From contig NZ_FNZV01000010.1 in assembly GCF_900109555.1 (NCBI RefSeq), positions 1 through 64,000 on the forward strand: DNA of 64,000 nt, given 5' to 3'. Position 1 is the stretch's first letter, and each line of letters opens with the position of its first letter. Position numbers and translations under genes: made by a program. Source of the DNA: Pacificibacter marinus. Its GTDB lineage: Bacteria > Pseudomonadota > Alphaproteobacteria > Rhodobacterales > Rhodobacteraceae. The notes beneath the pieces were generated by a model. That model was not told where the DNA came from, searched no databases, and saw nothing but the letters and a program-made list of their open reading frames with translations. This document shows positions 1-64,000 of this stretch, piece after piece.

Positions 1-338
1 CCCAGCCCAAGCGCTTTATGTTGGCGAATATACGCAATCGCACCACTGTCCATGTTGGTTCCCTTAAGAATCTCAAGCATGTCAGTTTTGCCCTTTTTGC
101 GTAGCTCTTGCTCTAACACGGGGGAATGATCGAAATAATCCTCAAGCGCGCCTTTGCCACGCGAGGTTACAAAAATGAACTCTTTAATGCCCGCGGCTCG
201 GGCTTCATCAATTGCATACTGAATCAAAGGGCGATCTACGAGCGTCATGATTTCTTTTGGAATCGACTTGGTCGCTGGAAGAAAGCGCGTCCCCAGGCCT
301 GCTACTGGAAAAATCGCTTTTGTAACTTTACGCTTCAT
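1..338 (-). CDS. galU: UTP-glucose-1-phosphate uridylyltransferase, N-terminal part (cut by window edge)
   Basis: The first 112 codons are visible, and the gene runs off the left edge. The protein opens MKRKVTKAIFPVAGLGTRFL, which holds the glycine-rich nucleotide-binding loop of sugar nucleotidyltransferases; PATKSIPKE and RPLIQYAIDEA follow, as in GalU. GalU makes UDP-glucose from UTP and glucose-1-phosphate in the cytoplasm, feeding envelope polysaccharides. The ATG is preceded by AAAGGAG at a normal distance, so the start is firm. It lies on the same strand as kdsB and cysQ, about 180 bp downstream of kdsB, which fits an envelope-precursor neighbourhood. Only the C-terminal two thirds are unseen. 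Confidence 0.93.
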   Translation of the reverse strand, partial: MKRKVTKAIFPVAGLGTRFLPATKSIPKEIMTLVDRPLIQYAIDEARAAGIKEFIFVTSRGKGALEDYFDHSPVLEQELRKKGKTDMLEILKGTNMDSGAIAYIRQHKALGL

Positions 339-516
339 TTTAACTCCTTTGCTCTCTTAAGGAGAGCTAATACTTTGTCGCTGATCTAACCCTACGTCCG
401 CCTAAAACATTCGTCAGTAACACCACGACAGCTTGAATGAATTATGCCACAGTTTTGCAACGCAGCATAATGTGTACTCGAAAATACCTAAATGCGTATA
501 AATTTACGCCACTTGA
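339..516. other. Intergenic region between kdsB and galU with two short dyads
   Basis: This 178-bp gap has no convincing coding sequence. It holds an exact 7-bp inverted repeat (ATTATGC at 441-447, GCATAAT at 465-471, 17-bp spacer) and a second weaker dyad, GCGTATAAATTTACGC, at 494-509. It should carry the galU promoter, but no good -35/-10 pair stands out. Confidence 0.4.
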
Positions 517-1317
517 TTAATTAGCACCCATATCTTTCATCATGCCCTCTAAGCGCAGCACATCTTCGGGGTTGTTCAACTCCCAAAACTGCCTTCCGCG
601 CGCTTCGACTTCAACACAAAGAACCGGGCGTTCGCGCTCTAAAAAACGCAACTGCTCGAGCCCTTCCAAAGCCTCAAGCGGACCAGCCGACCACTTTGGA
701 TAGGCCGCCAAAGCCGAAGGGCGGTATGCGTAAACGCCCACATGGTGAAATACAGGTGTCTCATCCTCGTCAGAAAATACTTTTGAGGTAAAAGGAATAA
801 CTTCCTTTGAAAAATAGAGTGCCTTTTTATCCGCGCCAAAAACAACTGTGGTTCCGCCAACGCGACCTGCACGGCGGTCAGCCAAAAAACCATTCAAAGC
901 ACGGCCATCACAACGCAAAACAGGTGTTGCCACTTCGGCTGTTGGATGCGCGCGCAACCCAGCGATAAGGTCCTCAACGAACCAAGATGGTGTTAAGGGC
1001 GCATCCCCTTGGAGATTGACGACAATATCGTATTTCCCCCCAAGCGCTTCAAGCGCTTCGGCACAACGCTCTGTGCCGTTCGCGCAGGTATCAGATGTCA
1101 TCACAACCTCAGCGCCGAACGCTTCGGAAGCTTCGCGAATGCGGTCATCATCAGTTGCAATAACAACCTTATCCACGCCAGACACAGACATCCCAGCTTC
1201 CCAGCTGCGCAAAATTAACGATTTTTTGTCACCAGACGCCCCTGTCAATTCAACAAGTGGTTTTCCAGGGTAGCGTGTCGATGCAAAGCGTGCGGGAATA
1301 ACGAGTAAAACAGCCAC
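517..1317 (-). CDS. kdsB: 3-deoxy-manno-octulosonate cytidylyltransferase (CMP-Kdo synthetase)
   Basis: A 266-residue cytoplasmic enzyme that activates Kdo with CTP for lipopolysaccharide or capsule. Visible family features are the N-terminal IPARFASTRYPGKPL nucleotide-binding segment, the ATDDDRI block and NLQGDAPL, matching the family's NLQGD(E/T)P. The usual HxSGTDR stretch appears as CANGTERC, so this is a divergent branch and a related cytidylyltransferase role is possible. It starts with GTG, whose G is also the last base of the upstream cysQ stop (TAGTG), so the two genes are translationally coupled. No terminator hairpin was seen after it. Confidence 0.85.
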   Translation of the reverse strand: MAVLLVIPARFASTRYPGKPLVELTGASGDKKSLILRSWEAGMSVSGVDKVVIATDDDRIREASEAFGAEVVMTSDTCANGTERCAEALEALGGKYDIVVNLQGDAPLTPSWFVEDLIAGLRAHPTAEVATPVLRCDGRALNGFLADRRAGRVGGTTVVFGADKKALYFSKEVIPFTSKVFSDEDETPVFHHVGVYAYRPSALAAYPKWSAGPLEALEGLEQLRFLERERPVLCVEVEARGRQFWELNNPEDVLRLEGMMKDMGAN

Positions 1318-2114
1318 TATGCTGTCTTCAATTCTACGCCAGGCGCATAGGCGATGAAAAACGGATTGGCGTAAATATCTTTGCCGTATGTCAAAGGTTC
1401 GTGGTTATCGAAACGCACGACATGCCCGCCGGCACCTGACAAAACAGCGTGACCTGCCGCTGTGTCCCATTCCATTGTGCGGCCAACACGTGGGTACAAA
1501 TCAGCTTCACCTGTCGCCACCAAACAGAATTTCAAAGAAGATCCGGCAGATTTGCTATCTTTGACATTATATTTGTTGATGTAATCCTCGGTCGCCTGAT
1601 CGCGATGAGACTTAGACGCAACGATCAAGAGACCCGCGTTGTCTGGTTTGGAAACAGAAATTTTATTCAACGTCCCGATTGTGTCTTTTTCAAAAGGACC
1701 AACCTCTTCATAGGATTGCCCATCGGCACCTGTAATAAACAGACGATCTTTCGCGGGAGCATACACCACACCGCGCGTCGGGACACCGTTTTCAACATAA
1801 GCTATATTCACAGTGAAATCACCACGGCGATTGATGAATTCTTTAGTGCCATCAAGTGGATCGACGATTAGAAATGAGTCAGCCTTTAGGCTGTGTGATC
1901 CGGCCTGCTCTTCTGTAATCAGTGTTACATCCGGAAATGCGGCGCGCAGTCCTGCTGAAATCAGATCATCCGCAGCTTCATCCGCGATGGTAACCGGGCT
2001 ATCATCAGATTTGGACTTAACCTCAAAATCATCGGAGTTATAAATCTCCATGATCTTATCCCCCGCCTCGAGTGCAAGTGTACGCATAATATGTGTAAGT
2101 TTTTCGAAATCCAA
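1317..2114 (-). CDS. cysQ: 3'(2'),5'-bisphosphate nucleotidase CysQ
   Basis: An inositol-monophosphatase-fold enzyme that dephosphorylates 3'-phosphoadenosine 5'-phosphate, recycling the by-product of sulfate assimilation and sulfotransfer. Metal-binding motifs are clear: SDDSPVTIADEAAD near the N terminus, EEQ, VDPLDGTKEF in the middle, and WDTAAGHAVLSGAGG near the C terminus. I chose the TTG start at 2114 (giving MDFEKLTHIMRTLALEAG, 265 residues) because AGGAG sits seven bases upstream and family members begin there. An in-frame ATG at 2162 would add 16 residues without family resemblance. The stop overlaps the kdsB start by one base. Confidence 0.87.
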   Translation of the reverse strand: MDFEKLTHIMRTLALEAGDKIMEIYNSDDFEVKSKSDDSPVTIADEAADDLISAGLRAAFPDVTLITEEQAGSHSLKADSFLIVDPLDGTKEFINRRGDFTVNIAYVENGVPTRGVVYAPAKDRLFITGADGQSYEEVGPFEKDTIGTLNKISVSKPDNAGLLIVASKSHRDQATEDYINKYNVKDSKSAGSSLKFCLVATGEADLYPRVGRTMEWDTAAGHAVLSGAGGHVVRFDNHEPLTYGKDIYANPFFIAYAPGVELKTA

Positions 2115-2260
2115 AGCGTTGCTCCTAAAAAATTGCGGCGCGCACACCACATACGCATCCACATTGATAAGTTGTACTAGTCGCTTTATGCTATGAGACT
2201 AAAGGAACAGCAAGAATGCCGTGCTATTCCTAAGCGAAAGCTCTTACAGGATTCTCGTCC

Positions 2261-3082
2261 ATGTTCCACTATGCAAAAAAACAAAGCGGCCTGTCAGCTG
2301 CAGGTGCAATTCTAAGATTAATCTTTCACAACACTGTACGGCATGTCAGAAAATCGCACGGAAACCCTCTTTTAGGTCTTGTTATCAACTTATTGCAAAC
2401 AGTGATGCTTGTTCTAGTGTTTGTATTTATGTTCTCGATTTTAGGCTTGCGTGGCAACGCTATTCGCGGTGATTTCATCCTTTATATTATGTCTGGGGTT
2501 TTTCTATTTTTAACCCACAACAAAGCCCTAGGAGATGTTGCTAGCTCTGAAACAGCGACTTCTCCCATGATGCAGCACGCCCCAATGAACACTGCAATTG
2601 CGATTACATCCGCTGCCTTAAGCTCGCTCTACATACAGGTGCTGTCTGTTGTTGTTATTTTGACCGCCTATTCTTTGGGATGGGGCACAGTATCGTTCCA
2701 GTACCTTCCCGGTGTTTGTTTAATGATGTTGATGTCGTGGTTTTCGGGCGTCGCGATTGGCATGCTTTTACTGGCATTGCGCCCATGGTTTCCACAATTC
2801 ACGAAAATCATTCAAACGGTGTACGCGCGCGCCAACATGATCACCTCTGGTAAAATGTTTGTCGCCAACCAAACACCCGGATACATTTTGGCAATGTTTT
2901 CATGGAACCCACTATTTCACTGCATCGACCAAGCACGCGGTTTCACATTCACCAATTACACCCCACACTATAGCTCAGTGGCCTACCCAATCGTTTTCTC
3001 ACTTGTGCTCATAACGATTGGTTTGCTTGCTGAATTTTTCACCCGTAACCGCGTATCGGCAAGTTGGGGAGCTGGACGTTAA
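2261..3082 (+). CDS. ABC-2 type polysaccharide export permease (KpsM-like)
   Basis: An inner-membrane protein of 273 residues with about six hydrophobic segments and the ABC-2 permease layout seen in capsular or O-polysaccharide exporters. It has an N-terminal cytoplasmic stretch, then helices around residues 45-65, 75-90, 115-140, 150-175 and 245-265, with a re-entrant part near SWNPLFHCIDQARGF. It would pair with a KpsT-type ATPase, which is not in the window. It is divergent from cysQ, and kdsB and galU are nearby, so polysaccharide export is the likely role. The ATG is preceded by AGGA nine bases upstream. The exact substrate cannot be read from the sequence. Confidence 0.78.
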   Translation: MFHYAKKQSGLSAAGAILRLIFHNTVRHVRKSHGNPLLGLVINLLQTVMLVLVFVFMFSILGLRGNAIRGDFILYIMSGVFLFLTHNKALGDVASSETATSPMMQHAPMNTAIAITSAALSSLYIQVLSVVVILTAYSLGWGTVSFQYLPGVCLMMLMSWFSGVAIGMLLLALRPWFPQFTKIIQTVYARANMITSGKMFVANQTPGYILAMFSWNPLFHCIDQARGFTFTNYTPHYSSVAYPIVFSLVLITIGLLAEFFTRNRVSASWGAGR

Positions 3083-3312
3083 AGCACCCCCACCAAGACC
3101 GCTTTAATAAAGTAAATTAGCCCTACAAGAGGCACATCGCGGCGCGAGCAAACAAACACTCTGCCCTCATCGCCAGAGTATCAAATATCCAGACCGCAAA
3201 AAATATGACGCAAAAAACATCTCAAATACGATTGTTTTGCAACTTTTTTTGTCTGAATCGCACTTTGCAGGCCTTCAAGCCATAATTTTCACGCTCAAGA
3301 CCCCTAGGACAA
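3083..3312. other. Non-coding gap upstream of the dnaK promoter
   Basis: This is the first 230 bases of a 365-bp gap between the export permease and dnaK. I see no plausible gene, RNA or strong terminator in it. It has no CIRCE-type inverted repeat (TTAGCACTC with its partner), although hrcA is present elsewhere in the window. Confidence 0.5.
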
Positions 3313-3344
3313 CTTGCAGGGGCAAGATCGTCTCCCTATATACG
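3313..3344 (+). promoter_or_regulatory. RpoH (sigma-32) heat-shock promoter of dnaK-dnaJ
   Basis: CTTG at 3313-3316 is followed after 18 bases by CCTATATACG at 3335-3344. This matches the alphaproteobacterial RpoH consensus CTTG-N17/18-CYTATNTNNG at every fixed position. Transcription would begin about 95-100 bases before the dnaK ATG. Confidence 0.85.
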
Positions 3345-3447
3345 CCGAGAAGCATTGATCGGGCTTACCCGATTTAAACCATGGGATTGACGGTGGGTGC
3401 CTAAGTGGGCCCAACGTCACAACATCGCCTAGAAGAGGATTTTGAGC

Positions 3448-5370
3448 ATGGCCAAAGTCATTGGTATCGATCTCGGGACAACCAACTCCTGTGTCGCAAT
3501 CATGGATGGATCGCAACCGCGTGTCATCGAAAACGCTGAAGGTGCACGGACAACCCCGTCCATCGTCGGCTTCACTGAATCTGAACGTCTCGTCGGTCAA
3601 GCCGCGAAACGCCAAGCAGTGACAAACCCAGAAAACACTGTGTTCGCTGTTAAGCGCCTTATTGGGCGCCGCAACGACGACAAACATCTTGCGAAAGACA
3701 AAAAGAACCTCCCTTACGATGTTGTCGATGGCGGCAACGGTGATGCATGGGTTGAGGTTCGTGGCGAGAAATACTCTCCGTCTCAAATCTCTGCCTTTAT
3801 CTTGGGCAAGATGAAAGAAACCGCTGAATCATACCTCGGCGAAGAAGTCACTCAAGCGGTTATCACCGTTCCAGCGTACTTCAACGACGCACAGCGCCAA
3901 GCCACTAAAGACGCTGGCAAAATTGCTGGCCTCGAAGTTCTGCGTATTCTGAACGAGCCAACAGCGGCTGCGTTGGCATATGGTCTCGACAAAGATGAAA
4001 CCAAAACCATTGCGGTCTATGATCTCGGCGGCGGTACATTCGATGTGACCATCTTGGAACTCGGCGACGGCGTGTTCGAAGTACAATCCACCAACGGCGA
4101 CACGTTCCTTGGCGGCGAAGACTTTGACATGCGCATCGTGTCCTACCTTGCCGATGAATTCAAAAAAGAAAACGGTGTTGATCTCACCAAAGACAAGATG
4201 GCACTTCAGCGTCTCAAAGAGGCTGCCGAGAAAGCAAAAATCGAGCTTTCTTCCAGCCAACAAACTGAGATCAACCAACCGTTTATCTCTATGGACTCCA
4301 GCACAGGCCAGCCCCTTCACCTCGTGATGAAGCTGACACGTGCCAAACTTGAAAGCCTCGTAGCGGATTTGATCAAAAACTCGATCAAACCTTGCCAAGC
4401 GGCTCTTAAAGATGCGGGCCTGTCCACATCCGACATCAACGAAATCGTTCTCGTTGGCGGCATGACACGCATGCCAAAAGTCATCGAAGAGGTTACTAAA
4501 TTCTTCGGTAAAGAACCAAACAAAGGCGTGAACCCTGATGAAGTTGTTGCCATGGGCGCAGCTATTCAGGCTGGCGTTTTGCAAGGCGATGTCAAAGACG
4601 TTCTCTTGCTCGACGTTACACCATTGTCCATCGGCATCGAAACGCTCGGCGGCGTGTTCACACGCTTGATCGATCGCAACACCACGATCCCAACGAAAAA
4701 ATCGCAAGTCTTCTCTACTGCTGAAGACAATCAATCTGCTGTGACCTTGCGTGTGTTCCAGGGTGAGCGCGAAATGGCTGCTGACAACAAAATACTTGGC
4801 CAGTTCAACCTCGAAGGTATTCCACCAGCACCTCGCGGCATGCCACAAATCGAAGTCACCTTTGACATCAACGCCGACGGTATCGTCGAAGTTGGCGCCA
4901 AAGATAAAGGTACAGGCAAAGAGCAGCGGATCACGATCCAAGCCTCTGGTGGTCTGTCCGATGACGACATCGAAAAAATGGTGCAAGACGCTGAAGAAAA
5001 CGCTGAAGCAGATAAAGCACGTAAAGATCTGGTCGAAGCGAAAAATCAGGCAGAAAGCCTCATCCACTCGACTGAAAAGTCTTTGGAAGAGCATGGTAGC
5101 AAAGTTGATCCAACCACTGTGGAAGCCATCGAGTTGGCTATCGCAGCGCTCAATGATCAACTTGAAACCGAAAACCCTGAGAAAATCCGCTCTGGCATTC
5201 AAAACGTGACAGATGCAGCAATGAAACTTGGCGAAGCGATCTATAAATCTGCTCAAGCTGACGCTGAAGCAGCTGCCCCTGAGGGTATGGACGACGATGA
5301 TGGCGGCCCTTCTAGTGTTGACGAAGACATCGTTGACGCTGATTTCGAGGACCTCGACAAGCGTTCATAA
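3448..5370 (+). CDS. dnaK: Molecular chaperone DnaK (Hsp70)
   Basis: A 640-residue cytoplasmic ATP-driven chaperone. It begins [17 protein letters not shown], the Hsp70 phosphate-1 motif, and carries [15 protein letters not shown] (phosphate 2). The interdomain linker [19 protein letters not shown] lies near residue 380, followed by the beta-sandwich substrate-binding domain and a helical lid. The tail ends in a short acidic run ([16 protein letters not shown]), a form of the EEVD-like bacterial terminus. A TTG six bases upstream is in frame, but AGAGGA is spaced for the ATG at 3448. It is driven by the RpoH promoter at 3313 and followed by dnaJ after 72 bp. Confidence 0.98.
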
Positions 5371-5442
5371 ACCGCATTGAAATTCGGCAGGCCGGCGCAA
5401 AAAATATTGTGTCGGCCGCCGCCTTTCTGGAGAACATGATCC

Positions 5443-6591
5443 ATGGCAAAACGTGATTTCTACGACGTTCTGGGTGTTGTAAAAGGCGCCGATGCGGGAG
5501 AACTGAAAAAAGCATATCGCAAAAAAGCGATGGAATTTCACCCTGACCGCAACGCTGACAACCCCGAAGCAGAAGCCAAATTCAAAGAAGCAAACGAAGC
5601 CTACGACACACTCAAAGACCCCGATAAAAAGGCCGCATATGACCGCTATGGTCACGCAGCCTTTGAACAGGGCGGTATGGGTGGTGGTGGACGTCCAGGT
5701 GGCGGACAAGGCGACTTTGGCTCAGCCTTTTCAGACGTTTTCGACGACCTCTTTGGCGACTTTATGGGCGGCCAACAACGTGGCGGCGCGCGTTCGCGCG
5801 CTCAACGTGGCTCTGACCTGCGCTACAACATGCGCGTCTCACTCGAAGACGCATACGCAGGTACTCAAAAAAGCATTAATGTTCCGACGTCCGTCGGCTG
5901 TGGCGGCTGTAACGGCACCGGAGCAGCAAACGGCGCAGAACCACAGACCTGCCCATCGTGTTCAGGCATGGGCAAAGTGCGCGCACAACAAGGCTTCTTT
6001 ACTGTTGAACGCGCTTGTCCCGCATGTGGCGGCATAGGCCAAATCATCAAAGATCCTTGTGGTCAATGTGGTGGTGCTGGGCGCGTTGAAAAAGAACGCT
6101 CACTGTCTGTGAACATCCCCGCGGGTGTTGAAACTGGTACACGCATACGTCTTGCTGGCGAAGGCGAAGCCGGCCTGCGCGGAGGCCCAACTGGCGACCT
6201 ATATATCTTCATCGAGGTTCAACAGCATGCCCTGTTTGAACGCGATGGCATCCATCTGCATTGCGCAGTGCCTGTCTCCATGGCCTCAGCTGCACTTGGG
6301 GGTGATATTGAGGTGCCCACTATCGATGGTGGCCGCTCGCGCGTTAAAATTCCAGCGGGCAGCCAATCAGGGCGCCAAATGCGCCTACGCAGCAAGGGCA
6401 TGCCTGCCCTGCGTGGTGCGGGCCAAGGCGACATGTTCATCGAACTTGCCGTTGAGACACCTGTGAACCTCACATCCAAGCAAAAGGACCTTCTCAAAGA
6501 GTTCGAAAAGCTAGGTGAAGACAAAAATAACCCCGAAAGCTCCTCCTTCTTTAAGAAGGTCAAAAGCTTCTGGGATGGCATGAAAAACTAA
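5443..6591 (+). CDS. dnaJ: Chaperone DnaJ (Hsp40)
   Basis: A 382-residue DnaK co-chaperone that delivers unfolded substrate and stimulates ATP hydrolysis. The J domain is at the N terminus with HPD at residues 33-35. A Gly/Phe-rich region follows ([17 protein letters not shown]). Four CxxCxGxG-type zinc repeats run roughly from residue 150 to 215 ([32 protein letters not shown]), then the C-terminal substrate-binding domain. The 72-bp gap after dnaK can form a GGCCG/CGGCC stem (5390-5417), which may reduce dnaJ output relative to dnaK; that is inference. GGAGA precedes the ATG. Confidence 0.98.
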
Positions 6592-6597
6592 CTTTTT

Positions 6598-6633
6598 CCC
6601 TTAACCTTTCGTGTTTCCATGATGGGTTAAGGG
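6598..6633 (+). terminator. Hairpin after dnaJ (weak terminator candidate)
   Basis: CCCTTAACC (6598-6606) pairs with GGTTAAGGG (6625-6633), a perfect 9-bp stem with an 18-base loop just after the dnaJ stop. No uridine run follows, so intrinsic termination would be poor; it may instead stabilise the mRNA end. Confidence 0.35.
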
Positions 6634-6675
6634 GAATTAACCAAATTTTCAGCGAATCGGCGGATCAATTGTCTT

Positions 6676-7443
6676 ATGACAACAACTCCGCGCCCCACAG
6701 AATTTCGTGAAATGCCGCAATGGCTGTTCGACCTCGACGAGGCGCGCCCTGTGGTTTTGCCGTCAAAACCACCCAGTTATCTACGCAATCACAAGAAAAA
6801 TCTCCACGAACGATTTGTTGAAGGCGGCGCACAAGCGATGCCAGATTACGAACTTCTAGAACTGGTGTTATTTCGCGCTTTGCCTCGCACGGATGTCAAA
6901 CCCATTGCACAGGCGCTGATTGACACTTTTGGCGACTACAATCGCGTCCTATCCGCCCCGATCTCTCGGCTAACCGAGATTGAAGGCGTGGACGATACGG
7001 TTGCACAAGATATCAAAATCATCGAAGCTTCAGCGCATAGGTTGGCTCGGGCCAAGGTCATGCAGCGCCCTATTATCTCTAGTTGGGATGCTGTTTTGGA
7101 TTATTGCCACACAACGATGGCCCATCGGGAAACTGAACAATTCCGCGTCTTATATCTGGATCGGAAAAACATTTTGATTGCCGACGAAGAACAATCAAAA
7201 GGCACAGTAGACCACGTACCAGTTTATCCACGCGAAGTGGTAAAACGCGCCCTTGAACTCAACGCTTCTGCGCTGATTTTGGTTCACAATCACCCGTCAG
7301 GCGACCCCACCCCCTCAGATGCCGACATCGCAATGACAGGGCAGATTCGAGATGCTGCAGAAGCGCTTGATATTCACCTGCATGACCACTTAATCATTGG
7401 AAAGTCTGCCGAGCTCAGCTTTCGCTCGGCAGGCTACTTGTAA
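6676..7443 (+). CDS. radC: RadC family JAB-domain protein
   Basis: A 255-residue protein with an N-terminal helix-hairpin-helix-like part (LTEIEGVDDTVAQDI) and a C-terminal JAB1/MPN metalloprotease-fold domain. The JAMM metal motif HNHPSGDPTPSDAD is complete, with His204, His206 and Asp217. The family's VYPREVVKRALE segment precedes it. Despite its name, RadC has no firmly established DNA-repair role; it is a core gene of uncertain function. It lies alone between dnaJ and a convergent gene whose stop codon overlaps its last ten bases. Confidence 0.92.
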   Translation: MTTTPRPTEFREMPQWLFDLDEARPVVLPSKPPSYLRNHKKNLHERFVEGGAQAMPDYELLELVLFRALPRTDVKPIAQALIDTFGDYNRVLSAPISRLTEIEGVDDTVAQDIKIIEASAHRLARAKVMQRPIISSWDAVLDYCHTTMAHRETEQFRVLYLDRKNILIADEEQSKGTVDHVPVYPREVVKRALELNASALILVHNHPSGDPTPSDADIAMTGQIRDAAEALDIHLHDHLIIGKSAELSFRSAGYL

Positions 7444-9014
7444 ACATCATCGCGCACCCAGATTTCCACACGTCGGTTTAAGCCACGCCCCCACGCGACA
7501 TCGTCACAGGCCAATGGCATAGCTTCGCCAAAACCCCGTATCTCAGTCGTCAAAAGATCCGTTTGTGCGGCCTCCCCAAGTGCCGCTATTACAGCGTTTC
7601 GAACTGCCGTGGCACGCTTGGATGACAATCTCTTGTTTACAGATGCTGCGCCCTGCCCATCTGAAAATCCTGCAAAGACCAGTTTTTTGTTGTCATAGAC
7701 TCCAGCCTCAATCAATTGCGCTAGAAGTTGAATATTGGATAAGCTTTGCGCATCTAGTCGAGCGGTTCCATCTTCAAAACGAAAGCCTAAAGAAAGTCGT
7801 CGTGCGCCGTACAAATCATTTACGATGGCTTGCAAGTCTTCCAGTCCAATTTCATCCCCTGCATGCTGAATGGCATTTGCAAACCGACGTCCATGGTCTC
7901 GAAAGCCCAATTCTTCAATTCCCTGATCCACAAAGGGCGACCTTGCGATTACGATTTGCGCGGCTGGTGATAAAACATAGTCCAGAAAATCTCGTGCAAT
8001 CTTCGGCAGTCGGCGAGCTGGCGTGTACAAAAACATTGGCTGTGTTAGAGGATAATCTTCAGTCTTTACATCAGACGAGACAACATTGGTTCGGAACCCA
8101 CAAGCGCCCGTCAAGCCAAGCACTTTGACCTTTCCAACGGTAGAAAGCCGAGCAAAAGTCAAACCATAGGGATCGTTTTCAATAGCCTCAACGGATGTCT
8201 GTACTGAGGCAAGGATCGACAGTCCTGAGTTCAAAGCATCAGCATTGCTGTTCACCAACATCTTTAGCAAAGATGCGCTGTCACTGGTAGTATTTTCATC
8301 AAGAAAAAGCACAATCGGCGCGTCCTGACCGCCGATATCTTTCCAGTTTTTCACATCCCCTGACAAGATATTTTCAAGATCGGTAATCGATATTGTTGTC
8401 AAAGGATTGGACGGTGACACAATAGGAACGATCGCATCAAGTCCCAAAACACGTGCGCGAATTGGGTCACTCAAATCCCCCATACCCGCATCTTTTGCCA
8501 TCTTTCTTTCCTGCGTATTCACTTCGCGCAACGACACAGCGATATCTGTATTTTCCGTTAAAAGATCAGCAAACCCTTCTGCGCTAGATGTCTGGGAAAA
8601 CTCCATCAAAGCCGCGGGGGCCCCCGTAACCGTATCCATCAAAACAACACTATACACATCGTCAGAAACAGTGATTTCCGTGTTGTAACCATATCTGGCT
8701 GCAAAGGCCGAAGTCAAAGCTGGCAGTAAAGAGACCGACACAGCCCGATCCCCAGAAAACCTTACAATTGGGTAAAAACTATTCAGATCGGGGCAGCCTG
8801 GCCCATCACATCGCACACCCGTGCCATCTATGGTTAAAGTGCCATATTCAGTATCGACGCGGTAAAATTCACCGTCGAACCCAAGGAAATCACCCGAAAC
8901 CGACACAGAGCCATCACGTGACGTCAGAGAAACATCTTGAGCATAGGCCGCCATGCATGACAGCCCAGCGGCCAAAGTAAATGCAGCCGTTATTCCCGCA
9001 CGTAAAGCACCCAT
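7434..9014 (-). CDS. Periplasmic binding-protein / OmpA-domain fusion (PstS-like substrate-binding)
   Basis: A 526-residue exported protein. A signal peptide ends near residue 25 (AAYA). Residues about 80-350 resemble the PstS-like phosphate-binding fold, with SLLPALTSAFAARYGY near its start and ITDLENILSGDVKNWKDIGG in the middle. The C terminus is an OmpA-type peptidoglycan-binding domain (VFAGFSDGQG, NKRLSSKRA, RGFGEAMPLACDD, LNRRVEIWVRDD). This would tether a solute-sensing module to the cell wall. No pst transporter genes are nearby. I chose ATG 9014 because TAGGG lies nine bases before it; an in-frame TTG at 9032 lacks a ribosome site. The ligand is unknown. Confidence 0.82.
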   Translation of the reverse strand: MGALRAGITAAFTLAAGLSCMAAYAQDVSLTSRDGSVSVSGDFLGFDGEFYRVDTEYGTLTIDGTGVRCDGPGCPDLNSFYPIVRFSGDRAVSVSLLPALTSAFAARYGYNTEITVSDDVYSVVLMDTVTGAPAALMEFSQTSSAEGFADLLTENTDIAVSLREVNTQERKMAKDAGMGDLSDPIRARVLGLDAIVPIVSPSNPLTTISITDLENILSGDVKNWKDIGGQDAPIVLFLDENTTSDSASLLKMLVNSNADALNSGLSILASVQTSVEAIENDPYGLTFARLSTVGKVKVLGLTGACGFRTNVVSSDVKTEDYPLTQPMFLYTPARRLPKIARDFLDYVLSPAAQIVIARSPFVDQGIEELGFRDHGRRFANAIQHAGDEIGLEDLQAIVNDLYGARRLSLGFRFEDGTARLDAQSLSNIQLLAQLIEAGVYDNKKLVFAGFSDGQGAASVNKRLSSKRATAVRNAVIAALGEAAQTDLLTTEIRGFGEAMPLACDDVAWGRGLNRRVEIWVRDDVYK

Positions 9015-9153
9015 AGTCTTGGCCCTATTCAAAAAGTATCACGGTCAGGTAGATAGGATTTTTGGATCGCACACCATATCTTTCAAGTGTAGCGCGGCTT
9101 TAAACACCAGCCTCATGCTGGATAGGCACAAATAACTCAACATGGTTTCATAA

Positions 9154-9181
9154 AAAATGCCGCTGCAAGCAGCGGCATTTT
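9154..9181. terminator. Intrinsic terminator of secA (usable from both strands)
   Basis: AAAATGCCGCTGC and GCAGCGGCATTTT form a perfect 13-bp stem with a 2-base formal loop, flanked by an A run and a T run. On the minus strand it follows the secA stop by about 30 bases and ends in TTTTTT. Confidence 0.85.
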
Positions 9182-9209
9182 AAAAGCCAGTGTCTTAGAA
9201 TTTCGAACC

Positions 9210-11915
9210 CTATAGGGCACCGTGGCAATGTTTAAACTTTTTACCTGATCCGCAAGGACACGCATTGTTGCGTGCGGGATTTCCCCAACTTGCAGGGTTG
9301 TTTTCATCAAAATCACGCGCACCGTCTTTTATGTCTTCGGCCGCTTGTGACGCATCAGCCGCCCCGGAATCTGCCGCGGCTGCCGCAGCTTGTTGGGCTA
9401 CCATTTGCTGAATCATCCCCGCGCGCTCTTCCTCAGTCATAGGGCGTACACGAGACAATTTTGAGGTCACTTCCACACGCAAAGAATCGAGCATGGTTTC
9501 AAACAGCTGGAAACTTTCATTTTTGTATTCATTCAATGGATCGCGCTGTGCATACCCACGGAAACCAACAACAGAGCGCAAATGTTCGAGTGTCAGCAAG
9601 TGCTCACGCCATTTACCGTCGATGGTTTGTAACAAAAACTGTTTCTCGATTTGCCGCATCTGGTCGTCACCAAAGGCTGCTGTTTTTTCAGCCATAACAG
9701 CATCAGACGTCTTAACAAGACGCTCAATGATGGCGTCATCGTCAACGCCCTCTTCTGCTGCCCATTCTTTAACCGGAACATCAAGCCCGACATTTTCGAG
9801 CACAGAAACATAAAGTTTCTCAATGTCCCACTGATCAGGATATGATTTTGCCGGAATGGCTGCATCAACCAAATCTTCGATGACCTCATGACGCATATCC
9901 GTCACGATTTCATTGATATTGTCTGATTCCATGATTTCACGGCGCTGTGAGAAAACCACTTTACGTTGATCATTCATCACATCGTCAAACTTCAAAAGCT
10001 GCTTTCGAATGTCAAAATTGCGACCTTCGACTTTGGCTTGTGCTTTAGCGAGAGATTTGTTCACCCAAGGGTGCACAATTGCTTCGCCTTCTTTCATACC
10101 AAGCGAAGAAAGCATTTTATCCAAGCGATCTGAGCCAAAAATTCGCATCAAATCATCATCTAACGACAGGAAGAACACAGAGCGGCCAGGATCACCTTGA
10201 CGGCCAGAACGACCACGCAACTGGTTGTCGATACGGCGAGATTCATGACGTTCGGTCGCCAGAACATACAGTCCGCCAGCCTCAATCACCTTGCGCTTTT
10301 CTTCTGCGTGTTCTGTTTCGATTTGGGCACGCAGTGCCTCAGGATCAGCGTCTGGATTCTCCGCAAGCGCATCCATCACTTTGAGGTCAACGTTCCCACC
10401 CAACTGGATGTCAGTCCCGCGGCCCGCCATATTGGTCGCGATGGTAACAGCATTCAGTTTGCCTGCATCGGCAACGATCTGCGCCTCTTGTTCGTGGTGG
10501 CGTGCGTTCAGCACTTTGTGCTCCACACCTTCGGCAGTCAAAAACGCTGAAAGCTGCTCTGATTTTTCAATCGACGTCGTACCAACAAGAACAGGTTGAT
10601 GTTTTTCATTGGCAGAGCGAACCGATTTGATAACAGCATCTAGTTTTTCACGCTCACTGCGATAGACACGGTCGTGTTCATCTTTACGCTGAATGGGTCG
10701 GTTTGTCGGAACCTCAACAACACCAAGGCTGTAAATTTCCATGAATTCTTCTGCTTCGGTGGTCGCTGTACCCGTCATGCCGGACAGCGTGCCATATAGG
10801 CGGAAATAGTTTTGAAAGGTGACGGAAGCCAGAGTGACGTTTTCAGGCTGAATTGTCAGACCTTCTTTCGCCTCAATCGCTTGGTGCAAACCCTCAGACA
10901 GACGACGGCCAGACATCATGCGGCCAGTGAACTCGTCAATCAGCATCGCACTGTCATCGCGAACGATATAATGTGTGCCGTTTTGGTACAGTTTATGTGC
11001 ACGTAAACCTTGGTTCACATGATGCACCAAAGTGGTGCTTTCGGGATCATACAGAGTCTGTCCCTCTTGCAACAATCCAGACGCAAGCAAGCGTTGTTCT
11101 AGAAATTCATTACCCGCTTCCGTGAAAGAAACACCGCGCGTTTTTTCGTCAAGATCATAGTGTTCTTCTGTGAGTTCAGGGATCAACTTATCGATTGTCA
11201 CATACAACTCAGAGCGGTCATCAGACGGACCAGAAATGATCAAGGGCGTGCGTGCCTCATCAATCAAAATCGAATCGACTTCGTCCACAATCGCGAAATT
11301 ATGTCCACGCTGCATGAGATCGCCGATTTCGGTTTTCATGTTGTCGCGCAGGTAATCAAAGCCAAGTTCATTGTTGGTGGCGTAAGTCACATCGCAATTG
11401 TAAGCAGCTTTTTTGTCGGCGGGGGACAGTTCCGAGTGAACAGAGCTACACGTCATGCCCAAAGCGGCAAAGACCTTGGCCATCCATTCACTGTCACGTT
11501 TGGCCAAATATTCATTGACGGTGACAACATGAACGCCCTTGCCAGACAGCGCGTTAAGATAAGAAGGGAATGTTGCGACGAGGGTTTTACCCTCACCAGT
11601 TTTCATCTCAGCAATGTTGCCTTGGTGCAAGAAAATGCCACCCATGAGCTGCGTGTCAAACGCCCGCAGCCCAAGCGCCCGACGCCCAGCTTCGCGACAG
11701 TTCGCAAACGCTTCGGGCAAGAGAGCGTCAAGGCTTTCGCCCTTAGCAACGCGATCTTTGAATTCATCAGTCTTAGCAATCAAGCCTGCATCACTGAGCT
11801 TTTCAAACTCAGCTTCCAGTGCGTTGATCTTCGCCACCAGCGGACGTGTTGCTTTAACTTTTCGGTCGTTGGGAGTCCCAAAGACCTTTTTGGCGATCAT
11901 TCCAATGCCCAGCAT
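9210..11915 (-). CDS. secA: Preprotein translocase ATPase subunit SecA
   Basis: The 901-residue motor that pushes unfolded preproteins through SecYEG using ATP. Walker A (MKTGEGKT) is at residues 104-111 and the DEAD-type box appears in [18 protein letters not shown]. The second nucleotide-binding domain holds GTDIQLGGN and [13 protein letters not shown]. The C terminus carries the zinc-binding SecB/lipid tail, [14 protein letters not shown]; secB is in the same window at 59439. Length is normal for alphaproteobacteria. It is divergent from a periplasmic parvulin gene, so the export motor sits beside a periplasmic folding helper. Confidence 0.98.
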
Positions 11916-12094
11916 ATTCTCTCCGCTCAGTGCGTCTTGACAGGATCGTGTGAGAGGAGGGATTGCCCCTGTGCCGACAAGACCATAAAACGGTTTCGAA
12001 GGCTCCTCTACCCAGACCTCAAGCGATGTAAGGGGCCGTGTCTATAGTGTCAATGTTGCGCCGCAATAAGGCGGCGACAGGAAGGGATTTTCGC
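11916..12094. other. Divergent promoter region between secA and the parvulin gene
   Basis: This 179-bp region must hold both promoters. Visible elements are TTGACA near 11937 and TATAGT near 12041, but they do not form one well-spaced promoter, so I assign none. Confidence 0.3.
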
Positions 12095-12934
12095 ATGAAA
12101 TACCACACAAAAATGATCGCAGCCGCTATTTTTGGTGCATTCGCAATGTCAAATGGCGCCCTCGCCGAAGAGGTGTCAGCCGATACAGTTGTCGCGACAG
12201 TCAACAGTACCCAGATCACATTGGGTCACATTATAGCTGCGCGCGGAACCTTACCGCCACAATATCAAGAACTCGATGACGATCAGCTTTTCAAAGGCAT
12301 CTTGGATCAAATCATTCAGCAAGAGTTGCTCAAGCAATCTGCAGGGGATCTGAACAAAGCAGTCGAGCTGCAAATTGAAAATGAACAACGCATTGTCATC
12401 GCTGGGGCAGCACTTCAAGACATCGCACAAGCAGCTGTAACTGACGATGCGCTCAAAGCTGCATACGACGCAAAATATGCAGATTTCGAACCTGGTCGTG
12501 AATTCAGTGCAGCCCATATTCTGGTTGAAACCGAAGACGAAGCCAAAGCTCTGGTTACCGAACTTGAAGAGGGCGCTGATTTTGCAGCCCTTGCCAAAGA
12601 TAACTCAACCGGCCCGTCCGGCCCCAATGGTGGTGATCTTGGTTGGTTTGGCCTGGGTATGATGGTTGCTCCGTTCGAACAAGCCGTTCTTGCACTTGAA
12701 CCCGGCGACATTTCCGCACCAGTGCAAACTCAATTTGGCTGGCATGTGATCAAACTCAACGAAAGCCGCCTCCAAGATGCGCCTAGCCTTGATGCAGAAC
12801 GCGAAGAGTTGGCTGCAAGCATCGAAGAAACCGCCATTCGCGAAAACTTGATCAAACTCGAAGCTGCAGCAACCGTTGAACGCAACGAAGGCATTGATCC
12901 ATCTCTTTTACGCAATGACGCACTGCTCAACTAA
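12095..12934 (+). CDS. Periplasmic peptidyl-prolyl cis-trans isomerase, parvulin type
   Basis: A 279-residue exported folding catalyst. It has a signal peptide (MKYHTKMIAAAIFGAFAMSN, cleavage near ALA-EE at residue 24) and a SurA/PrsA-like N-terminal helical part. One parvulin domain covers roughly residues 130-225, recognisable by FSAAHILVETEDEAKAL, the GGDLGWFG segment, and QFGWHVIKL. It probably assists outer-membrane or periplasmic proteins. GAAGGGA precedes the ATG at 12095; an in-frame upstream ATG at 12038 would bury the signal peptide. argJ follows after 28 bp on the same strand, a common pairing in Rhodobacterales. Confidence 0.92.
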   Translation: MKYHTKMIAAAIFGAFAMSNGALAEEVSADTVVATVNSTQITLGHIIAARGTLPPQYQELDDDQLFKGILDQIIQQELLKQSAGDLNKAVELQIENEQRIVIAGAALQDIAQAAVTDDALKAAYDAKYADFEPGREFSAAHILVETEDEAKALVTELEEGADFAALAKDNSTGPSGPNGGDLGWFGLGMMVAPFEQAVLALEPGDISAPVQTQFGWHVIKLNESRLQDAPSLDAEREELAASIEETAIRENLIKLEAAATVERNEGIDPSLLRNDALLN

Positions 12935-12962
12935 CTAACGACAGATATCGAGGACGCTAAAA

Positions 12963-14207
12963 ATGGCTAAAATAGAATCCGTTTCCCCTCTCGCACCTGT
13001 CGGGGGATTTCCAGACCTACCCATCATTGATGGTGTGACATTTTCCTCTTTGGAAGCTGGCGTACGGTATACAGGGCGCACTGATGTCATGTTGGCTGAA
13101 TTGTGCCCAGGCAGCGTGGTGGCCGGAACATTTACAACCTCGTCAACACGCTCAGCAGCTGTTCTTGATTGCCAAAAAAAGCTTGGTAGCGACGCGTCAG
13201 GCGGCGCTGCTATTTTCGTCAACTCAGGCAATTCTAATGCTTTTACCGGTAAAAGTGGCTTAGAAGCTGTCGGAAAAATCACCGAAGCTATCTCATCAAG
13301 CCTCGGCATCAACGAAAATCGCATTTTCACTTCGTCAACAGGTGTAATCGGTGAACCCCTAAAGTGGGAACGCATCACCACAAAAATCGATGCGCTCAAG
13401 GCTGGCCTTCAACCAGACGGCATTACCGGCGCGGCCAAAGCAATTATGACCACAGATACTTTTGCCAAAGGTGCATCCGCAGAGGTCACCGTTGGTGGTG
13501 AAAAAATAAAAATCGCAGGTATCGCAAAAGGGTCAGGCATGATCGCGCCTGACATGGCAACGATGCTGGTGTATATTTTTACCGACGCCAAGATTGCGCA
13601 ATCTGTACTGCAAGACCTTGTTTCGCGTGCGACAAACACCACGTTCAATTGCATCACGGTCGACAGTGACACATCGACCTCTGATACCTTAATCGCAGCC
13701 GCCACAGGTTGCACGTCTGCTCCTGAAATTTTGGCGGGCACCCCGGAAGCCAACAATTTTTTCACAGCCTTGCAATCTGTCATGCTCGAACTTTCACACC
13801 TCGTCGTAAAAGATGGCGAAGGCGCGACAAAATTTGTTGAAGTACAGGTTACTGGCGCATCGAGTGACGCCGATGCCCGCAAAATTGCCTCATCTATTGC
13901 GAACTCACCTTTGGTAAAAACCGCTATCGCAGGTGAGGACCCAAACTGGGGCCGTGTTGTTATGGCTGTTGGGAAGTCTGGTGCAGCAGCAGACCGCGAT
14001 CTTTTATCCATACGTTTTGGCGATGTTTTGGTCGCTGAAAACGGCTGGGTCTCACCAAATTATTCAGAAGAGGCTGCTGCCTCTTACATGAAAAACGATC
14101 ATATCATTCTGCGGGTAGATATTGGGTTGGGTGCATCCCAATGCACAATGTGGACGTGCGACTTGACCCATGGTTACATCACAATTAACGCCGACTATCG
14201 GTCTTAG
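12963..14207 (+). CDS. argJ: Bifunctional glutamate N-acetyltransferase / N-acetylglutamate synthase ArgJ
   Basis: A 414-residue arginine-biosynthesis enzyme that moves acetyl from N-acetylornithine to glutamate, and may also use acetyl-CoA. The precursor self-cleaves before the threonine of the KGSGMIAPDMATML motif; Thr200 would become the N-terminal nucleophile of the beta chain. GEDPNWGRVVMAVGKSGA near the C terminus is also characteristic. GAGGA lies eight bases before the ATG. argG, a later step of the same pathway, is at 36997. It is followed closely by mutT, whose ribosome site overlaps the argJ stop. Confidence 0.96.
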   Translation: MAKIESVSPLAPVGGFPDLPIIDGVTFSSLEAGVRYTGRTDVMLAELCPGSVVAGTFTTSSTRSAAVLDCQKKLGSDASGGAAIFVNSGNSNAFTGKSGLEAVGKITEAISSSLGINENRIFTSSTGVIGEPLKWERITTKIDALKAGLQPDGITGAAKAIMTTDTFAKGASAEVTVGGEKIKIAGIAKGSGMIAPDMATMLVYIFTDAKIAQSVLQDLVSRATNTTFNCITVDSDTSTSDTLIAAATGCTSAPEILAGTPEANNFFTALQSVMLELSHLVVKDGEGATKFVEVQVTGASSDADARKIASSIANSPLVKTAIAGEDPNWGRVVMAVGKSGAAADRDLLSIRFGDVLVAENGWVSPNYSEEAAASYMKNDHIILRVDIGLGASQCTMWTCDLTHGYITINADYRS

Positions 14208-14216
14208 GGGGCATCT

Positions 14217-14615
14217 ATGAAAGTTGTCCTTGTATCAGCCGTAGCGCTCATCGATTCAGATGGGCGCGTTTTGATTGCCCAAAGACCTGAAGGAAAATCA
14301 ATGGCTGGCCTTTGGGAATTTCCCGGCGGCAAAATTGAACTTGGAGAAACACCCGAAGCTGCTTTGGTGCGCGAATTACATGAAGAACTGGGCATTGAAA
14401 CATGGAATTCCTGTCTCGCACCATTGACCTTTGCATCACACAGCTATGACGATTTTCATTTGCTCATGCCTGTATTTGCGTGCCGCAAATGGAAGGGAAT
14501 TCCCGAAGCGCGCGAAGGACAAACCCTGAAATGGGTCAAGCCTAATGCCCTGCGCGATTACCCAATGCCCCCTGCAGACATCCCATTGATTCCCATTTTA
14601 CGGGATTGGCTCTGA
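14217..14615 (+). CDS. mutT: 8-oxo-dGTP diphosphatase MutT
   Basis: A 132-residue Nudix hydrolase that removes oxidised guanine nucleotides from the pool. The Nudix box is complete: GGKIELGET from residue 38 continuing to RELHEELGI. The N terminus (MKVVLVSAVALIDSDGRVLI) and the PEGKSMAGLWEFPGG stretch match MutT proper rather than general Nudix enzymes. Nine bases separate it from argJ, and AGGGGG from the argJ stop region serves as its ribosome site, so the two are co-transcribed. Confidence 0.92.
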   Translation: MKVVLVSAVALIDSDGRVLIAQRPEGKSMAGLWEFPGGKIELGETPEAALVRELHEELGIETWNSCLAPLTFASHSYDDFHLLMPVFACRKWKGIPEAREGQTLKWVKPNALRDYPMPPADIPLIPILRDWL

Positions 14616-14663
14616 ACCTATATCGTTACGAAAAGCGCACGTTATAGCTAAATTATGTATTTT

Positions 14664-14678
14664 GCGTAAAATTTACGC
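14664..14678. promoter_or_regulatory. Perfect 15-bp palindrome upstream of the small ORF
   Basis: GCGTAAA-A-TTTACGC is an exact 7+1+7 inverted repeat 95 bases before the 41-residue gene. A related GCGTA...TACGC dyad lies at 494-509. Its form suggests a protein operator, but no regulator is identified. Confidence 0.35.
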
Positions 14679-14772
14679 GGAAATATCGCAATTGAGTAAA
14701 GTTTATAAGCGCCTAATTTATAAATTCAGTCTACACTATCACCAACACAAGATTAAAAATGGGGATTTTGTT

Positions 14773-14898
14773 ATGATGCGTTCTATTTCGCTCGGTAAAT
14801 ATATTTCCGTACAAGGTATGTTTGTACGCGATGCCAATTCAGGTAAAATTGTTGTCCGCGTTGGCGACAAAACGTTTGAAGGCACACCAATCTCTTAA
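14773..14898 (+). CDS. Small conserved-looking 41-residue protein of unknown function
   Basis: The frame reads MMRSISLGKYISVQGMFVRD and ends in VGDKTFEGTPIS. GGGGAT lies about seven bases before the first of two adjacent ATGs. The alternation of basic, glycine and hydrophobic residues looks like a small beta-rich protein. It is preceded by an AT-rich region with a palindrome and followed by a strong terminator, so it appears to be an independent unit. I cannot assign a function. The reading frame continues upstream to 14662, but only the segment after the ribosome site looks protein-like. Confidence 0.6.
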   Translation: MMRSISLGKYISVQGMFVRDANSGKIVVRVGDKTFEGTPIS

Positions 14899-14944
14899 AC
14901 AGAAATACGAACTGACTTTGGCCAGTTTTGATTTTAACGATTAT

Positions 14945-14976
14945 AAAAAAAGGCGGGCTGTTATGCCCGCCTTTTT
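14945..14976. terminator. Bidirectional intrinsic terminator between the small ORF and infB
   Basis: AAAAAGGCGGGC and GCCCGCCTTTTT form a perfect stem around a six-base loop, with A and T runs on both sides. It serves the small gene on the plus strand and the rimP-infB operon on the minus strand. Confidence 0.88.
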
Positions 14977-14996
14977 GATTTTCAATTTCCGTTACA

Positions 14997-17510
14997 TCAG
15001 TCGAGGTTGCGAACGACTTCTTCACGTTCAAAGATCTCGATCACATCACCTGCACGAATGTCTTCGTAATTTTCAAACGCCATACCACATTCTTGGCCTG
15101 ACTGAACTTCTTTGACTTCGTCTTTAAAGCGTTTGAGTGTTTTAAGCGTACCTTCGTGGATAACCACGTTGTCACGCAGCAAGCGAACACCCGCAGAACG
15201 GCGCGCCACGCCTTCAGTGACGAGACAGCCAGCAACCTTGCCAACACCGCCAGACACTTTGAAGACTTCGCGAATTTCGGAGTAACCGATAAAGTTTTCG
15301 CGAATTTCTGCTGACAAAAGACCCGATGCCGCTGCTTTTACATCATCCACAAGATCGTAGATGACTGAGTAATAGCGAATTTCCACACCCTTTTGGTTGG
15401 CACTGCTACGCGCCGGAGAGTTGGCACGTACGTTAAAGCCAATCACAGGAGCGCCGGACGCCTCAGCAAGACCGATGTCTGTCTCAGTGATCGCACCAAC
15501 ACCATAGTGTAGAACACGAACGCGGACCTCATCGTTGCCGATTTTTTCCATCGCCTGAATGATCGCTTCAGCAGAGCCTTGAACGTCAGCTTTGACAAGG
15601 ATTGGCAGTTCAGCAACGCTTTCGTTCGCTTTTGCTTGCGCAAGAAGTTGATCAAGAGTTGTTGCTGCACCTGCAGTCGCACGTTTTTCTTTCGCAGCAT
15701 GCGCACGATACTCAGCGATTTCACGCGCTTGGGAATCGGTATCAACCACGTTCAAAACATCGCCTGCTTCAGGTGTGCCGTTAAGGCCAAGAACCTCAAC
15801 AGGAACAGAAGGCCCAGCCTCATCAACACGTTCGCCTTGGTCATTGACCAGCGCACGCACCTTGCCCCACTGCTCGCCCACAACGAAGATATCGCCGCGT
15901 TTGAGTGTACCTTTTTGGATCAAAACAGTCGCAACTGGACCACGGCCAACATCAAGTTGAGCCTCAATCACTGCACCTTGTGCGGCACGATTGGGGTTGG
16001 CTTTAAGTTCAAGGATTTCAGCTTGAAGCGCGATTGCTTCAAGCAAGCTATCAAGGCCTTGCCCCGTGATGGCAGAGACTTCGATATCTTGAACATCACC
16101 AGAGAATTCTTCCACAACCACTTCATGTTGCAAAAGTTCAGCACGTACTTTTTGTGCATCTGCACCAGGTTTGTCGCATTTGTTGATAGCAACAATCATT
16201 GGCACGCCTGCAGCTTTCGCATGGGCAATCGCTTCGATCGTTTGTGGCATGACCGAATCGTCGGCTGCGACCACAAGGATAACGATGTCCGTCACCTGAG
16301 CACCGCGAGAACGCATAGAGGTAAACGCAGCGTGGCCTGGTGTGTCGAGGAATGACAACAAAGCTCCGCTTTCGGTCGTAACCTGATACGCACCGATATG
16401 CTGCGTGATGCCGCCAGCTTCGCCAGTTGTAACGCTGGTTTTGCGGATCGCATCAAGAAGCGATGTTTTACCATGGTCAACGTGACCCATGATTGTGACA
16501 ACTGGTGGACGTGGCTGCAATTCTTCTTCTTTATCCACGATTTGCTGGATCACGTCCTCAACGTCAGCATCGGACACACGTTGAATACGGTGGCCAAATT
16601 CTTCGACGATGAGTTCTGCAGTGTCTGCATCGATGGCTTGGTTTTGCGTGACCATCATACCCATTTTCATGAGTGATTTCACGACATCCGCAACGCGCTC
16701 TGCCATACGGTTCGCGAGTTCGGACACAACGATTGATTCAGGAACCTGAACATCGCGCACAACCTTTTCACGTGGCTCGTTATTGCCCATCGCTTTTTGG
16801 CGCATGCGGTCTTGTTTACGCTTCATGGAGGCCATGGAGCGTACACGTTTACCGTCACCGCCAGAGAGCGCTTGGTTCAACGTCAGCTTACCAGAACGAC
16901 GGCTGTCGTCTGCTTGCTTGTTGCGGTTGTTACGATTTGCATCGTCGTTTTCACGTTTTACCGGTGTAGGGCGACTACGCTGATCCGTTGCTTTTTGCGC
17001 TGCAGCTTGTGCCGCAGCTGGATCATCAACCTGAGCTTCTGAAGCTTTGGGCGTTGGCTTAGAGGCAGCCGCATCACGCTTTTTCGCTTCGTCAGCTGCA
17101 GCTTTAGCACGCTCTTCTTCTATTTCTTTAAGCTTGATAGCCTCAATACGCTCTTGCTCTTCACGCTCTTTTGCTTCGATTTCAGCGTGTTTGCGCTTGC
17201 GCTCTTCTTCGCGTGACTTGTCTTCCGCAGCACGGCGCTCAGCTTCAGCTGCTTCATTCTTCTTCGCGAAAGCAAGTGCTTTCATCCGGCGTTCCATTTC
17301 CGTATCGGAAATGCCTGCAGGACGTTTGGAAGGATCGCCCAGGCGCGGAGATCCGCCGCCTGTTTTTGCCGCACCAGCTTTTGGAACCACAACACGTTTG
17401 CGTTTGGTTTCTACCACAACACTCTTCGTGCGGCCGTGAGAAAAGCTTTGTTTAACTGAACCGGGACCACCGCGAAGGCCTAGGGGTTTTTTTCCATCTG
17501 TATCGCTCAT
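14997..17510 (-). CDS. infB: Translation initiation factor IF-2
   Basis: An 837-residue GTPase that places initiator tRNA on the 30S subunit and promotes subunit joining. The N terminus has a short basic part, then a long charged segment rich in Glu, Lys and Arg (about residues 60-200) typical of alphaproteobacterial IF-2. The G domain begins with [15 protein letters not shown] near residue 345; DTPGHAAF and NKCDKPGA follow. The C-terminal fMet-tRNA-binding domain ends in a [15 protein letters not shown]-type segment. The start overlaps the ylxR stop by four bases (ATGA). It is last in the rimP-nusA-ylxR-infB operon. Confidence 0.97.
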
Positions 17511-18139
17511 ATCGTCGTCTTACCCTTTCCGGCGGAGCGCTCTCCACCGCTTATCTCGCGCACACCCATCAAACGTGCGGCGTCCTCTACAACCTTATCG
17601 GAGAGGCCACCACGCGCGAGCGCGCCATGTATCACACTTTCACGGCCGAAAGCCAAACCCAATTCGGCACTCGTCAGATGACCGAACCATCGGCCTCCTT
17701 CTGGTGTCCGTAGCTTGCCTTTGCCGCGTTCAGATCCGTCGGCAGCTTGCATCAGAACAATCGCGCGTTCTTCGGCCAGCCACCCTTTTACTTTTTCAAA
17801 ACCGCACACTGCATCACCGGCTTTTCGAGCCAATGCAATGAGGTGCACAACGCGATGTGTCAGACCTTTTTCAATCAGATCGACAAATCCGTCAGCAACC
17901 GAAACCTCTGCTCGCGCCACCTTGGCGAAGAGCTTTTTCTTAACAGCCTCATCCAGAGCAGCGCGATCAGCGCTCACCCAGATTCCACGGCCTGGCAATT
18001 TTTCTGCCAAGTCAGGAACGACCTGCCCGTCAGGGCCGATCACGAAGCGGATCAGGCCAGAGCGAGACTCTGTTTCGCGCGTCACTATGCAACGACGTTC
18101 ACCATCATCCTTAATCTTCTTGTGGCCACCGCGGGACAT
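17507..18139 (-). CDS. YlxR-type RNA-binding protein fused to an L7Ae-like domain
   Basis: A 210-residue protein with two parts. Residues about 10-90 form the YlxR (DUF448) domain ([19 protein letters not shown] and [11 protein letters not shown]). Residues about 95-185 resemble the ribosomal L7Ae/YbxF fold ([21 protein letters not shown]). This fusion is usual in alphaproteobacteria between nusA and infB. The role is presumably RNA binding in transcription or translation; direct evidence is limited. It overlaps infB by four bases and follows nusA by 24 bases. Confidence 0.85.
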
Positions 18140-18163
18140 CAGATCACCTAAACTGAGACTAAA

Positions 18164-19777
18164 TTAAGCCTCAGCCTCCTCTGTATCGCCATCAACATCT
18201 TCAGCGTCGGCTTCAAGCTCAGCTGGATCGACCCATCCAAGTTGAATACGCGCAGTCATGACCAGCGTTTGCGCCTCTTCCAAGGACATGTCAAATTTCT
18301 CAAGCAAGCCTTCGTCTTTGTGACGCTCGCCGTTGACTGTTGTCCAGCCACCAGCAAGTTCCCAATCCGCGCATGTTGCGAAATCTTCGAGTGATTTCAC
18401 GCCATCTTCGGCAAGAGCTTCGATCATTTGGGGTGTCAGGCCATCAAATTCAACCAAGCTGTCGAGAACGCCCAAAGTCCGCGCATTTTCGAGTGCTTTA
18501 AGGTTTGCCGCCTCAAGAACATCACGTGCGCGCGCCTGAAGTTCGCCCGCAGTTGCTTCGTCAACGCCGTCGATAACAAGAAGTTCGTCGACTTCGACAT
18601 AGGCAACTTCTTCCAAGTTGGTGAAGCCTTCAGACACAAGAAGCTGTGCGAAGAATTCATCAAGATCAAGGTTGTCCATGAACAGTTTGGTGCGAATCGC
18701 GAACTCTTTTTGACGACGCTCTGATTCTTCAGCCTCGGTGAGGATGTCGATATCAAGGCCTGTCAATTGAGACGCAAGGCGCACGTTTTGACCACGACGA
18801 CCAATCGCCAAAGACAGCTGTTCATCAGGAACGACGACTTCGATTTTGCCAGCGTCATCATCAAGAACCACTTTGGACACTTCAGCGGGCTGAAGCGCGT
18901 TCACGAGGAATGTTGGTGCATCTTCGTTCCACGGAATGATATCGATTTTCTCGCCCTGAAGCTCGTTCACAACCGCTTGCACACGTGAACCACGCATACC
19001 AACACAAGCCCCAACTGGATCGATGGAACTATCGTTAGAAATCACAGCAATCTTGGCACGCGATCCAGGATCACGAGCAACAGCTTTGATTTCAATGATG
19101 CCATCGTAAATTTCAGGCACTTCCATTTTAAACAGCTCAGACATGAACTCAGGCGCCGTACGAGACAAGAACACCTGTGGACCACGCGCTTCGCGACGCA
19201 CATCTTTGATGTAACACCGCACGCGATCATTCGGGCGGTATGTTTCGCGACCGATTTTTTCGTTGCGACGCAAAATGCCTTCGCCACGACCGATATCTAC
19301 AATGACGTTGCCGTATTCTTCACGTTTCACAAGACCGTTGATGATTGTACCAGCGCGATCTTTGAACTCATCATACTGACGGTCACGTTCTGCTTCGCGA
19401 ACCTTTTGCAAGATCACTTGCTTGGCAGACTGCGCAGCAATACGACCCAGTTCAACTGGCGGAACCTCGTCAGAAATTTCGCTACCAATTTCTGGATCAG
19501 CCATGAATTGCTTGGCTTGCTCAACGGTCAATTCAGCTTGGTAGTTTTCAAGCTCGTCTTCGGCAACAACAGTACGCACACGTGTAAACGTTGCCTTACC
19601 TGTTTTGCGATCGATGTGAACACGAATGTCCATTTCCGAGCCGTAGCGGGACTTTGCCGCACGCGCCAAGCTTTCTTCCATCGCCTCAACCACAAGGTTG
19701 GGATCGATCATTTTTTCGCGGGCCACGGCCTCAGCGGTTTGAAGCAACTCTAGCTGGTTGGCGGAGGTGATTGCCAT
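18164..19777 (-). CDS. nusA: Transcription termination/antitermination factor NusA
   Basis: A 537-residue RNA polymerase-binding factor that modulates pausing, intrinsic termination and antitermination. The order is: N-terminal polymerase-binding domain; S1 domain (GLVKREEYGNVIVDIGRGEG, about residues 135-205); two KH domains (VGACVGMRGSRVQAVVNEL and AIGRRGQNVRLASQLTG); and C-terminal helix-hairpin-helix acidic repeats (VSEGFTNLEEVAYV, LDSLVEFDGLTPQMIEAL). AGAGGA precedes the ATG. The gap to rimP is three bases. In E. coli, NusA controls its own operon through leader termination; the leader hairpins upstream of rimP here suggest something similar. Confidence 0.97.
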   Translation of the reverse strand: MAITSANQLELLQTAEAVAREKMIDPNLVVEAMEESLARAAKSRYGSEMDIRVHIDRKTGKATFTRVRTVVAEDELENYQAELTVEQAKQFMADPEIGSEISDEVPPVELGRIAAQSAKQVILQKVREAERDRQYDEFKDRAGTIINGLVKREEYGNVIVDIGRGEGILRRNEKIGRETYRPNDRVRCYIKDVRREARGPQVFLSRTAPEFMSELFKMEVPEIYDGIIEIKAVARDPGSRAKIAVISNDSSIDPVGACVGMRGSRVQAVVNELQGEKIDIIPWNEDAPTFLVNALQPAEVSKVVLDDDAGKIEVVVPDEQLSLAIGRRGQNVRLASQLTGLDIDILTEAEESERRQKEFAIRTKLFMDNLDLDEFFAQLLVSEGFTNLEEVAYVEVDELLVIDGVDEATAGELQARARDVLEAANLKALENARTLGVLDSLVEFDGLTPQMIEALAEDGVKSLEDFATCADWELAGGWTTVNGERHKDEGLLEKFDMSLEEAQTLVMTARIQLGWVDPAELEADAEDVDGDTEEAEA

Positions 19778-19780
19778 GTC

Positions 19781-20380
19781 TCAGTCCTCTCTAAGGTCGT
19801 CAGTGGAACCGTCTTCGGTTTCAACATCATCAAATTTGGTTTCATCAATCGCACCAGACGCTTTGCGTTGGCGGAGCATTTCAGCGATCAGTTCATCAGT
19901 CAAAATTAGCTTTGCATCCGACAACCAGTCGAATTTAAGGCCAATCGTAACCGTCTCACCGTGTTCAATAATGTTGATCAAAACATCATCTTCTTCGACG
20001 CCAGCCAACTCGCCTTTAAAGCGACGGCGACCGTCAAACATTTCGTCAGTCTCAATGCGAGCTTCATAACCCTCAAACGTTTCAAAATCTTTCAAACGCG
20101 TCAAAGGACGATCGATACCAGGGCTAGACACCTCAAGCGTAAACTCATCTTCGATAGGGTCTTCGACATCCAGCACTGCTGACACAGCCGTAGAAATTTG
20201 AGCACATTCATCGACTTCGATACCACCAGTGGGGCGTTCGGCCATAATCTGTAGCGTTTTCGACTTTGTCGATGACATCAGACGAATACGCACCAGCTCA
20301 AAGCCCATACCCTCAATAACTGGGCCCACAATCTCAGCCAATCGGCGGTCGATAGAGGTTTTGGCAATCAGTTCGGACAT
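19781..20380 (-). CDS. rimP: Ribosome maturation factor RimP
   Basis: A 199-residue cytoplasmic factor for 30S subunit assembly. It starts [40 protein letters not shown] and [19 protein letters not shown] are hallmark RimP segments, and the C-terminal SH3-like domain contains [20 protein letters not shown]. An in-frame ATG at 20407 would add nine residues, but it sits against a GCCCTT/AAGGGC hairpin, so I prefer 20380. It is the first gene of the rimP-nusA-ylxR-infB operon, behind a 120-base leader with a terminator. Confidence 0.94.
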
Positions 20381-20408
20381 ATTCCAATTAGCCTTTCGGG
20401 CAAACATA

Positions 20409-20425
20409 GCCCTTTTACTAAGGGC
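20409..20425 (-). promoter_or_regulatory. Small hairpin just upstream of rimP
   Basis: GCCCTT (20425-20420 on the minus strand) pairs with AAGGGC (20414-20409). It covers the AAGGG that could otherwise serve the in-frame ATG at 20407, so it may mask that start. Confidence 0.35.
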
Positions 20426-20427
20426 AC

Positions 20428-20451
20428 AAAAAAACGGGCGCGCGGCCCGTT
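20428..20451 (-). terminator. Intrinsic terminator inside the rimP operon leader
   Basis: On the minus strand AACGGGC pairs with GCCCGTT around a five-base loop, followed by a run of seven Ts. It lies downstream of a good promoter (20504-20532) and upstream of rimP, so it can attenuate the operon. It could also terminate transcripts from the upstream peptidase gene. Confidence 0.75.
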
Positions 20452-20503
20452 GATATTTCTCGGTGGAACCTTGGATTTCTCCAACGCGCCGCTGTTAAAC
20501 AGG

Positions 20504-20532
20504 CATATACGCTCTGATCCTCGAATCTGCAA
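20504..20532 (-). promoter_or_regulatory. Sigma-70-type promoter for the rimP-nusA-ylxR-infB operon
   Basis: TTGCAG (20532-20527) and TATATG (20509-20504) are separated by exactly 17 bases on the minus strand. It lies just past the stop of the upstream peptidase gene, giving a leader of roughly 115 bases. Confidence 0.55.
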
Positions 20533-20538
20533 GCCCTA

Positions 20539-21537
20539 TCACACAACGGGGGCAATATGCCCCCCAGATTTATCCCCAAGGCGGTCCATTGTTTCGACCA
20601 ATTTGGCAGCAATCCCTGTTTCAGACAGTGCATGACCAGCAAGGCCCACCATGTGTAATTGGGAATTAGGCCACAGCATATGCAGCGCATGAGCACTTCG
20701 TGGCGGACACACCATATCAAAGCGCCCCTGTACAATTGTTCCCGGCACATGTGTCATGACGTCGATGTTGTCTAGCAACTGTCCATCGCGTTCAAAAAAT
20801 ACATTGTTTGAAAAATAGTGGTTTTCAAGCCGTGAAATCGCGCGAGCAAAATCAGCTGGCGGATCGCCAACAACCCCGTTTGATCCAATAGCCGCCAGAG
20901 CATTTTCCCATTTTGACCAAATGCGCGCAAAATGCAGTTCTGTGGCACGATCTCCGCTAAAGAGACGCTTATTGTAAGCTTTTAGCAAATCATCGCGCTC
21001 GTTTTGCGGAATATCTTTCACAAAGATATCCCATAGATCTGGCCAAAACCGCCCAGCGCCACCGCCATAGAACCAATCCAATTCAGATTGCAGACCCAAA
21101 AAGACACCACGCAGCACCAAATGCACAACGCGGTCAGGATGCGTTTGCGTATAGGCCAACCCCAGCGTCGCGCCCCAACTTCCCCCAAACACAATCCATG
21201 TATCTATGCCAAGCTCATTCCGAATACGCTCAATATCAGCAACAAGATGCCATGTTGTATTCGCCTCAACCGAAGCAAATGGCTTAGACCGCCCACAACC
21301 GCGCTGATCGAACAAAATGATTCGATAGACCTCAGGGTCAAAAAACCTTCGCATAAACGGACTGCACCCACCACCGGGGCCTCCGTGCAAAACGACCACA
21401 GGCATGCCCTGCGGATTTCCGCTTTGTTCAACATAAAGTGAATGCCCATCACCAACATCCAGCATCCGCTGATCGATTGGCGCAATTTGGGGATACAGAT
21501 AACTAAATGCGCTTTTTTGACCCGAGACCTTGTGCAT
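20539..21537 (-). CDS. pip: Proline iminopeptidase
   Basis: A 332-residue alpha/beta hydrolase that removes N-terminal proline from peptides. The oxyanion-loop motif HGGPGGGCSPFMRRFFDP is followed by FDQRGCGRS. The nucleophile elbow GGSWGATL contains the catalytic Ser. The acid lies in VQGRFDMVCPP and the His in LAGHALSE. ATG 21537 (MHKVSGQKSAFSYLYPQI) follows TAGGAATTCC, a good ribosome site; a longer frame to 21636 would run into the divergent ubiG. It is followed by the rimP operon on the same strand. Confidence 0.93.
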   Translation of the reverse strand: MHKVSGQKSAFSYLYPQIAPIDQRMLDVGDGHSLYVEQSGNPQGMPVVVLHGGPGGGCSPFMRRFFDPEVYRIILFDQRGCGRSKPFASVEANTTWHLVADIERIRNELGIDTWIVFGGSWGATLGLAYTQTHPDRVVHLVLRGVFLGLQSELDWFYGGGAGRFWPDLWDIFVKDIPQNERDDLLKAYNKRLFSGDRATELHFARIWSKWENALAAIGSNGVVGDPPADFARAISRLENHYFSNNVFFERDGQLLDNIDVMTHVPGTIVQGRFDMVCPPRSAHALHMLWPNSQLHMVGLAGHALSETGIAAKLVETMDRLGDKSGGHIAPVV

Positions 21538-21621
21538 GGAATTCCTATATAGAGCGTGGTAGCTCAGCAAAATGACAATCACATCGTTGATTGAGACGAA
21601 TGGAACATGAAGGAACGGATC

Positions 21622-22368
21622 ATGCAAACGCATCACTCCACCATCGATCCTGCAGAGGTCGCAAAATTCGAAGCTATGGCAGCCGAATGGTGGGATCCGA
21701 ATGGTAAATTCAAACCACTACACATGCTCAATCCGTGTCGCCTAGATTACATCACAACCCAAATAGCTGCTGAATTTGGGCGTGACCTCAGTGATCCGAA
21801 ACCCTTCACAGGCCTTAGACTTTTAGATATCGGTTGTGGTGGTGGATTGTTATCTGAACCAATGGCACGTCTGGGCGCGACCGTTGTGGGGGCAGATGCC
21901 GCTGCGGGCAATTTACCTGTCGCGCGACTGCACGCAGAGCAATCAGGTCTAAATATCGATTACCGCCACACCGCTGCCGAAGATTTGGCCGCAGCAGGCG
22001 AACAATTTGATGTCGTTTTGAACATGGAAGTCGTCGAACACGTTGCCGACCCGCAAACCTATCTGAATGCCTGTCAAACCTTACTGAAACCGGGCGGGCT
22101 GATGATTTGCTCGACCATAAACCGGAACCCAAAATCATATGTTGTGGCTATTTTGGGTGCAGAAGTCGTGATGCGCTGGTTGCCGCGCGGCACGCATGAA
22201 TGGAACAAGTTCATCACGCCTGATGAGCTTGTTGATCTGATTTCAAATGCAAACCTGTCGCCTGTGGATCGTAAAGGGTTTGTTTTTAATCCGATCCAAT
22301 GGTCATGGTCTTTGTCTGATCGTGACTTGTCCGTAAACTATGTCACAGCCTCAATTAAGCCAGTTTAG
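21622..22368 (+). CDS. ubiG: Ubiquinone biosynthesis O-methyltransferase UbiG
   Basis: A 248-residue SAM-dependent enzyme carrying out both O-methylation steps in ubiquinone synthesis. It begins [20 protein letters not shown] and [16 protein letters not shown], which is diagnostic for UbiG. Motif I is [21 protein letters not shown] membrane-contact helix is likely near [19 protein letters not shown] lies seven bases before ATG 21622, preferred over an in-frame ATG at 21607. It is divergent from pip with an 84-bp shared upstream region. Confidence 0.95.
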
Positions 22369-22376
22369 GGTCTATA

Positions 22377-22826
22377 TTAGGCGTCATTCTCCAAACGAAT
22401 GCGCATTTCTCGTAAGACGGGCAATGCGTTTTTCACCTTATCTTGTCCGATTGAATCGACGACTTGATTCAAAATAGGCGCAATGGCCGCCAGCGCTGCG
22501 TCGCGTGCCACCGTACCAGACGGCGATATCGATATAAACTTGCGCCGCGCATCATCCCAATCAGGGCGAATATGAATGTGCCCCGCCCATTCAAGCTTGC
22601 TTAATGTGTTGGTCATTGCTCCGCGCGTCACATGAAACGCCCGCGCCAATTGCGCCGGAGAGCGTTCATCCCCAGAGCGCGCCAAATGGTTGAGTACCGA
22701 AAAGTGACTGATTTCCATCCCTTTTGGCAACGCCTTTGTCAGGCGATTCCGTGCAAGTTGATCTGCCATAAAAATTTCAGAAAAAAGTGCGACAGCCAGT
22801 GAATCAGTTCCAGTCGATGAAGTCAT
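22377..22826 (-). CDS. MarR family transcriptional regulator
   Basis: A 149-residue winged-helix regulator. The DNA-binding part is GDERSPAQLARAFHVTRGAM followed by the TNTLSKLEWAGHI helix. The wing contains RPDWDDARRKFISIS, close to the family's DxRD/R pattern. The start overlaps the stop of the upstream amidase gene by four bases, so it is the last gene of a grxC-amidase-marR unit. Targets are unknown; regulation of its own operon is a reasonable guess. Confidence 0.87.
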   Translation of the reverse strand: MTSSTGTDSLAVALFSEIFMADQLARNRLTKALPKGMEISHFSVLNHLARSGDERSPAQLARAFHVTRGAMTNTLSKLEWAGHIHIRPDWDDARRKFISISPSGTVARDAALAAIAPILNQVVDSIGQDKVKNALPVLREMRIRLENDA

Positions 22827-23659
22827 TTTGGGGCCTCAAATGATCGATCATGCTGCAGGGATGGAATAGCACGCCGTGCCTTGGCAACATCTTGCAGATC
22901 ATACTCAACCAAACCGACGCCGCATTCCGCGCCCCCATCATACAGAACTTCCCCCCAAGGAGAAATTGCCAAACTGTGCCCATGCGTTTTGCGCACAGCG
23001 CCTTTCGTTTGGCGATGCTCACCTGTCTGCGCAGGCGCAAATACGAAACAACCGGTTTCAATCGCGCGCGCACGCAGCAAAACTTCCCAATGTGCGCGGC
23101 CAGTTGCTTGCGCAAATGCTGCAGGTACCGCCAAAATCTCAGCCCCAGCTTGTGCCAAATTGCGATACAAGTGCGCAAAGCGCACATCATAGCAAATAGA
23201 CATTCCGATTGCGCCAACCGAACTTTGCGCCACAACCGACTTTAATCCAGGCCTATAGCCCGCAGATTCTTTGTACGTTTCGGTCTCACTCAAGGTGACA
23301 TCGAACATATGAATTTTGTCATAACGTGCCGCAATGGCCCCGTCAGGACCAATCAAAAAAGATCGATTGGCAAAGCGGCCATCAGCATCTTTTGTCTTTA
23401 GCGCCAAAGAGCCGATTAAGACCCAAATGTTGTATTTTTGGGCCTCTTCACGCATCGCTTTCAACGTAGGATCATCACCTTCAAGGCACAGCACTTTTTG
23501 TTGGTGCTCACGCGACGTTGAAACGCAATTTGAAACCTCAGGCGTCATCACAATTTGAGCACCACGCATGGCCGCTTCAGCAACCAATCGGCGCATTTGA
23601 TCCAAATTTGTCGCAGGATCATCGCTTGAGTTTAGTGTGATTAAACCTGCCTTGGGCAT
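22823..23659 (-). CDS. Carbon-nitrogen hydrolase, Nit1-like (probable deaminated-glutathione amidase)
   Basis: A 278-residue nitrilase-superfamily amidase. The catalytic triad is visible: Glu41 in TPEVSN, Lys in DKIHMFDV and Cys in SICYDVRF. The DVTLSETETYKES segment after the lysine is typical of the Nit1/Nit2 branch, which repairs deaminated glutathione or alpha-keto acid amides. The glutaredoxin gene directly upstream (five-base gap) fits a glutathione link; this is context, not proof. Confidence 0.85.
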   Translation of the reverse strand: MPKAGLITLNSSDDPATNLDQMRRLVAEAAMRGAQIVMTPEVSNCVSTSREHQQKVLCLEGDDPTLKAMREEAQKYNIWVLIGSLALKTKDADGRFANRSFLIGPDGAIAARYDKIHMFDVTLSETETYKESAGYRPGLKSVVAQSSVGAIGMSICYDVRFAHLYRNLAQAGAEILAVPAAFAQATGRAHWEVLLRARAIETGCFVFAPAQTGEHRQTKGAVRKTHGHSLAISPWGEVLYDGGAECGVGLVEYDLQDVAKARRAIPSLQHDRSFEAPK

Positions 23660-23664
23660 GTTGA

Positions 23665-23922
23665 TTACCCCGCCAAGAGCGCGTCAAGTTTGCCTGCCCG
23701 CTCAAGTTGATGCAGTTCATCACATCCACCCACATGGGTTTCACCGACAAAAATCTGCGGTACGGTATGACGGCCAGAGGCGCGCTGCATCATTTCGGCA
23801 CGGCGTTCTGGCTCTGTCATCACGTCGATATCGGTGTAATCTACACCCTTGCTGTCCAAAAGTCGTTTTGCTGCCACGCAAAATGGGCAAATCGGGGTCG
23901 TATAGAGTGTTACAGGTTGCAT
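23665..23922 (-). CDS. grxC: Glutaredoxin 3
   Basis: An 85-residue dithiol glutaredoxin. The active site is CPFC in YTTPICPFCVAAKRLL near residue 12. The TVPQIFVGETHVGGCDEL segment carries the cis-proline and the glutathione-binding GGCDEL. It reduces protein disulfides and glutathione mixed disulfides in the cytoplasm. It is first in the grxC-amidase-marR unit and follows comF by 37 bp on the same strand. Confidence 0.94.
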   Translation of the reverse strand: MQPVTLYTTPICPFCVAAKRLLDSKGVDYTDIDVMTEPERRAEMMQRASGRHTVPQIFVGETHVGGCDELHQLERAGKLDALLAG

Positions 23923-23959
23923 TGAAAAAATCCTTTGTGTCCAGCGGGACTATAAGGAT

Positions 23960-24673
23960 TTAGTTTCTCTTCGCAACGCGTGCCAGCACAGCCACGGAAA
24001 CTTGACTAGCGCCGCCAGCAAGGCAAGCTTTGGTGCATTCCGTCAGTGTTGCGCCCGTTGTCATCACATCATCGATCAACAAAACAGGACGCCCTTCAAT
24101 CTTTTGACGACATCTAGCCCTAAGCGTAATTGCACCAGACACGACTGCGCTACGCTCCTTGGCGTTCATGCCATCAAGCTTGCGCGTCGCCAAACGGCGC
24201 TGCAACATATCAGGGCAGTGGTCGATATCCAAAAGGTTAGAAACCCGCCGCGAGAGCAAGATAGATTGATTATACCGACGACGCAGTCCACGAAACCAAT
24301 GTAGCGGCACAGGTGCAACTATTGTGTTGGGCTCAACAAGCGGGCGTGCGGCTTCTGCAAGCCATTTCCCAACAGGGCGTGCTAAATCCATCCGATCAGC
24401 ATGCTTTAATCTAAGAACAATAGATTTTGCGTTGCCATCGTACAGCATTGCGGCACGCGCACGCCCCCATAACCGTGGAGAGCTACGACAAGAATCACAC
24501 AAATCCCCAGCTTCAACCTCGCCAATCAAAGGTGTTGCGCACATTTCGCACCCTTGCGTCGTTACGAATGGCGTATCCCCCCAACATTTTGGACAAAGCC
24601 CATACACAAAATCGACTATTTCGTCGCATGTAAGACATTGAGCGGGGTATATCAGCCGTGCCAGTCTTTGCAT
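23960..24673 (-). CDS. comF: ComF family phosphoribosyltransferase-like protein
   Basis: A 237-residue protein with an N-terminal zinc-ribbon-like region of paired cysteines (CLTC, CPKC, CEMC, CDSC, residues about 14-62). The C-terminal type I phosphoribosyltransferase fold has the PRPP loop VLLIDDVMTTGATLTEC and the family's RRYNQSILLSRRV. In competent bacteria ComF helps bring in single-stranded DNA; in Rhodobacterales the role is not settled. It is divergent from a methyltransferase gene. Confidence 0.9.
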   Translation of the reverse strand: MQRLARLIYPAQCLTCDEIVDFVYGLCPKCWGDTPFVTTQGCEMCATPLIGEVEAGDLCDSCRSSPRLWGRARAAMLYDGNAKSIVLRLKHADRMDLARPVGKWLAEAARPLVEPNTIVAPVPLHWFRGLRRRYNQSILLSRRVSNLLDIDHCPDMLQRRLATRKLDGMNAKERSAVVSGAITLRARCRQKIEGRPVLLIDDVMTTGATLTECTKACLAGGASQVSVAVLARVAKRN

Positions 24674-24721
24674 TTTGTGCGCGACTTCCTAAGTTGGCCC
24701 AACTTCAGTGGAAGAGAGCAT

Positions 24722-25558
24722 ATGTCCAATCACGCCCCCCTCGTTGACCGCACCCAACTGATGCGTAATCGCACGCGCGCGGAGCGTATCGGAGGAGATT
24801 TCTTTTTACACCAAGAGGCGCGTCTTGAGATTGAGGATCGCCTTAAGATGGTTAATAAACCGTTTAAATCAATTGCGATCGTCACTGGATTCCCAGCCCT
24901 CTGGCAAGGGTGGTTCCCCAAGGCTACCATAGTTTTTGACACCGATCTGTTAGAGCTTGAAGAGCGCAGGTATGATCTTGTGATCCATGCGATGTCTCTG
25001 CATTGGGCCAATGATCCTGTGGGACAACTGATCCAATGCAACCGCTCATTGGTACCCGATGGATTAATGATTGCAGCATTTTTTGGCGACCAAACACTGC
25101 ACGAGCTGCGCTCTTGCTTGTCCCAAGCTGAAATTGAACATGCAGGCGGTCTGTCTGCCCGAGTGCTGCCAATGGGTGAATTACGCGATTTAGGTGGACT
25201 GTTGCAACGCGCCTCATTCGCACTACCTGTTGCTGATAAAACCACAACAAAAGTTACATTTCCGTCTCTAAAAAAGCTTTTCTTAGAGCTTCGCGCCATG
25301 GGGGAAACCTCTGCACTGCATGCAAGGCCGCGTAAAAACACTCCGCGTGCTCTTTTTACAAAAGCCGAAGCCTTATATCGCAAGCACTTTTGTGAAGATG
25401 GCAAGTTACGCGCCACATTCGATATGGTTTTCTTGACAGGCTGGGCACCCGACGCCAGTCAGCCAAAGCCATTATTGCCAGGATCAGCCAAAACACGCCT
25501 TGCCGATGCACTAGGGTCTCAGGAATTCAACCTACCAAATGACACCGATCGGACTTGA
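24722..25558 (+). CDS. SAM-dependent methyltransferase-like protein (NDUFAF5/BioC-like)
   Basis: A 278-residue protein. The middle has YDLVIHAMSLHWANDPVGQL and LVPDGLMIAAFFGDQTLHEL, matching class I methyltransferase motifs and the NDUFAF5/BioC branch. Motif I is degenerate: where GxGxG is expected the sequence reads IAIVTGFPALWQGW. Catalysis is therefore uncertain; respiratory complex I assembly is a possible role by family. The ATG follows GGAAGAGAG. A long frame to 24554 is upstream extension with no support. It is divergent from comF and followed by hemH after 54 bp. Confidence 0.78.
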   Translation: MSNHAPLVDRTQLMRNRTRAERIGGDFFLHQEARLEIEDRLKMVNKPFKSIAIVTGFPALWQGWFPKATIVFDTDLLELEERRYDLVIHAMSLHWANDPVGQLIQCNRSLVPDGLMIAAFFGDQTLHELRSCLSQAEIEHAGGLSARVLPMGELRDLGGLLQRASFALPVADKTTTKVTFPSLKKLFLELRAMGETSALHARPRKNTPRALFTKAEALYRKHFCEDGKLRATFDMVFLTGWAPDASQPKPLLPGSAKTRLADALGSQEFNLPNDTDRT

Positions 25559-25612
25559 CCAATTGCGGTTGCGCCCTAAGCCTAACTATAGAAAAAATGA
25601 CAGGACAAAGTG

Positions 25613-26698
25613 ATGGGAACAATGAAGCCAACGCGGCTTAACACACATGCTCAAGACGCTGTTTGCCCAGCACATGCGCAAACTGATCACCCGAAAATTC
25701 CAAAGGAAAAAATCGGTGTTCTTTTGGCAAACTTGGGCACCCCCGATGCCACAGATTATTGGTCCATGCGCAAATATCTAAGCGAATTTTTGTCTGACCA
25801 GCGCGTCATCGACTATCCCGCGTGGAAATGGCAACCGATTTTGCAGGGTATTATTTTATCGATACGCCCGCAAAAATCCGGCGCCGCCTATAAAACGATC
25901 TGGAACAACGAGGCGAATGAAAGCCCTCTCTTAACAATAACCAAACAGCAAACCTCTGCAATTTCAGCTGCTTTAGGGTCTAAATACGGCGAAGGAGTCA
26001 TGGTTGATTACTGTATGCGATATGGCAATCCATCGACCAAATCCAAGGTTGCTCATATGGTAGCGCAAGGCTGCACCAAAATTTTGTTTTTTCCGCTGTA
26101 CCCCCAATACGCAGGTGCAACAGTTGCCACTGCAAATGATCAATTCTTTCGTGCGTTAATGGAAGAGAACTGGCAACCAGCATCGCGGACGGTTGCACCC
26201 TATTTCGACAAACCCGAATACATTGATGCCTTGGCAAATTCTGTCGAGCGCGCTTATGCAGGCGCAGACAAAAAGCCGGATATTCTGATTTGCTCGTACC
26301 ATGGCCTGCCAGAACGCTATCTCAAAGAAGGCGGCGACCCCTATCACTGTCAGTGTCGCAAAACCACGCGCCTTTTGAAAGAAAAACTGGGCTGGGCCGA
26401 CACCGAAATTATGACGACATTTCAATCAAAATTCGGTCCCGAAGACTGGTTGCAGCCGTATACTGTTGAAGAAGTCGCACGCCAAGCAGAGGCTGGCAAT
26501 AAAAGCATCGCTGTCTGTGCCCCTGCTTTTTCAGCCGATTGCATCGAAACGCTTGAAGAAATCAATGAAGAGATCAAAGAGAGTTTTGAAGAGGCTGGTG
26601 GCGAAACGTTTTTGTACATTCCCTGCCTCAATGATGATGATGCACACATCTCTGCGCTCACGAAAGTCATCGAAGACAACCTATCTGGCTGGGTTTGA
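25613..26698 (+). CDS. hemH: Ferrochelatase
   Basis: A 361-residue enzyme that inserts iron into protoporphyrin IX, the last haem step. The signature is ICSYHGLPERYLKEGGDPY with the catalytic His, and VLLANLGTPDATDYWSMRKYL is at the N terminus. The FPLYPQYAGATVA block and CAPAFSADCIETLEEI are also typical. AGGA lies seven bases before ATG 25613; two further in-frame ATGs lie within nine bases. It is a free-standing gene ending in a strong terminator. hemJ (55798) and hemW (47698), other haem-handling genes, are in the same window. Confidence 0.97.
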   Translation: MGTMKPTRLNTHAQDAVCPAHAQTDHPKIPKEKIGVLLANLGTPDATDYWSMRKYLSEFLSDQRVIDYPAWKWQPILQGIILSIRPQKSGAAYKTIWNNEANESPLLTITKQQTSAISAALGSKYGEGVMVDYCMRYGNPSTKSKVAHMVAQGCTKILFFPLYPQYAGATVATANDQFFRALMEENWQPASRTVAPYFDKPEYIDALANSVERAYAGADKKPDILICSYHGLPERYLKEGGDPYHCQCRKTTRLLKEKLGWADTEIMTTFQSKFGPEDWLQPYTVEEVARQAEAGNKSIAVCAPAFSADCIETLEEINEEIKESFEEAGGETFLYIPCLNDDDAHISALTKVIEDNLSGWV

Positions 26699-26711
26699 CA
26701 CTATAAAAGCG

Positions 26712-26739
26712 AAATGGCGGCTCATTTGGCCGCCATTTT
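26712..26739 (+). terminator. Intrinsic terminator of hemH
   Basis: AAATGGCGGC (26712-26721) and GCCGCCATTT (26729-26738) form a perfect ten-base stem with a seven-base loop, followed by T. It starts 13 bases after the hemH stop. The leading A run lets it also act on the convergent L,D-transpeptidase transcript. Confidence 0.82.
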
Positions 26740-26769
26740 CAATTCGTTTCAGACGCTTCAAACGAACTC

Positions 26770-27363
26770 TTAGATCAACAACACTTGCGTACCGTTTTCA
26801 GTAAGCCCGTACAGTTCTGAGATATGTTCATTGTACAATCCGATACATCCATTCGATGACCGACGACCAATCTTACGCGTGTCGTGCGTGCCATGAATAC
26901 GGTAGTATTGCCATGACAAGTATAACGCATGTGTGCCAAGTGGGTTATCAGGGCCAGGGCCGACAAAACTCGGCCATTCAGGGTTGCGAATGCGCATTGA
27001 TGGTGTCGGAGACCACGAAGGCCCCTCAACTTTGCGAATAATCGATGTACGGCCGCGGCGCGTCAAATCTTCGCTCAAAGGCACAGATGTTGGGTACAGT
27101 TTATAGACAGACTGATCTTCGCTCCAAAAATGCAAAGCGCGAGATGTGATGTCCACAAGAATTGCACCATTGCGTGTGCTGTCAAAGTAAGGACGCCAAT
27201 CCAATGAGCGGAAACTAGAAATGTTTCTCCGTACAGCGGTGGACACTTCGCGTTCAACTTCGGTCGTATCATCCGTTTGCGCCAAAGCAGGCGTCGCCAA
27301 GCACGCTGTCGAAGTTGCTAGGAACGTACGTCTCGAAAATTTTATGTCGAATTTATTGGTCAT
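26770..27363 (-). CDS. L,D-transpeptidase (YkuD domain), exported
   Basis: A 197-residue cell-wall cross-linking or lipoprotein-anchoring enzyme. The N terminus has SRRTFLATSTACLATPALA, a twin-arginine-like signal. The YkuD domain covers the C-terminal half: LGTHALYLSW, HGTHDTRKIGRRS, then SNGCIGLYNEHI with the catalytic Cys. The usual SHGCIR is SNGCIG here, so both the His and the Arg flanking the Cys are replaced, which sets it apart from typical members. AGGG precedes the ATG. It neighbours a CAP-domain lipoprotein and a second L,D-transpeptidase, forming an envelope group. Confidence 0.88.
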   Translation of the reverse strand: MTNKFDIKFSRRTFLATSTACLATPALAQTDDTTEVEREVSTAVRRNISSFRSLDWRPYFDSTRNGAILVDITSRALHFWSEDQSVYKLYPTSVPLSEDLTRRGRTSIIRKVEGPSWSPTPSMRIRNPEWPSFVGPGPDNPLGTHALYLSWQYYRIHGTHDTRKIGRRSSNGCIGLYNEHISELYGLTENGTQVLLI

Positions 27364-27524
27364 GAACAGACCCTAACAATTTATTACGTTGGAACATCTA
27401 TATGGCGCGATTGCCGCAGTCGCAAATCAAACAATCGTGGGGAGCGAAATCACGCGAACATTATTTGATACTGTGTACGTTTCAGGATAGGACGTCACAA
27501 TATAAAATTTAGGGTACCCAGAAA

Positions 27525-28064
27525 ATGACGCGTCTTATTGTTATGCTACTTGTTGCCGTTGTCGGTCTTAGCGCGTGCGAAACCAATACAACCCCTATTG
27601 GCCCCGATGGAAAACCGTTGCCACGAGTGTATCGCATCAGCGCACGGAATGAAGCTACAATCCAGTATCGCATGCTGGATTCAGTCAACGCTCTTCGGGC
27701 CGCCGCAGGCGCACCTAGTATTGACTTGAACTCCAACCTCAATGCAGCAGCAGCGACCCACGCACATGATATGAAAAACCAAAACCGTCCTTGGCATTTT
27801 GGGTCAGACGGTTCGTCCCCTATCGATCGCGTCGCGCGGTCAGGGTATAAAGGAACTACGCTTGGTGAAAATATTTCAGAAACGTACGAATCGGAACTTG
27901 AAACGCTGAGTGCATGGATGGACCAAGACGACACGCGGACCATCATTCTGGACCCACGCGCCACTGACCTTGGGTTTTCTTGGTATCAAGAGACAAACGG
28001 AAAACTGTGGTGGACACTGATCATGGGACAATCGTCCATCCCTAGAATGGCAAGCGCCCAATAG
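27525..28064 (+). CDS. CAP (SCP/PR1-like) domain lipoprotein
   Basis: A 179-residue predicted lipoprotein. The signal peptide ends in the lipobox LSAC, with Cys18 as the lipid anchor. The CAP domain runs from about residue 50 to the end, with ATHAHDMKNQNRPWHFGSDG, LGENISETY and WWTLIMGQSS. Bacterial CAP proteins are often cell-surface factors of unclear chemistry; sterol or fatty-acid binding and peptidase activity have been proposed. It is divergent from one L,D-transpeptidase and convergent (four-base gap) with another. Confidence 0.85.
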   Translation: MTRLIVMLLVAVVGLSACETNTTPIGPDGKPLPRVYRISARNEATIQYRMLDSVNALRAAAGAPSIDLNSNLNAAAATHAHDMKNQNRPWHFGSDGSSPIDRVARSGYKGTTLGENISETYESELETLSAWMDQDDTRTIILDPRATDLGFSWYQETNGKLWWTLIMGQSSIPRMASAQ

Positions 28065-28068
28065 ACAC

Positions 28069-28569
28069 CTACGGGTGGATATCAATCTGCGTGCCCAGCG
28101 CAACCATCATGTAAATTTCTTCCATGTGCCGGTCTTTGACAGCAATGCAGCCTGCGGTCCAATCACGCCCACGCCCTTTGTTTTCGCCAGCACGCCCATG
28201 AATAAAGATATCGCCACCGGCGCTTTTCCCGTGCATTTGTGCAAAAGCAATATCTTGGGCGTTCGGATATGAAATGCCGATGGATAGGTGGTATTTTGAT
28301 CCAGGATTTCTACGGTCAATGATATAACTGCCCTCAGGTGTTTTTCCATCGCCCTCGAACTGCTTATGCCCTTGTGGGATTCCGCCAAGTCCAACTTTGA
28401 ACTTCTTGATGACCTTAGTCCCGCTGAGCAGATATAGACGCCTTTCGCCTTTATTCAAAACGACACGTGTAATGTGAGGCCCCGAATATGGTTTTATTTT
28501 ACGTGCAAATGCAGCCGCTGGGAGCAAGCTAAAGCAAGTCATTGCGGCGATAAAGGTGCGGCGATCCAT
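28069..28569 (-). CDS. L,D-transpeptidase (YkuD domain), second copy
   Basis: A 166-residue exported protein. The signal peptide is MDRRTFIAAMTCFSLLPAAA; its RR pair suggests Tat export. The YkuD domain begins after VVLNKGERRLYLLSG; the motif is IFIHGRAG followed by DWTAGCIAVKDRHMEEI with the catalytic Cys. This DWTAGC class differs from the SNGC class of the neighbour, so the two are not recent duplicates. AGGA lies about eight bases before ATG 28569; an upstream in-frame ATG at 28608 lacks support. Confidence 0.9.
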   Translation of the reverse strand: MDRRTFIAAMTCFSLLPAAAFARKIKPYSGPHITRVVLNKGERRLYLLSGTKVIKKFKVGLGGIPQGHKQFEGDGKTPEGSYIIDRRNPGSKYHLSIGISYPNAQDIAFAQMHGKSAGGDIFIHGRAGENKGRGRDWTAGCIAVKDRHMEEIYMMVALGTQIDIHP

Positions 28570-28637
28570 TGGGTGTCCTGTACACATTTTTTGCTGCGTA
28601 TAGGACACCGCTTAACAATCACCAAGTCAAGATTGTG

Positions 28638-29855
28638 TTACGTGCGATAAAAGCGTGCAGCAATTTCAACATGTGGTGACCACCTAAATTGATCAACAAC
28701 TTTAATCCAATCGATTTGGAAACCACTGTCCACTAGGATTTTTGCGTCCCGCGCAAAGGTGACAGGATTACATGAAACAAACCCAATAGAACGCAAATTA
28801 CTTTTCGCCAACTCACCCGTTTGCGCCAGTGCCCCTGCTCGCGGCGGATCAATAATGGCCGCATCAAAGCGTTTCAACTCGTCTGGCAAAAGCGGCTGAC
28901 GGAATAAATCACGAGCTTGGGTTGTGACAACCTTCAATCCTGGTGCAGTTTTCCACGCAGCTGAAAGGCTTTGAAGCATCATGGCCTCACTTTCAACAGC
29001 GTGAACCTCAGCCACTTCCGACAATGGAAGTGCGAAAGTGCCACACCCAGAAAATAAGTCTACGACACGCCCAGCGCCAAAAACAGCTTCCTTCATTAGC
29101 GCCACAAGCGCCATCTCACCATGCTTGGTAGCTTGCAAGAATGCCCCTGGAGGCGGTACCAAACGTGCACGGCCAAAATTCAAGTATGGTCGTGTTTCTT
29201 GCGCAACTTCATCGCCATTCCATGACAGGCGAATTAGCCCATACTGACGTACAACACTTGCTAATTCAGTACGTAAATCCAAATCGAGTGGCTTTGCTTC
29301 GATCACAGAAACATCAAGACCTGCGTCAGTATCCGTCACCGTGATCGCCATTTCCCCCCTGCGCGATCCACCAGCGTGGACCAAAGCTTCAAAGGCGGGC
29401 ATGGCTTGCATAATTTTAGGCGTCATCAAAATACATTCAGGTATCGCGACCAAAGTACCCGACGCGCGCCCATGCAAGCCGACCAAAACGCCCTTTTTGG
29501 TACGACGCCCCGCAAAAACAGCGCGCCTACGAGAGCGCGCGGGTGACGTGACAATCCTCGAAACGGGGACGTTGACCCCTTGATGAGATAAAGCTGTACG
29601 AACCACGTCAGCTTTCCATGTCGCTACAAAATCATCTGATGCGTGCTGCAAGGCACATCCACCACAGGCCTTAAAATGCACGCATGGCGGTCTGACACGG
29701 TTTGGTGATGGGGACACAATCCGCGGATCGATCATCCGATCCCCAGTTATGGAACCTTCTACAATTTCACCGGGCAGTGTTTTGGCCGCAAAAATGGGAC
29801 CATCAGCAATGCCATCGCCATGATGACCAAGTCTTGTGATTTCAATTTGTGTCAT
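28638..29855 (-). CDS. Class I SAM-dependent RNA methyltransferase (RumA/TrmA family, RlmD-like)
   Basis: A 405-residue RNA uracil-C5 methyltransferase. It begins MTQIEITRLGHHGDG. The iron-sulfur ligands are visible in CVHFKACGGCALQHA plus a later Cys in IPECILM. The SAM motif is VVDLFSGCGTFALPLSE, then IDPPRAGA and the catalytic Cys in GFVSCNPVTFARD. Substrate could be 23S rRNA (RlmD or RlmC) or tRNA (TrmA); the sequence does not decide. The ATG overlaps the cca stop by four bases, making it last in the hslO-nudL-cca operon. Confidence 0.88.
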   Translation of the reverse strand: MTQIEITRLGHHGDGIADGPIFAAKTLPGEIVEGSITGDRMIDPRIVSPSPNRVRPPCVHFKACGGCALQHASDDFVATWKADVVRTALSHQGVNVPVSRIVTSPARSRRRAVFAGRRTKKGVLVGLHGRASGTLVAIPECILMTPKIMQAMPAFEALVHAGGSRRGEMAITVTDTDAGLDVSVIEAKPLDLDLRTELASVVRQYGLIRLSWNGDEVAQETRPYLNFGRARLVPPPGAFLQATKHGEMALVALMKEAVFGAGRVVDLFSGCGTFALPLSEVAEVHAVESEAMMLQSLSAAWKTAPGLKVVTTQARDLFRQPLLPDELKRFDAAIIDPPRAGALAQTGELAKSNLRSIGFVSCNPVTFARDAKILVDSGFQIDWIKVVDQFRWSPHVEIAARFYRT

Positions 29856-31015
29856 TTTGACTTGGGATCCAGTAACTTGAGAAGCTCGGGCTTCGTTAGT
29901 GCAAAACCGGACTCGAGCCAAGCGCGTTGTAATGTCTTAAGCGCTCCGCCCAGTTCAGTGCCTGAAAACATTGGCATTAAATCTTTAGCGCGGATTGGGA
30001 ATACTTGCTCTGCGGCATTCAAAACCTGCGCACGCGTTTGTGCTGGCAACGGCTGTTCGAACATCGCACTGCGCAATGCAGCTATACAAAACGCGATATC
30101 AGCCCCCTCAACAAAAGAAATCTCATTCAAACTACGCCCATCCCCGATGGACGATCTGAAAATCTTAAAGCGGTTAAGCTGTTTTTTGGACAGGCGGAGG
30201 CTTTGGTCCATATCTTTGCCCCCCAGCGCCGCCAGTCGCGCCATTGGATCTATATCGAATTCATTTGCAACATATGGGTAAAGGGACCTACCAGAAGCTG
30301 TCGGAAAAATAGCCTGCAAAACACCCGATGCTTCCATCGCACCAATGGCAGTGCTTGGATCTACGGCGCTCAAAAGCTTGATAACCTCAGACGATATACG
30401 TTCTTTCGACAACTGAGCGAGGCCCTCTAAATGACTGGCACAAGCGGCCAAAGCATCGGGATCTAGCCCTGCGGCGTGGTCTCCGTAGCTGGCATGAAAG
30501 CGAAAGAACCGTAAAATCCTAAGGTAATCTTCTCTAATTCTATCTGAGGCTTGCCCTATAAAACGCACGCGGCGCTCCAAGAGATCGTTCATTCCATCCA
30601 GCGGGTCGATCACATATCCAGCAAGGTCAGCGTAGATTGCATTCATCGTAAAATCGCGCCGCCTCGCATCTTCTTCAAGACTGCCCTCAAACGCTACAAC
30701 CGCGCGACGCCCATCTGTCGTGACATCATGGCGAAATGTCGTAATTTCAAAAGGCTGCCCATTGGCAATGACTGTGACAGTTCCATGCTCTAACCCCGTA
30801 GGGATGACTTTTAATTGAGCTGCCTGCGCAAGCGCCATAACCGATTCTGGCCGCACAGGCGTTGACATATCAACGTCAGTCACCTCGACATTCATCAAAG
30901 AATTACGAACACATCCCCCCACGAAAAAGGCAGCCGTGTCGGCATTTTGAAACATGTGAATGATAATTTGAGTGGCATCATCCTGAAACCATTCAGCTTG
31001 CTGCACGCTGGTCAT
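29852..31015 (-). CDS. cca: CCA tRNA nucleotidyltransferase
   Basis: A 387-residue class II enzyme that builds or repairs the CCA end of tRNAs. The head domain has FFVGGCVRNSLMNVEVTDVDM, containing the catalytic Asp pair, and RRRDFTMNAIYADLAG. The neck has RIREDYLRILRFFRFHASYG, the RRDF/ERxxxE-type signature. Start candidates are GTG 31018 and ATG 31015; I prefer the ATG, which overlaps the nudL stop as TGATG. Gene order with hslO, nudL and the RNA methyltransferase is conserved in related bacteria. Confidence 0.94.
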   Translation of the reverse strand: MTSVQQAEWFQDDATQIIIHMFQNADTAAFFVGGCVRNSLMNVEVTDVDMSTPVRPESVMALAQAAQLKVIPTGLEHGTVTVIANGQPFEITTFRHDVTTDGRRAVVAFEGSLEEDARRRDFTMNAIYADLAGYVIDPLDGMNDLLERRVRFIGQASDRIREDYLRILRFFRFHASYGDHAAGLDPDALAACASHLEGLAQLSKERISSEVIKLLSAVDPSTAIGAMEASGVLQAIFPTASGRSLYPYVANEFDIDPMARLAALGGKDMDQSLRLSKKQLNRFKIFRSSIGDGRSLNEISFVEGADIAFCIAALRSAMFEQPLPAQTRAQVLNAAEQVFPIRAKDLMPMFSGTELGGALKTLQRAWLESGFALTKPELLKLLDPKSK

Positions 31016-31614
31016 CACGCGCTGACTCTTTCAGCAAAGGACCGCAGCACGCGCGCCGTCGCCCCCCAAATATAATAGGGTCCATATGGCACTGTATAAA
31101 AACGCCGCGACTGCCCACGCCAAAAGCGCGATTGAACAGTATAGTGTGAGGTATTTAAAACATGGGACAGCGGCACTTCGAAAATTTCTGACACCTCAGC
31201 CTCTTCAGCACATGGCGTGAAATTTTGTGTCACCCACCCAACAACAGGATGCATGGAATAGTTTGAAACCGTTTCATGTGCGGGCAACTCGCCCAGTATT
31301 TCAACGATATCAGGATTTAAGCCGATTTCCTCGTTCGCCTCACGTAGCGCTGCCGCGATATGATCTGCATCTTCCGGATCAACGCGACCACCAGGGAATG
31401 CAATTTGGCCGGGATGGTTCCTAATCGTCGAAGATCGCTTTGTCAGGATCAACTGTAGTCCTGCTGGACGCTCTATAATTGGCAAAAGAACGCCTGCGGG
31501 TTTTAAGCCCACGGACTTAGGTCGTGCGTCAGGATTTAGATCAAAATCAGAAGACGGGCGCCCGACATACGTCAGCGCCCGCTCAATATCTAATCTCTCA
31601 CTCTGCGCCACCAT
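31015..31614 (-). CDS. CoA pyrophosphatase (NudL-like Nudix hydrolase)
   Basis: A 199-residue Nudix enzyme of the UPF0035 branch. The branch motif LTKRSSTIRNHPGQIAFPGG leads into the Nudix box GGRVDPEDADHIAAALREAN followed by EEIGL. Such enzymes cleave CoA and its derivatives to 4'-phosphopantetheine and 3',5'-ADP. Its 5' end overlaps the hslO stop by 17 bases and its stop overlaps cca, so expression is tightly coupled. Confidence 0.9.
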   Translation of the reverse strand: MVAQSERLDIERALTYVGRPSSDFDLNPDARPKSVGLKPAGVLLPIIERPAGLQLILTKRSSTIRNHPGQIAFPGGRVDPEDADHIAAALREANEEIGLNPDIVEILGELPAHETVSNYSMHPVVGWVTQNFTPCAEEAEVSEIFEVPLSHVLNTSHYTVQSRFWRGQSRRFYTVPYGPYYIWGATARVLRSFAERVSA

Positions 31615-32599
31615 CGCTCTTTACCTCTGCCTCGAACCCAACTGTTTTGGGATCCATGATATAATGCGCGCCGCAAAATTGGCAGTCAGCCGTAACTGTA
31701 CCTTCGTCTGTTGTGAACGTTTTTACGTCTTTCGCAGAGTAAATCGAAAGGCTTCTACGCACGCTTTCTTCTGAGCAGCTACAGCCAAATGTAATCGGCT
31801 GCGCATCGAAAACACGTGGCGCATCTTCGTGGAATAGCCGCACGAGCAACTCCGTCGGCTGTACGCTAGGCCCAATCAATTCAAGCGGATCAACTGTATC
31901 AAGCAAGATATTTGCACGGTTCCAATTTTCGAAATCGTCCCCCTCAAGAATATCAGATGCTTGCAGCAAGCCCTCGACCGGCGCGTCATCTTTTTTTGCA
32001 ACACTTGGTGACGCCTTTGGCATCTTTTGCAGCATCACACCGCCAGCGCGCCAAGTTTCATCTCCCCCCGCAAGAGTGGAGCGTCCATAGGACAACTCAA
32101 ACCGCGTTGGAAGTTGTTCAGACTGAGCAAAATAAGTTTCGGCGCAATGCGCGAGTGACTTACCTGTCAAAGGTGTAATACCTTGATATGGCTTCATGCC
32201 CTCACCTTGATCAATCAAGATAGCAAAGTAGCCACTGCCAATGTTCGCAAAAGCGTCGCCCGTAGGGTCAAGGCGATCTTCATCGTACGAAGCATATGCC
32301 CGAATACGGGCAGGTTGGCCATCAGCGGTCGGCGCATAATAATCCGTTGCGATCAAACGCGCGGCTCCATCATTGCGCACTTGGATGGAAAGCTTCCAAC
32401 GCAATTTCATGGTTTGACCAATCATAGCCGTCAAAAGCGCAACCTCAGCAACAAGTGCTTCGATCGCAGGCGGATAATTGTGCTGTTCTAATACGCGCTC
32501 AAGAACGCCATCCAAGCGTGCAACGCGACCGCGCACGTCTGATTTATCAAGTTGAAATGGGAGAACAGTGTCATCCCATGCGATTTTTGTTCCAAGCAT
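31598..32599 (-). CDS. hslO: Redox-regulated chaperone Hsp33
   Basis: A 333-residue cytoplasmic holdase activated by oxidation. The C-terminal redox switch has the four zinc cysteines: FGCSCSEE (CxC) and ADCQFCGAHY (CxxC). The N-terminal domain has LLTAMIGQTMKLRWKLSIQV, GPVR-like PARIRAYASYD and PYQGITPLTGKSLAHCAETY. GGGAA precedes the ATG. It heads the operon hslO-nudL-cca-RNA methyltransferase. With dnaK, dnaJ, grpE and hrcA in the same window, stress chaperones are well represented. Confidence 0.96.
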   Translation of the reverse strand: MLGTKIAWDDTVLPFQLDKSDVRGRVARLDGVLERVLEQHNYPPAIEALVAEVALLTAMIGQTMKLRWKLSIQVRNDGAARLIATDYYAPTADGQPARIRAYASYDEDRLDPTGDAFANIGSGYFAILIDQGEGMKPYQGITPLTGKSLAHCAETYFAQSEQLPTRFELSYGRSTLAGGDETWRAGGVMLQKMPKASPSVAKKDDAPVEGLLQASDILEGDDFENWNRANILLDTVDPLELIGPSVQPTELLVRLFHEDAPRVFDAQPITFGCSCSEESVRRSLSIYSAKDVKTFTTDEGTVTADCQFCGAHYIMDPKTVGFEAEVKSDGGAE

Positions 32600-32677
32600 T
32601 ATAGGTTCCCTTGCACGTCGCAGGTTGGCATACCTTGTTCATATAAGGGCGGCAACCTCTGCGAAAAGGGCAGTTTT

Positions 32678-33178
32678 ATGATTCGACGTTACGGAGAACC
32701 TAAAAAAATACACATATCTTATAAGTTGCGCCCCGGTGCATATGCAATTCTACCCAGAAATGGGATGCTTTTGTTGACATATCAATCATCGCCTACTGGG
32801 GAGTTTCAACTTCCTGGAGGAGGTATTGATGCTGGGGAATCTGCGGTAGCCGCTTTGCACAGAGAGGTTATAGAAGAAACTGGGTGGCGCATTTCAAGTC
32901 CTGTTTTTTCGCATGCCTTTCGCAGGTTTGTGTTTATGCCAGACTATGACATGTGGGCGGAAAAAGTCTGTAAAATCTATATTGCACGCCCAGTACGCAA
33001 ACTCTGTCCGCCCATTGAGGCTGGCCATACGGCGAAATGGATCCGTAGAGAAGATGCTATCAATTGCCTTGGAAACCCCGGTGATAGAGCTGCCGTCAGT
33101 GCGCACCTTGGCCAGGATACTCTAACAAAATTGCCGAAATATCATCAGGGAAATCTTTGTCATCGTTCAAGTTATTAA
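32678..33178 (+). CDS. Nudix hydrolase
   Basis: A 166-residue Nudix protein with the box GGGIDAGESAVAALHREVIE followed by ETGW. The start at 32678 (MIRRYGEPKKIHISYKLRPG) follows AAAAGGG. The part after the box (FVFMPDYDMWAEKVCKIYIARPV) is typical of general Nudix enzymes; the substrate is unknown. The last 83 bases overlap the convergent phosphatase gene at 33096, an unusually long convergent overlap for this window. It is divergent from hslO by 78 bp. Confidence 0.82.
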   Translation: MIRRYGEPKKIHISYKLRPGAYAILPRNGMLLLTYQSSPTGEFQLPGGGIDAGESAVAALHREVIEETGWRISSPVFSHAFRRFVFMPDYDMWAEKVCKIYIARPVRKLCPPIEAGHTAKWIRREDAINCLGNPGDRAAVSAHLGQDTLTKLPKYHQGNLCHRSSY

Positions 33179-34391
33179 GATACCAAAGCATTGTGTCGAA
33201 GAAGGCACTGCCCGTGAGGTGTGAAATGTTTTCAACCAGTGTCATAAAACCATTCTCTCCCAACATACCACCATCACCGTCAGGACACTCAGTCACACCA
33301 TCGGATAACAAAACAATTCGCTCACCTTCCGCAATTTGAATTTCAAAATCCTCAAATTCTGCGTTTGGTATAAGTCCAACAGGGAACCCGCCATCACCGA
33401 AAGCCTCAACCGATCCATTTTTGCGCTGCAATGCTGGAAATGGATGGCCACACTGAGACATCGTGAATGTGCCGCTTTTTTGATCGAAATACCCTAAAAT
33501 CATTGTGAAATATAGATCCGTCTCCATTTCATCTAACATCAATGTATTCAGTATCTTAGCCACCTCAGATGGTGACTTGGCTGTATGGACTCCATCTGCC
33601 CCTTGTGTGATGGCCAAATTTTGATCAGGCGTTGATCCGGTCAAGTAAGCCGCAAGCCTCGCCGTCATCAATGCAGAAGCGACACCATGACCAGATACGT
33701 CGATTGAAAACACGCCAAACTTATCGTCATTGATCGGGAAAAATCCAACTAAATCTCCACCAACATGGCCACTTGGCCGCAAAAGAAGTGAAGCTTGGGC
33801 CATGCCGAAATCTCTGAATCGTTCTTTGACAAGGGATTGTTGCAGCTTGCGCGCCTCAACTAAATCTCGGTCGAGTGATCCGTACAAAGCAGAAATTTCT
33901 TTCAATGTTGAGCTGACCAAATCATTTTTGGCAGTCAATTCCCGCTGCATTTTCAAAATGCGTTCGCCAGCGCGAATGCGCGCTAAAAGCTCATCACCGG
34001 AAACTGGTTTTGTTAAAAAATCGTCAGCCCCAACATCAAGCCCCTGTGCTACCTCGGCCTTGTCAGACTTAGAAGTAAGCAAAATGAAATACCCGTAATC
34101 TTCGCGGTCAAGAGTGCGAAAAATGCGACAAAAATCAAGACCACTGATACCCGGCATCATCCAATCAGAAACGATAAGATCAATTTTTTCTAATGCACAA
34201 ACTTCAAGCGCCTCTTCACCTGACTCCGCTTCAAAAACTGTGTACCCCCATCGACCCAAATATGACGACAAAATACGCCGTTGAGCACAAGAATCATCAA
34301 CAACCAAAACGGTGCTCACCACCCCACGTTCCGACGCAGCTTGTAGGTCTAAGTGTTTTTGAAATGCAATTATTGCCAATGAAGGGTCCAA
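33096..34391 (-). CDS. Response regulator with PP2C (RsbU/SpoIIE) phosphatase output
   Basis: A protein of up to 431 residues. The receiver domain (about residues 25-145) has VLVVDDS at its start, phosphoacceptor Asp76 in LIVSDWMMPG, and the conserved Lys in FLTKPVSG. A coiled-coil linker (ELTAKNDLVSSTLKEISALY) follows. The PP2C domain starts near residue 205 with HVGGDLVGFF, SIDVSGHGVASALMTARLAA and LLSDGVTECPD, the metal-binding aspartates. It likely dephosphorylates an anti-sigma-factor antagonist or similar partner. The start is uncertain: TTG 34391, TTG 34379 or GTG 34322, the last preceded by GGAA at six bases. A divergent Hpt gene lies beside it. Confidence 0.9.
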   Translation of the reverse strand: MDPSLAIIAFQKHLDLQAASERGVVSTVLVVDDSCAQRRILSSYLGRWGYTVFEAESGEEALEVCALEKIDLIVSDWMMPGISGLDFCRIFRTLDREDYGYFILLTSKSDKAEVAQGLDVGADDFLTKPVSGDELLARIRAGERILKMQRELTAKNDLVSSTLKEISALYGSLDRDLVEARKLQQSLVKERFRDFGMAQASLLLRPSGHVGGDLVGFFPINDDKFGVFSIDVSGHGVASALMTARLAAYLTGSTPDQNLAITQGADGVHTAKSPSEVAKILNTLMLDEMETDLYFTMILGYFDQKSGTFTMSQCGHPFPALQRKNGSVEAFGDGGFPVGLIPNAEFEDFEIQIAEGERIVLLSDGVTECPDGDGGMLGENGFMTLVENISHLTGSAFFDTMLWYLNNLNDDKDFPDDISAILLEYPGQGAH

Positions 34392-34528
34392 CTCGAATAT
34401 ACCGATTTTGTGTACATTGTCCCAGTCAGCTTAATGGCACCTTAAACCTAAAATTGAATGTAATTTTATTTCGATGATTACGAAGCATTAAGCCAAGTCA
34501 TGTCACAAGCAAACTATGGAGAGATGTC
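34392..34528. other. Shared divergent region between the phosphatase and Hpt genes
   Basis: This is a 137-bp AT-rich gap with room for two promoters. GGAGAG lies just before the Hpt ATG. I do not see a clear promoter pair. Confidence 0.3.
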
Positions 34529-34894
34529 ATGATTGATTGGAACCGCGTCACTGAGTTACGTGATGAGGTTGGAAGCGAAGATTTTGGTGAAATTGTTGCG
34601 CTTTTTCTTGAAGAGATGAACGAAGTTATCAAACGCCTAAAATGCTCGGAGGACCGATCCACATTAAGGGATGACCTTCATTTTCTAAAGGGAAGTTCGC
34701 TAAATTTAGGATTCGCGTCTCTTTCTAACCTTTGCCAATTAGGTGAAATGGCCTTTTCAACAGAAGTTGAGGGCATAGTAGATCTAAGCCAAATTTTGAG
34801 ATCATACAAAATGTCTCGCGCAGAGTTCACAGCAAATTTGACTTTTTCTGAGCCGCCTAAAGGACAAACTCAGACAAAGCTTGATCATTTGTGA
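34529..34894 (+). CDS. Hpt (histidine phosphotransfer) domain protein
   Basis: A 121-residue stand-alone phosphotransfer protein. The four-helix Hpt motif is LHFLKGSSLNLGF, with phosphoacceptor His51, and is followed by LSNLCQLGEMA. GGAGAG precedes the ATG. It is divergent from the receiver-PP2C gene and would pass phosphoryl groups between a hybrid kinase and that receiver; no kinase is in the window, so the upstream signal is unknown. Its last 38 bases overlap the convergent ilvA gene. Confidence 0.87.
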   Translation: MIDWNRVTELRDEVGSEDFGEIVALFLEEMNEVIKRLKCSEDRSTLRDDLHFLKGSSLNLGFASLSNLCQLGEMAFSTEVEGIVDLSQILRSYKMSRAEFTANLTFSEPPKGQTQTKLDHL

Positions 34895-36113
34895 TGTCCC
34901 TATAAACAAGGCCAGCTTGGTCCATACGTTCAAACAATCGTACGAAATTTTGCGGTTGATCTGTTTCAATTCCTATCAAAACAGACCCGAAATTACGTGC
35001 AGATTTTTTGAGATACTCAAACCGTGCGACATCGTCTGCTTCGCCAAGCAAATCCAAGAAATCCCGCAGCGCACCGGGGCGCTGTGGCATACGTAAGATG
35101 AAATACTTTTTCAGCTCTAAAAACTTTTGAGCGCGCTCTTTGACTTCCGGCAATCTTTCGAAATCAAAGTTACCGCCAGACGCAATACAAAGCACGCGGC
35201 GACCCCGAATAACATCACGAAGATCATTCAGCGCATCAATAGCCAAAGCGCCCGCTGGCTCAAGAACGATACCCTCAATATTCAGCATTTCAATCATCGT
35301 AGCGCAAATACGGTCTTCAGGCGCTGCTATCACATGACTTTTTTTGACATGCTTCAAGGCAGCAAAAGGCAAAGTCCCTATTTGTGCCACAGCTGCCCCA
35401 TCGACAAAGCTGTCGACAAACCCAAGTGCCACAGGTTTTTGTTCCCGCAATGCAGCGGTTAAAGATGGTCCGCCAACTGGTTCCACAAAATAAATTTCTG
35501 CATGCGGTGCTGTGTCAGCCAGATATTGCACAACACCGGCCCCTAACCCGCCGCCACCAACAGGCAAAATAACAACATCCGGTGCCTCACCCATCTGTAC
35601 CATAAATTCTACAGCCACAGTGGCTTGCCCAACGATGACATCAGCATCATCAAACGGTGCAAGGAAATACCCACCAGCGTCTTCACAAAATACTTTTGCA
35701 GACGCAAGCGTGTCATCGAAATAGTCACCAACCATCCGAATTTCGATAAAACTACCACCAAAAATGCGCGTCTTTTCGATTTTTTGCTTTGGCGTTGTCA
35801 CAGGCATGAAAATCACACCGCGCACACCAAAATGTCGGCATGCAAAAGCAACACCCTGCGCGTGATTTCCCGCAGAAGCGCAAACAAATAAATCTAGATC
35901 AGGATGAGCATCACGTGCTTTGCTCATCGCATTCACGGCGCCCCTGATTTTATAACTGCGCACGGGAGTTAAATCTTCGCGTTTGAGCCAAATGTCAGCC
36001 TCAAACTTCTCAGACAAATGATCGTTGCGCAGACAGGGCGTAGGTTCAAAAATTGTTCGAACAAGCTTTTCCGCCTCACGTGCAGGTTTGGTAATATTTT
36101 TCAAAAACGTCAT
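34857..36113 (-). CDS. ilvA: Threonine ammonia-lyase (biosynthetic threonine dehydratase)
   Basis: A 418-residue pyridoxal-phosphate enzyme that turns threonine into 2-oxobutanoate for isoleucine synthesis. The PLP lysine is in SYKIRGAVNAM and the glycine loop is VILPVGGGGLGAG. The C-terminal part (from about residue 335, KKYFILRMPQRPGALRDFLD) is a single ACT-like regulatory domain, implying feedback control by branched-chain amino acids. The ATG overlaps the stop of the upstream membrane protein by four bases. Confidence 0.93.
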   Translation of the reverse strand: MTFLKNITKPAREAEKLVRTIFEPTPCLRNDHLSEKFEADIWLKREDLTPVRSYKIRGAVNAMSKARDAHPDLDLFVCASAGNHAQGVAFACRHFGVRGVIFMPVTTPKQKIEKTRIFGGSFIEIRMVGDYFDDTLASAKVFCEDAGGYFLAPFDDADVIVGQATVAVEFMVQMGEAPDVVILPVGGGGLGAGVVQYLADTAPHAEIYFVEPVGGPSLTAALREQKPVALGFVDSFVDGAAVAQIGTLPFAALKHVKKSHVIAAPEDRICATMIEMLNIEGIVLEPAGALAIDALNDLRDVIRGRRVLCIASGGNFDFERLPEVKERAQKFLELKKYFILRMPQRPGALRDFLDLLGEADDVARFEYLKKSARNFGSVLIGIETDQPQNFVRLFERMDQAGLVYRDITNDQALSEFVL

Positions 36114-36859
36114 CCATCATCTCCGGAGACTGCCAATTCATAAATTGAGGACAAAAGACTTACTCCAACCATCAGCCCAGCCCAGCCAACGACCAGAGAG
36201 AATACGAGCGATATTGGGCCGTTTCCGAGAAAAGCTGTAGGAATTTGGGCAAGCATTGTGGCAAAAATCATCAGGATTGCGGCGCGAAAAATTGGGGTTT
36301 TGTACGATGCCGTCATCGTCCATGCAGATCGAAACGTCAAACGATCCCCAAGCGCGGCGGCGGGCAAAACAGGTGAAAGTCTATAGAAAACATACAACAT
36401 AAACGTGAAGCAAAATAACGCTCCAGCAAAAATCAACAATGTAACGGGGCCTGTAATCATCAAAATGATAAGAATAGCCAGCATCGCACCCAAGGTCAGC
36501 GCACATAGCAAGAATGTGATCAAAATGGACTTTCCCAAATAATCAGCAAACAGCTGTACGCGAAATGGCGGAATGATGGTTTTAGGTCGCTCCCCGAGCA
36601 ACACAAATCTATGCCACTCAACAGCGATCCAAATGCCCGCAAGCAGGACAACAACATTTGAACCAAAAAAGATCCACTTGTACATAGATGGAACTTCAGC
36701 CCAAGCTTCTGGCGTCAATGGCAAAGTTGGTGCGTATGTCGACGCCACAACAATGATGGCCATTGTCCCGATCCAGATCAAACCAGAAATCGCAAGCGCC
36801 TCATCCAAGTTCTGAAACACCCGTTGCACGGCGTGCTTAAACAGCAAATATCCAGTCAT
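36110..36859 (-). CDS. Multi-pass membrane protein of unknown function
   Basis: A 249-residue integral membrane protein with about six hydrophobic stretches (near residues 23-40, 62-80, 110-135, 140-160, 192-210, 215-235). No catalytic motif is recognised. A short WHRFVLLGERPKT loop follows the second helix, an arrangement also seen in uncharacterised Rhodobacterales membrane proteins. Start choices are GTG 36862 and ATG 36859. It overlaps ilvA by four bases, so they are co-expressed, but a functional link is not evident. Confidence 0.7.
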   Translation of the reverse strand: MTGYLLFKHAVQRVFQNLDEALAISGLIWIGTMAIIVVASTYAPTLPLTPEAWAEVPSMYKWIFFGSNVVVLLAGIWIAVEWHRFVLLGERPKTIIPPFRVQLFADYLGKSILITFLLCALTLGAMLAILIILMITGPVTLLIFAGALFCFTFMLYVFYRLSPVLPAAALGDRLTFRSAWTMTASYKTPIFRAAILMIFATMLAQIPTAFLGNGPISLVFSLVVGWAGLMVGVSLLSSIYELAVSGDDG

Positions 36860-36996
36860 CACAGTCCATTCCTAACCATATTGTGCAACACTTAGGGCTT
36901 TTGCACGCAAACCAAAAGCGTTCAGACGCTCAAACCTTGCTCTCGGCGTAAAAACCCGATAATCGCCCAAGCGATATCCGCAAAAGGAAAAGCACA

Positions 36997-38220
36997 ATGT
37001 CCGCGCCAAAAAAAGTCGTCCTCGCCTACTCCGGTGGTCTTGATACCTCGATCATTTTGAAATGGCTTCAGACCGAATACGGTTGCGAAGTTGTGACCTT
37101 TACTGCCGACCTTGGTCAAGGTGAAGAACTTGAGCCAGCTCGCGCCAAAGCTGAGCTACTTGGAATTAAATCCGAAAACATCTTTATCGAAGATGTCCGT
37201 GAAGAGTTTGTGCGTGACTTCGTTTTCCCAATGTTCCGTGCCAACGCGATTTATGAGGGCCAATATTTACTTGGTACGTCAATTGCGCGTCCATTGATTT
37301 CCAAGCGTTTGGTTGAAATCGCAGAAATGACAGGTGCAGATGCTGTGGCACATGGCGCGACTGGCAAAGGCAATGACCAAGTCCGTTTCGAGCTTGCAGC
37401 ATATGCTTTGAACCCTGAAATTAAAGTGATTGCGCCTTGGCGTGAATGGGATTTGACGTCCCGCACCCGCCTGCTTGAATTTGCAGAGCAGCACCAAATC
37501 CCTGTCGCGAAAGATAAACGTGGCGAAGCGCCATTTTCTGTCGATGCGAACATGTTGCACACCTCATCTGAGGGCAAAGTTTTGGAAGATCCAGCGGAGA
37601 TCGCACCAGAATACGTGCACCAGCGTACCGTAAATCCAGAAGATGCCCCAGACACACCTGAGTTCATCGAAGTTGGATTTGAAAAAGGCGACGCAGTGTC
37701 CATCAATGGCGAGGCGCTAAGCCCTGCCACCGTTTTGGAAACACTAAACGAATACGGCCGCAAACACGGCATCGGCCGTTTGGATTTTGTTGAAAACCGT
37801 TTTGTGGGTATGAAATCCCGAGGCGTCTATGAAACCCCGGGCGGCACGATCTTGTTGGAAGCCCACCGTGGCATCGAGCAAATCACACTCGACAGCGGCT
37901 CTGGCCACCTCAAAGACAGCTTGATGCCACGTTACGCTGAACTGATCTACAATGGTTTCTGGTACTCGCCTGAGCGCGAAATGCTCCAAGCTGCGATCGA
38001 CAAATCACAAGAGCACGTGACTGGCACCGTAACTTTGAAGCTCTACAAAGGGTCCGCATCCACTGTTGCACGTGCATCCGATCATTCGCTGTATTCAGAA
38101 GCTCACGTAACCTTTGAAGACGATGCAGGCGCATACGACCAAAAAGACGCAGCTGGCTTTATCCAGCTCAATGCATTGCGTTTGAAACTTTTGGCTACAC
38201 GCAACCGTCGTTTTAAATAG
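36997..38220 (+). CDS. argG: Argininosuccinate synthase
   Basis: A 407-residue enzyme joining citrulline and aspartate with ATP in arginine synthesis. The ATP pyrophosphatase P-loop is [34 protein letters not shown] and [21 protein letters not shown] are characteristic. AAGGA lies about seven bases before the ATG. GATAAT at about 36958-36963 could be a -10 element, but its partner is poorly spaced. It ends in a strong terminator and stands alone. Confidence 0.97.
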
Positions 38221-38242
38221 GTTATCGAAGATATAAAGTTCG

Positions 38243-38272
38243 AAAAGGGGCGCTAGATGCGCCCCTTTTTTA
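38243..38272. terminator. Intrinsic terminator between argG and ribokinase
   Basis: AAAAGGGGCGC and GCGCCCCTTTTTT form a perfect stem around TAGAT. A and T runs on both sides make it usable by argG on the plus strand and by the convergent kinase gene, whose stop is a few bases away. Confidence 0.88.
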
Positions 38273-38275
38273 TAA

Positions 38276-39151
38276 TTATTTTGATGAAAATGCAGCAACT
38301 TCCGCTGCACTTGGGATAGCATCAGCCGTACCATGCCGCGTCACTTTAAGCGCTGCAGCTTGTGTCGCCCATTCCATCGACTTTTGAACAGACATACCCA
38401 AATCCAGACCTGCCGCAAAGTATCCGGCAAAGGTGTCACCCGCTGCAGTTGTGTCGACAGCCGTGACTTTGGGGGAGGATACTTCAATCACCTCGCCTGT
38501 CTCATTCGATCGCCACATTGCACCCTTGCTGCCCAAAGTGACCAACACCTCAGGCACAGGTATTTGCTCCAAGGTCAGCCCCATTTCATCGCAAAGCTGT
38601 CCGGCCTCAATGGCATTCATTGCAACCATAGAAACATCAGACACCAAAGCTTTCACTGCATCGACAGAAAAGGGTGCGGCTGAATAGATCACACGCATTC
38701 CTTTCGCTCTCGCAAAGGTTGCCGCATCAGGTTGTAGATTGGTCTCATTTTGCAACAAAAGCGTATCGTTAGAGGCAGCACCATCAAGGGCTCTCAGCAC
38801 AGATTCATAATCCTGCTGTGCATTTGTGCCGGCGTCGATAACAATGGTATTTTCACCCTCACCATCAACATAAATGATAGCGTGGCCGGTGCTGCTGTCT
38901 AACGCGCGCAAAAACTGACAATTGACGCCGTAACTTTCAATCCGCTCGCGCACCCAATCATCGGCTTTACCAATGGCGCCAATGTGATTGACCTTTGCCC
39001 CAGCACGCGCAGCCGCAACAGATTGATTCATGCCCTTCCCGCCAAGCCCAACACTGTGCCGCAACGCACTAAGTGTTTCGCCTGGCTCTGGCAGGTGGGG
39101 TAACGCGTAGAACCTGTCAATATTGATCGACCCAAGATTATAAATCGTCAC
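38276..39151 (-). CDS. rbsK: Ribokinase (PfkB-family sugar kinase)
   Basis: A 291-residue kinase. The PfkB signature near the N terminus is GGKGMNQSVAAARAGAKV, and the C-terminal anion-hole and catalytic base motif is DTTAAGDTFAGYF. The usual form is DTTGAGD; the Ala for Gly change is also found in some ribokinases. It phosphorylates ribose or a related sugar. It stands 17 bases downstream of maeB on the same strand, though a metabolic link is not obvious; no ribose transporter is present. Confidence 0.85.
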   Translation of the reverse strand: MTIYNLGSINIDRFYALPHLPEPGETLSALRHSVGLGGKGMNQSVAAARAGAKVNHIGAIGKADDWVRERIESYGVNCQFLRALDSSTGHAIIYVDGEGENTIVIDAGTNAQQDYESVLRALDGAASNDTLLLQNETNLQPDAATFARAKGMRVIYSAAPFSVDAVKALVSDVSMVAMNAIEAGQLCDEMGLTLEQIPVPEVLVTLGSKGAMWRSNETGEVIEVSSPKVTAVDTTAAGDTFAGYFAAGLDLGMSVQKSMEWATQAAALKVTRHGTADAIPSAAEVAAFSSK

Positions 39152-39167
39152 GCGTTACTCCTTATTT

Positions 39168-41432
39168 TTATTTAAACTGTCCGACCTTACAAGCCGCAAG
39201 GATCGCCATATTCAAGATATCATTTACGGTCGAAACCGTAGAGCAAACCTGAATGGGTTTGTCCACGCCTGTCAGAATTGGACCTATCACTGTTGCGCCA
39301 GCCATTTCTTGCATCAACTTAACAGATATCGATGCTGAATGCCGTGCAGGTACCACCAAAATATTTGCAGGTCCCGTCAAGCGGCAAAACGGATAGTTTG
39401 CCATAGCTTCGGGATTAAGTGCGACATCGACAGCCATCTCGCCTTCGTATTCGAAATCAACGCCCCGCGTATCCAACACTTTTGGTGCCAAATGCATTTT
39501 GTTTGCGCGCTCAGACACGGGGTATCCAAAGGTCGAAAACGATGCAAAAGCAACCCGTGGCTCGATCCCAAGAGCGCGTGCAACTTGCGCAGCTGCGATT
39601 GCAATGTCTGCAAGATCATTTTCATCCGGCCACTCATGCACCAAAGTATCTGCGATAAAGACAATTTTTCCTTTGTGCAAAAGTGCAGTTACGCCAACGG
39701 CGCCATCGGCAGCTGTTGCATCGAACACAGAATTGATCCGATCCAAAACATGCGCAGATTTGCGTGTGGCACCTGTGACCAAGCCATCAGCATGGCCGTG
39801 CGCCAACATGAGTGCTGAAAATGCATGACGATCGCGTGCAGCAAGGCGGTGAATGTCTTTTTGGTCATGGCCTGAGCGTTGAAGCCGATTGTACAAAAAG
39901 TCTTTGTAATCATTCAAATGCTCGGTATTGGCGGCGTTCACAATTTCAACGTCTGCTGCTGCTTCACTCAGGCCTTCGACCTTAAGCTTTTCGCGCACAT
40001 CATCTTCACGGCCAACAACCAAAGCACGGCCAAATCCGCCACGTTGATAGGCTACAGCCGCACGTAAAACACGTTCATCATCACCTTCAGCAAACACCAT
40101 TGTTGCCTGCGCCTGACGCGCCCGCGCATAAAGACCTTGCAGGATTTGAGCGGTAGGATCCATGCGTGCTTTAAGATCGTGCTCGTACCCAGCCATATCG
40201 ACAATAGGCCGACGGGCAACGCCAGTGGCCATGCCCGCCATCGCTACAGCAGGCGGAATCGTGTAGATCAATCGCGGGTCAAATGGTGTTGGAATAATAT
40301 AGTCACGGCCAAATGATAGCTTTTGCCCATACGCCAAAGCAACCTCATCAGGCACATCTTCGCGTGCAAGTTCTGCCAAAGCCCGCGCGCAAGCGATTTT
40401 CATTTCATCATTGATCGCACGCGCATGAATATCAAGCGCACCGCGAAACAGGTACGGGAACCCCAAAACATTGTTCACTTGGTTTGGGTAATCAGAGCGC
40501 CCAGTGGCCACAATCGCATCTTCACGCACAGCATGGGCATCTTCTGGCGTGATCTCAGGATCAGGGTTTGCCATTGCGAAAATCACAGGATTTGGTGCCA
40601 TTGAGGCAACCATATCTTGGGTTACAGCGCCTTTAGCAGACACACCTAAGAACACGTCAGCATCCTTCATCGCATCCGTCAAAGATCGCGCATCCGTTTT
40701 TGCCGCATGTGCAGATTTCCACTGATTCATACCCTCGGTGCGACCCTGAAAAATCACCCCCTTGGTGTCGCACATGATGCAATTGTCATGCTTTGCACCC
40801 ATAGATTTAATCAACTCAAGGCAGGCAATGCCGGCAGCACCAGCGCCATTCAATACGATGCGGCACTCTTCGATCTTTTTGCCTGAAATATGCAGAGCAT
40901 TGATCAGACCCGCTGCGCAAATCACCGCAGTGCCGTGCTGGTCGTCATGAAAGACGGGAATGTCCATTTCTTCCTTAAGGCGCTGCTCAATAATGAAACA
41001 CTCGGGGGCTTTAATGTCTTCTAGGTTGATGCCGCCAAACGTGGGCCCCATTAATTTCACTGCTTGGATGATCTGTTCAGGGTCTTCTGTATCAAGTTCG
41101 ATATCGATCGAATTCACATCTGCGAACCGCTTGAATAATACAGACTTGCCTTCCATCACCGGCTTGGATGCCAATGCCCCAAGATTGCCAAGACCAAGCA
41201 CTGCCGTGCCGTTGGAAATCACAGCAACAAGATTGCCTTTATTGGTGTAATCATAGGCAGTTTCTGGGTTCGCCGCGATTTCTTCGCAGGGCACCGCCAC
41301 GCCGGGCGAATACGCCAAAGACAGGTCGCGTTGAGTTGTCATCGGAACGCTCGGCGTTATATCAAACTTGCCGGGGCGTGGGTCCATGTGAAACGCAAGC
41401 GCTTCCTCACGAGTTTGTTTGGGTTTGGGCAT
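39168..41432 (-). CDS. maeB: NADP-dependent malic enzyme with phosphotransacetylase-like C domain
   Basis: A 754-residue enzyme converting malate to pyruvate and CO2 with NADPH. The N-terminal malic-enzyme half has SLAYSPGVAVPCEEIAANP, HDDQHGTAVICAAGL and the NAD(P) fold VLNGAGAAGIACLEL. The C-terminal half (from about residue 430) resembles phosphotransacetylase (MVFAEGDDERVLRAA, GLVTGATRKSAHVLDRI) and is regulatory, not an acetyltransferase, in characterised MaeB. The protein is of normal family length. It is divergent from mutS. Confidence 0.95.
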   Translation of the reverse strand: MPKPKQTREEALAFHMDPRPGKFDITPSVPMTTQRDLSLAYSPGVAVPCEEIAANPETAYDYTNKGNLVAVISNGTAVLGLGNLGALASKPVMEGKSVLFKRFADVNSIDIELDTEDPEQIIQAVKLMGPTFGGINLEDIKAPECFIIEQRLKEEMDIPVFHDDQHGTAVICAAGLINALHISGKKIEECRIVLNGAGAAGIACLELIKSMGAKHDNCIMCDTKGVIFQGRTEGMNQWKSAHAAKTDARSLTDAMKDADVFLGVSAKGAVTQDMVASMAPNPVIFAMANPDPEITPEDAHAVREDAIVATGRSDYPNQVNNVLGFPYLFRGALDIHARAINDEMKIACARALAELAREDVPDEVALAYGQKLSFGRDYIIPTPFDPRLIYTIPPAVAMAGMATGVARRPIVDMAGYEHDLKARMDPTAQILQGLYARARQAQATMVFAEGDDERVLRAAVAYQRGGFGRALVVGREDDVREKLKVEGLSEAAADVEIVNAANTEHLNDYKDFLYNRLQRSGHDQKDIHRLAARDRHAFSALMLAHGHADGLVTGATRKSAHVLDRINSVFDATAADGAVGVTALLHKGKIVFIADTLVHEWPDENDLADIAIAAAQVARALGIEPRVAFASFSTFGYPVSERANKMHLAPKVLDTRGVDFEYEGEMAVDVALNPEAMANYPFCRLTGPANILVVPARHSASISVKLMQEMAGATVIGPILTGVDKPIQVCSTVSTVNDILNMAILAACKVGQFK

Positions 41433-41569
41433 TTCGGGGGGCCTCCTTTTTGCCAGTCCGACCTTATTAGCGACCTACCGCCCCTCACTCAACAAAAGAA
41501 CGCATGCGCCCTTTACCCTGCCCGACATGCCGCTAAATTGGGGTCGAAATAAAACCAAGGAATTCCCAC

Positions 41570-44227
41570 GTGGCCGCTGAAAAACCTACCGTGACACCAA
41601 TGATGGCGCAGTTCCTTGAAATCAAATCGCGCCACCGCGACGCTTTGCTGTTTTACCGCATGGGTGATTTCTACGAGATGTTCTTTGATGACGCGATTGC
41701 TGCATCAGAAGCGCTCGACATAGCACTCACCAAGCGCGGCAAACATGATGGCGACGACATTCCTATGTGTGGCGTCCCTCATCATGCCGCCGAAGGGTAC
41801 TTTTTAACCCTCATTAGAAAAGGCTTTCGCGTTGCGGTCTGCGAACAACTTGAAAGCCCCGCCGAGGCCAAAAAACGGGGTGCAAAATCTGTTGTAAAGC
41901 GCGATGTCGTGCGTCTTGTAACACCCGGCACATTAACAGAAGACAGCCTGCTTGAGGCACGCCGCCACAACTTTTTGGCCGCATACGCAGAAGTTCGAGA
42001 TGACGGTGCTTTGGCTTGGATTGACATATCAACTGGCGCATTTCATGTGATGCCCTGCCCTTTGGTGCGCCTTGCGCCCGAATTGGCCCGATTGAACCCA
42101 TCCGAATTAATTGTGTCTGAGGCAAATATATCTAATTGGGCCGAATTGGTGCCTGATTTTGAAGCAGCAACAACACCATTGTCGCGAAGTTCGTTTGATA
42201 GCACATCCGCCACAAAACGACTGCAAGAGCTGTTTGGTGTGTCAAGCTTGGATGCCTTTGCCCCTTTCGGGCTGGCCGAAATTTCAGCCATGGGAGCGAT
42301 CGTCGATTATCTTGAAATCACGCAAAAAGGAAAACTTCCACTGGTGCGTCCACCCTTGCGCGAAAATGTCGGTGGCGCGATGCAAATTGATGCCGCGACA
42401 CGCCGTAATTTAGAAATCACTCATGCGCTTTCTGGTGGTCGCGAAGGATCCTTAATTGCAGCAATGGACCGTACGGTGACTGCCGCAGGTGGCAGATTAT
42501 TAGAACGCAGACTGTCCAGCCCATCCCGTGATGTGAATCTGATCCAAACCCGCCTTGATGCCATTGAGTTCACGCTCACAAACAAACAGCAAAGCGGCAC
42601 GCTGCGGGATATGTTACGTAAAGTGCCAGACATGGAGCGCAGCCTATCGCGCCTTGGTCTTGATCGCGCGGGCCCACGTGATCTAACTGCCATTCGCAAC
42701 GGATTATCCCAAGCTCGTACGATTGAGCAAACCTTGAATTCCAGTCAAGTTCCGACCCTATTTCAGCAAAATATGGCCCTTTTGCAAGGTCATGATGCTA
42801 TCATTGATTTACTCGATGCGGCAGTGATTTCCGAGCCACCACTTTTGTCACGCGACGGCGGCTTCATTGCACAAGGCTATGATGAAGAGCTTGATGAGTG
42901 CCGAAAATTGCGCGACCAAGGCCGCAGCGTAATCGCATCGCTACAGGCACAGTATGCTCAAACCACTGGTATTCAGTCCCTCAAAGTCAAACATAACAAT
43001 GTGCTGGGCTACTTCATCGAAACAACAGCTACACACGCCGAAAAAATGCTGTCTGCACCGCACAGTGAAACTTTTATTCACCGTCAAACCACTGCAAACC
43101 AAGTGCGGTTTACGACGCTTGAGTTAAGCGAGCTAGAAACCAAAATTCACAATGCAGGCGGGCGCGCGCTTGAGATAGAAAAGCGTATTTTTGAAGTACT
43201 TAAAACTGAAATCATTAAAGAAGCCCCCCGCATTGCCGAAGCATCCAAAGCATTGGCTGAATTTGATTTAACAACTGCGCTCGCCGATTTGGCTGTTGGT
43301 GAAAATTGGGTACGCCCTATGGTGGATTCGGGTCGATCTTTTGATATTCAAGGCGGCCGACATCCTGTCGTTGAGCGCGCTTTGCGCAAGCAAGGCCAAT
43401 CCCAGTTTGTGGCGAACGATTGCCGCCTCACAGACGGAAAAGACGGCGCTGCGATTTGGCTTTTGACTGGTCCCAATATGGCCGGTAAATCGACATTTTT
43501 GCGCCAAAACGCGTTGATCGCATTGATTGCCCAAATGGGGTCGTTTGTGCCCGCAACATCAGCACACATTGGCATCGTATCGCAATTGTTTTCACGTGTG
43601 GGCGCATCTGATGATTTGGCCCGTGGGCGATCCACGTTTATGGTCGAAATGGTGGAAACTGCTGCCATTCTCAATCAGGCCGATGATCGCGCTTTGGTGA
43701 TTTTGGATGAAATCGGTCGAGGCACTGCAACCTATGACGGGCTATCCATTGCATGGGCCACGCTGGAACACCTGCACGACGTAAACAAATCACGTGCCCT
43801 GTTTGCCACGCATTACCACGAAATGACCGCACTGTCTGACAAGCTTTCTGGCGCTGATAACGCAACTGTTGCTGTCAAAGAGTGGGAGGGCGACGTGATT
43901 TTCTTGCACGAGGTGATTAAAGGCAAAGCAGATCGGTCTTACGGTGTGCAGGTAGCCAAACTTGCAGGGTTGCCCGCTGCTGTTGTGGAACGTGCACGGA
44001 TTGTTTTGGATGCATTGGAAAAGGGAGATTCTAAAACCAAAACGTCACCAAAGGCGATCATTGATGATTTGCCGCTCTTTTCCGCCACCCCAACCCCAAT
44101 GCCACTTCAGGTGGAAAAGGGGCCGAGTGCTTCAGATGAAAAACTCGCCGAGATACTTCCCGACGAGTTAACGCCTCGTGAGGCGCTTCAATTGCTGTAC
44201 GAGCTAAAAGCACTTTCAGGCGTTTAG
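41570..44227 (+). CDS. mutS: DNA mismatch repair ATPase MutS
   Basis: An 885-residue mismatch sensor. The N-terminal mismatch-binding Phe-x-Glu is in FYRMGDFYEMFFDDA, and the Walker A is LTGPNMAGKSTFLRQ. The Walker B VILDEIGRGTATYDGLSIAW and the ATPase His of FATHYHEM follow. The start is GTG 41570 with AAGGA eight bases upstream. It is convergent with grpE (six-base gap). mutL is not in the window. A separate Smr-domain protein lies at 62291. Confidence 0.97.
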   Translation: MAAEKPTVTPMMAQFLEIKSRHRDALLFYRMGDFYEMFFDDAIAASEALDIALTKRGKHDGDDIPMCGVPHHAAEGYFLTLIRKGFRVAVCEQLESPAEAKKRGAKSVVKRDVVRLVTPGTLTEDSLLEARRHNFLAAYAEVRDDGALAWIDISTGAFHVMPCPLVRLAPELARLNPSELIVSEANISNWAELVPDFEAATTPLSRSSFDSTSATKRLQELFGVSSLDAFAPFGLAEISAMGAIVDYLEITQKGKLPLVRPPLRENVGGAMQIDAATRRNLEITHALSGGREGSLIAAMDRTVTAAGGRLLERRLSSPSRDVNLIQTRLDAIEFTLTNKQQSGTLRDMLRKVPDMERSLSRLGLDRAGPRDLTAIRNGLSQARTIEQTLNSSQVPTLFQQNMALLQGHDAIIDLLDAAVISEPPLLSRDGGFIAQGYDEELDECRKLRDQGRSVIASLQAQYAQTTGIQSLKVKHNNVLGYFIETTATHAEKMLSAPHSETFIHRQTTANQVRFTTLELSELETKIHNAGGRALEIEKRIFEVLKTEIIKEAPRIAEASKALAEFDLTTALADLAVGENWVRPMVDSGRSFDIQGGRHPVVERALRKQGQSQFVANDCRLTDGKDGAAIWLLTGPNMAGKSTFLRQNALIALIAQMGSFVPATSAHIGIVSQLFSRVGASDDLARGRSTFMVEMVETAAILNQADDRALVILDEIGRGTATYDGLSIAWATLEHLHDVNKSRALFATHYHEMTALSDKLSGADNATVAVKEWEGDVIFLHEVIKGKADRSYGVQVAKLAGLPAAVVERARIVLDALEKGDSKTKTSPKAIIDDLPLFSATPTPMPLQVEKGPSASDEKLAEILPDELTPREALQLLYELKALSGV

Positions 44228-44233
44228 ATCAGT

Positions 44234-44785
44234 TTAAGCTGGCGTGGAACTCACACCGACCTGCGCAGGGCGCAGCAAACGATCATGGATCATAAAGCCA
44301 ACATTCATAATCTGAATGATGTCACCCGCTTTTGTGCCAGCAACTGGTGCTTCAAACATTGCTTCGTGGATGTTGGGGTCAAACTTGTCACCAACTTCAG
44401 GGGCAACCGCATCAATACCGTGCTTTTTGAAAACATTCAAAAGCTCACGCATGGTTAGCTCAATGCCCTCAATAAGCGCTTTTTGTGCCTCGCGCTGTTC
44501 GTCTGTTATGGTATCAACTGCCCGTTTGAGGTTGTCGAATACTGGCAACATGTCACGCGCAAGCTTTGAACCTCCATAATTTTCAGCCTCACGCCGATCG
44601 CGCTCGGACCGCTTACGTGAGTTTTCAGCGTCCGCCATCGCCCGCATAAAGCGATCACGCATGTCGTCACGCTCAGCGCGCAGCTGTTCGATTTCTTCTT
44701 CGCTTGAATCTTCTCCAAGAAAATCGATGGGATCATCAACTTCCATGTCAAATTCAGCATCGAGGTCTTTGTTCGAATTCGTCAT
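44234..44785 (-). CDS. grpE: Nucleotide exchange factor GrpE
   Basis: A 183-residue DnaK co-factor that releases ADP. The N terminus is acidic and unstructured, followed by a long coiled coil (EQLRAERDDMRDRFMRAMAD and NSRKRSERDRREAENYG) and the C-terminal beta domain ending PNIHEAMFEAPVAGTKAG. It is co-transcribed downstream of hrcA with a ten-base gap, a common arrangement separated here from dnaK by some 40 kb. Confidence 0.95.
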   Translation of the reverse strand: MTNSNKDLDAEFDMEVDDPIDFLGEDSSEEEIEQLRAERDDMRDRFMRAMADAENSRKRSERDRREAENYGGSKLARDMLPVFDNLKRAVDTITDEQREAQKALIEGIELTMRELLNVFKKHGIDAVAPEVGDKFDPNIHEAMFEAPVAGTKAGDIIQIMNVGFMIHDRLLRPAQVGVSSTPA

Positions 44786-44795
44786 GTTTCACCTT

Positions 44796-45860
44796 TTAAG
44801 ACTTGCGGGACAGAATTTTGCCAACAAGCTGCGCCGTATAATCGACAATTGGAACGATCCGCCCATAGTTCAAACGAGTCGGCCCAATGACGCCAACAGC
44901 ACCGATAATTTTTCGCTCTGCGTTCATATAAGGAGAAACCACCAAAGAGGAACCCGAAAGCGAAAAAAGTTTGTTCTCAGAGCCAATAAAAATACGGACT
45001 CCGTCCCCATCTTCGGCCAATTCAAGGAAATCGGCGATATCCCGCTTTTGTTCCAGATCATCAAAGAGACTGCGAATGCGTTGCAGTTCGTCTTTCTCGG
45101 CTCCAGTTCCCAGCAAATTCGAACGACCACGCACAATCAAGCGTTCATTCTGATCACCTTCACCCTGCCAAAATGCATCACCATTTTCAATCATTTCAGC
45201 GGCCAGCGTATTCAACTCTTGCCGACGGGTTTTGATTTCAATCTCAACACTTCGACGCAATTCGGAAAGTGTTTTTCCCTGTGCCAACGCATTTAAAAAA
45301 TTCGCAGCCTCGCGCATAGACGACGCAGTTTGCCCAATCGGTGGCGCAAACACGCGGTTTTCAACATGACCATCAGCAAACACCAACACCACCAGCGCAC
45401 GCGACGGATCAAGACTGACAAATTCGATATGCTTCACGGGCGCTTCATGTTTGGGCGTTAAAACAAGACTGGCCCCATGGGTGATGCCAGACAGCACAGA
45501 GCCCACACGATCAAGTGTCGAACTGACATCGCCCTGATCGGTGTTAAATGTTTCTTCGATTTTGGCGCGATCAAGCTGATCGACTTTGCCGACCTCTAAA
45601 AGCCCATCGACAAACATGCGCAACCCAAGCTGTGTCGGAATGCGCCCCGCAGAAATATGCGGGCTGTCCAGCAACCCGAGATGCTCAAGATCCGACATCA
45701 CATTGCGGATCGTCGCGGCAGACACTTTTTCGTTCATCGTGCGTGTCAGACTACGAGACCCCACAGGGTCGCCATTTTCTAGATAGCCCTCGACCACCCG
45801 GCGAAACACTTCGCGTGATCTATCGTTCATCTCGGAAATCAAATTGGTGCGATCGGGCAT
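44796..45860 (-). CDS. hrcA: Heat-inducible transcription repressor HrcA
   Basis: A 354-residue repressor that binds CIRCE operators and needs GroEL for activity. The N-terminal winged helix has DRSREVFRRVVEGYLENGDP, VGSRSLTR and ISAGRIPTQLGLRMFVD. ASLVLTPKHEAPVKHIEFVS is typical. No CIRCE repeat was found upstream of dnaK, hrcA or grpE in this window, so its target is probably groESL elsewhere, as in related bacteria. It is divergent from rph. Confidence 0.94.
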   Translation of the reverse strand: MPDRTNLISEMNDRSREVFRRVVEGYLENGDPVGSRSLTRTMNEKVSAATIRNVMSDLEHLGLLDSPHISAGRIPTQLGLRMFVDGLLEVGKVDQLDRAKIEETFNTDQGDVSSTLDRVGSVLSGITHGASLVLTPKHEAPVKHIEFVSLDPSRALVVLVFADGHVENRVFAPPIGQTASSMREAANFLNALAQGKTLSELRRSVEIEIKTRRQELNTLAAEMIENGDAFWQGEGDQNERLIVRGRSNLLGTGAEKDELQRIRSLFDDLEQKRDIADFLELAEDGDGVRIFIGSENKLFSLSGSSLVVSPYMNAERKIIGAVGVIGPTRLNYGRIVPIVDYTAQLVGKILSRKS

Positions 45861-45981
45861 GGGTCCGCCAAAAATTATGTATATTTGCAGTTAAAAGACA
45901 TGCTGCCATGGGGTCAATGCCACTTGCACCAAACGCCAACACTTGGCTATGTCAGATCAAACATCAGTCAAAGGACAAAAT

Positions 45982-46695
45982 ATGCGACCTTCCGGTAGAG
46001 CTCTAGACGAAATGCGTTCAATTTCCATTGAAACGGGCGTGACCAAACATGCCGAAGGGTCCTGCATGATCCGTTGTGGTGATACGCACGTTCTATGTAC
46101 TGCGACGATTGAGCCCCGCGTGCCGCCATTTATGCGCAATTCTGGTCAAGGTTGGGTCACTGCCGAATACGGTATGCTACCGCGATCAACCACATCGCGC
46201 ATGCGTCGCGAGGCCGCAAGTGGCAAACAAGGTGGCCGTACTGTTGAAATTCAACGTCTCATTGGTCGGTCTTTGCGCGCTGGTGTCGACCGTGTTGCGA
46301 TGGGTGAACGTCAAATCACCGTCGATTGTGATGTGATCCAAGCTGATGGTGGCACGCGCTGTGCCTCTATCACTGGTGGCTGGGTCGCCCTACGTCTTGC
46401 GGTCAACAAGCTAATCAAAGCGGGTGATATCACAACTGACCCGCTGATTTCCAACGTGGCGGCGGTATCTTGTGGCATCTATGCGGGCCAACCTTTGCTT
46501 GACCTCGACTATCCTGAAGATTCCGAGGCTGGTGTCGATGGCAACTTTATCATGCTCGCAAATGGGCGCATGATTGAAACACAAATGAGTGCCGAAGGTT
46601 CCACTTATTCGCGTGATCAAATGAACGAACTGCTTGATTTGGCTGAAAAAGGTATCACCGATCTTGTTGCTGCTCAAAATGCTGCGGTGGCCTAA
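45982..46695 (+). CDS. rph: Ribonuclease PH
   Basis: A 237-residue phosphorolytic 3' exoribonuclease that trims tRNA ends. It starts [40 protein letters not shown] and [15 protein letters not shown] are diagnostic. AAGGA lies six bases before ATG 45982; in-frame ATGs at 45943 and 45949 lack support. It is coupled to rdgB by TAATG (one-base overlap) and is divergent from hrcA. Confidence 0.96.
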
Positions 46696-47315
46696 TGCGC
46701 AGTTTTGATGGTGATAAAATAGTCCTAGCCTCTCACAACAAAGGCAAGCTGCGCGAAATGTCCGCCTTACTTGCCCCATTTGGGATCGAAGTTATTTCAG
46801 CGGGTGATCTTGGGTTTGATGAACCCAAAGAAACAGAAAGCACCTTTGCAGGTAACGCACGCATCAAGGCGCACTATGCAGCAAAACAAAGCGGCATACC
46901 CGCATTGTCAGATGACAGCGGCATCATGGTCGACGCGTTGAACGGTTATCCTGGTGTCTACACTGCCGATTGGGCGGAAACGCCGAATGGCCGCGACTTT
47001 CCTATGGCGATGAAAAAGGTCTGGGATTTACTTGAGGCAAAAAATGCCCCTGCCCCGCGCACTGCTCGCTTTTGCTGTACATTGTGTTTGGCATGGCCGG
47101 ATGGTCACGACGAAGTTTTTGAGGGCAAAGTTGAGGGAAGTCTCACTTGGCCAACGCGCGGTGATCTTGGCTTTGGATTTGATCCAATGTTTGTACCGGT
47201 TGGTTACGACATCACCTTTGCCGAAATGGACCCCGCCAGCAAACAAGCCATGAGCCACCGTGCCGAAGCGTTTGCTAAATTTATGGCAGGGCCCTTTAAG
47301 GATATTAACACATGA
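46695..47315 (+). CDS. rdgB: dITP/XTP pyrophosphatase RdgB
   Basis: A 206-residue house-cleaning enzyme that hydrolyses inosine and xanthosine triphosphates. [12 protein letters not shown] opens the protein; [20 protein letters not shown] and the terminal [13 protein letters not shown] plus MSHRAEA are all family hallmarks. It overlaps rph by one base and the Rid-family gene by four, so the rph-rdgB-rid-hemW genes form one operon. Confidence 0.95.
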
Positions 47316-47695
47316 GCAAACGTATATTGATTTCATCTGATTCAGACTTTGAAAAAACCATGGGGTATTCGCGTGCTGTCGTGCAGGGCGATTGGTGTTT
47401 CGTTTCAGGGACCACGGGCTACGATTACGCCACCATGAAAATGCCGGCATCAGTCGCGGACCAAGCACGTAATTGCTTTAAAACAATAGCCAAGGCCCTG
47501 AATGAGGGCGGCTTTGACATGACCGACATCGTGCGTGTTCAATACACATTGACTGATGCAAGCTTGGTTGATGCGATTATGCCCGCACTTGGCGAAGCAT
47601 TTGCAAACATTCGGCCCGCAGCAACAATGGTTGTGGCTGAATTGATCAAACCTGAAATGTTGATCGAAATCGAAGTCACAGCGTTCAAAGGATAA
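47312..47695 (+). CDS. Rid (YjgF) family protein lacking the catalytic arginine
   Basis: A 127-residue protein of the RidA/YjgF/UK114 family, whose best-known members deaminate reactive enamines and imines. The N-terminal [17 protein letters not shown] and C-terminal [17 protein letters not shown] fit the family. At the position of the essential Arg (PxRxxV in RidA) it reads [11 protein letters not shown], with Ala, so it belongs to an arginine-lacking branch and deaminase activity is doubtful. It sits in the rdgB-hemW operon. Confidence 0.85.
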
Positions 47696-47697
47696 TC

Positions 47698-48849
47698 ATG
47701 GAAGATTGGCAAAACGGCGGCTTTGGGCTCTATATTCACTGGCCGTTTTGCCAAGCAAAATGTCCTTATTGTGATTTTAACTCACATGTTTCAAACACGA
47801 TAATTGAGGCCGATTGGCAAACTGCTTACCTTTCTGAAATTGATAGAATTGCGACCCTAACTCAGGGAAGATTACTAAATTCTGTGTTTTTTGGCGGCGG
47901 AACACCATCACTAATGTCACCAGAGCTTGTGAATGCAATTTTGGATCGCATCCGCGCACGCTGGACGCTTGCCAATGATTGCGAAATCACCCTTGAGGCC
48001 AATCCAACATCAGTCGAGGCCGGCCGATTTCAAGGCTATCACGACGCTGGCGTCAATCGCCTCTCTATGGGTATTCAATCTTTGAGAGAAAATGATCTCA
48101 AGGCGCTCGGACGCTTGCATTCAGTCCAAGATGCACGAAAAGCCTTTGATATTGCACAGAAAACTTTTGGGCGTATCAGCTTTGATCTCATTTATGCGCG
48201 CCAACAGCAAACGCTTGCGGACTGGTCGATTGAACTTAAAGAAGCTCTTGATATGGCAGTCGACCACTTGTCACTTTACCAACTCACCATTGAAGACGGA
48301 ACAGCCTTTGGTGATCGTTACAAACGTGGAAGACTTAGCGGACTCCCAACTGAGGACACCGCAACAGATATGTATTTTGCCACGCAAGAGATCTGTAATA
48401 CGGCAGGAATGAGCGCATATGAAGTGTCTAATCATGCTCAAAAGGGTTCTGAAAGCCGTCACAATGAAATTTATTGGCGTTATGGTGACTATGCGGGCAT
48501 AGGCCCCGGCGCTCATGGTCGCGTGACAATAAATGGACAAAGGTACGCGACCGATACGCCACTCTCCCCTGCACTATGGTTAGAAAAAGTACGTAAAACA
48601 GGTTCAGGTGAAGGATCATGTACAAAACTTCCAGCGGATGAACAGCTGACAGAATTTCTATTGATGGGGCTTCGCCTATCCGAAGGTGTCGATCTTGATC
48701 GTGCTTCAGATATTCAGGGAAAAGACTTTATCATCCAGAACAAATACTTGAGCGAAGATGGCCTAATTGAAACAGAAAATGGACGCCTTTCAGTTACACC
48801 GAAAGGTCGCCCACTTCTAAACGCAATTTTGCGCGAACTTATTCCCTAA
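47698..48849 (+). CDS. hemW: Radical SAM haem chaperone HemW
   Basis: A 383-residue protein that delivers haem to respiratory enzymes, formerly confused with coproporphyrinogen dehydrogenase. The radical SAM cluster is in HWPFCQAKCPYCDFNSH (CxxxCxxC). FFGGGTPSLMSPELV and the GVNRLSMGIQSL block follow, then the C-terminal HemN-like domain. The start lies two bases after the Rid-family stop. It is the last gene of the rph operon and convergent with parB (two-base gap). Confidence 0.95.
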   Translation: MEDWQNGGFGLYIHWPFCQAKCPYCDFNSHVSNTIIEADWQTAYLSEIDRIATLTQGRLLNSVFFGGGTPSLMSPELVNAILDRIRARWTLANDCEITLEANPTSVEAGRFQGYHDAGVNRLSMGIQSLRENDLKALGRLHSVQDARKAFDIAQKTFGRISFDLIYARQQQTLADWSIELKEALDMAVDHLSLYQLTIEDGTAFGDRYKRGRLSGLPTEDTATDMYFATQEICNTAGMSAYEVSNHAQKGSESRHNEIYWRYGDYAGIGPGAHGRVTINGQRYATDTPLSPALWLEKVRKTGSGEGSCTKLPADEQLTEFLLMGLRLSEGVDLDRASDIQGKDFIIQNKYLSEDGLIETENGRLSVTPKGRPLLNAILRELIP

Positions 48850-48851
48850 AT

Positions 48852-49766
48852 TCAGACCCCACGCGACAGCATTTGGCATAATGCATCTAAATCATCTAGG
48901 TCCTTGTAGTTTATAGATAAAATACCACTTTCCGAACCCGATTTATGGGCAATACTAACACTCATACCGATTGCAGCTGATAGATCGCTTTCTAGTGCGC
49001 GCGTATCTGCATCTTTTTCACCTGTAGGCTTCACTACGCGCGTTTTGGGTGATGATGGCATTTTTTCTTGCTTGGCAAGCTTCTCCGTATCTCGAACAGA
49101 CAAGCCCTTTTTGACAACAATACGTGCCAATTCAGATGGATTTTCAGATGTAATAAGGGCTCGAGCATGGCCCGCCGATAAATCTCCCGATACAACAAAA
49201 GTTTGAACATCATCAGGCAACTGCAGTAACCGCATCAAATTAGCAATATGACTGCGACTTTTCCCCAAAGCCTCAGCCAATTTTTCCTGAGTATGCCCAA
49301 ATTTCTCCATCAATTGCTTATAACCAGCAGCCTCTTCAATTGAATTAAGGTCTGCGCGCTGAATATTCTCAATGATTGCAACTTCAAGCACCTCAATGTC
49401 ATCGTACTCGCGCACAATGATTGGAATGTCATGGCGCTTTGCCAATTGAGAGGCACGCCAACGGCGCTCACCCGCCACAATTTCGAAATTTCCCTCGACG
49501 CGTGGGCTTGGGCGCACGATTAAAGGCTGAATAACCCCCTTCTCACGGATGGAATTGGCTAGATCATCCAAATCCTCTTGAACAAATTGACGCCGCGGCT
49601 GATCAGGGTTTGGCTCAACTCGTTCAATTGGGACAACTAAATCAGCTCGACGTGCTCCGCTTACCTGATCGACAACAACAGGATCATTTGGAATATCCGC
49701 CATCAGTGCAGACAATCCACGCCCAAGGCCTCGTGGCCGGTTTGAATTTTTAGGTGGTTGGCTCAT
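48852..49766 (-). CDS. parB: Chromosome partitioning protein ParB
   Basis: A 304-residue CTP-dependent clamp that loads on parS. The N-terminal RGLGRGLSALM is followed by VPIERVEPNPDQPRRQF. The CTP-binding and clamp motif is EIVAGERRWRASQLA, the helix-turn-helix is GKSRSHIANLMRLLQLPDDV and the C-terminal dimer domain ends the protein. Two perfect parS sites lie 1.4-3.3 kb upstream of its start, in rsmG and mnmG. It follows parA by three bases. Confidence 0.97.
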   Translation of the reverse strand: MSQPPKNSNRPRGLGRGLSALMADIPNDPVVVDQVSGARRADLVVPIERVEPNPDQPRRQFVQEDLDDLANSIREKGVIQPLIVRPSPRVEGNFEIVAGERRWRASQLAKRHDIPIIVREYDDIEVLEVAIIENIQRADLNSIEEAAGYKQLMEKFGHTQEKLAEALGKSRSHIANLMRLLQLPDDVQTFVVSGDLSAGHARALITSENPSELARIVVKKGLSVRDTEKLAKQEKMPSSPKTRVVKPTGEKDADTRALESDLSAAIGMSVSIAHKSGSESGILSINYKDLDDLDALCQMLSRGV

Positions 49767-49769
49767 GAC

Positions 49770-50567
49770 TTATCTCCGTTTACTCAATAACTCAGTGGCC
49801 AAAGCGCGATATGCAAGGCTCCCCTTAGAGTTTGTATCATATTCCAAAACAGGAATCGCAAAGGAAGGTGCCTCACTTATACGTACATTGCGTGGAATCA
49901 CGGTTTCAAACACCAGGTCCTGCAAATTATCACGCGCATCTTGCTCGACCTGCCGTGACAAATTATTCCTTTGATCATACATCGTCAAAACTACCCCCTC
50001 AATCCTAAGGTTTGGGTTAGCCGTCTGACGTACTTCGCGCACCGTAAGCATCAATTGTGACAAGCCTTCGAGGGCAAAAAATTCACTCTGCAAGGGTACC
50101 AAAACAGAATCCGAGGCAACCAAGGCATTTACAGTCAGTAAACTAAGTGACGGCGGGCAATCGATTAGAATATAATCAAAAGCATACCCATCAATTGCAT
50201 GCTGACGTAATGCATCATGCAAAAGAAAGCTCCGCTTTTCGTTGGAGACCATTTCTATATCAGCCGATGACAAATCAATGGTTGCTGGTGAGACATACAA
50301 CCCTTCAGTGGGTGAAGCTTGGATGATTTCGCCTATTTCCACATCCCCCATGATTAAATCATAGGTTGTTTTGTCGCGCTGATTAGCGTCAATTCCCAAT
50401 CCGGTCGATGCATTTCCTTGTGGGTCAAGGTCAACAACAAGAACACGCATACCAAGCTCTGTCAGTGCCGCAGCCAAATTTATTGTTGTTGTGGTCTTGC
50501 CTACCCCACCTTTTTGGTTCGCAATTGCAACAATTTTAGCGGATTGTGGTCGAGTTGGATCAGACAC
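49770..50567 (-). CDS. parA: Chromosome partitioning ATPase ParA
   Basis: A 265-residue Walker-type ATPase that moves ParB-parS complexes to the poles. The deviant Walker A is NQKGGVGKTTTTINLAAAL, and VLVVDLDPQGNASTGLG follows. I chose GTG 50567 (SDPTRPQSAKIVAIANQ) because AGGA lies nine bases upstream; longer in-frame options run deep into rsmG. The GTG overlaps the rsmG stop by eight bases, so the two are translationally coupled. Confidence 0.96.
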   Translation of the reverse strand: MSDPTRPQSAKIVAIANQKGGVGKTTTTINLAAALTELGMRVLVVDLDPQGNASTGLGIDANQRDKTTYDLIMGDVEIGEIIQASPTEGLYVSPATIDLSSADIEMVSNEKRSFLLHDALRQHAIDGYAFDYILIDCPPSLSLLTVNALVASDSVLVPLQSEFFALEGLSQLMLTVREVRQTANPNLRIEGVVLTMYDQRNNLSRQVEQDARDNLQDLVFETVIPRNVRISEAPSFAIPVLEYDTNSKGSLAYRALATELLSKRR

Positions 50568-51177
50568 GCTCAATATTCCTAATTCCAAGCACAACGGATT
50601 TGGAATCTGTTGTGCTTTCATGCTCTTCGCATTCAAATTTCCAGATTTTTCGAGCTTGGTCTAGTTCGAAATTATAATTCTCACCCTTAGGGAATAAAGC
50701 AATACCATCTTTGCTTAGGTGTGGTTTCGAAAAATCCAGAAGTTTATCAAGAGGTGCAAGCGCGCGCGCCGACAATACATCGGCATAAGCGGGTGTCATT
50801 TTTTCAATTCGCTCAGAGTGAACTGAAACCGATACATTCACCTCTCGCGCAACACTTCTCAAAAACGTCGCTTTACGTACGTCGGACTCGACCAAATGGA
50901 ACTCTGTTTTTGGTGAAAGCTCTGCTGCTATAATGGCGCAAACAAGCCCAGGAAAGCCTCCGCCTGACCCTATATCCATCCACACTTTAGAATCGTGTGG
51001 CATAAGTTTAAACAATTGAGCAGAATCAGAAAAGTGGCGTGTACTCATTTCCGCGAGGGATGATTTTGAAACCAAATTAATTGCTGGATTCCACTTTTTT
51101 AGAAGCGTTTCGTATATGGTCAGGCGTTCCAATGTTTCACGTGAAACATCGGAAATAGTATTGTTACTTCCAGTCAT
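50560..51177 (-). CDS. rsmG: 16S rRNA (guanine(527)-N(7))-methyltransferase RsmG
   Basis: A 205-residue enzyme that methylates G527 of 16S rRNA, a streptomycin-related site. WNPAINLVSKSSLAEMSTRH, MDIGSGGGFPGLVCAI and the DVLSARALAPLDKLL block are clear. Residues 10-15 (DVSRET) are encoded by the parS palindrome at 51133-51148. VSRET is a recognisable RsmG N-terminal motif in many bacteria. It directly abuts mnmG (stop at 51178). Confidence 0.96.
   Translation of the reverse strand: MTGSNNTISDVSRETLERLTIYETLLKKWNPAINLVSKSSLAEMSTRHFSDSAQLFKLMPHDSKVWMDIGSGGGFPGLVCAIIAAELSPKTEFHLVESDVRKATFLRSVAREVNVSVSVHSERIEKMTPAYADVLSARALAPLDKLLDFSKPHLSKDGIALFPKGENYNFELDQARKIWKFECEEHESTTDSKSVVLGIRNIERV
51133..51148. 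promoter_or_regulatory. parS centromere site (inside rsmG)
   Basis: TGTTTCACGTGAAACA is a perfect 16-bp palindrome identical to the universal ParB-binding consensus. It encodes codons 10-15 of rsmG and lies 5.1 kb from the origin candidate. Confidence 0.95.
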
Positions 51178-53058
51178 CTAACTTGCAACCTTTCCACGAT
51201 TGGCCTGCCTCAATCGAGCAAGAATAAGGGTACATGCCGCTGGGGTCATTCCCTCTATACGCAATGCCTGTCCAATTGTTTGAGGTCGAACAGTAGTCAA
51301 CTTTGATCTGAGCTCGTTTGAGAGACCGCGTAGGCCTGAGTAATCAAAATCATCTGGAATTTCATGCGCCTCATCTCGCTTCATTTTTTCTACATCACGG
51401 TTTTGGCGCTCGATATAGTTTGCATATAGGGCATCGCAAGACAGTTGTGTCTGAATTTCAGGTTTGATTTCTGAAAAATTCTTATTGAGATCAATTAGAT
51501 TTGAAAATGTAACGTCTGGAAAAGAAAGGATTTCATAGGCACTCCGACGGTTTCCGTCTTCACTCACGCCTATGCCTACACTACGCATATCCTTTGAACC
51601 AAAAGTTTCAGATTGAAGTGCGTCGCGTCCAGCGGAAAGCAAAGCCATTTTGTGATTAAAAGCAGTTTTTCTGCTTTCCGAGATCAGACCTAAATCTTCT
51701 CCAAACGGGGTTAAGCGCTGATCAGCATTGTCAGCACGCAAAGTTAATCTGAACTCGGCACGCGATGTAAACATCCGATACGGTTCAGAAACACCTCGAG
51801 TGATAAGATCATCAATCATCACACCGATGTAGGATTGAGAGCGACTGAAATGCGCCTGCTCCAAATTATTGGCACGTCTCGCAGCATTTAAACCTGCAAC
51901 AAGTCCTTGTGCGGCAGCCTCTTCATATCCGGTTGTTCCATTAATCTGACCTGCTAAGAAAAGTCCGGGTACATCGCGCAATTCAAGTGTTGGTCGCAAG
52001 GCTCTTGGATCTACGTAGTCATATTCAATAGCATACCCTGGTTGAAGAATTTCAACGTTTTCAAGCCCCGTGATGGAACGAACATAGGCTTTTTGCACAT
52101 CAGTAGGTAAAGAGGTCGAGATACCATTCGGATAAACTGTGTCATCATCAAGCCCCTCTGGCTCAAGAAAAATTTGATGCGATGTTTTATCTGAAAATCG
52201 AACAACTTTATCTTCAATCGAAGGGCAATACCGAGGTCCAACACCATCGATATGGCCGCCATACATTGCTGATTTTTCAAGGTTTTCTCGAATAATATCG
52301 TGAGTTTTTTCATTGGTGTGTGTGATACCACAGGACACTTGACGTGCGGAAGGTTTACGATTCAAAAATGAAAACATCACTGGATCTTCATCACCAGGTT
52401 GATCTTCAAGAATATCCCAATTTATAGTTTTAGCACTAAGCCGTGGTGGCGTCCCTGTTTTAAGACGCCCCATTGGAAGGCCAAAACCATAAAGGCGATC
52501 TGCCAATGCAATAGACGGTTTATCCCCCATTCGGCCACCAGAATGATTCTGATCACCTATATGGATTATGCCATTTAGAAATGTTCCAGTCGTTAAAACG
52601 ACAGCGCCCGATAGGAGTGCACTGCCATCACCCAAAATGACACCAGATACCTCAGCACCATTCATTAATAGGTCAGTGACTTCACCCTCAACTATGGAAA
52701 GATTTGGCGTATTAGAGAGTTCGTTAAGCATCTCTGTACGGTAAATTTTACGATCAGCTTGTGCACGCGGACCTTGGACAGCTGGCCCTTTTCGGCGATT
52801 AAGAAGCCTATATTGAATACCAGCTTTGTCAGCTATACGTGCCATAACACCATCAAGCGCGTCAACTTCACGTACAAGATGCCCTTTTCCCAAACCACCA
52901 ATTGCGGGATTACAGGACATAACACCAATATTGCCAAGTTTAAGCGTAACAAGCGCCGTTTTTGCACCAGTGCGCGCCGAAGCTGCGGCAGCGTCGGCAC
53001 CTGCGTGCCCACCACCAACTATGATGACATCAAAATCTCGTTGTTTCACGTGAAACAT
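51178..53058 (-). CDS. mnmG: tRNA uridine 5-carboxymethylaminomethyl modification enzyme MnmG
   Basis: A 626-residue FAD enzyme that with MnmE modifies wobble uridine 34. The dinucleotide-binding motif is [40 protein letters not shown] and [18 protein letters not shown] are hallmarks. The first codons (MFHVKQ) are the parS site at 53042-53057. It lies 15 bases downstream of mnmE in the rho-side cluster and abuts rsmG. Confidence 0.98.
53042..53057. promoter_or_regulatory. parS centromere site (overlapping the mnmG start codon)
   Basis: A second perfect TGTTTCACGTGAAACA lies within the first six codons of mnmG, beginning inside the ATG. It is 3.2 kb from the origin candidate. Confidence 0.95.
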
Positions 53059-53073
53059 TCCTTATTTCAGCAG

Positions 53074-54363
53074 TTACTTACCGATGCAAAAACTGGAAAA
53101 AATCTCATCCAAAAGATTTTCAACGTCAACACGTCCAACCAGAGCATCCAGTGCTCGAATCGCTGTACGCATATCCTCTGCGGCAATCTCAGCTCTATCT
53201 GCGCCCATCAGTACTTCATTTTTTGCTGATTCCAAAGTGGACAACGCAATTGTCATCGAAATTCTGTGCCGCTCATGTGTTGCAGTCGACGCACCGGAAG
53301 CCATGACCGACAAACGATCCGATATGGAAGAGATAAGCCACTCAATGCCCTGCCCCGTCTTGCCTGAAACAGAAGCGTTTAAAGATGATCCGCCATCGTC
53401 CTTGCCTATAACAACCAAGTCACCATCTTTTGGTTGAATTTCTGGAGTCACACCAAAAGATGGAATCAATATAACGCGAAGATCTGCCATCTCTGCGCGC
53501 TCTTTTGCACGAGCGATCCCTGCAATTTCAACGATATCACTGGTATCACGCAAACCTGCTGTATCCAGTAGCGTAACAGGTAAACCAGCCAGATCCATAC
53601 GAACCTCGATAACATCGCGTGTTGTCCCTGCAATTTCAGACGTAATCGCGGCCTCACGCCCAGCCAGAGCATTTAACAGTGTTGATTTGCCGACATTGGG
53701 CGGACCTACAATTGCAACTTCAAAACCTTCCCGGATGCGTTCTGAAATACGTACGCCAGATACTTCAGATTCTAATTCTAGCATTACTTTAGCTAAAATG
53801 TCTAAAACCTCAGGTGAGACATCAATGGGAACGTCTTCATCAGCGAAATCAATGGTTGCTTCGATCAAGGCAGCCGCACGTATCAGTGATGTTCGCCAAC
53901 CTGAAGCCTTATCCCCCAAAGCACCAGACAGAACACGCATTGCCTGTTTGCGCTGTGCCTCTGTTTCAGATTCTATGAGGTCAGCTAGGCCTTCAACTTG
54001 AGCTAAATCAAGACGTTCGTTTTCAAGCGCACGACGGGTGAATTCCCCTGCTTCTGCCATTCGTAAACCATCAAATTTTGACAGTTCTGCAAGCACAGAT
54101 TTCACAATCGCAATAGACCCATGCAGTTGCAATTCTGCACTCTCTTCTCCGGTAAAGGACGCTCCAATTCCAAAGCAAATCACCAGTGCTTCATCAAGCA
54201 CATCACCTTGTTCATCTTTTAAAACTCGTAAAGAAGCATGACGTTGTTTTGGAACTGATCCTGATAGTTTTTCAACAGTCCAAAACGCAAGAGGCCCGGA
54301 AATCCGGACCACTGCTACGCCTGCTTTTCCGCGGGCAGATGCAAGAGCATAAATCGTATCCAT
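53074..54363 (-). CDS. mnmE: tRNA modification GTPase MnmE
   Basis: A 429-residue GTPase partner of MnmG. The N-terminal folate-binding domain has [20 protein letters not shown]; the G domain has [31 protein letters not shown] and [10 protein letters not shown]. It ends in FCIGK with the conserved Cys of the C-terminal CxGK motif. It is followed by mnmG after 15 bases and preceded by rho at 25 bp. Confidence 0.97.
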
Positions 54364-54388
54364 AGGCTAACCCATTGATAAATAATTA

Positions 54389-55660
54389 TTATGCATTCAT
54401 CGAATCGAAGAATTCTGCATTTGATTTTGTTTGTTTGAGCTTGGAAATCAAGAACTCAATAGCGTCTGTGGTACCCATTGGGTTCAAGATACGGCGCAAC
54501 AAGTAAGTCTTCTGAAGATCTTTAGAATCGACCAAAAGCTCTTCTTTACGTGTGCCAGATTTGAGAATGTCCATTGCTGGGAAAACACGCTTATCAGCGA
54601 TTTTACGATCAAGAACGATTTCAGAGTTACCTGTACCTTTGAATTCTTCAAAGATAACCTCATCCATGCGCGAGCCTGTATCAATCAAAGCAGTTGCGAT
54701 GATTGTCAAAGAGCCACCTTCTTCAATGTTCCGCGCAGCGCCAAAGAACCGTTTAGGCCGTTGCAATGCGTTTGCATCAACACCACCTGTTAGTACCTTA
54801 CCAGAAGACGGAACCACAGTGTTGAAAGCGCGACCAAGACGAGTGATAGAATCGAGCAAAATCACAACATCACGTTTATGTTCTACAAGGCGTTTAGCCT
54901 TTTCAATCACCATCTCAGACACAGCAACGTGACGTGAGGCCGGTTCATCAAAGGTCGAAGAAATCACTTCACCTTTCACAGAACGCTGCATGTCGGTCAC
55001 CTCTTCTGGGCGTTCATCGATCAATAGAACGATCAAATAACACTCAGGATGGTTTATCCCAATTGACGATGCGATGTTTTGCAACAAAACTGTTTTACCA
55101 GTGCGAGGTGGCGCAACGATTAAAGACCGCTGACCTTTCCCAATTGGCGCAACAAGATCGATGATACGCGCAGAGCGATCTTTGAGTGTAGGGTCTTGGA
55201 CTTCCATATTAAGCCGCTCATCAGGGTAAAGCGGCGTTAGGTTATCAAAGTTAATTTTATGACGGGCTTTTTCTGGATCTTCAAAGTTAATCAAAACCAC
55301 TTTGGTGATCGCAAAATAGCGCTCGTTGTCATTTGGGGCCTGCATTAAGCCCTCAATAGTGTCTCCTGTGCGCATACCAAACTGTCTGATGACCTCTGGC
55401 GACACATAGATATCATCAGGGCCTGGCAGATAGTTAGCTTCAGGAGAACGCAAAAACCCGAACCCGTCTTGCAAAACTTCAATCACACCATTGCCAGTGA
55501 TTTCCCATTCTTCCTCAGCACGCTCTTTCAGGATCGAGAACATCATCTCGCCTTTGCGCATCGTGGAAGCATTTTCGATCTCTAGCTCTTCAGCCATAGA
55601 TAATAGGTCTTTAGGGGTTTTGGCTTTAAGATCAGAAAGGCTAAGGCAATTAACAGTCAT
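54389..55660 (-). CDS. rho: Transcription termination factor Rho
   Basis: A 423-residue hexameric RNA helicase. The N-terminal RNA-binding domain has [20 protein letters not shown]. Walker A is [18 protein letters not shown]; the RNA-binding Q loop [17 protein letters not shown] and [14 protein letters not shown] follow. I chose ATG 55660 ([20 protein letters not shown]) because GGA lies seven bases upstream; an in-frame TTG at 55672 adds four residues. A sigma-70-like promoter lies at 55749-55777. mnmE is just downstream on the same strand. Confidence 0.97.
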
Positions 55661-55748
55661 CGAGACATCCAAACTATGACCGCAAGGCGATCAGTTTTTA
55701 TAATGGTGTGAAATTTCCCATAGACGCCGGACGGCAGGGATTTAAGGT

Positions 55749-55777
55749 TCAATAGACGCAGGTGTCTGGCGAGTCAA
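55749..55777 (-). promoter_or_regulatory. Sigma-70-type promoter of rho
   Basis: TTGACT (55777-55772) and TATTGA (55754-55749) are 17 bases apart on the minus strand, about 90 bases before the rho ATG. The leader after it contains a CCGTCCGG stretch, but no clear terminator was found. Confidence 0.55.
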
Positions 55778-55797
55778 TCATTGTAAAATTTAGAATC

Positions 55798-56250
55798 TCA
55801 GATTGGACGCGCGATGATCATGATAACAATCACTATCATCAAAATTGTAGGAACCTCATTCATCAAACGATATTGTTTTCCCGTTAAACGGTTGTTTCCT
55901 GCAACAAAATCTTTGCGTCTGTAACCACACCAATGATGAAACCACGTCATTGCGATTACGCAAGCAGCTTTGACCCATGACCAACCAGAGCCCCAATCAA
56001 CGATGCCAGGGGTAAAAACTAAGGCTAAACCAAACACCCAGGTCGATACCGAGGCAGGGTTCATGATGAGTTTAAATAACTTTTTTTCCATGTCTTGAAA
56101 TAGCAGATCAGTTTTACTGCCCATTTCAACGTTTTCTGTGTGGCGGACAAATAAACGCGGCAGATAAAATATACCAGCCATCCATGCAATTACGGAAATT
56201 ACATGCAACGATTTGGTCCATGGATACAGGCTTGATAGGAAATCACTCAT
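55798..56250 (-). CDS. hemJ: Protoporphyrinogen oxidase HemJ
   Basis: A 150-residue membrane protein with four hydrophobic helices and the HemJ/UPF0093 pattern: SLHVISVIAWMAGIFYLPRL with a conserved His at residue 16, and VKAACVIAMTWFHHWC, YRLMNEVPTILMIVIVI. It oxidises protoporphyrinogen IX to protoporphyrin, the step before HemH. I prefer ATG 56250 because GGAG is eight bases upstream; a GTG at 56259 is also in frame. It sits directly beside the origin candidate. Confidence 0.9.
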   Translation of the reverse strand: MSDFLSSLYPWTKSLHVISVIAWMAGIFYLPRLFVRHTENVEMGSKTDLLFQDMEKKLFKLIMNPASVSTWVFGLALVFTPGIVDWGSGWSWVKAACVIAMTWFHHWCGYRRKDFVAGNNRLTGKQYRLMNEVPTILMIVIVIMIIARPI

Positions 56251-56656
56251 TCTCGGCACTCCAGTGTTCGTACCCTTCTTAAAATAATATAAGAAAGAAA
56301 GAAAAGATGATGTTGTTTGTAGGGCCTGTGGATAATGGGGATTAATGACTTATCCTAAGATTTTCTACACAAAAAAAATTCTGGAAATAATTTATGACCT
56401 ATTGGGGATAAGATCATAAAAATTGAAATTTAACATAAAGTTATAGATTTATTAAATCATAGATCCCTTTGGATATATTTTGGATAAAATTTTGAAACCT
56501 TTAAAATCCACAAGTCAAAAAGAATCTTTTCCACTTAGGAAAAAGACAGATGAAAATTCGTGAAACTGCCGACTTTTCCCCAAGGATCATCCATGACATG
56601 GTTATCCCGATAAGGGCCAACACAGTTCACACCGGTTTTTCCACAGGATCATCAAC
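56251..56656. other. Candidate chromosome replication origin (oriC)
   Basis: This 406-bp gene-free gap separates leftward hemJ/rho from rightward maf. It has one perfect DnaA box, TGTGGATAA at 56327-56335, and one-mismatch boxes at 56403-56411 (TGGGGATAA), 56479-56487 (TTTGGATAA) and 56637-56645 (TTTTCCACA). Two-mismatch sites are at 56350, 56504, 56527 and 56602. The stretch 56375-56500 is strongly AT-rich and could be the unwinding element. In other alphaproteobacteria oriC lies beside this rho/hem/maf block. The parAB-parS cluster 3-8 kb away and gene orientation diverging from the gap agree. The assignment is inferred, not measured. Confidence 0.8.
56327..56335 (-). promoter_or_regulatory. 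Perfect DnaA box
   Basis: TTATCCACA on the minus strand matches the canonical DnaA box at all nine positions. It lies at the hemJ-side edge of the origin candidate, before the AT-rich stretch. Confidence 0.85.
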
Positions 56657-57256
56657 ATGACCCAAATACTTATTCTGGCCTCGGGGTCGCGGATTCGTCA
56701 GACATTGCTGAGCAATGCAAAGGTACCATTTGAAGTAAATGTGCCGCTTATTGATGAAAATAGCATTAAAGACGCTCTGATCGCTGAAAATACTCCTCCC
56801 CGTGACATTGCTGATGCGCTGGCCGAGGGTAAAGCACGTAAGATTTCAATGAAATTCCCAGAAGCAATCGTGCTGGGATGTGATCAAGTTTTATCCTTTC
56901 GGGGCATGATATTCTCAAAGCCCAACGCCCCCGCGGAAGCTCGTGCACAGTTATCTGAGCTAAATAATGAACGGCACAAACTTCTGTCAGCTGCTGTTAT
57001 CTACGAAGCAGGAGAGCCAAAATGGCGGCATATTGGCGAAGTCCGTTTGCAGATGAAGCAAAACTCTGACGCCTATTTGGATGATTATGTAGATCGTAAT
57101 TGGGATAGTATTCGCCATAGTGTTGGCGGATATAAACTAGAAGAAGAAGGTGCACGGTTGTTTTCCCGCGTCGACGGCGATTATTTTAATGTTCTGGGTT
57201 TGCCCCTTTTTGAAATTTTAGGTTACCTTGGACAAAGAGGAGTGATTTCATCATGA
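56657..57256 (+). CDS. maf: Maf family nucleotide pyrophosphatase
   Basis: A 199-residue house-cleaning nucleotidase. It starts MTQILILASGSRIRQTLLSN, the family's SxSxxR opening. AEGKARKIS and IVLGCDQVLSFRGMIFSKP with the catalytic Asp follow, and SVGGYKLEEEGARLFSRVDG closes the domain. It is the first rightward gene after the origin candidate. Its stop overlaps aroE by four bases. Confidence 0.92.
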   Translation: MTQILILASGSRIRQTLLSNAKVPFEVNVPLIDENSIKDALIAENTPPRDIADALAEGKARKISMKFPEAIVLGCDQVLSFRGMIFSKPNAPAEARAQLSELNNERHKLLSAAVIYEAGEPKWRHIGEVRLQMKQNSDAYLDDYVDRNWDSIRHSVGGYKLEEEGARLFSRVDGDYFNVLGLPLFEILGYLGQRGVISS

Positions 57257-58083
57257 GCATAAAAATTCCATTAGCTGGTGTGATCGGATCACCTATTGCA
57301 CATAGTAGATCACCAGATTTGCACGGTTTTTGGCTGAAACGCTACGGTATTCAAGGCCATTATATTCATTTAGATGTCGCACAAAACGATCTGAGAGACG
57401 TGCTAAAGGCTATGCCAAAAATGGGATTTGTCGGGGCTAATGTCACCATTCCTCACAAAGAATCCGTACTTGCAATTGCTGACATTGTGACGGATCGCGC
57501 CGCTTTGATTGGTGCTGCAAATACACTTATATTTCGTCCTGATGGTAAGCTTCACGCTGACAATACAGACGGGTACGGTTTTGTTGAAAATTTGCGCTCA
57601 AATGCAAAATGGAATCCCAAAGCGGGCCCCGCGGCTGTTTTTGGTGCGGGTGGTGCAGCGCGTGCTGTTATCGCGTCGTTGCTTGATGTTGGTGTGACAG
57701 AAATTCGCTTGTCCAACCGTACCAGTTTGCGTGCTGATGTTCTCAAAGCGGAATTTGGGTCCAAGATTACTGTGGTCGAATGGGTGCAGGCTGGCACTAT
57801 GCTGGATGGTGCGATGACTGTGGTCAACACCACGTCGCTTGGTATGGTTGGTAAACCCGAGTTCAAAGTCCCGTTGGATGCTTTGTCGCCTAAGGCTGTT
57901 GTTACAGACTTGGTTTACACACCTTTGCGAACTGATTTTCTTGAAAAGGCGAAACAAAATGGTTGTCAGACTGTGGATGGGCTTGGAATGCTGTTGCATC
58001 AAGCTGCCCCAGGGTTTGAACGTTGGTTTGGTGTACGTCCAGAGATTGACGAGGAAACGCGTCAAGTTTTGTTGTCGCAATGA
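57253..58083 (+). CDS. aroE: Shikimate dehydrogenase
   Basis: A 276-residue NADPH enzyme of the aromatic pathway. GVIGSPIAHSRSPDLHGFWL is the shikimate-binding N terminus, NVTIPHKE contains the catalytic Lys and NTDGYGFVENL follows. The nucleotide motif is VFGAGGAARAVIASLLD. It overlaps maf and coaE by four bases each, in the maf-aroE-coaE-dnaQ operon. Confidence 0.96.
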   Translation: MSIKIPLAGVIGSPIAHSRSPDLHGFWLKRYGIQGHYIHLDVAQNDLRDVLKAMPKMGFVGANVTIPHKESVLAIADIVTDRAALIGAANTLIFRPDGKLHADNTDGYGFVENLRSNAKWNPKAGPAAVFGAGGAARAVIASLLDVGVTEIRLSNRTSLRADVLKAEFGSKITVVEWVQAGTMLDGAMTVVNTTSLGMVGKPEFKVPLDALSPKAVVTDLVYTPLRTDFLEKAKQNGCQTVDGLGMLLHQAAPGFERWFGVRPEIDEETRQVLLSQ

Positions 58084-58697
58084 CTAAAACTAAACCAATC
58101 GTGATTGGTTTAACCGGCTCAATAGGTATGGGAAAAACCACAACTGCCAAGATGTTTCTGGCGGCTGGAATACCTGTTTGGGATGCGGACTGCACAGTTC
58201 ATAGGCTGTATTCTAACGATAAAGTCGCGATTTCAGAGATTTCAAAAATTTGCCCCGAAGCGACTAAAAATGGTGCTGTGGATCGTCAGGCACTTAAGGT
58301 TTGGCTGAATGACACACCAAATGGTTTGAGTCAGATCGAGTCAATTATTCATCCCCTTGTGGCACAAGACAGGCAAGTCTTTATAGATACTAATCCAGCT
58401 CAAATCGTTGTTCTTGATGTACCTTTGTTATTTGAAACTGGCTTGTTCAAGACCGTAGATTATGTTGTCGTCGTTTCAGCGCCGGCAGAGATTCAGCGAC
58501 AACGCGTCCTTGCGCGGCCCAATATGACAGAGGCGCAGTTCGAAACAATTTTGGCAAAACAAGTTCCCGATGCTGCAAAACGTGCTGGTGCAGATTTTGT
58601 GATAGATACAACTTCGCTTGAAAAAGCAGAAGCCGCTGTGCAAAGCATACTGAAACATATTCAAGAAAATACCCCACAGGAGACACCACGTGCGTGA
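58080..58697 (+). CDS. coaE: Dephospho-CoA kinase
   Basis: A 205-residue kinase for the final step of CoA synthesis. Its P-loop is [20 protein letters not shown], and [12 protein letters not shown] holds the substrate Asp. [20 protein letters not shown] is diagnostic. It overlaps the aroE stop by four bases and the dnaQ start by eight, so translation is coupled. Confidence 0.96.
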
Positions 58698-59433
58698 AAT
58701 CGTTCTTGATACCGAAACCACAGGGTTTGATCCGTTGACAGGGGACCGTTTGGTTGAAATCGGTGCCATTGAGCTCGACAACCATCTTGCCACAGGTCGC
58801 ACGTATCACCAGTACATCAACCCAAGACGCACGATGCCCGCTGGGGCTTTTGGTGTGCACGGTATTGGCCCTGACATTCTTGAGCCACCCCGCCCCGCTA
58901 GAGCGGATGAGGTGACATTGCTTGATAAGCCTGTTTTCAAAGATGTTGCGCAAGCTTTCTTGGATTTTATTGGCGATAGCACGCTTGTGATCCACAACGC
59001 TGCCTTTGATATAAAGTTTTTGAACGCTGAGCTTAAAACTGCAGGCTTACGACAAATCCCATGGGAGCAAGCACTTGATACCTTGGCGATTGCACGCAAA
59101 AAATTCCCCGGCTCGCCTGCAACGCTGGATGCGCTATGCCGTCGGTTTCACATCGATAACTCAAACCGCTCTTTGCACGGCGCTTTGCTAGATTCTGAAA
59201 TCTTGGCTGAAGTGTATCTTGAACTGATCGGGGGGCGGCAGCCGGATCTTGTGCTTGCGCCAGAGCCAAAAGATGACGCTAAAGCCAACACTATAGCCCA
59301 AGCTCAACAATGGCGCCCGTCAAGACGCCCTATTGCTTTGCCATCACGCCTTACAGACAAAGAAGCCGCCGACCATGCAGCCTTTGTTGAGGCAATGGGC
59401 GACGGCGCTTTGTGGTCAAAACTTAACGATTAA
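58690..59433 (+). CDS. dnaQ: DNA polymerase III subunit epsilon (proofreading exonuclease)
   Basis: A 247-residue DEDDh exonuclease. ExoI is [20 protein letters not shown]; ExoII is [17 protein letters not shown]; ExoIII is [21 protein letters not shown] with the catalytic His. The C-terminal tail of about 65 residues probably binds the alpha subunit. The start is GTG 58690, with AGGAGA seven bases upstream. It is last in its operon and convergent with secB (five-base gap). Confidence 0.96.
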
Positions 59434-59438
59434 TGATG

Positions 59439-59936
59439 TTAGTTTGGCAGGCTTTCTGCTTGTTGCGCTTCTGCACGACGTTGGATGTCTTGGCGGTACA
59501 GCTGCACAAAATCGATGTTGTCGAGGTTCAGCGGCGGAAAACCACCATCGCGTGTCAAATCATGAACGATGCGACGCGCAAACGGGAACAGCATGCGGGG
59601 GCATTCAATCATCAAGAATGGGTGCATTTGTGCTTCTGGTACATTTTCAATATGGAAAATACCGGCATAATCAAGTTCAAGCATGAACAAAGTTTCGCTT
59701 GAGTTTTCAGTCTCGGACTTCACGTTCAGTTTGAGAGCGATTTCAAATTGGTTTTCAGCACCATCACGTTTTTTTGCGTCAAGTGCGACCTGGACAGAGA
59801 TGTTTGGACGGCCTTCAGTTTTAAGACCTTTTTGGGCAAGAATATTTTCAAAAGACATATCTCGGACGAATTGGCCAAGAATTTGCATTTTGACTTGTTC
59901 TACGGGTTGTTCCGCCGCCGTATCATTTTCAGCCAT
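59439..59936 (-). CDS. secB: Protein-export chaperone SecB
   Basis: A 165-residue tetrameric chaperone that holds preproteins for SecA. VKMQILGQFVRDMSFENILA, FMLELDYAGIFHIENVPEA, and the hallmark LMIECPRMLFPFARRIVHDL with its GGFPPLNLDNIDFVQLY tail are clear. ATG 59936 follows AGGA eight bases upstream; an in-frame ATG at 59951 overlaps that ribosome site. The secA partner is in the same window. Confidence 0.96.
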   Translation of the reverse strand: MAENDTAAEQPVEQVKMQILGQFVRDMSFENILAQKGLKTEGRPNISVQVALDAKKRDGAENQFEIALKLNVKSETENSSETLFMLELDYAGIFHIENVPEAQMHPFLMIECPRMLFPFARRIVHDLTRDGGFPPLNLDNIDFVQLYRQDIQRRAEAQQAESLPN

Positions 59937-59994
59937 GTGTTTTGTCCTCATAAAATCTAAAGTTGAGGCTTTGTATCAGGTTGGAAAAGTCGGC

Positions 59995-60489
59995 TCAATG
60001 GCGTGTCCAGCCTGATGGATCATTATTCTCGATATCCTTAGGAGAAATTGTTTCCCATTCACCATCTATGACCTCAGAATCTTGTGTAGAGCGCGGTCCT
60101 TGTGCGTTAAAACCAGATGCGTTGCCTGTACTGAAGCTTTGAAACTTCACACGCTTTTGCATTTCGGCAAACATTTTCGTGCGAAATGCGGGCACCAAAA
60201 GCAAAAAACCAACCGCATCAGTGAAAAAACCAGGGGTTAATAGCAAGGCGCCAGAAAATAAAATCATAGCCCCATGGGCTAACGGTTCGCTTGGATCGCG
60301 CAATTCCCCAAACGAGGATCGCAATTGAGATAGGGCGATGGCTCCTTGCCGGCGGACCAAATAAGTGCCCAAAAACGCTGTCAGAATGACGATAAATAGC
60401 GCTGGTAGCAGACCAATAAATCCTCCCACCTGAATAAACAGAGCGATTTCAATCACAGGAACGGCGACAAAAATTGCAAATAACCACAT
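59995..60489 (-). CDS. fxsA: FxsA family membrane protein
   Basis: A 164-residue membrane protein. The N-terminal two helices (MWLFAIFVAVPVIEIALFIQ then LLPALFIVILTAFLGTYLV) and LTPGFFTDAVGFLLLVPAFR match FxsA, known in E. coli for suppressing phage T7 exclusion by F plasmid when overproduced. The normal role is unknown. The C-terminal 50 residues are polar. AAGGGG precedes ATG 60489. It is divergent from the Tim44-like gene. Confidence 0.9.
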   Translation of the reverse strand: MWLFAIFVAVPVIEIALFIQVGGFIGLLPALFIVILTAFLGTYLVRRQGAIALSQLRSSFGELRDPSEPLAHGAMILFSGALLLTPGFFTDAVGFLLLVPAFRTKMFAEMQKRVKFQSFSTGNASGFNAQGPRSTQDSEVIDGEWETISPKDIENNDPSGWTRH

Positions 60490-60594
60490 AGGGGACCCCT
60501 TCAATTTCTTCGGACTGGTGGACTTGATACCACCGACAACCTACATAGTGTCAAAGAGCGTGTTTTACTACGCTTCGTTGGAAAAGAGGTTTCG

Positions 60595-61254
60595 ATGGGA
60601 AGTTCACTAGTCTCCCTTCTGGTTCTGGCCGGAATAGCAGTTTTTTTGGTTTTGCGCTTGCGCAATATTCTTGGCACGCGTGATGGATATGAACAGCCTC
60701 GGGTTGATCCAATTGCGACAAACGACACAGTTAAACGTAAGTTTGAAGTGATCGAAGGTGGTCCAGACCACGATATAATCGATAATGTTCCTGAAAATTC
60801 TCGAGCTGCAGAAAATTTGATGACGCTCAAGCGGGCCGAACCAGATTTTAGCGTGGCTGAGTTTTTGACAGGTGCGAGTGCGGCCTATGAAATGATTTTG
60901 ATGGCCTTTGAAAATGGCGATTTGTCCAATGTGTCTGACTTTATTTCTGACGACGTTGAAGAAGCATTTCAGTCGGTCATCGACAGTCGCAAAGAGGCTG
61001 GTCTGACAGTTGAAGCGCAATTCATTGGTTTGCATGAGTCGCAAATCATTGATGTCGAGTTGGACGAAGCCGCCAATGAAGAAGAAATCAAATTGCGGTT
61101 TGTTTCTGAAATCACTTCTGTGGTTCGTGATGCGGCTGGCGCTATTGTTGAAGGCGATCCAAACAAAATCAAACGCCAAAAAGATATTTGGTCTTTTGCA
61201 CGTGAAATGGGCAGCAATGATCCCAATTGGCAGTTGGTTGCAACTGGGGCATGA
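60595..61254 (+). CDS. Tim44-like domain protein (TimA family)
   Basis: A 219-residue protein with one N-terminal membrane helix (SSLVSLLVLAGIAVFLVLRL) and a C-terminal Tim44/Tim45-like domain from about residue 75 (FSVAEFLTGASAAYEMILMA, ISDDVEEAFQSVID). The fold is shared with the mitochondrial import adaptor Tim44. In alphaproteobacteria such proteins are conserved and may act in membrane-protein handling; the exact job is not settled. It overlaps mltA by four bases, so the two are co-translated. Confidence 0.87.
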   Translation: MGSSLVSLLVLAGIAVFLVLRLRNILGTRDGYEQPRVDPIATNDTVKRKFEVIEGGPDHDIIDNVPENSRAAENLMTLKRAEPDFSVAEFLTGASAAYEMILMAFENGDLSNVSDFISDDVEEAFQSVIDSRKEAGLTVEAQFIGLHESQIIDVELDEAANEEEIKLRFVSEITSVVRDAAGAIVEGDPNKIKRQKDIWSFAREMGSNDPNWQLVATGA

Positions 61255-62294
61255 CGCTTAGGGGGCTGGTGGGAACTGCGTTTGCAGTCGTGCTGGCCCT
61301 GTCGGCCTCTGCTCAAAGCGAGGATGGGCCTATGGCGAGAATACTTTCTTTTTCCGACTTGCTAGGCTGGGAAAGCGACACACACCAAGACGCGCTTGAA
61401 GTATTTTTAAACACCTGCGACCGAATTAAAGGCCGTGAATGGCCACAAGTCTGCGCCCTCGCTCAACAGCAAAGCAATGCTAAAACATTCTTTGAATTGT
61501 TTTTTCGCCCTGTGTTGATCGAAGATACCGCGCCACCGTTGTTCACGGGCTATTTTGAACCAGAACTGTCAGGGTCACGGGTTCGAACGCCAACTTACCG
61601 CCACCCCGTTTATGCAATGCCGCGCGATCGTGCTGTGCGATCTCCGTATTTTACCCGGCAAGACATTGGCCAAGGCGCGCTGTCTAATCGTGGCCTTGAG
61701 ATTGCTTGGGTCGATAACGCAGTTGAGCTATTCTTTTTACAAGTCCAAGGATCTGGCAGGATAAAGTTGACCAACGGGACAACCATTCGCGTCGGTTATG
61801 CTGGACATAATGGACATAACTATAGCTCTATCGGGCAAGAATTGGTGCGGCGCGGCGTTTATACTGAACATCAGGTTTCCGCGCAGGTGATCAAAAATTG
61901 GGTCAAGCGTAATCCGATTGAAGGTCAGTCGCTTTTGTACTCAAATCCTTCCTATGTGTTCTTCAAAGAGCGTAAAAGATTAAAGGCTTCAGCAGGTCCT
62001 ATCGGTGCGATGAGCCGCTCAATTACGCCGATGCGCAGCATTGCCGTTGATCCCGGATTTGTCACATTGGGCGCGCCCGTTTGGGTTGAAAAAGATGGTC
62101 AAGCTCCCCTGCGTCGTCTGATGATTGCGCAAGATACAGGGTCTGCCATCAAAGGTGCGCAGCGCGCTGATATTTTTTACGGTACTGGCGATCAGGCGGG
62201 TGACGTTGCTGGCAGAATTCGCGATACTGGTCGCATGATTGTTTTGATGCCGATCCAATTGGCATATGGTCTTGAGGAAAAGAGTGAACAATGA
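61251..62294 (+). CDS. mltA: Membrane-bound lytic murein transglycosylase A
   Basis: A 347-residue peptidoglycan-cleaving enzyme. The signal peptide is MTLRGLVGTAFAVVLALSAS, cleaved near ASAQS; no lipobox Cys is present, so this form is likely soluble or loosely bound. The MltA and 3D domains are marked by LFTGYFEPELSGSRVRTPTY, IRVGYAGHNGHNYSSIGQEL, NPSYVFFKER and AQDTGSAIKGAQRADIFYG with its catalytic Asp. ATG 61251 overlaps the Tim44-like stop as ATGA. Confidence 0.94.
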   Translation: MTLRGLVGTAFAVVLALSASAQSEDGPMARILSFSDLLGWESDTHQDALEVFLNTCDRIKGREWPQVCALAQQQSNAKTFFELFFRPVLIEDTAPPLFTGYFEPELSGSRVRTPTYRHPVYAMPRDRAVRSPYFTRQDIGQGALSNRGLEIAWVDNAVELFFLQVQGSGRIKLTNGTTIRVGYAGHNGHNYSSIGQELVRRGVYTEHQVSAQVIKNWVKRNPIEGQSLLYSNPSYVFFKERKRLKASAGPIGAMSRSITPMRSIAVDPGFVTLGAPVWVEKDGQAPLRRLMIAQDTGSAIKGAQRADIFYGTGDQAGDVAGRIRDTGRMIVLMPIQLAYGLEEKSEQ

Positions 62295-62908
62295 CACGCT
62301 GGCGCAAAGGAACACTGAGCGATGAAGATCGTTCGTTGTGGGATGAGGTAAAGAAAACCGCCATCCCTTTGCGTCCTGATACTAAGCCTCGGTTGTCTAA
62401 AGACGCGTCGCCTACCCTGTCAAAAGCTATCGAGCGCACGCCAACTGCCCCGCCACTTAAACAACAAATCCGCGAATTCACCTTGGGGGCAAAGGCCAAA
62501 AAGCCACTCCCTCGTAACAATTTGATGCCGTCTATTTCTAATCAAATTATGCAAGCTCCGTTGCAAATGGACCGTAAAAAGTATGGTAAAATGCGGCGTG
62601 GTAAGTTGGCGCCAGAAGCGCGGATCGATTTGCATGGAATGACACTGGCGCAAGCTCAGCCTGCCCTGACAAACTTTATTGCCTCTTCGCATGCGCGCGG
62701 GCTTAGGCTTGTGCTTGTGATCACAGGCAAAGGCAAAGATCGCGATCAGGGTGGCCCCATTCCTACACGTGTCGGTGTTTTGAAGCATCAAACGCCAGAT
62801 TGGCTGCGTTCAGGTCCGCTGCGCCTTATGGTGATGCAGGTGACAGAGGCGCACCTGTCCCATGGGGGCTCAGGTGCTTACTATGTCTATCTGCGTCGTA
62901 GTGGGTAA
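62291..62908 (+). CDS. Smr domain protein
   Basis: A 205-residue protein. A polar, Pro/Lys-rich N-terminal half leads to a C-terminal Smr domain from about residue 112 with the signature RIDLHGMTLAQAQPALTNFI and VLVITGKGKD. Smr domains are nucleic-acid endonucleases; this stand-alone type is distinct from MutS2, and an RNA-processing role is likely in this class. It overlaps mltA by four bases. The last 39 bases overlap the convergent transporter gene. Confidence 0.9.
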   Translation: MTRWRKGTLSDEDRSLWDEVKKTAIPLRPDTKPRLSKDASPTLSKAIERTPTAPPLKQQIREFTLGAKAKKPLPRNNLMPSISNQIMQAPLQMDRKKYGKMRRGKLAPEARIDLHGMTLAQAQPALTNFIASSHARGLRLVLVITGKGKDRDQGGPIPTRVGVLKHQTPDWLRSGPLRLMVMQVTEAHLSHGGSGAYYVYLRRSG

Positions 62909-64000
62909 AAGCGCCTGCGCGCGCTGCGTTGCGAAATATGCCAAAACAGCTGACGCAAAAATGTAGATGCCATAGCCCACCAACTGGTCCTGCATATCGA
63001 CCCCTTTATCAATTAAAGCGCCTGACACACCTGGTCCAATAGCTGAACCAAACACCATAAATGCGGCGGCGGTTGCTTTTATGGCGCCTATATTTTTTGT
63101 GCCATAGCTTTCCGCCCAAAATGCACCAGCAACAGGGCCTTGCGAGCCCATGCCTATGCCGACGACGATCAGGGAAAAGCTCGCCATGGTCAGGGTGGTT
63201 GACAGTGCCAACATGATAAAACCAATACCAAAGGGGATTAGCATGAGCGGCAGAATGCGCCCTGCCCCCCATTTGTCTACGGCCATACCAGACAGAAAAT
63301 TAAACGTCACAGAGCCAAGTGTCATTAATGGGAATAGTGCTACAAAATCAAAAAGATCCCATCCTTTTAGATCGACATATGACACCTGTTGAAAGAACAT
63401 GGATGTCCCCCAAATTGGCGGTCCAAGCAGGAGTGGCAAGCACATCCAAAAAAGCCAATGTTTCAACATCGCGCCACGAGTCCAATGAATGCCGTTCATG
63501 CCGACTGCAGTGCTGGATTTTGAAATGGATTGTGGGGTGCGCTCTTCACGTAAAAGCGAGATGATCAGCGGTACTAAAAAGATAGATAGAACGGCAGCTA
63601 TGAGCCAAAGTTGACGCCAGCTAAAATAGAACATCAAGGACACGAAAATAAGCGGCAAAACAGCGTTACCCACTGCCAAACCAAGTGACGCTATTGATAA
63701 TGCGCGCCCACGTGTGGCCTGAAACCAGCGGGCCATACCAACCATTGAAATGTGAAACGTCATGCCTTGGCCTGTAAAGCGCAAAGCAAAAATCACGAAC
63801 ACCAACGACAGTGCAGTTGGCGCTGCGGCCATCGCCAAACAAGCAACGGCCAAGAGCGTCAAAATTATGGGTGCCAAAACGCGCACACGAAATCTGTCTG
63901 TAAGTGTTCCAGCCCAGACCATCAAAGCGGCAGACGCCATGGTGCCTGCAGAGTAAATCCAACCCCAAGCTGTGTGACTTAGTCCGAATTCAGTCCGAAT
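62870..64000 (-). CDS. Major facilitator superfamily transporter (cut by window edge)
   Basis: At least 376 residues are visible; the frame stays open to the right edge (EFGLSHTAWGWIYSAGTMAS is upstream of the first ATG at 63940), so the true start lies outside. About eleven hydrophobic helices are seen. The MFS loop 2-3 motif is GTLTDRFRVRVLAP, and VDKWGAGRILPLMLI is its repeat. The substrate is unknown; the GMARWFQATRGRALSIASLG segment is like oxalate/formate and monocarboxylate-type members. The 3' end overlaps smr by 39 bases. Confidence 0.88.
   Translation of the reverse strand: MRTEFGLSHTAWGWIYSAGTMASAALMVWAGTLTDRFRVRVLAPIILTLLAVACLAMAAAPTALSLVFVIFALRFTGQGMTFHISMVGMARWFQATRGRALSIASLGLAVGNAVLPLIFVSLMFYFSWRQLWLIAAVLSIFLVPLIISLLREERTPQSISKSSTAVGMNGIHWTRGAMLKHWLFWMCLPLLLGPPIWGTSMFFQQVSYVDLKGWDLFDFVALFPLMTLGSVTFNFLSGMAVDKWGAGRILPLMLIPFGIGFIMLALSTTLTMASFSLIVVGIGMGSQGPVAGAFWAESYGTKNIGAIKATAAAFMVFGSAIGPGVSGALIDKGVDMQDQLVGYGIYIFASAVLAYFATQRAQALLPTTTQIDIVST

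Follow-up and report, generated by a model that had tools for sequence, protein, structure and literature searches.

The closest described counterparts of the locus considered here are the chromosomal origins of Caulobacter crescentus and Rickettsia, in which an AT-enriched gap of about 400 bp, provided with DnaA boxes, lies between hemE and COG1806, the Caulobacter gap measuring 404 bp (PMC1914354, Table 1). In the family to which the present genome belongs, the Rhodobacteraceae, origins have been predicted in 101 members on the basis of the GC-disparity minimum, a local GC minimum, proximity to parAB and DnaA boxes (Kopejtka et al. 2019, PMC6699656); the main text of that study contains no occurrence of 'hem' or 'mnm' and describes neither the flanks nor an unwinding core. 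A further term of comparison is the basal unwinding system (BUS) of Bacillus subtilis, one strand of which carries trios 5'-TAG-3' besides a GC-rich 5-mer (PMC10316083), the trio strand being complementary to 5'-CTACTATTACTTCTACTA-3' (PMC10201434). According to published work on B. subtilis DnaA, Asn187 contacts the central adenine of the trio, Arg202 and Glu228 contact the guanine, and cytosine can replace the central adenine, while thymine and guanine cannot (PMC10721633). BUS elements have been predicted in 1,755 of 2,070 origins, with the proteobacterial classes marked on the tree; the alphaproteobacterial predictions are probably contained in the supplement of that study, and the assays in the first part of its results include no DnaA of an alphaproteobacterium (PMC8287927). 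In the literature consulted, we came across neither an assay of a trio from this class nor a described change at Asn187.

The stretch of DNA analysed here (the window) comprises bases 1-64000 of a 149,666-bp contig in a 43-contig draft genome. Between hemJ and maf it holds a gap (Table 1) that the initial annotation had put forward as a strong candidate for the chromosome origin. Like the Caulobacter and Rickettsia origins, this gap is about 400 bp long, enriched in AT and furnished with DnaA boxes; unlike them, it has neither hemE nor COG1806 (ppsR) on its flanks and carries no TTAA-N7-TTAA CtrA site. Since skew, box cluster, duplex instability, parS sites and conservation all point to it, the gap is almost certainly the DnaA-dependent origin of the main chromosome, and the initial proposal is supported.

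Table 1. Features in and around the putative origin, in window coordinates
Feature	Position	Strand	Remarks
parB and parA	48852..50636	-	profile match
parS in rsmG near its start, about codons 10-15	51133..51148		exact match
parS, first six codons of mnmG	53042..53057		exact match
rho	54389..55672	-	profile match
hemJ, left flank	55798..56250	-	TIGR00701 / PF03653
Putative oriC, hemJ-maf intergenic region, 406 bp	56251..56656		box cluster, least stable DNA of contig, contig skew minimum, conservation
Pyrimidine tract TTTTCTTTCTTTCTT, then AT-rich DNA toward hemJ; candidate unwinding side	56291..56305	-
Trinucleotide-periodic, DnaA-trio-like element CTACAAACAACATCATC on box strand	56306..56322	-	conservation; period 3 over relatives
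GC-rich spacer GGCC, box to trinucleotide element	56323..56326	-
Exact DnaA box TTATCCACA, hemJ-side core	56327..56335	-	box at corresponding place in genus relatives
Weak DnaA box TAATCCCCA, 2 mismatches	56336..56344	-	abuts exact box in same orientation, tandem pair
Weak inverted box TTATCCTAA, 2 mismatches	56350..56358	+	TTATCC or TTTTCC here in 8/17 relatives
DnaA box TTATCCCCA, 1 mismatch	56403..56411	-
Stability minimum (50-bp window) of the 149.7-kb contig, mid-gap; candidate DNA unwinding element	56408..56457
DnaA box TTATCCAAA, 1 mismatch	56479..56487	-
Box-like TTTTCCACA, 1 mismatch, doubtful	56637..56645	+	overlaps presumed maf ribosome-binding stretch
maf, right flank	56657..57256	+	PF02545 / TIGR00172; start ATG 56657

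A box search and the AT content (66.5% in the gap vs 51.1% in the contig) agree with the first description of the locus as a gene-free, AT-rich gap with one exact and three single-mismatch DnaA boxes. Over the whole window, DnaA boxes occur at chance level (13 found, 12.84 expected), and the same holds for exact boxes over the whole genome, where 24 matches compare with 25 for a reversed-pattern control; the genome-wide count of exact boxes was consequently rejected as an origin marker. It is the clustering of boxes in the intergenic DNA that exceeds chance, with four boxes in 397 bp (56260-56656; shuffle mean 0.185, P 0.0002). At one mismatch the genome holds 738 matches, and clusters were compared within the contig, whose densest 400 bp coincide with the gap (four boxes; next best elsewhere, two). 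The member of the cluster at 56637 may not be real, because it shares bases with what is presumed to be the ribosome-binding stretch of maf, and because it varies in relatives, the site reading TTTTCAACA in 10, TTTTCCACA in six and ATATCCACA in one of 17. A second origin beside dnaA was considered and rejected: this gene lies on the same contig (133,304-134,683; TIGR00362), some 77 kb rightward from the gap, and is followed by a putative dnaN (named by eye), and three boxes with at most one mismatch are found at 130-137.5 kb, unclustered over 5.6 kb. CtrA (TTAA-N7-TTAA) and IHF (WATCAANNNNTTR) sites were likewise discarded as gap features, neither being present in the window gap; among the 97 homologous gaps introduced below, at least one such site occurs in 15 and 18, respectively, counts that stand without a chance expectation.

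The cumulative GC skew of the whole contig reaches its minimum at position 56,682 of 149,666, 26 bp outside the gap and close to the 56.4 kb at which the initial annotation would have placed it; as the assembly is a draft of 43 contigs, this minimum holds contig-wide only. In a relative whose genome is a single contig of 3.71 Mb, the homologous gap lies at 2,092,332-2,092,755, and 20 skew samples of 15 kb were negative in 10/10 cases from 0.37 to 2.05 Mb, positive in 7/8 from 2.22 Mb and positive in 2/2 at 0-0.2 Mb. In other words, one change of sign falls in the interval containing the homologous gap, and the opposite one, between 0.2 and 0.37 Mb, falls where the terminus is expected, half a chromosome away. 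Moreover, in 20-kb stretches from four relatives, a local skew minimum was found within 2 kb of the homologous gap in three. The fourth (G018) is a counter-case: its homologous gap is at 2.668 Mb, and the sign of the skew changes only 11-52 kb farther right, somewhere from about 2.679 to 2.72 Mb, with one arm negative in 10/10 samples and the other positive in only 7/10. This offset may reflect a local rearrangement near the origin. At finer scale in the same genome (L132, L154-L173), skew is negative in four of the six two-kb windows that lie rightward of the gap, counted from 2.667 Mb.

Duplex stability, calculated from nearest-neighbour energies and compared within the contig, marks the gap as well: the least stable windows of 50, 100 and 200 bp start at 56408, 56408 and 56331, respectively, in AT-rich DNA. 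In addition, the two parS sites announced within 5.1 kb are both present as exact matches, 3.2 and 5.1 kb from the gap, and are the only ones in the genome at zero or one mismatch. Both are read in frame within genes, encoding the start of MnmG, MFHVKQ (53042-53057), and the RsmG peptide DVSRET (51133-51148).

Pfam and NCBIfam profiles identify HemJ, Rho, MnmE, MnmG, RsmG, ParA, ParB, Maf, AroE (N-domain only), CoaE, DnaQ and SecB, and they sustain the names first reported. The divergence of the neighbouring genes is likewise as first described: rho, mnmE, mnmG, rsmG, parA and parB point leftward, maf, aroE, coaE and dnaQ rightward. The HemJ start is taken as ATG 56250, GTG 56259 being also possible. 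Of the surroundings of a hemE-type origin, the locus thus has the maf-aroE-coaE-dnaQ and rho-mnmE-mnmG-rsmG-parA-parB flanks and lacks hemE and COG1806/ppsR. The same flanking cluster was seen in other alphaproteobacteria, and it follows the origin in Caulobacter too. In this genome hemE resides on another contig, divergent from hemC, and ppsR (PF03618) gave no match. On that other contig (L007, 36-11028), hemE and hemC stand in a row with a hemN-like gene, an Fnr-like regulator and cytochrome oxidase genes, all names other than hemE and hemC having been assigned by eye. Elsewhere in the window, the minus strand at 2825-2974 matches the Ruegeria cis2 sRNA (Rfam RF02645) with 65.9 bits vs a gathering score of 50.

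The replacement of hemE by hemJ on the flank had been interpreted as a variant of the alphaproteobacterial origin layout; this is right, yet the variant is usual in the family and not particular to this genome. A search for Maf covered 31 genomes, that of the window included, 18 of them relatives within the genus: hemJ faces maf in all 17 of those that have this maf, and the eighteenth, an 85%-complete genome, yielded a maf paralogue only. A scan for HemJ in named genomes was limited to the best 80 of 558 relatives and is therefore biased toward near ones. Among these 80 loci, both hemJ and maf are at the gap in 79 (in the remaining one the contig ends), hemE is at the locus in none, and the gap between matched ends measures 381-494 bp in 78. 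The locus of Rubricella aquisinus (L100, 5593-6000) has a gap of 1,211 bp with ppsR inside, in the order hemJ-gap-ppsR-maf, an arrangement intermediate between the ancestral layout proposed below and the usual one of the family. In another locus, L245, which is probably from the same genome, hemE lies elsewhere, with no hemC found beside it. Pooling the window, the 17 and the 79 gives 97 gaps, with at least four genomes counted twice; they contain 268 boxes at up to one mismatch vs 9.9 expected, and only three of them are free of boxes.

Searches for the displaced genes complete the picture. Within the family, HemE was searched in 61 genomes, 59 of which matched and 48 of which were examined (the 30 best and 18 picked among lower-scoring ones): hemE is beside hemC in 40, at the origin position in four and at neither place in four, within the stretch examined. 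At class level, 76 genomes gave 56 matches, and in the 28 loci from outside the family hemE faces ppsR in 24, maf in two and neither in two. A ppsR gene occurs in 2/149 genomes of the order, with hemE adjoining in both. Most of the Rhodobacteraceae examined thus have hemJ-gap-maf and no hemE at this place, and hemE-gap-ppsR-maf is the arrangement of most other alphaproteobacteria examined and of a few more distant Rhodobacterales. In the simplest order of events, the latter would be ancestral. In the loci that show both genes, the two starts lie 1.0-2.3 kb apart, hemJ being downstream of the origin-type hemE, so that the loss of hemE, and of at most about one more gene, brings hemJ to the origin. 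The losses of hemE and ppsR appear as separate events, because Rubricella kept ppsR without hemE and another locus, L238, shows the reverse, hemE facing maf without ppsR. From their lower HemE identity (47-61%), the family members with the old layout would be deep branches. In genome G026 (L128, 7437-7758), hemE faces maf over a gap of 322 bp, and the counterpart of the trinucleotide element of Table 1 holds a five-unit pure CAA repeat, whose opposite strand is without adenine in any phase.

Within the genus, conservation is strong in the DNA that leads from the box pair to the hemJ side and poor in much of the remaining gap. Read on the minus strand, this core runs TAATCCCCA-TTATCCACA-GGCC-CTACAAACAACATCATC-TTTTCTTTCTTTCTT and then into AT-rich DNA. 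At least 12 of the 17 letters of the core motif are matched in 84/97 gaps vs 1/97 shuffled, a descriptive figure, since these very sequences had served to define the motif. A core profile trained on these gaps, with the boxes left out and a score cut-off of P<=0.05, was detected upstream of hemE facing ppsR in 19 of 32 cases (four genomes twice; 15/28 distinct), upstream of hemE at the origin position without ppsR in 2/5, upstream of other hemE in 1/6 and upstream of hemE beside hemC in 0/41. The core consequently goes with the origin and not with hemJ, being found at origin-position hemE and in none of the 41 regions beside hemC.

The part of the core adjoining the box pair repeats with a period of three over relatives. 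The period was measured independently of the published trio rule, in a 24-nt stretch that begins 4 nt beyond the gene-side box. In 81 distinct Rhodobacterales regions, identity at lag 3 was 0.424 vs 0.296, with a z of 11.8 that relatedness inflates; in 28 distinct ones, taken from other families and from old-layout members of this one, it was 0.383 vs 0.296 (z 4.8, diluted by several rows in which the automatic choice of box visibly did not hit the core). Identity at lag 6 is likewise raised (0.357 and 0.341), the remaining lags ranging from 0.264 to 0.305 in the larger set and from 0.211 (lag 5) to 0.333 (lag 9) in the smaller. Two controls, the maf-facing strand and far boxes, have no lag-3 excess (z -0.6 and 1.1). 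A hidden coding sequence as the source of the period seems unlikely by eye, relatives differing by single-base gaps inside the core.

The window thus resembles the B. subtilis BUS in its tandem DnaA boxes, GC-rich spacer and adjoining trinucleotide repeat (PMC8287927, PMC10721633, PMC6669920). The published rule, which asks for a DnaA box with at most two mismatches, a spacer of 0-16 nt and at least three trios 3'-NAN-5' (PMC8287927), picks out in the window a box, a 15-nt spacer and the three trios ATC-ATC-TTT. It does the same in 75/97 gaps vs 23.8 of 97 shuffled ones; about a quarter of shuffled gaps pass, and the rule was set aside as too weak to serve as sole evidence. Runs of three trinucleotides phased on C, which corresponds to guanine on the opposite, presumed DnaA strand, were found in 51/81 and 17/28 regions, above all 200 shuffles (means 21.8 and 9.6). 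Since A-phased runs are about equally frequent (52/81 and 15/28), the following centre-base counts, in which overlapping runs are included, hold for the C-phase only: on the box strand, A 178, T 77, C 46 and G 5 in the 81 regions, and C 47, T 44, A 41 and G 3 in the 28. The centre is therefore mostly A or C, and a central adenine on the opposite strand would need T. In another phase, ATC repeats conform to the published rule.

The DnaA protein differs at the corresponding contact. Aligned to B. subtilis DnaA (8btg), the protein encoded on the contig has Tyr195 at the place of Asn187, Lys210 at that of Arg202 and Glu236 at that of Glu228. The comparison was extended to 50 of the 73 class genomes that matched DnaA, namely the 30 top-scoring ones, the present genome among them, and 20 picked by hand, which include the most divergent sequences and thus possibly some that are not true DnaA: the Asn187 position is Tyr in 36, Phe in four and another residue in 10 (one Asn), and the guanine-contact positions are Lys in 49/50 and Glu in 49/50. 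These data may tentatively be read as a divergent alphaproteobacterial DnaA-trio, in which the repeat beside hemE or hemJ would keep the guanine and drop the central adenine, with Asn replaced by Tyr or Phe in DnaA, and Lys and Glu kept. Such a divergence is plausible because the centre on the presumed DnaA strand is often not adenine, if the C-phase is right, because Asn187 is replaced, and because cytosine is tolerated at the centre. A second part of this reading, offered with the same reserve, is that the element would have been kept while the flanking gene changed from hemE to hemJ.

It is also possible, without being probable, that the locus is a standard BUS of B. subtilis type, with canonical 3'-NAN-5' trios and no alphaproteobacterial peculiarity. 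The yield of the published rule in the window and its relatives, well above that in shuffled gaps, speaks for it, as do the runs of 8-11 NAN trios in some relatives and the canonical CTA step abutting the GC spacer in the window; yet the best candidate lies in the conserved hemJ-side core in only 38/97 gaps (vs 4.3 shuffled), the box-strand centre of C-phased repeats is often A or C instead of T, and the contact residue, a Tyr in this genome, is one of Tyr and Phe in 40/50 of the DnaA examined. Somewhat doubtful in our estimate, and worth considering nevertheless, is an origin that opens in its AT-rich middle (56408-56457), as one of E. coli type, with the trinucleotide element put to another use, for example as a hemJ leader. 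The strong conservation of the hemJ-side core, as opposed to the poor conservation of the mid-gap in the genus, argues against it, and so does a period-3 signal that is located at the gene-side box, is missing in both controls and is present also where hemE is the neighbour; however, no 50-bp window of the contig is less stable than that of the mid-gap, which is flanked by the boxes at 56403 and 56479, and the window complies with the trio rule by three trios only, as does a good part of the shuffled gaps. Finally, that the gap is only a divergent hemJ/maf promoter region, with regulatory or chance boxes and the origin elsewhere, is very improbable: it is divergent and probably holds both promoters, and the 56637 box does overlap the presumed ribosome-binding stretch of maf, but the skew minimum falls together with the parS sites and the unstable duplex, and the core is found in many genomes that have hemE as neighbour, never upstream of hemE beside hemC.

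Initiation at this origin could proceed as follows. DnaA would bind the boxes of the gap, and an oligomer would extend from the tandem pair (56327-56344) toward hemJ across 56306-56322, both strand and direction being inferred. Opening would then take place in the pyrimidine- and AT-rich DNA beside hemJ and/or in the unstable mid-gap, forks would leave the gap in both directions, and ParB bound to the two parS sites would segregate the new origins.

Taken together, the evidence gives good support to a chromosomal origin of ordinary kind, situated where the family usually has it, with a lineage-wide change of flanks. What appears to be new is a conserved trinucleotide-periodic element beside the hemJ-side box, placed and oriented like a DnaA-trio. 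The analysis fixes the position of the origin in a draft genome. Furthermore, for most of the Rhodobacteraceae examined, hemE, which flanks the origin in Caulobacter and Rickettsia, is a misleading guide, and the marker is hemJ-gap-maf. If the divergent trio proves true, this lineage, in which residue and motif would have changed together, would represent a natural test system for the base contact that enables DnaA to open DNA.
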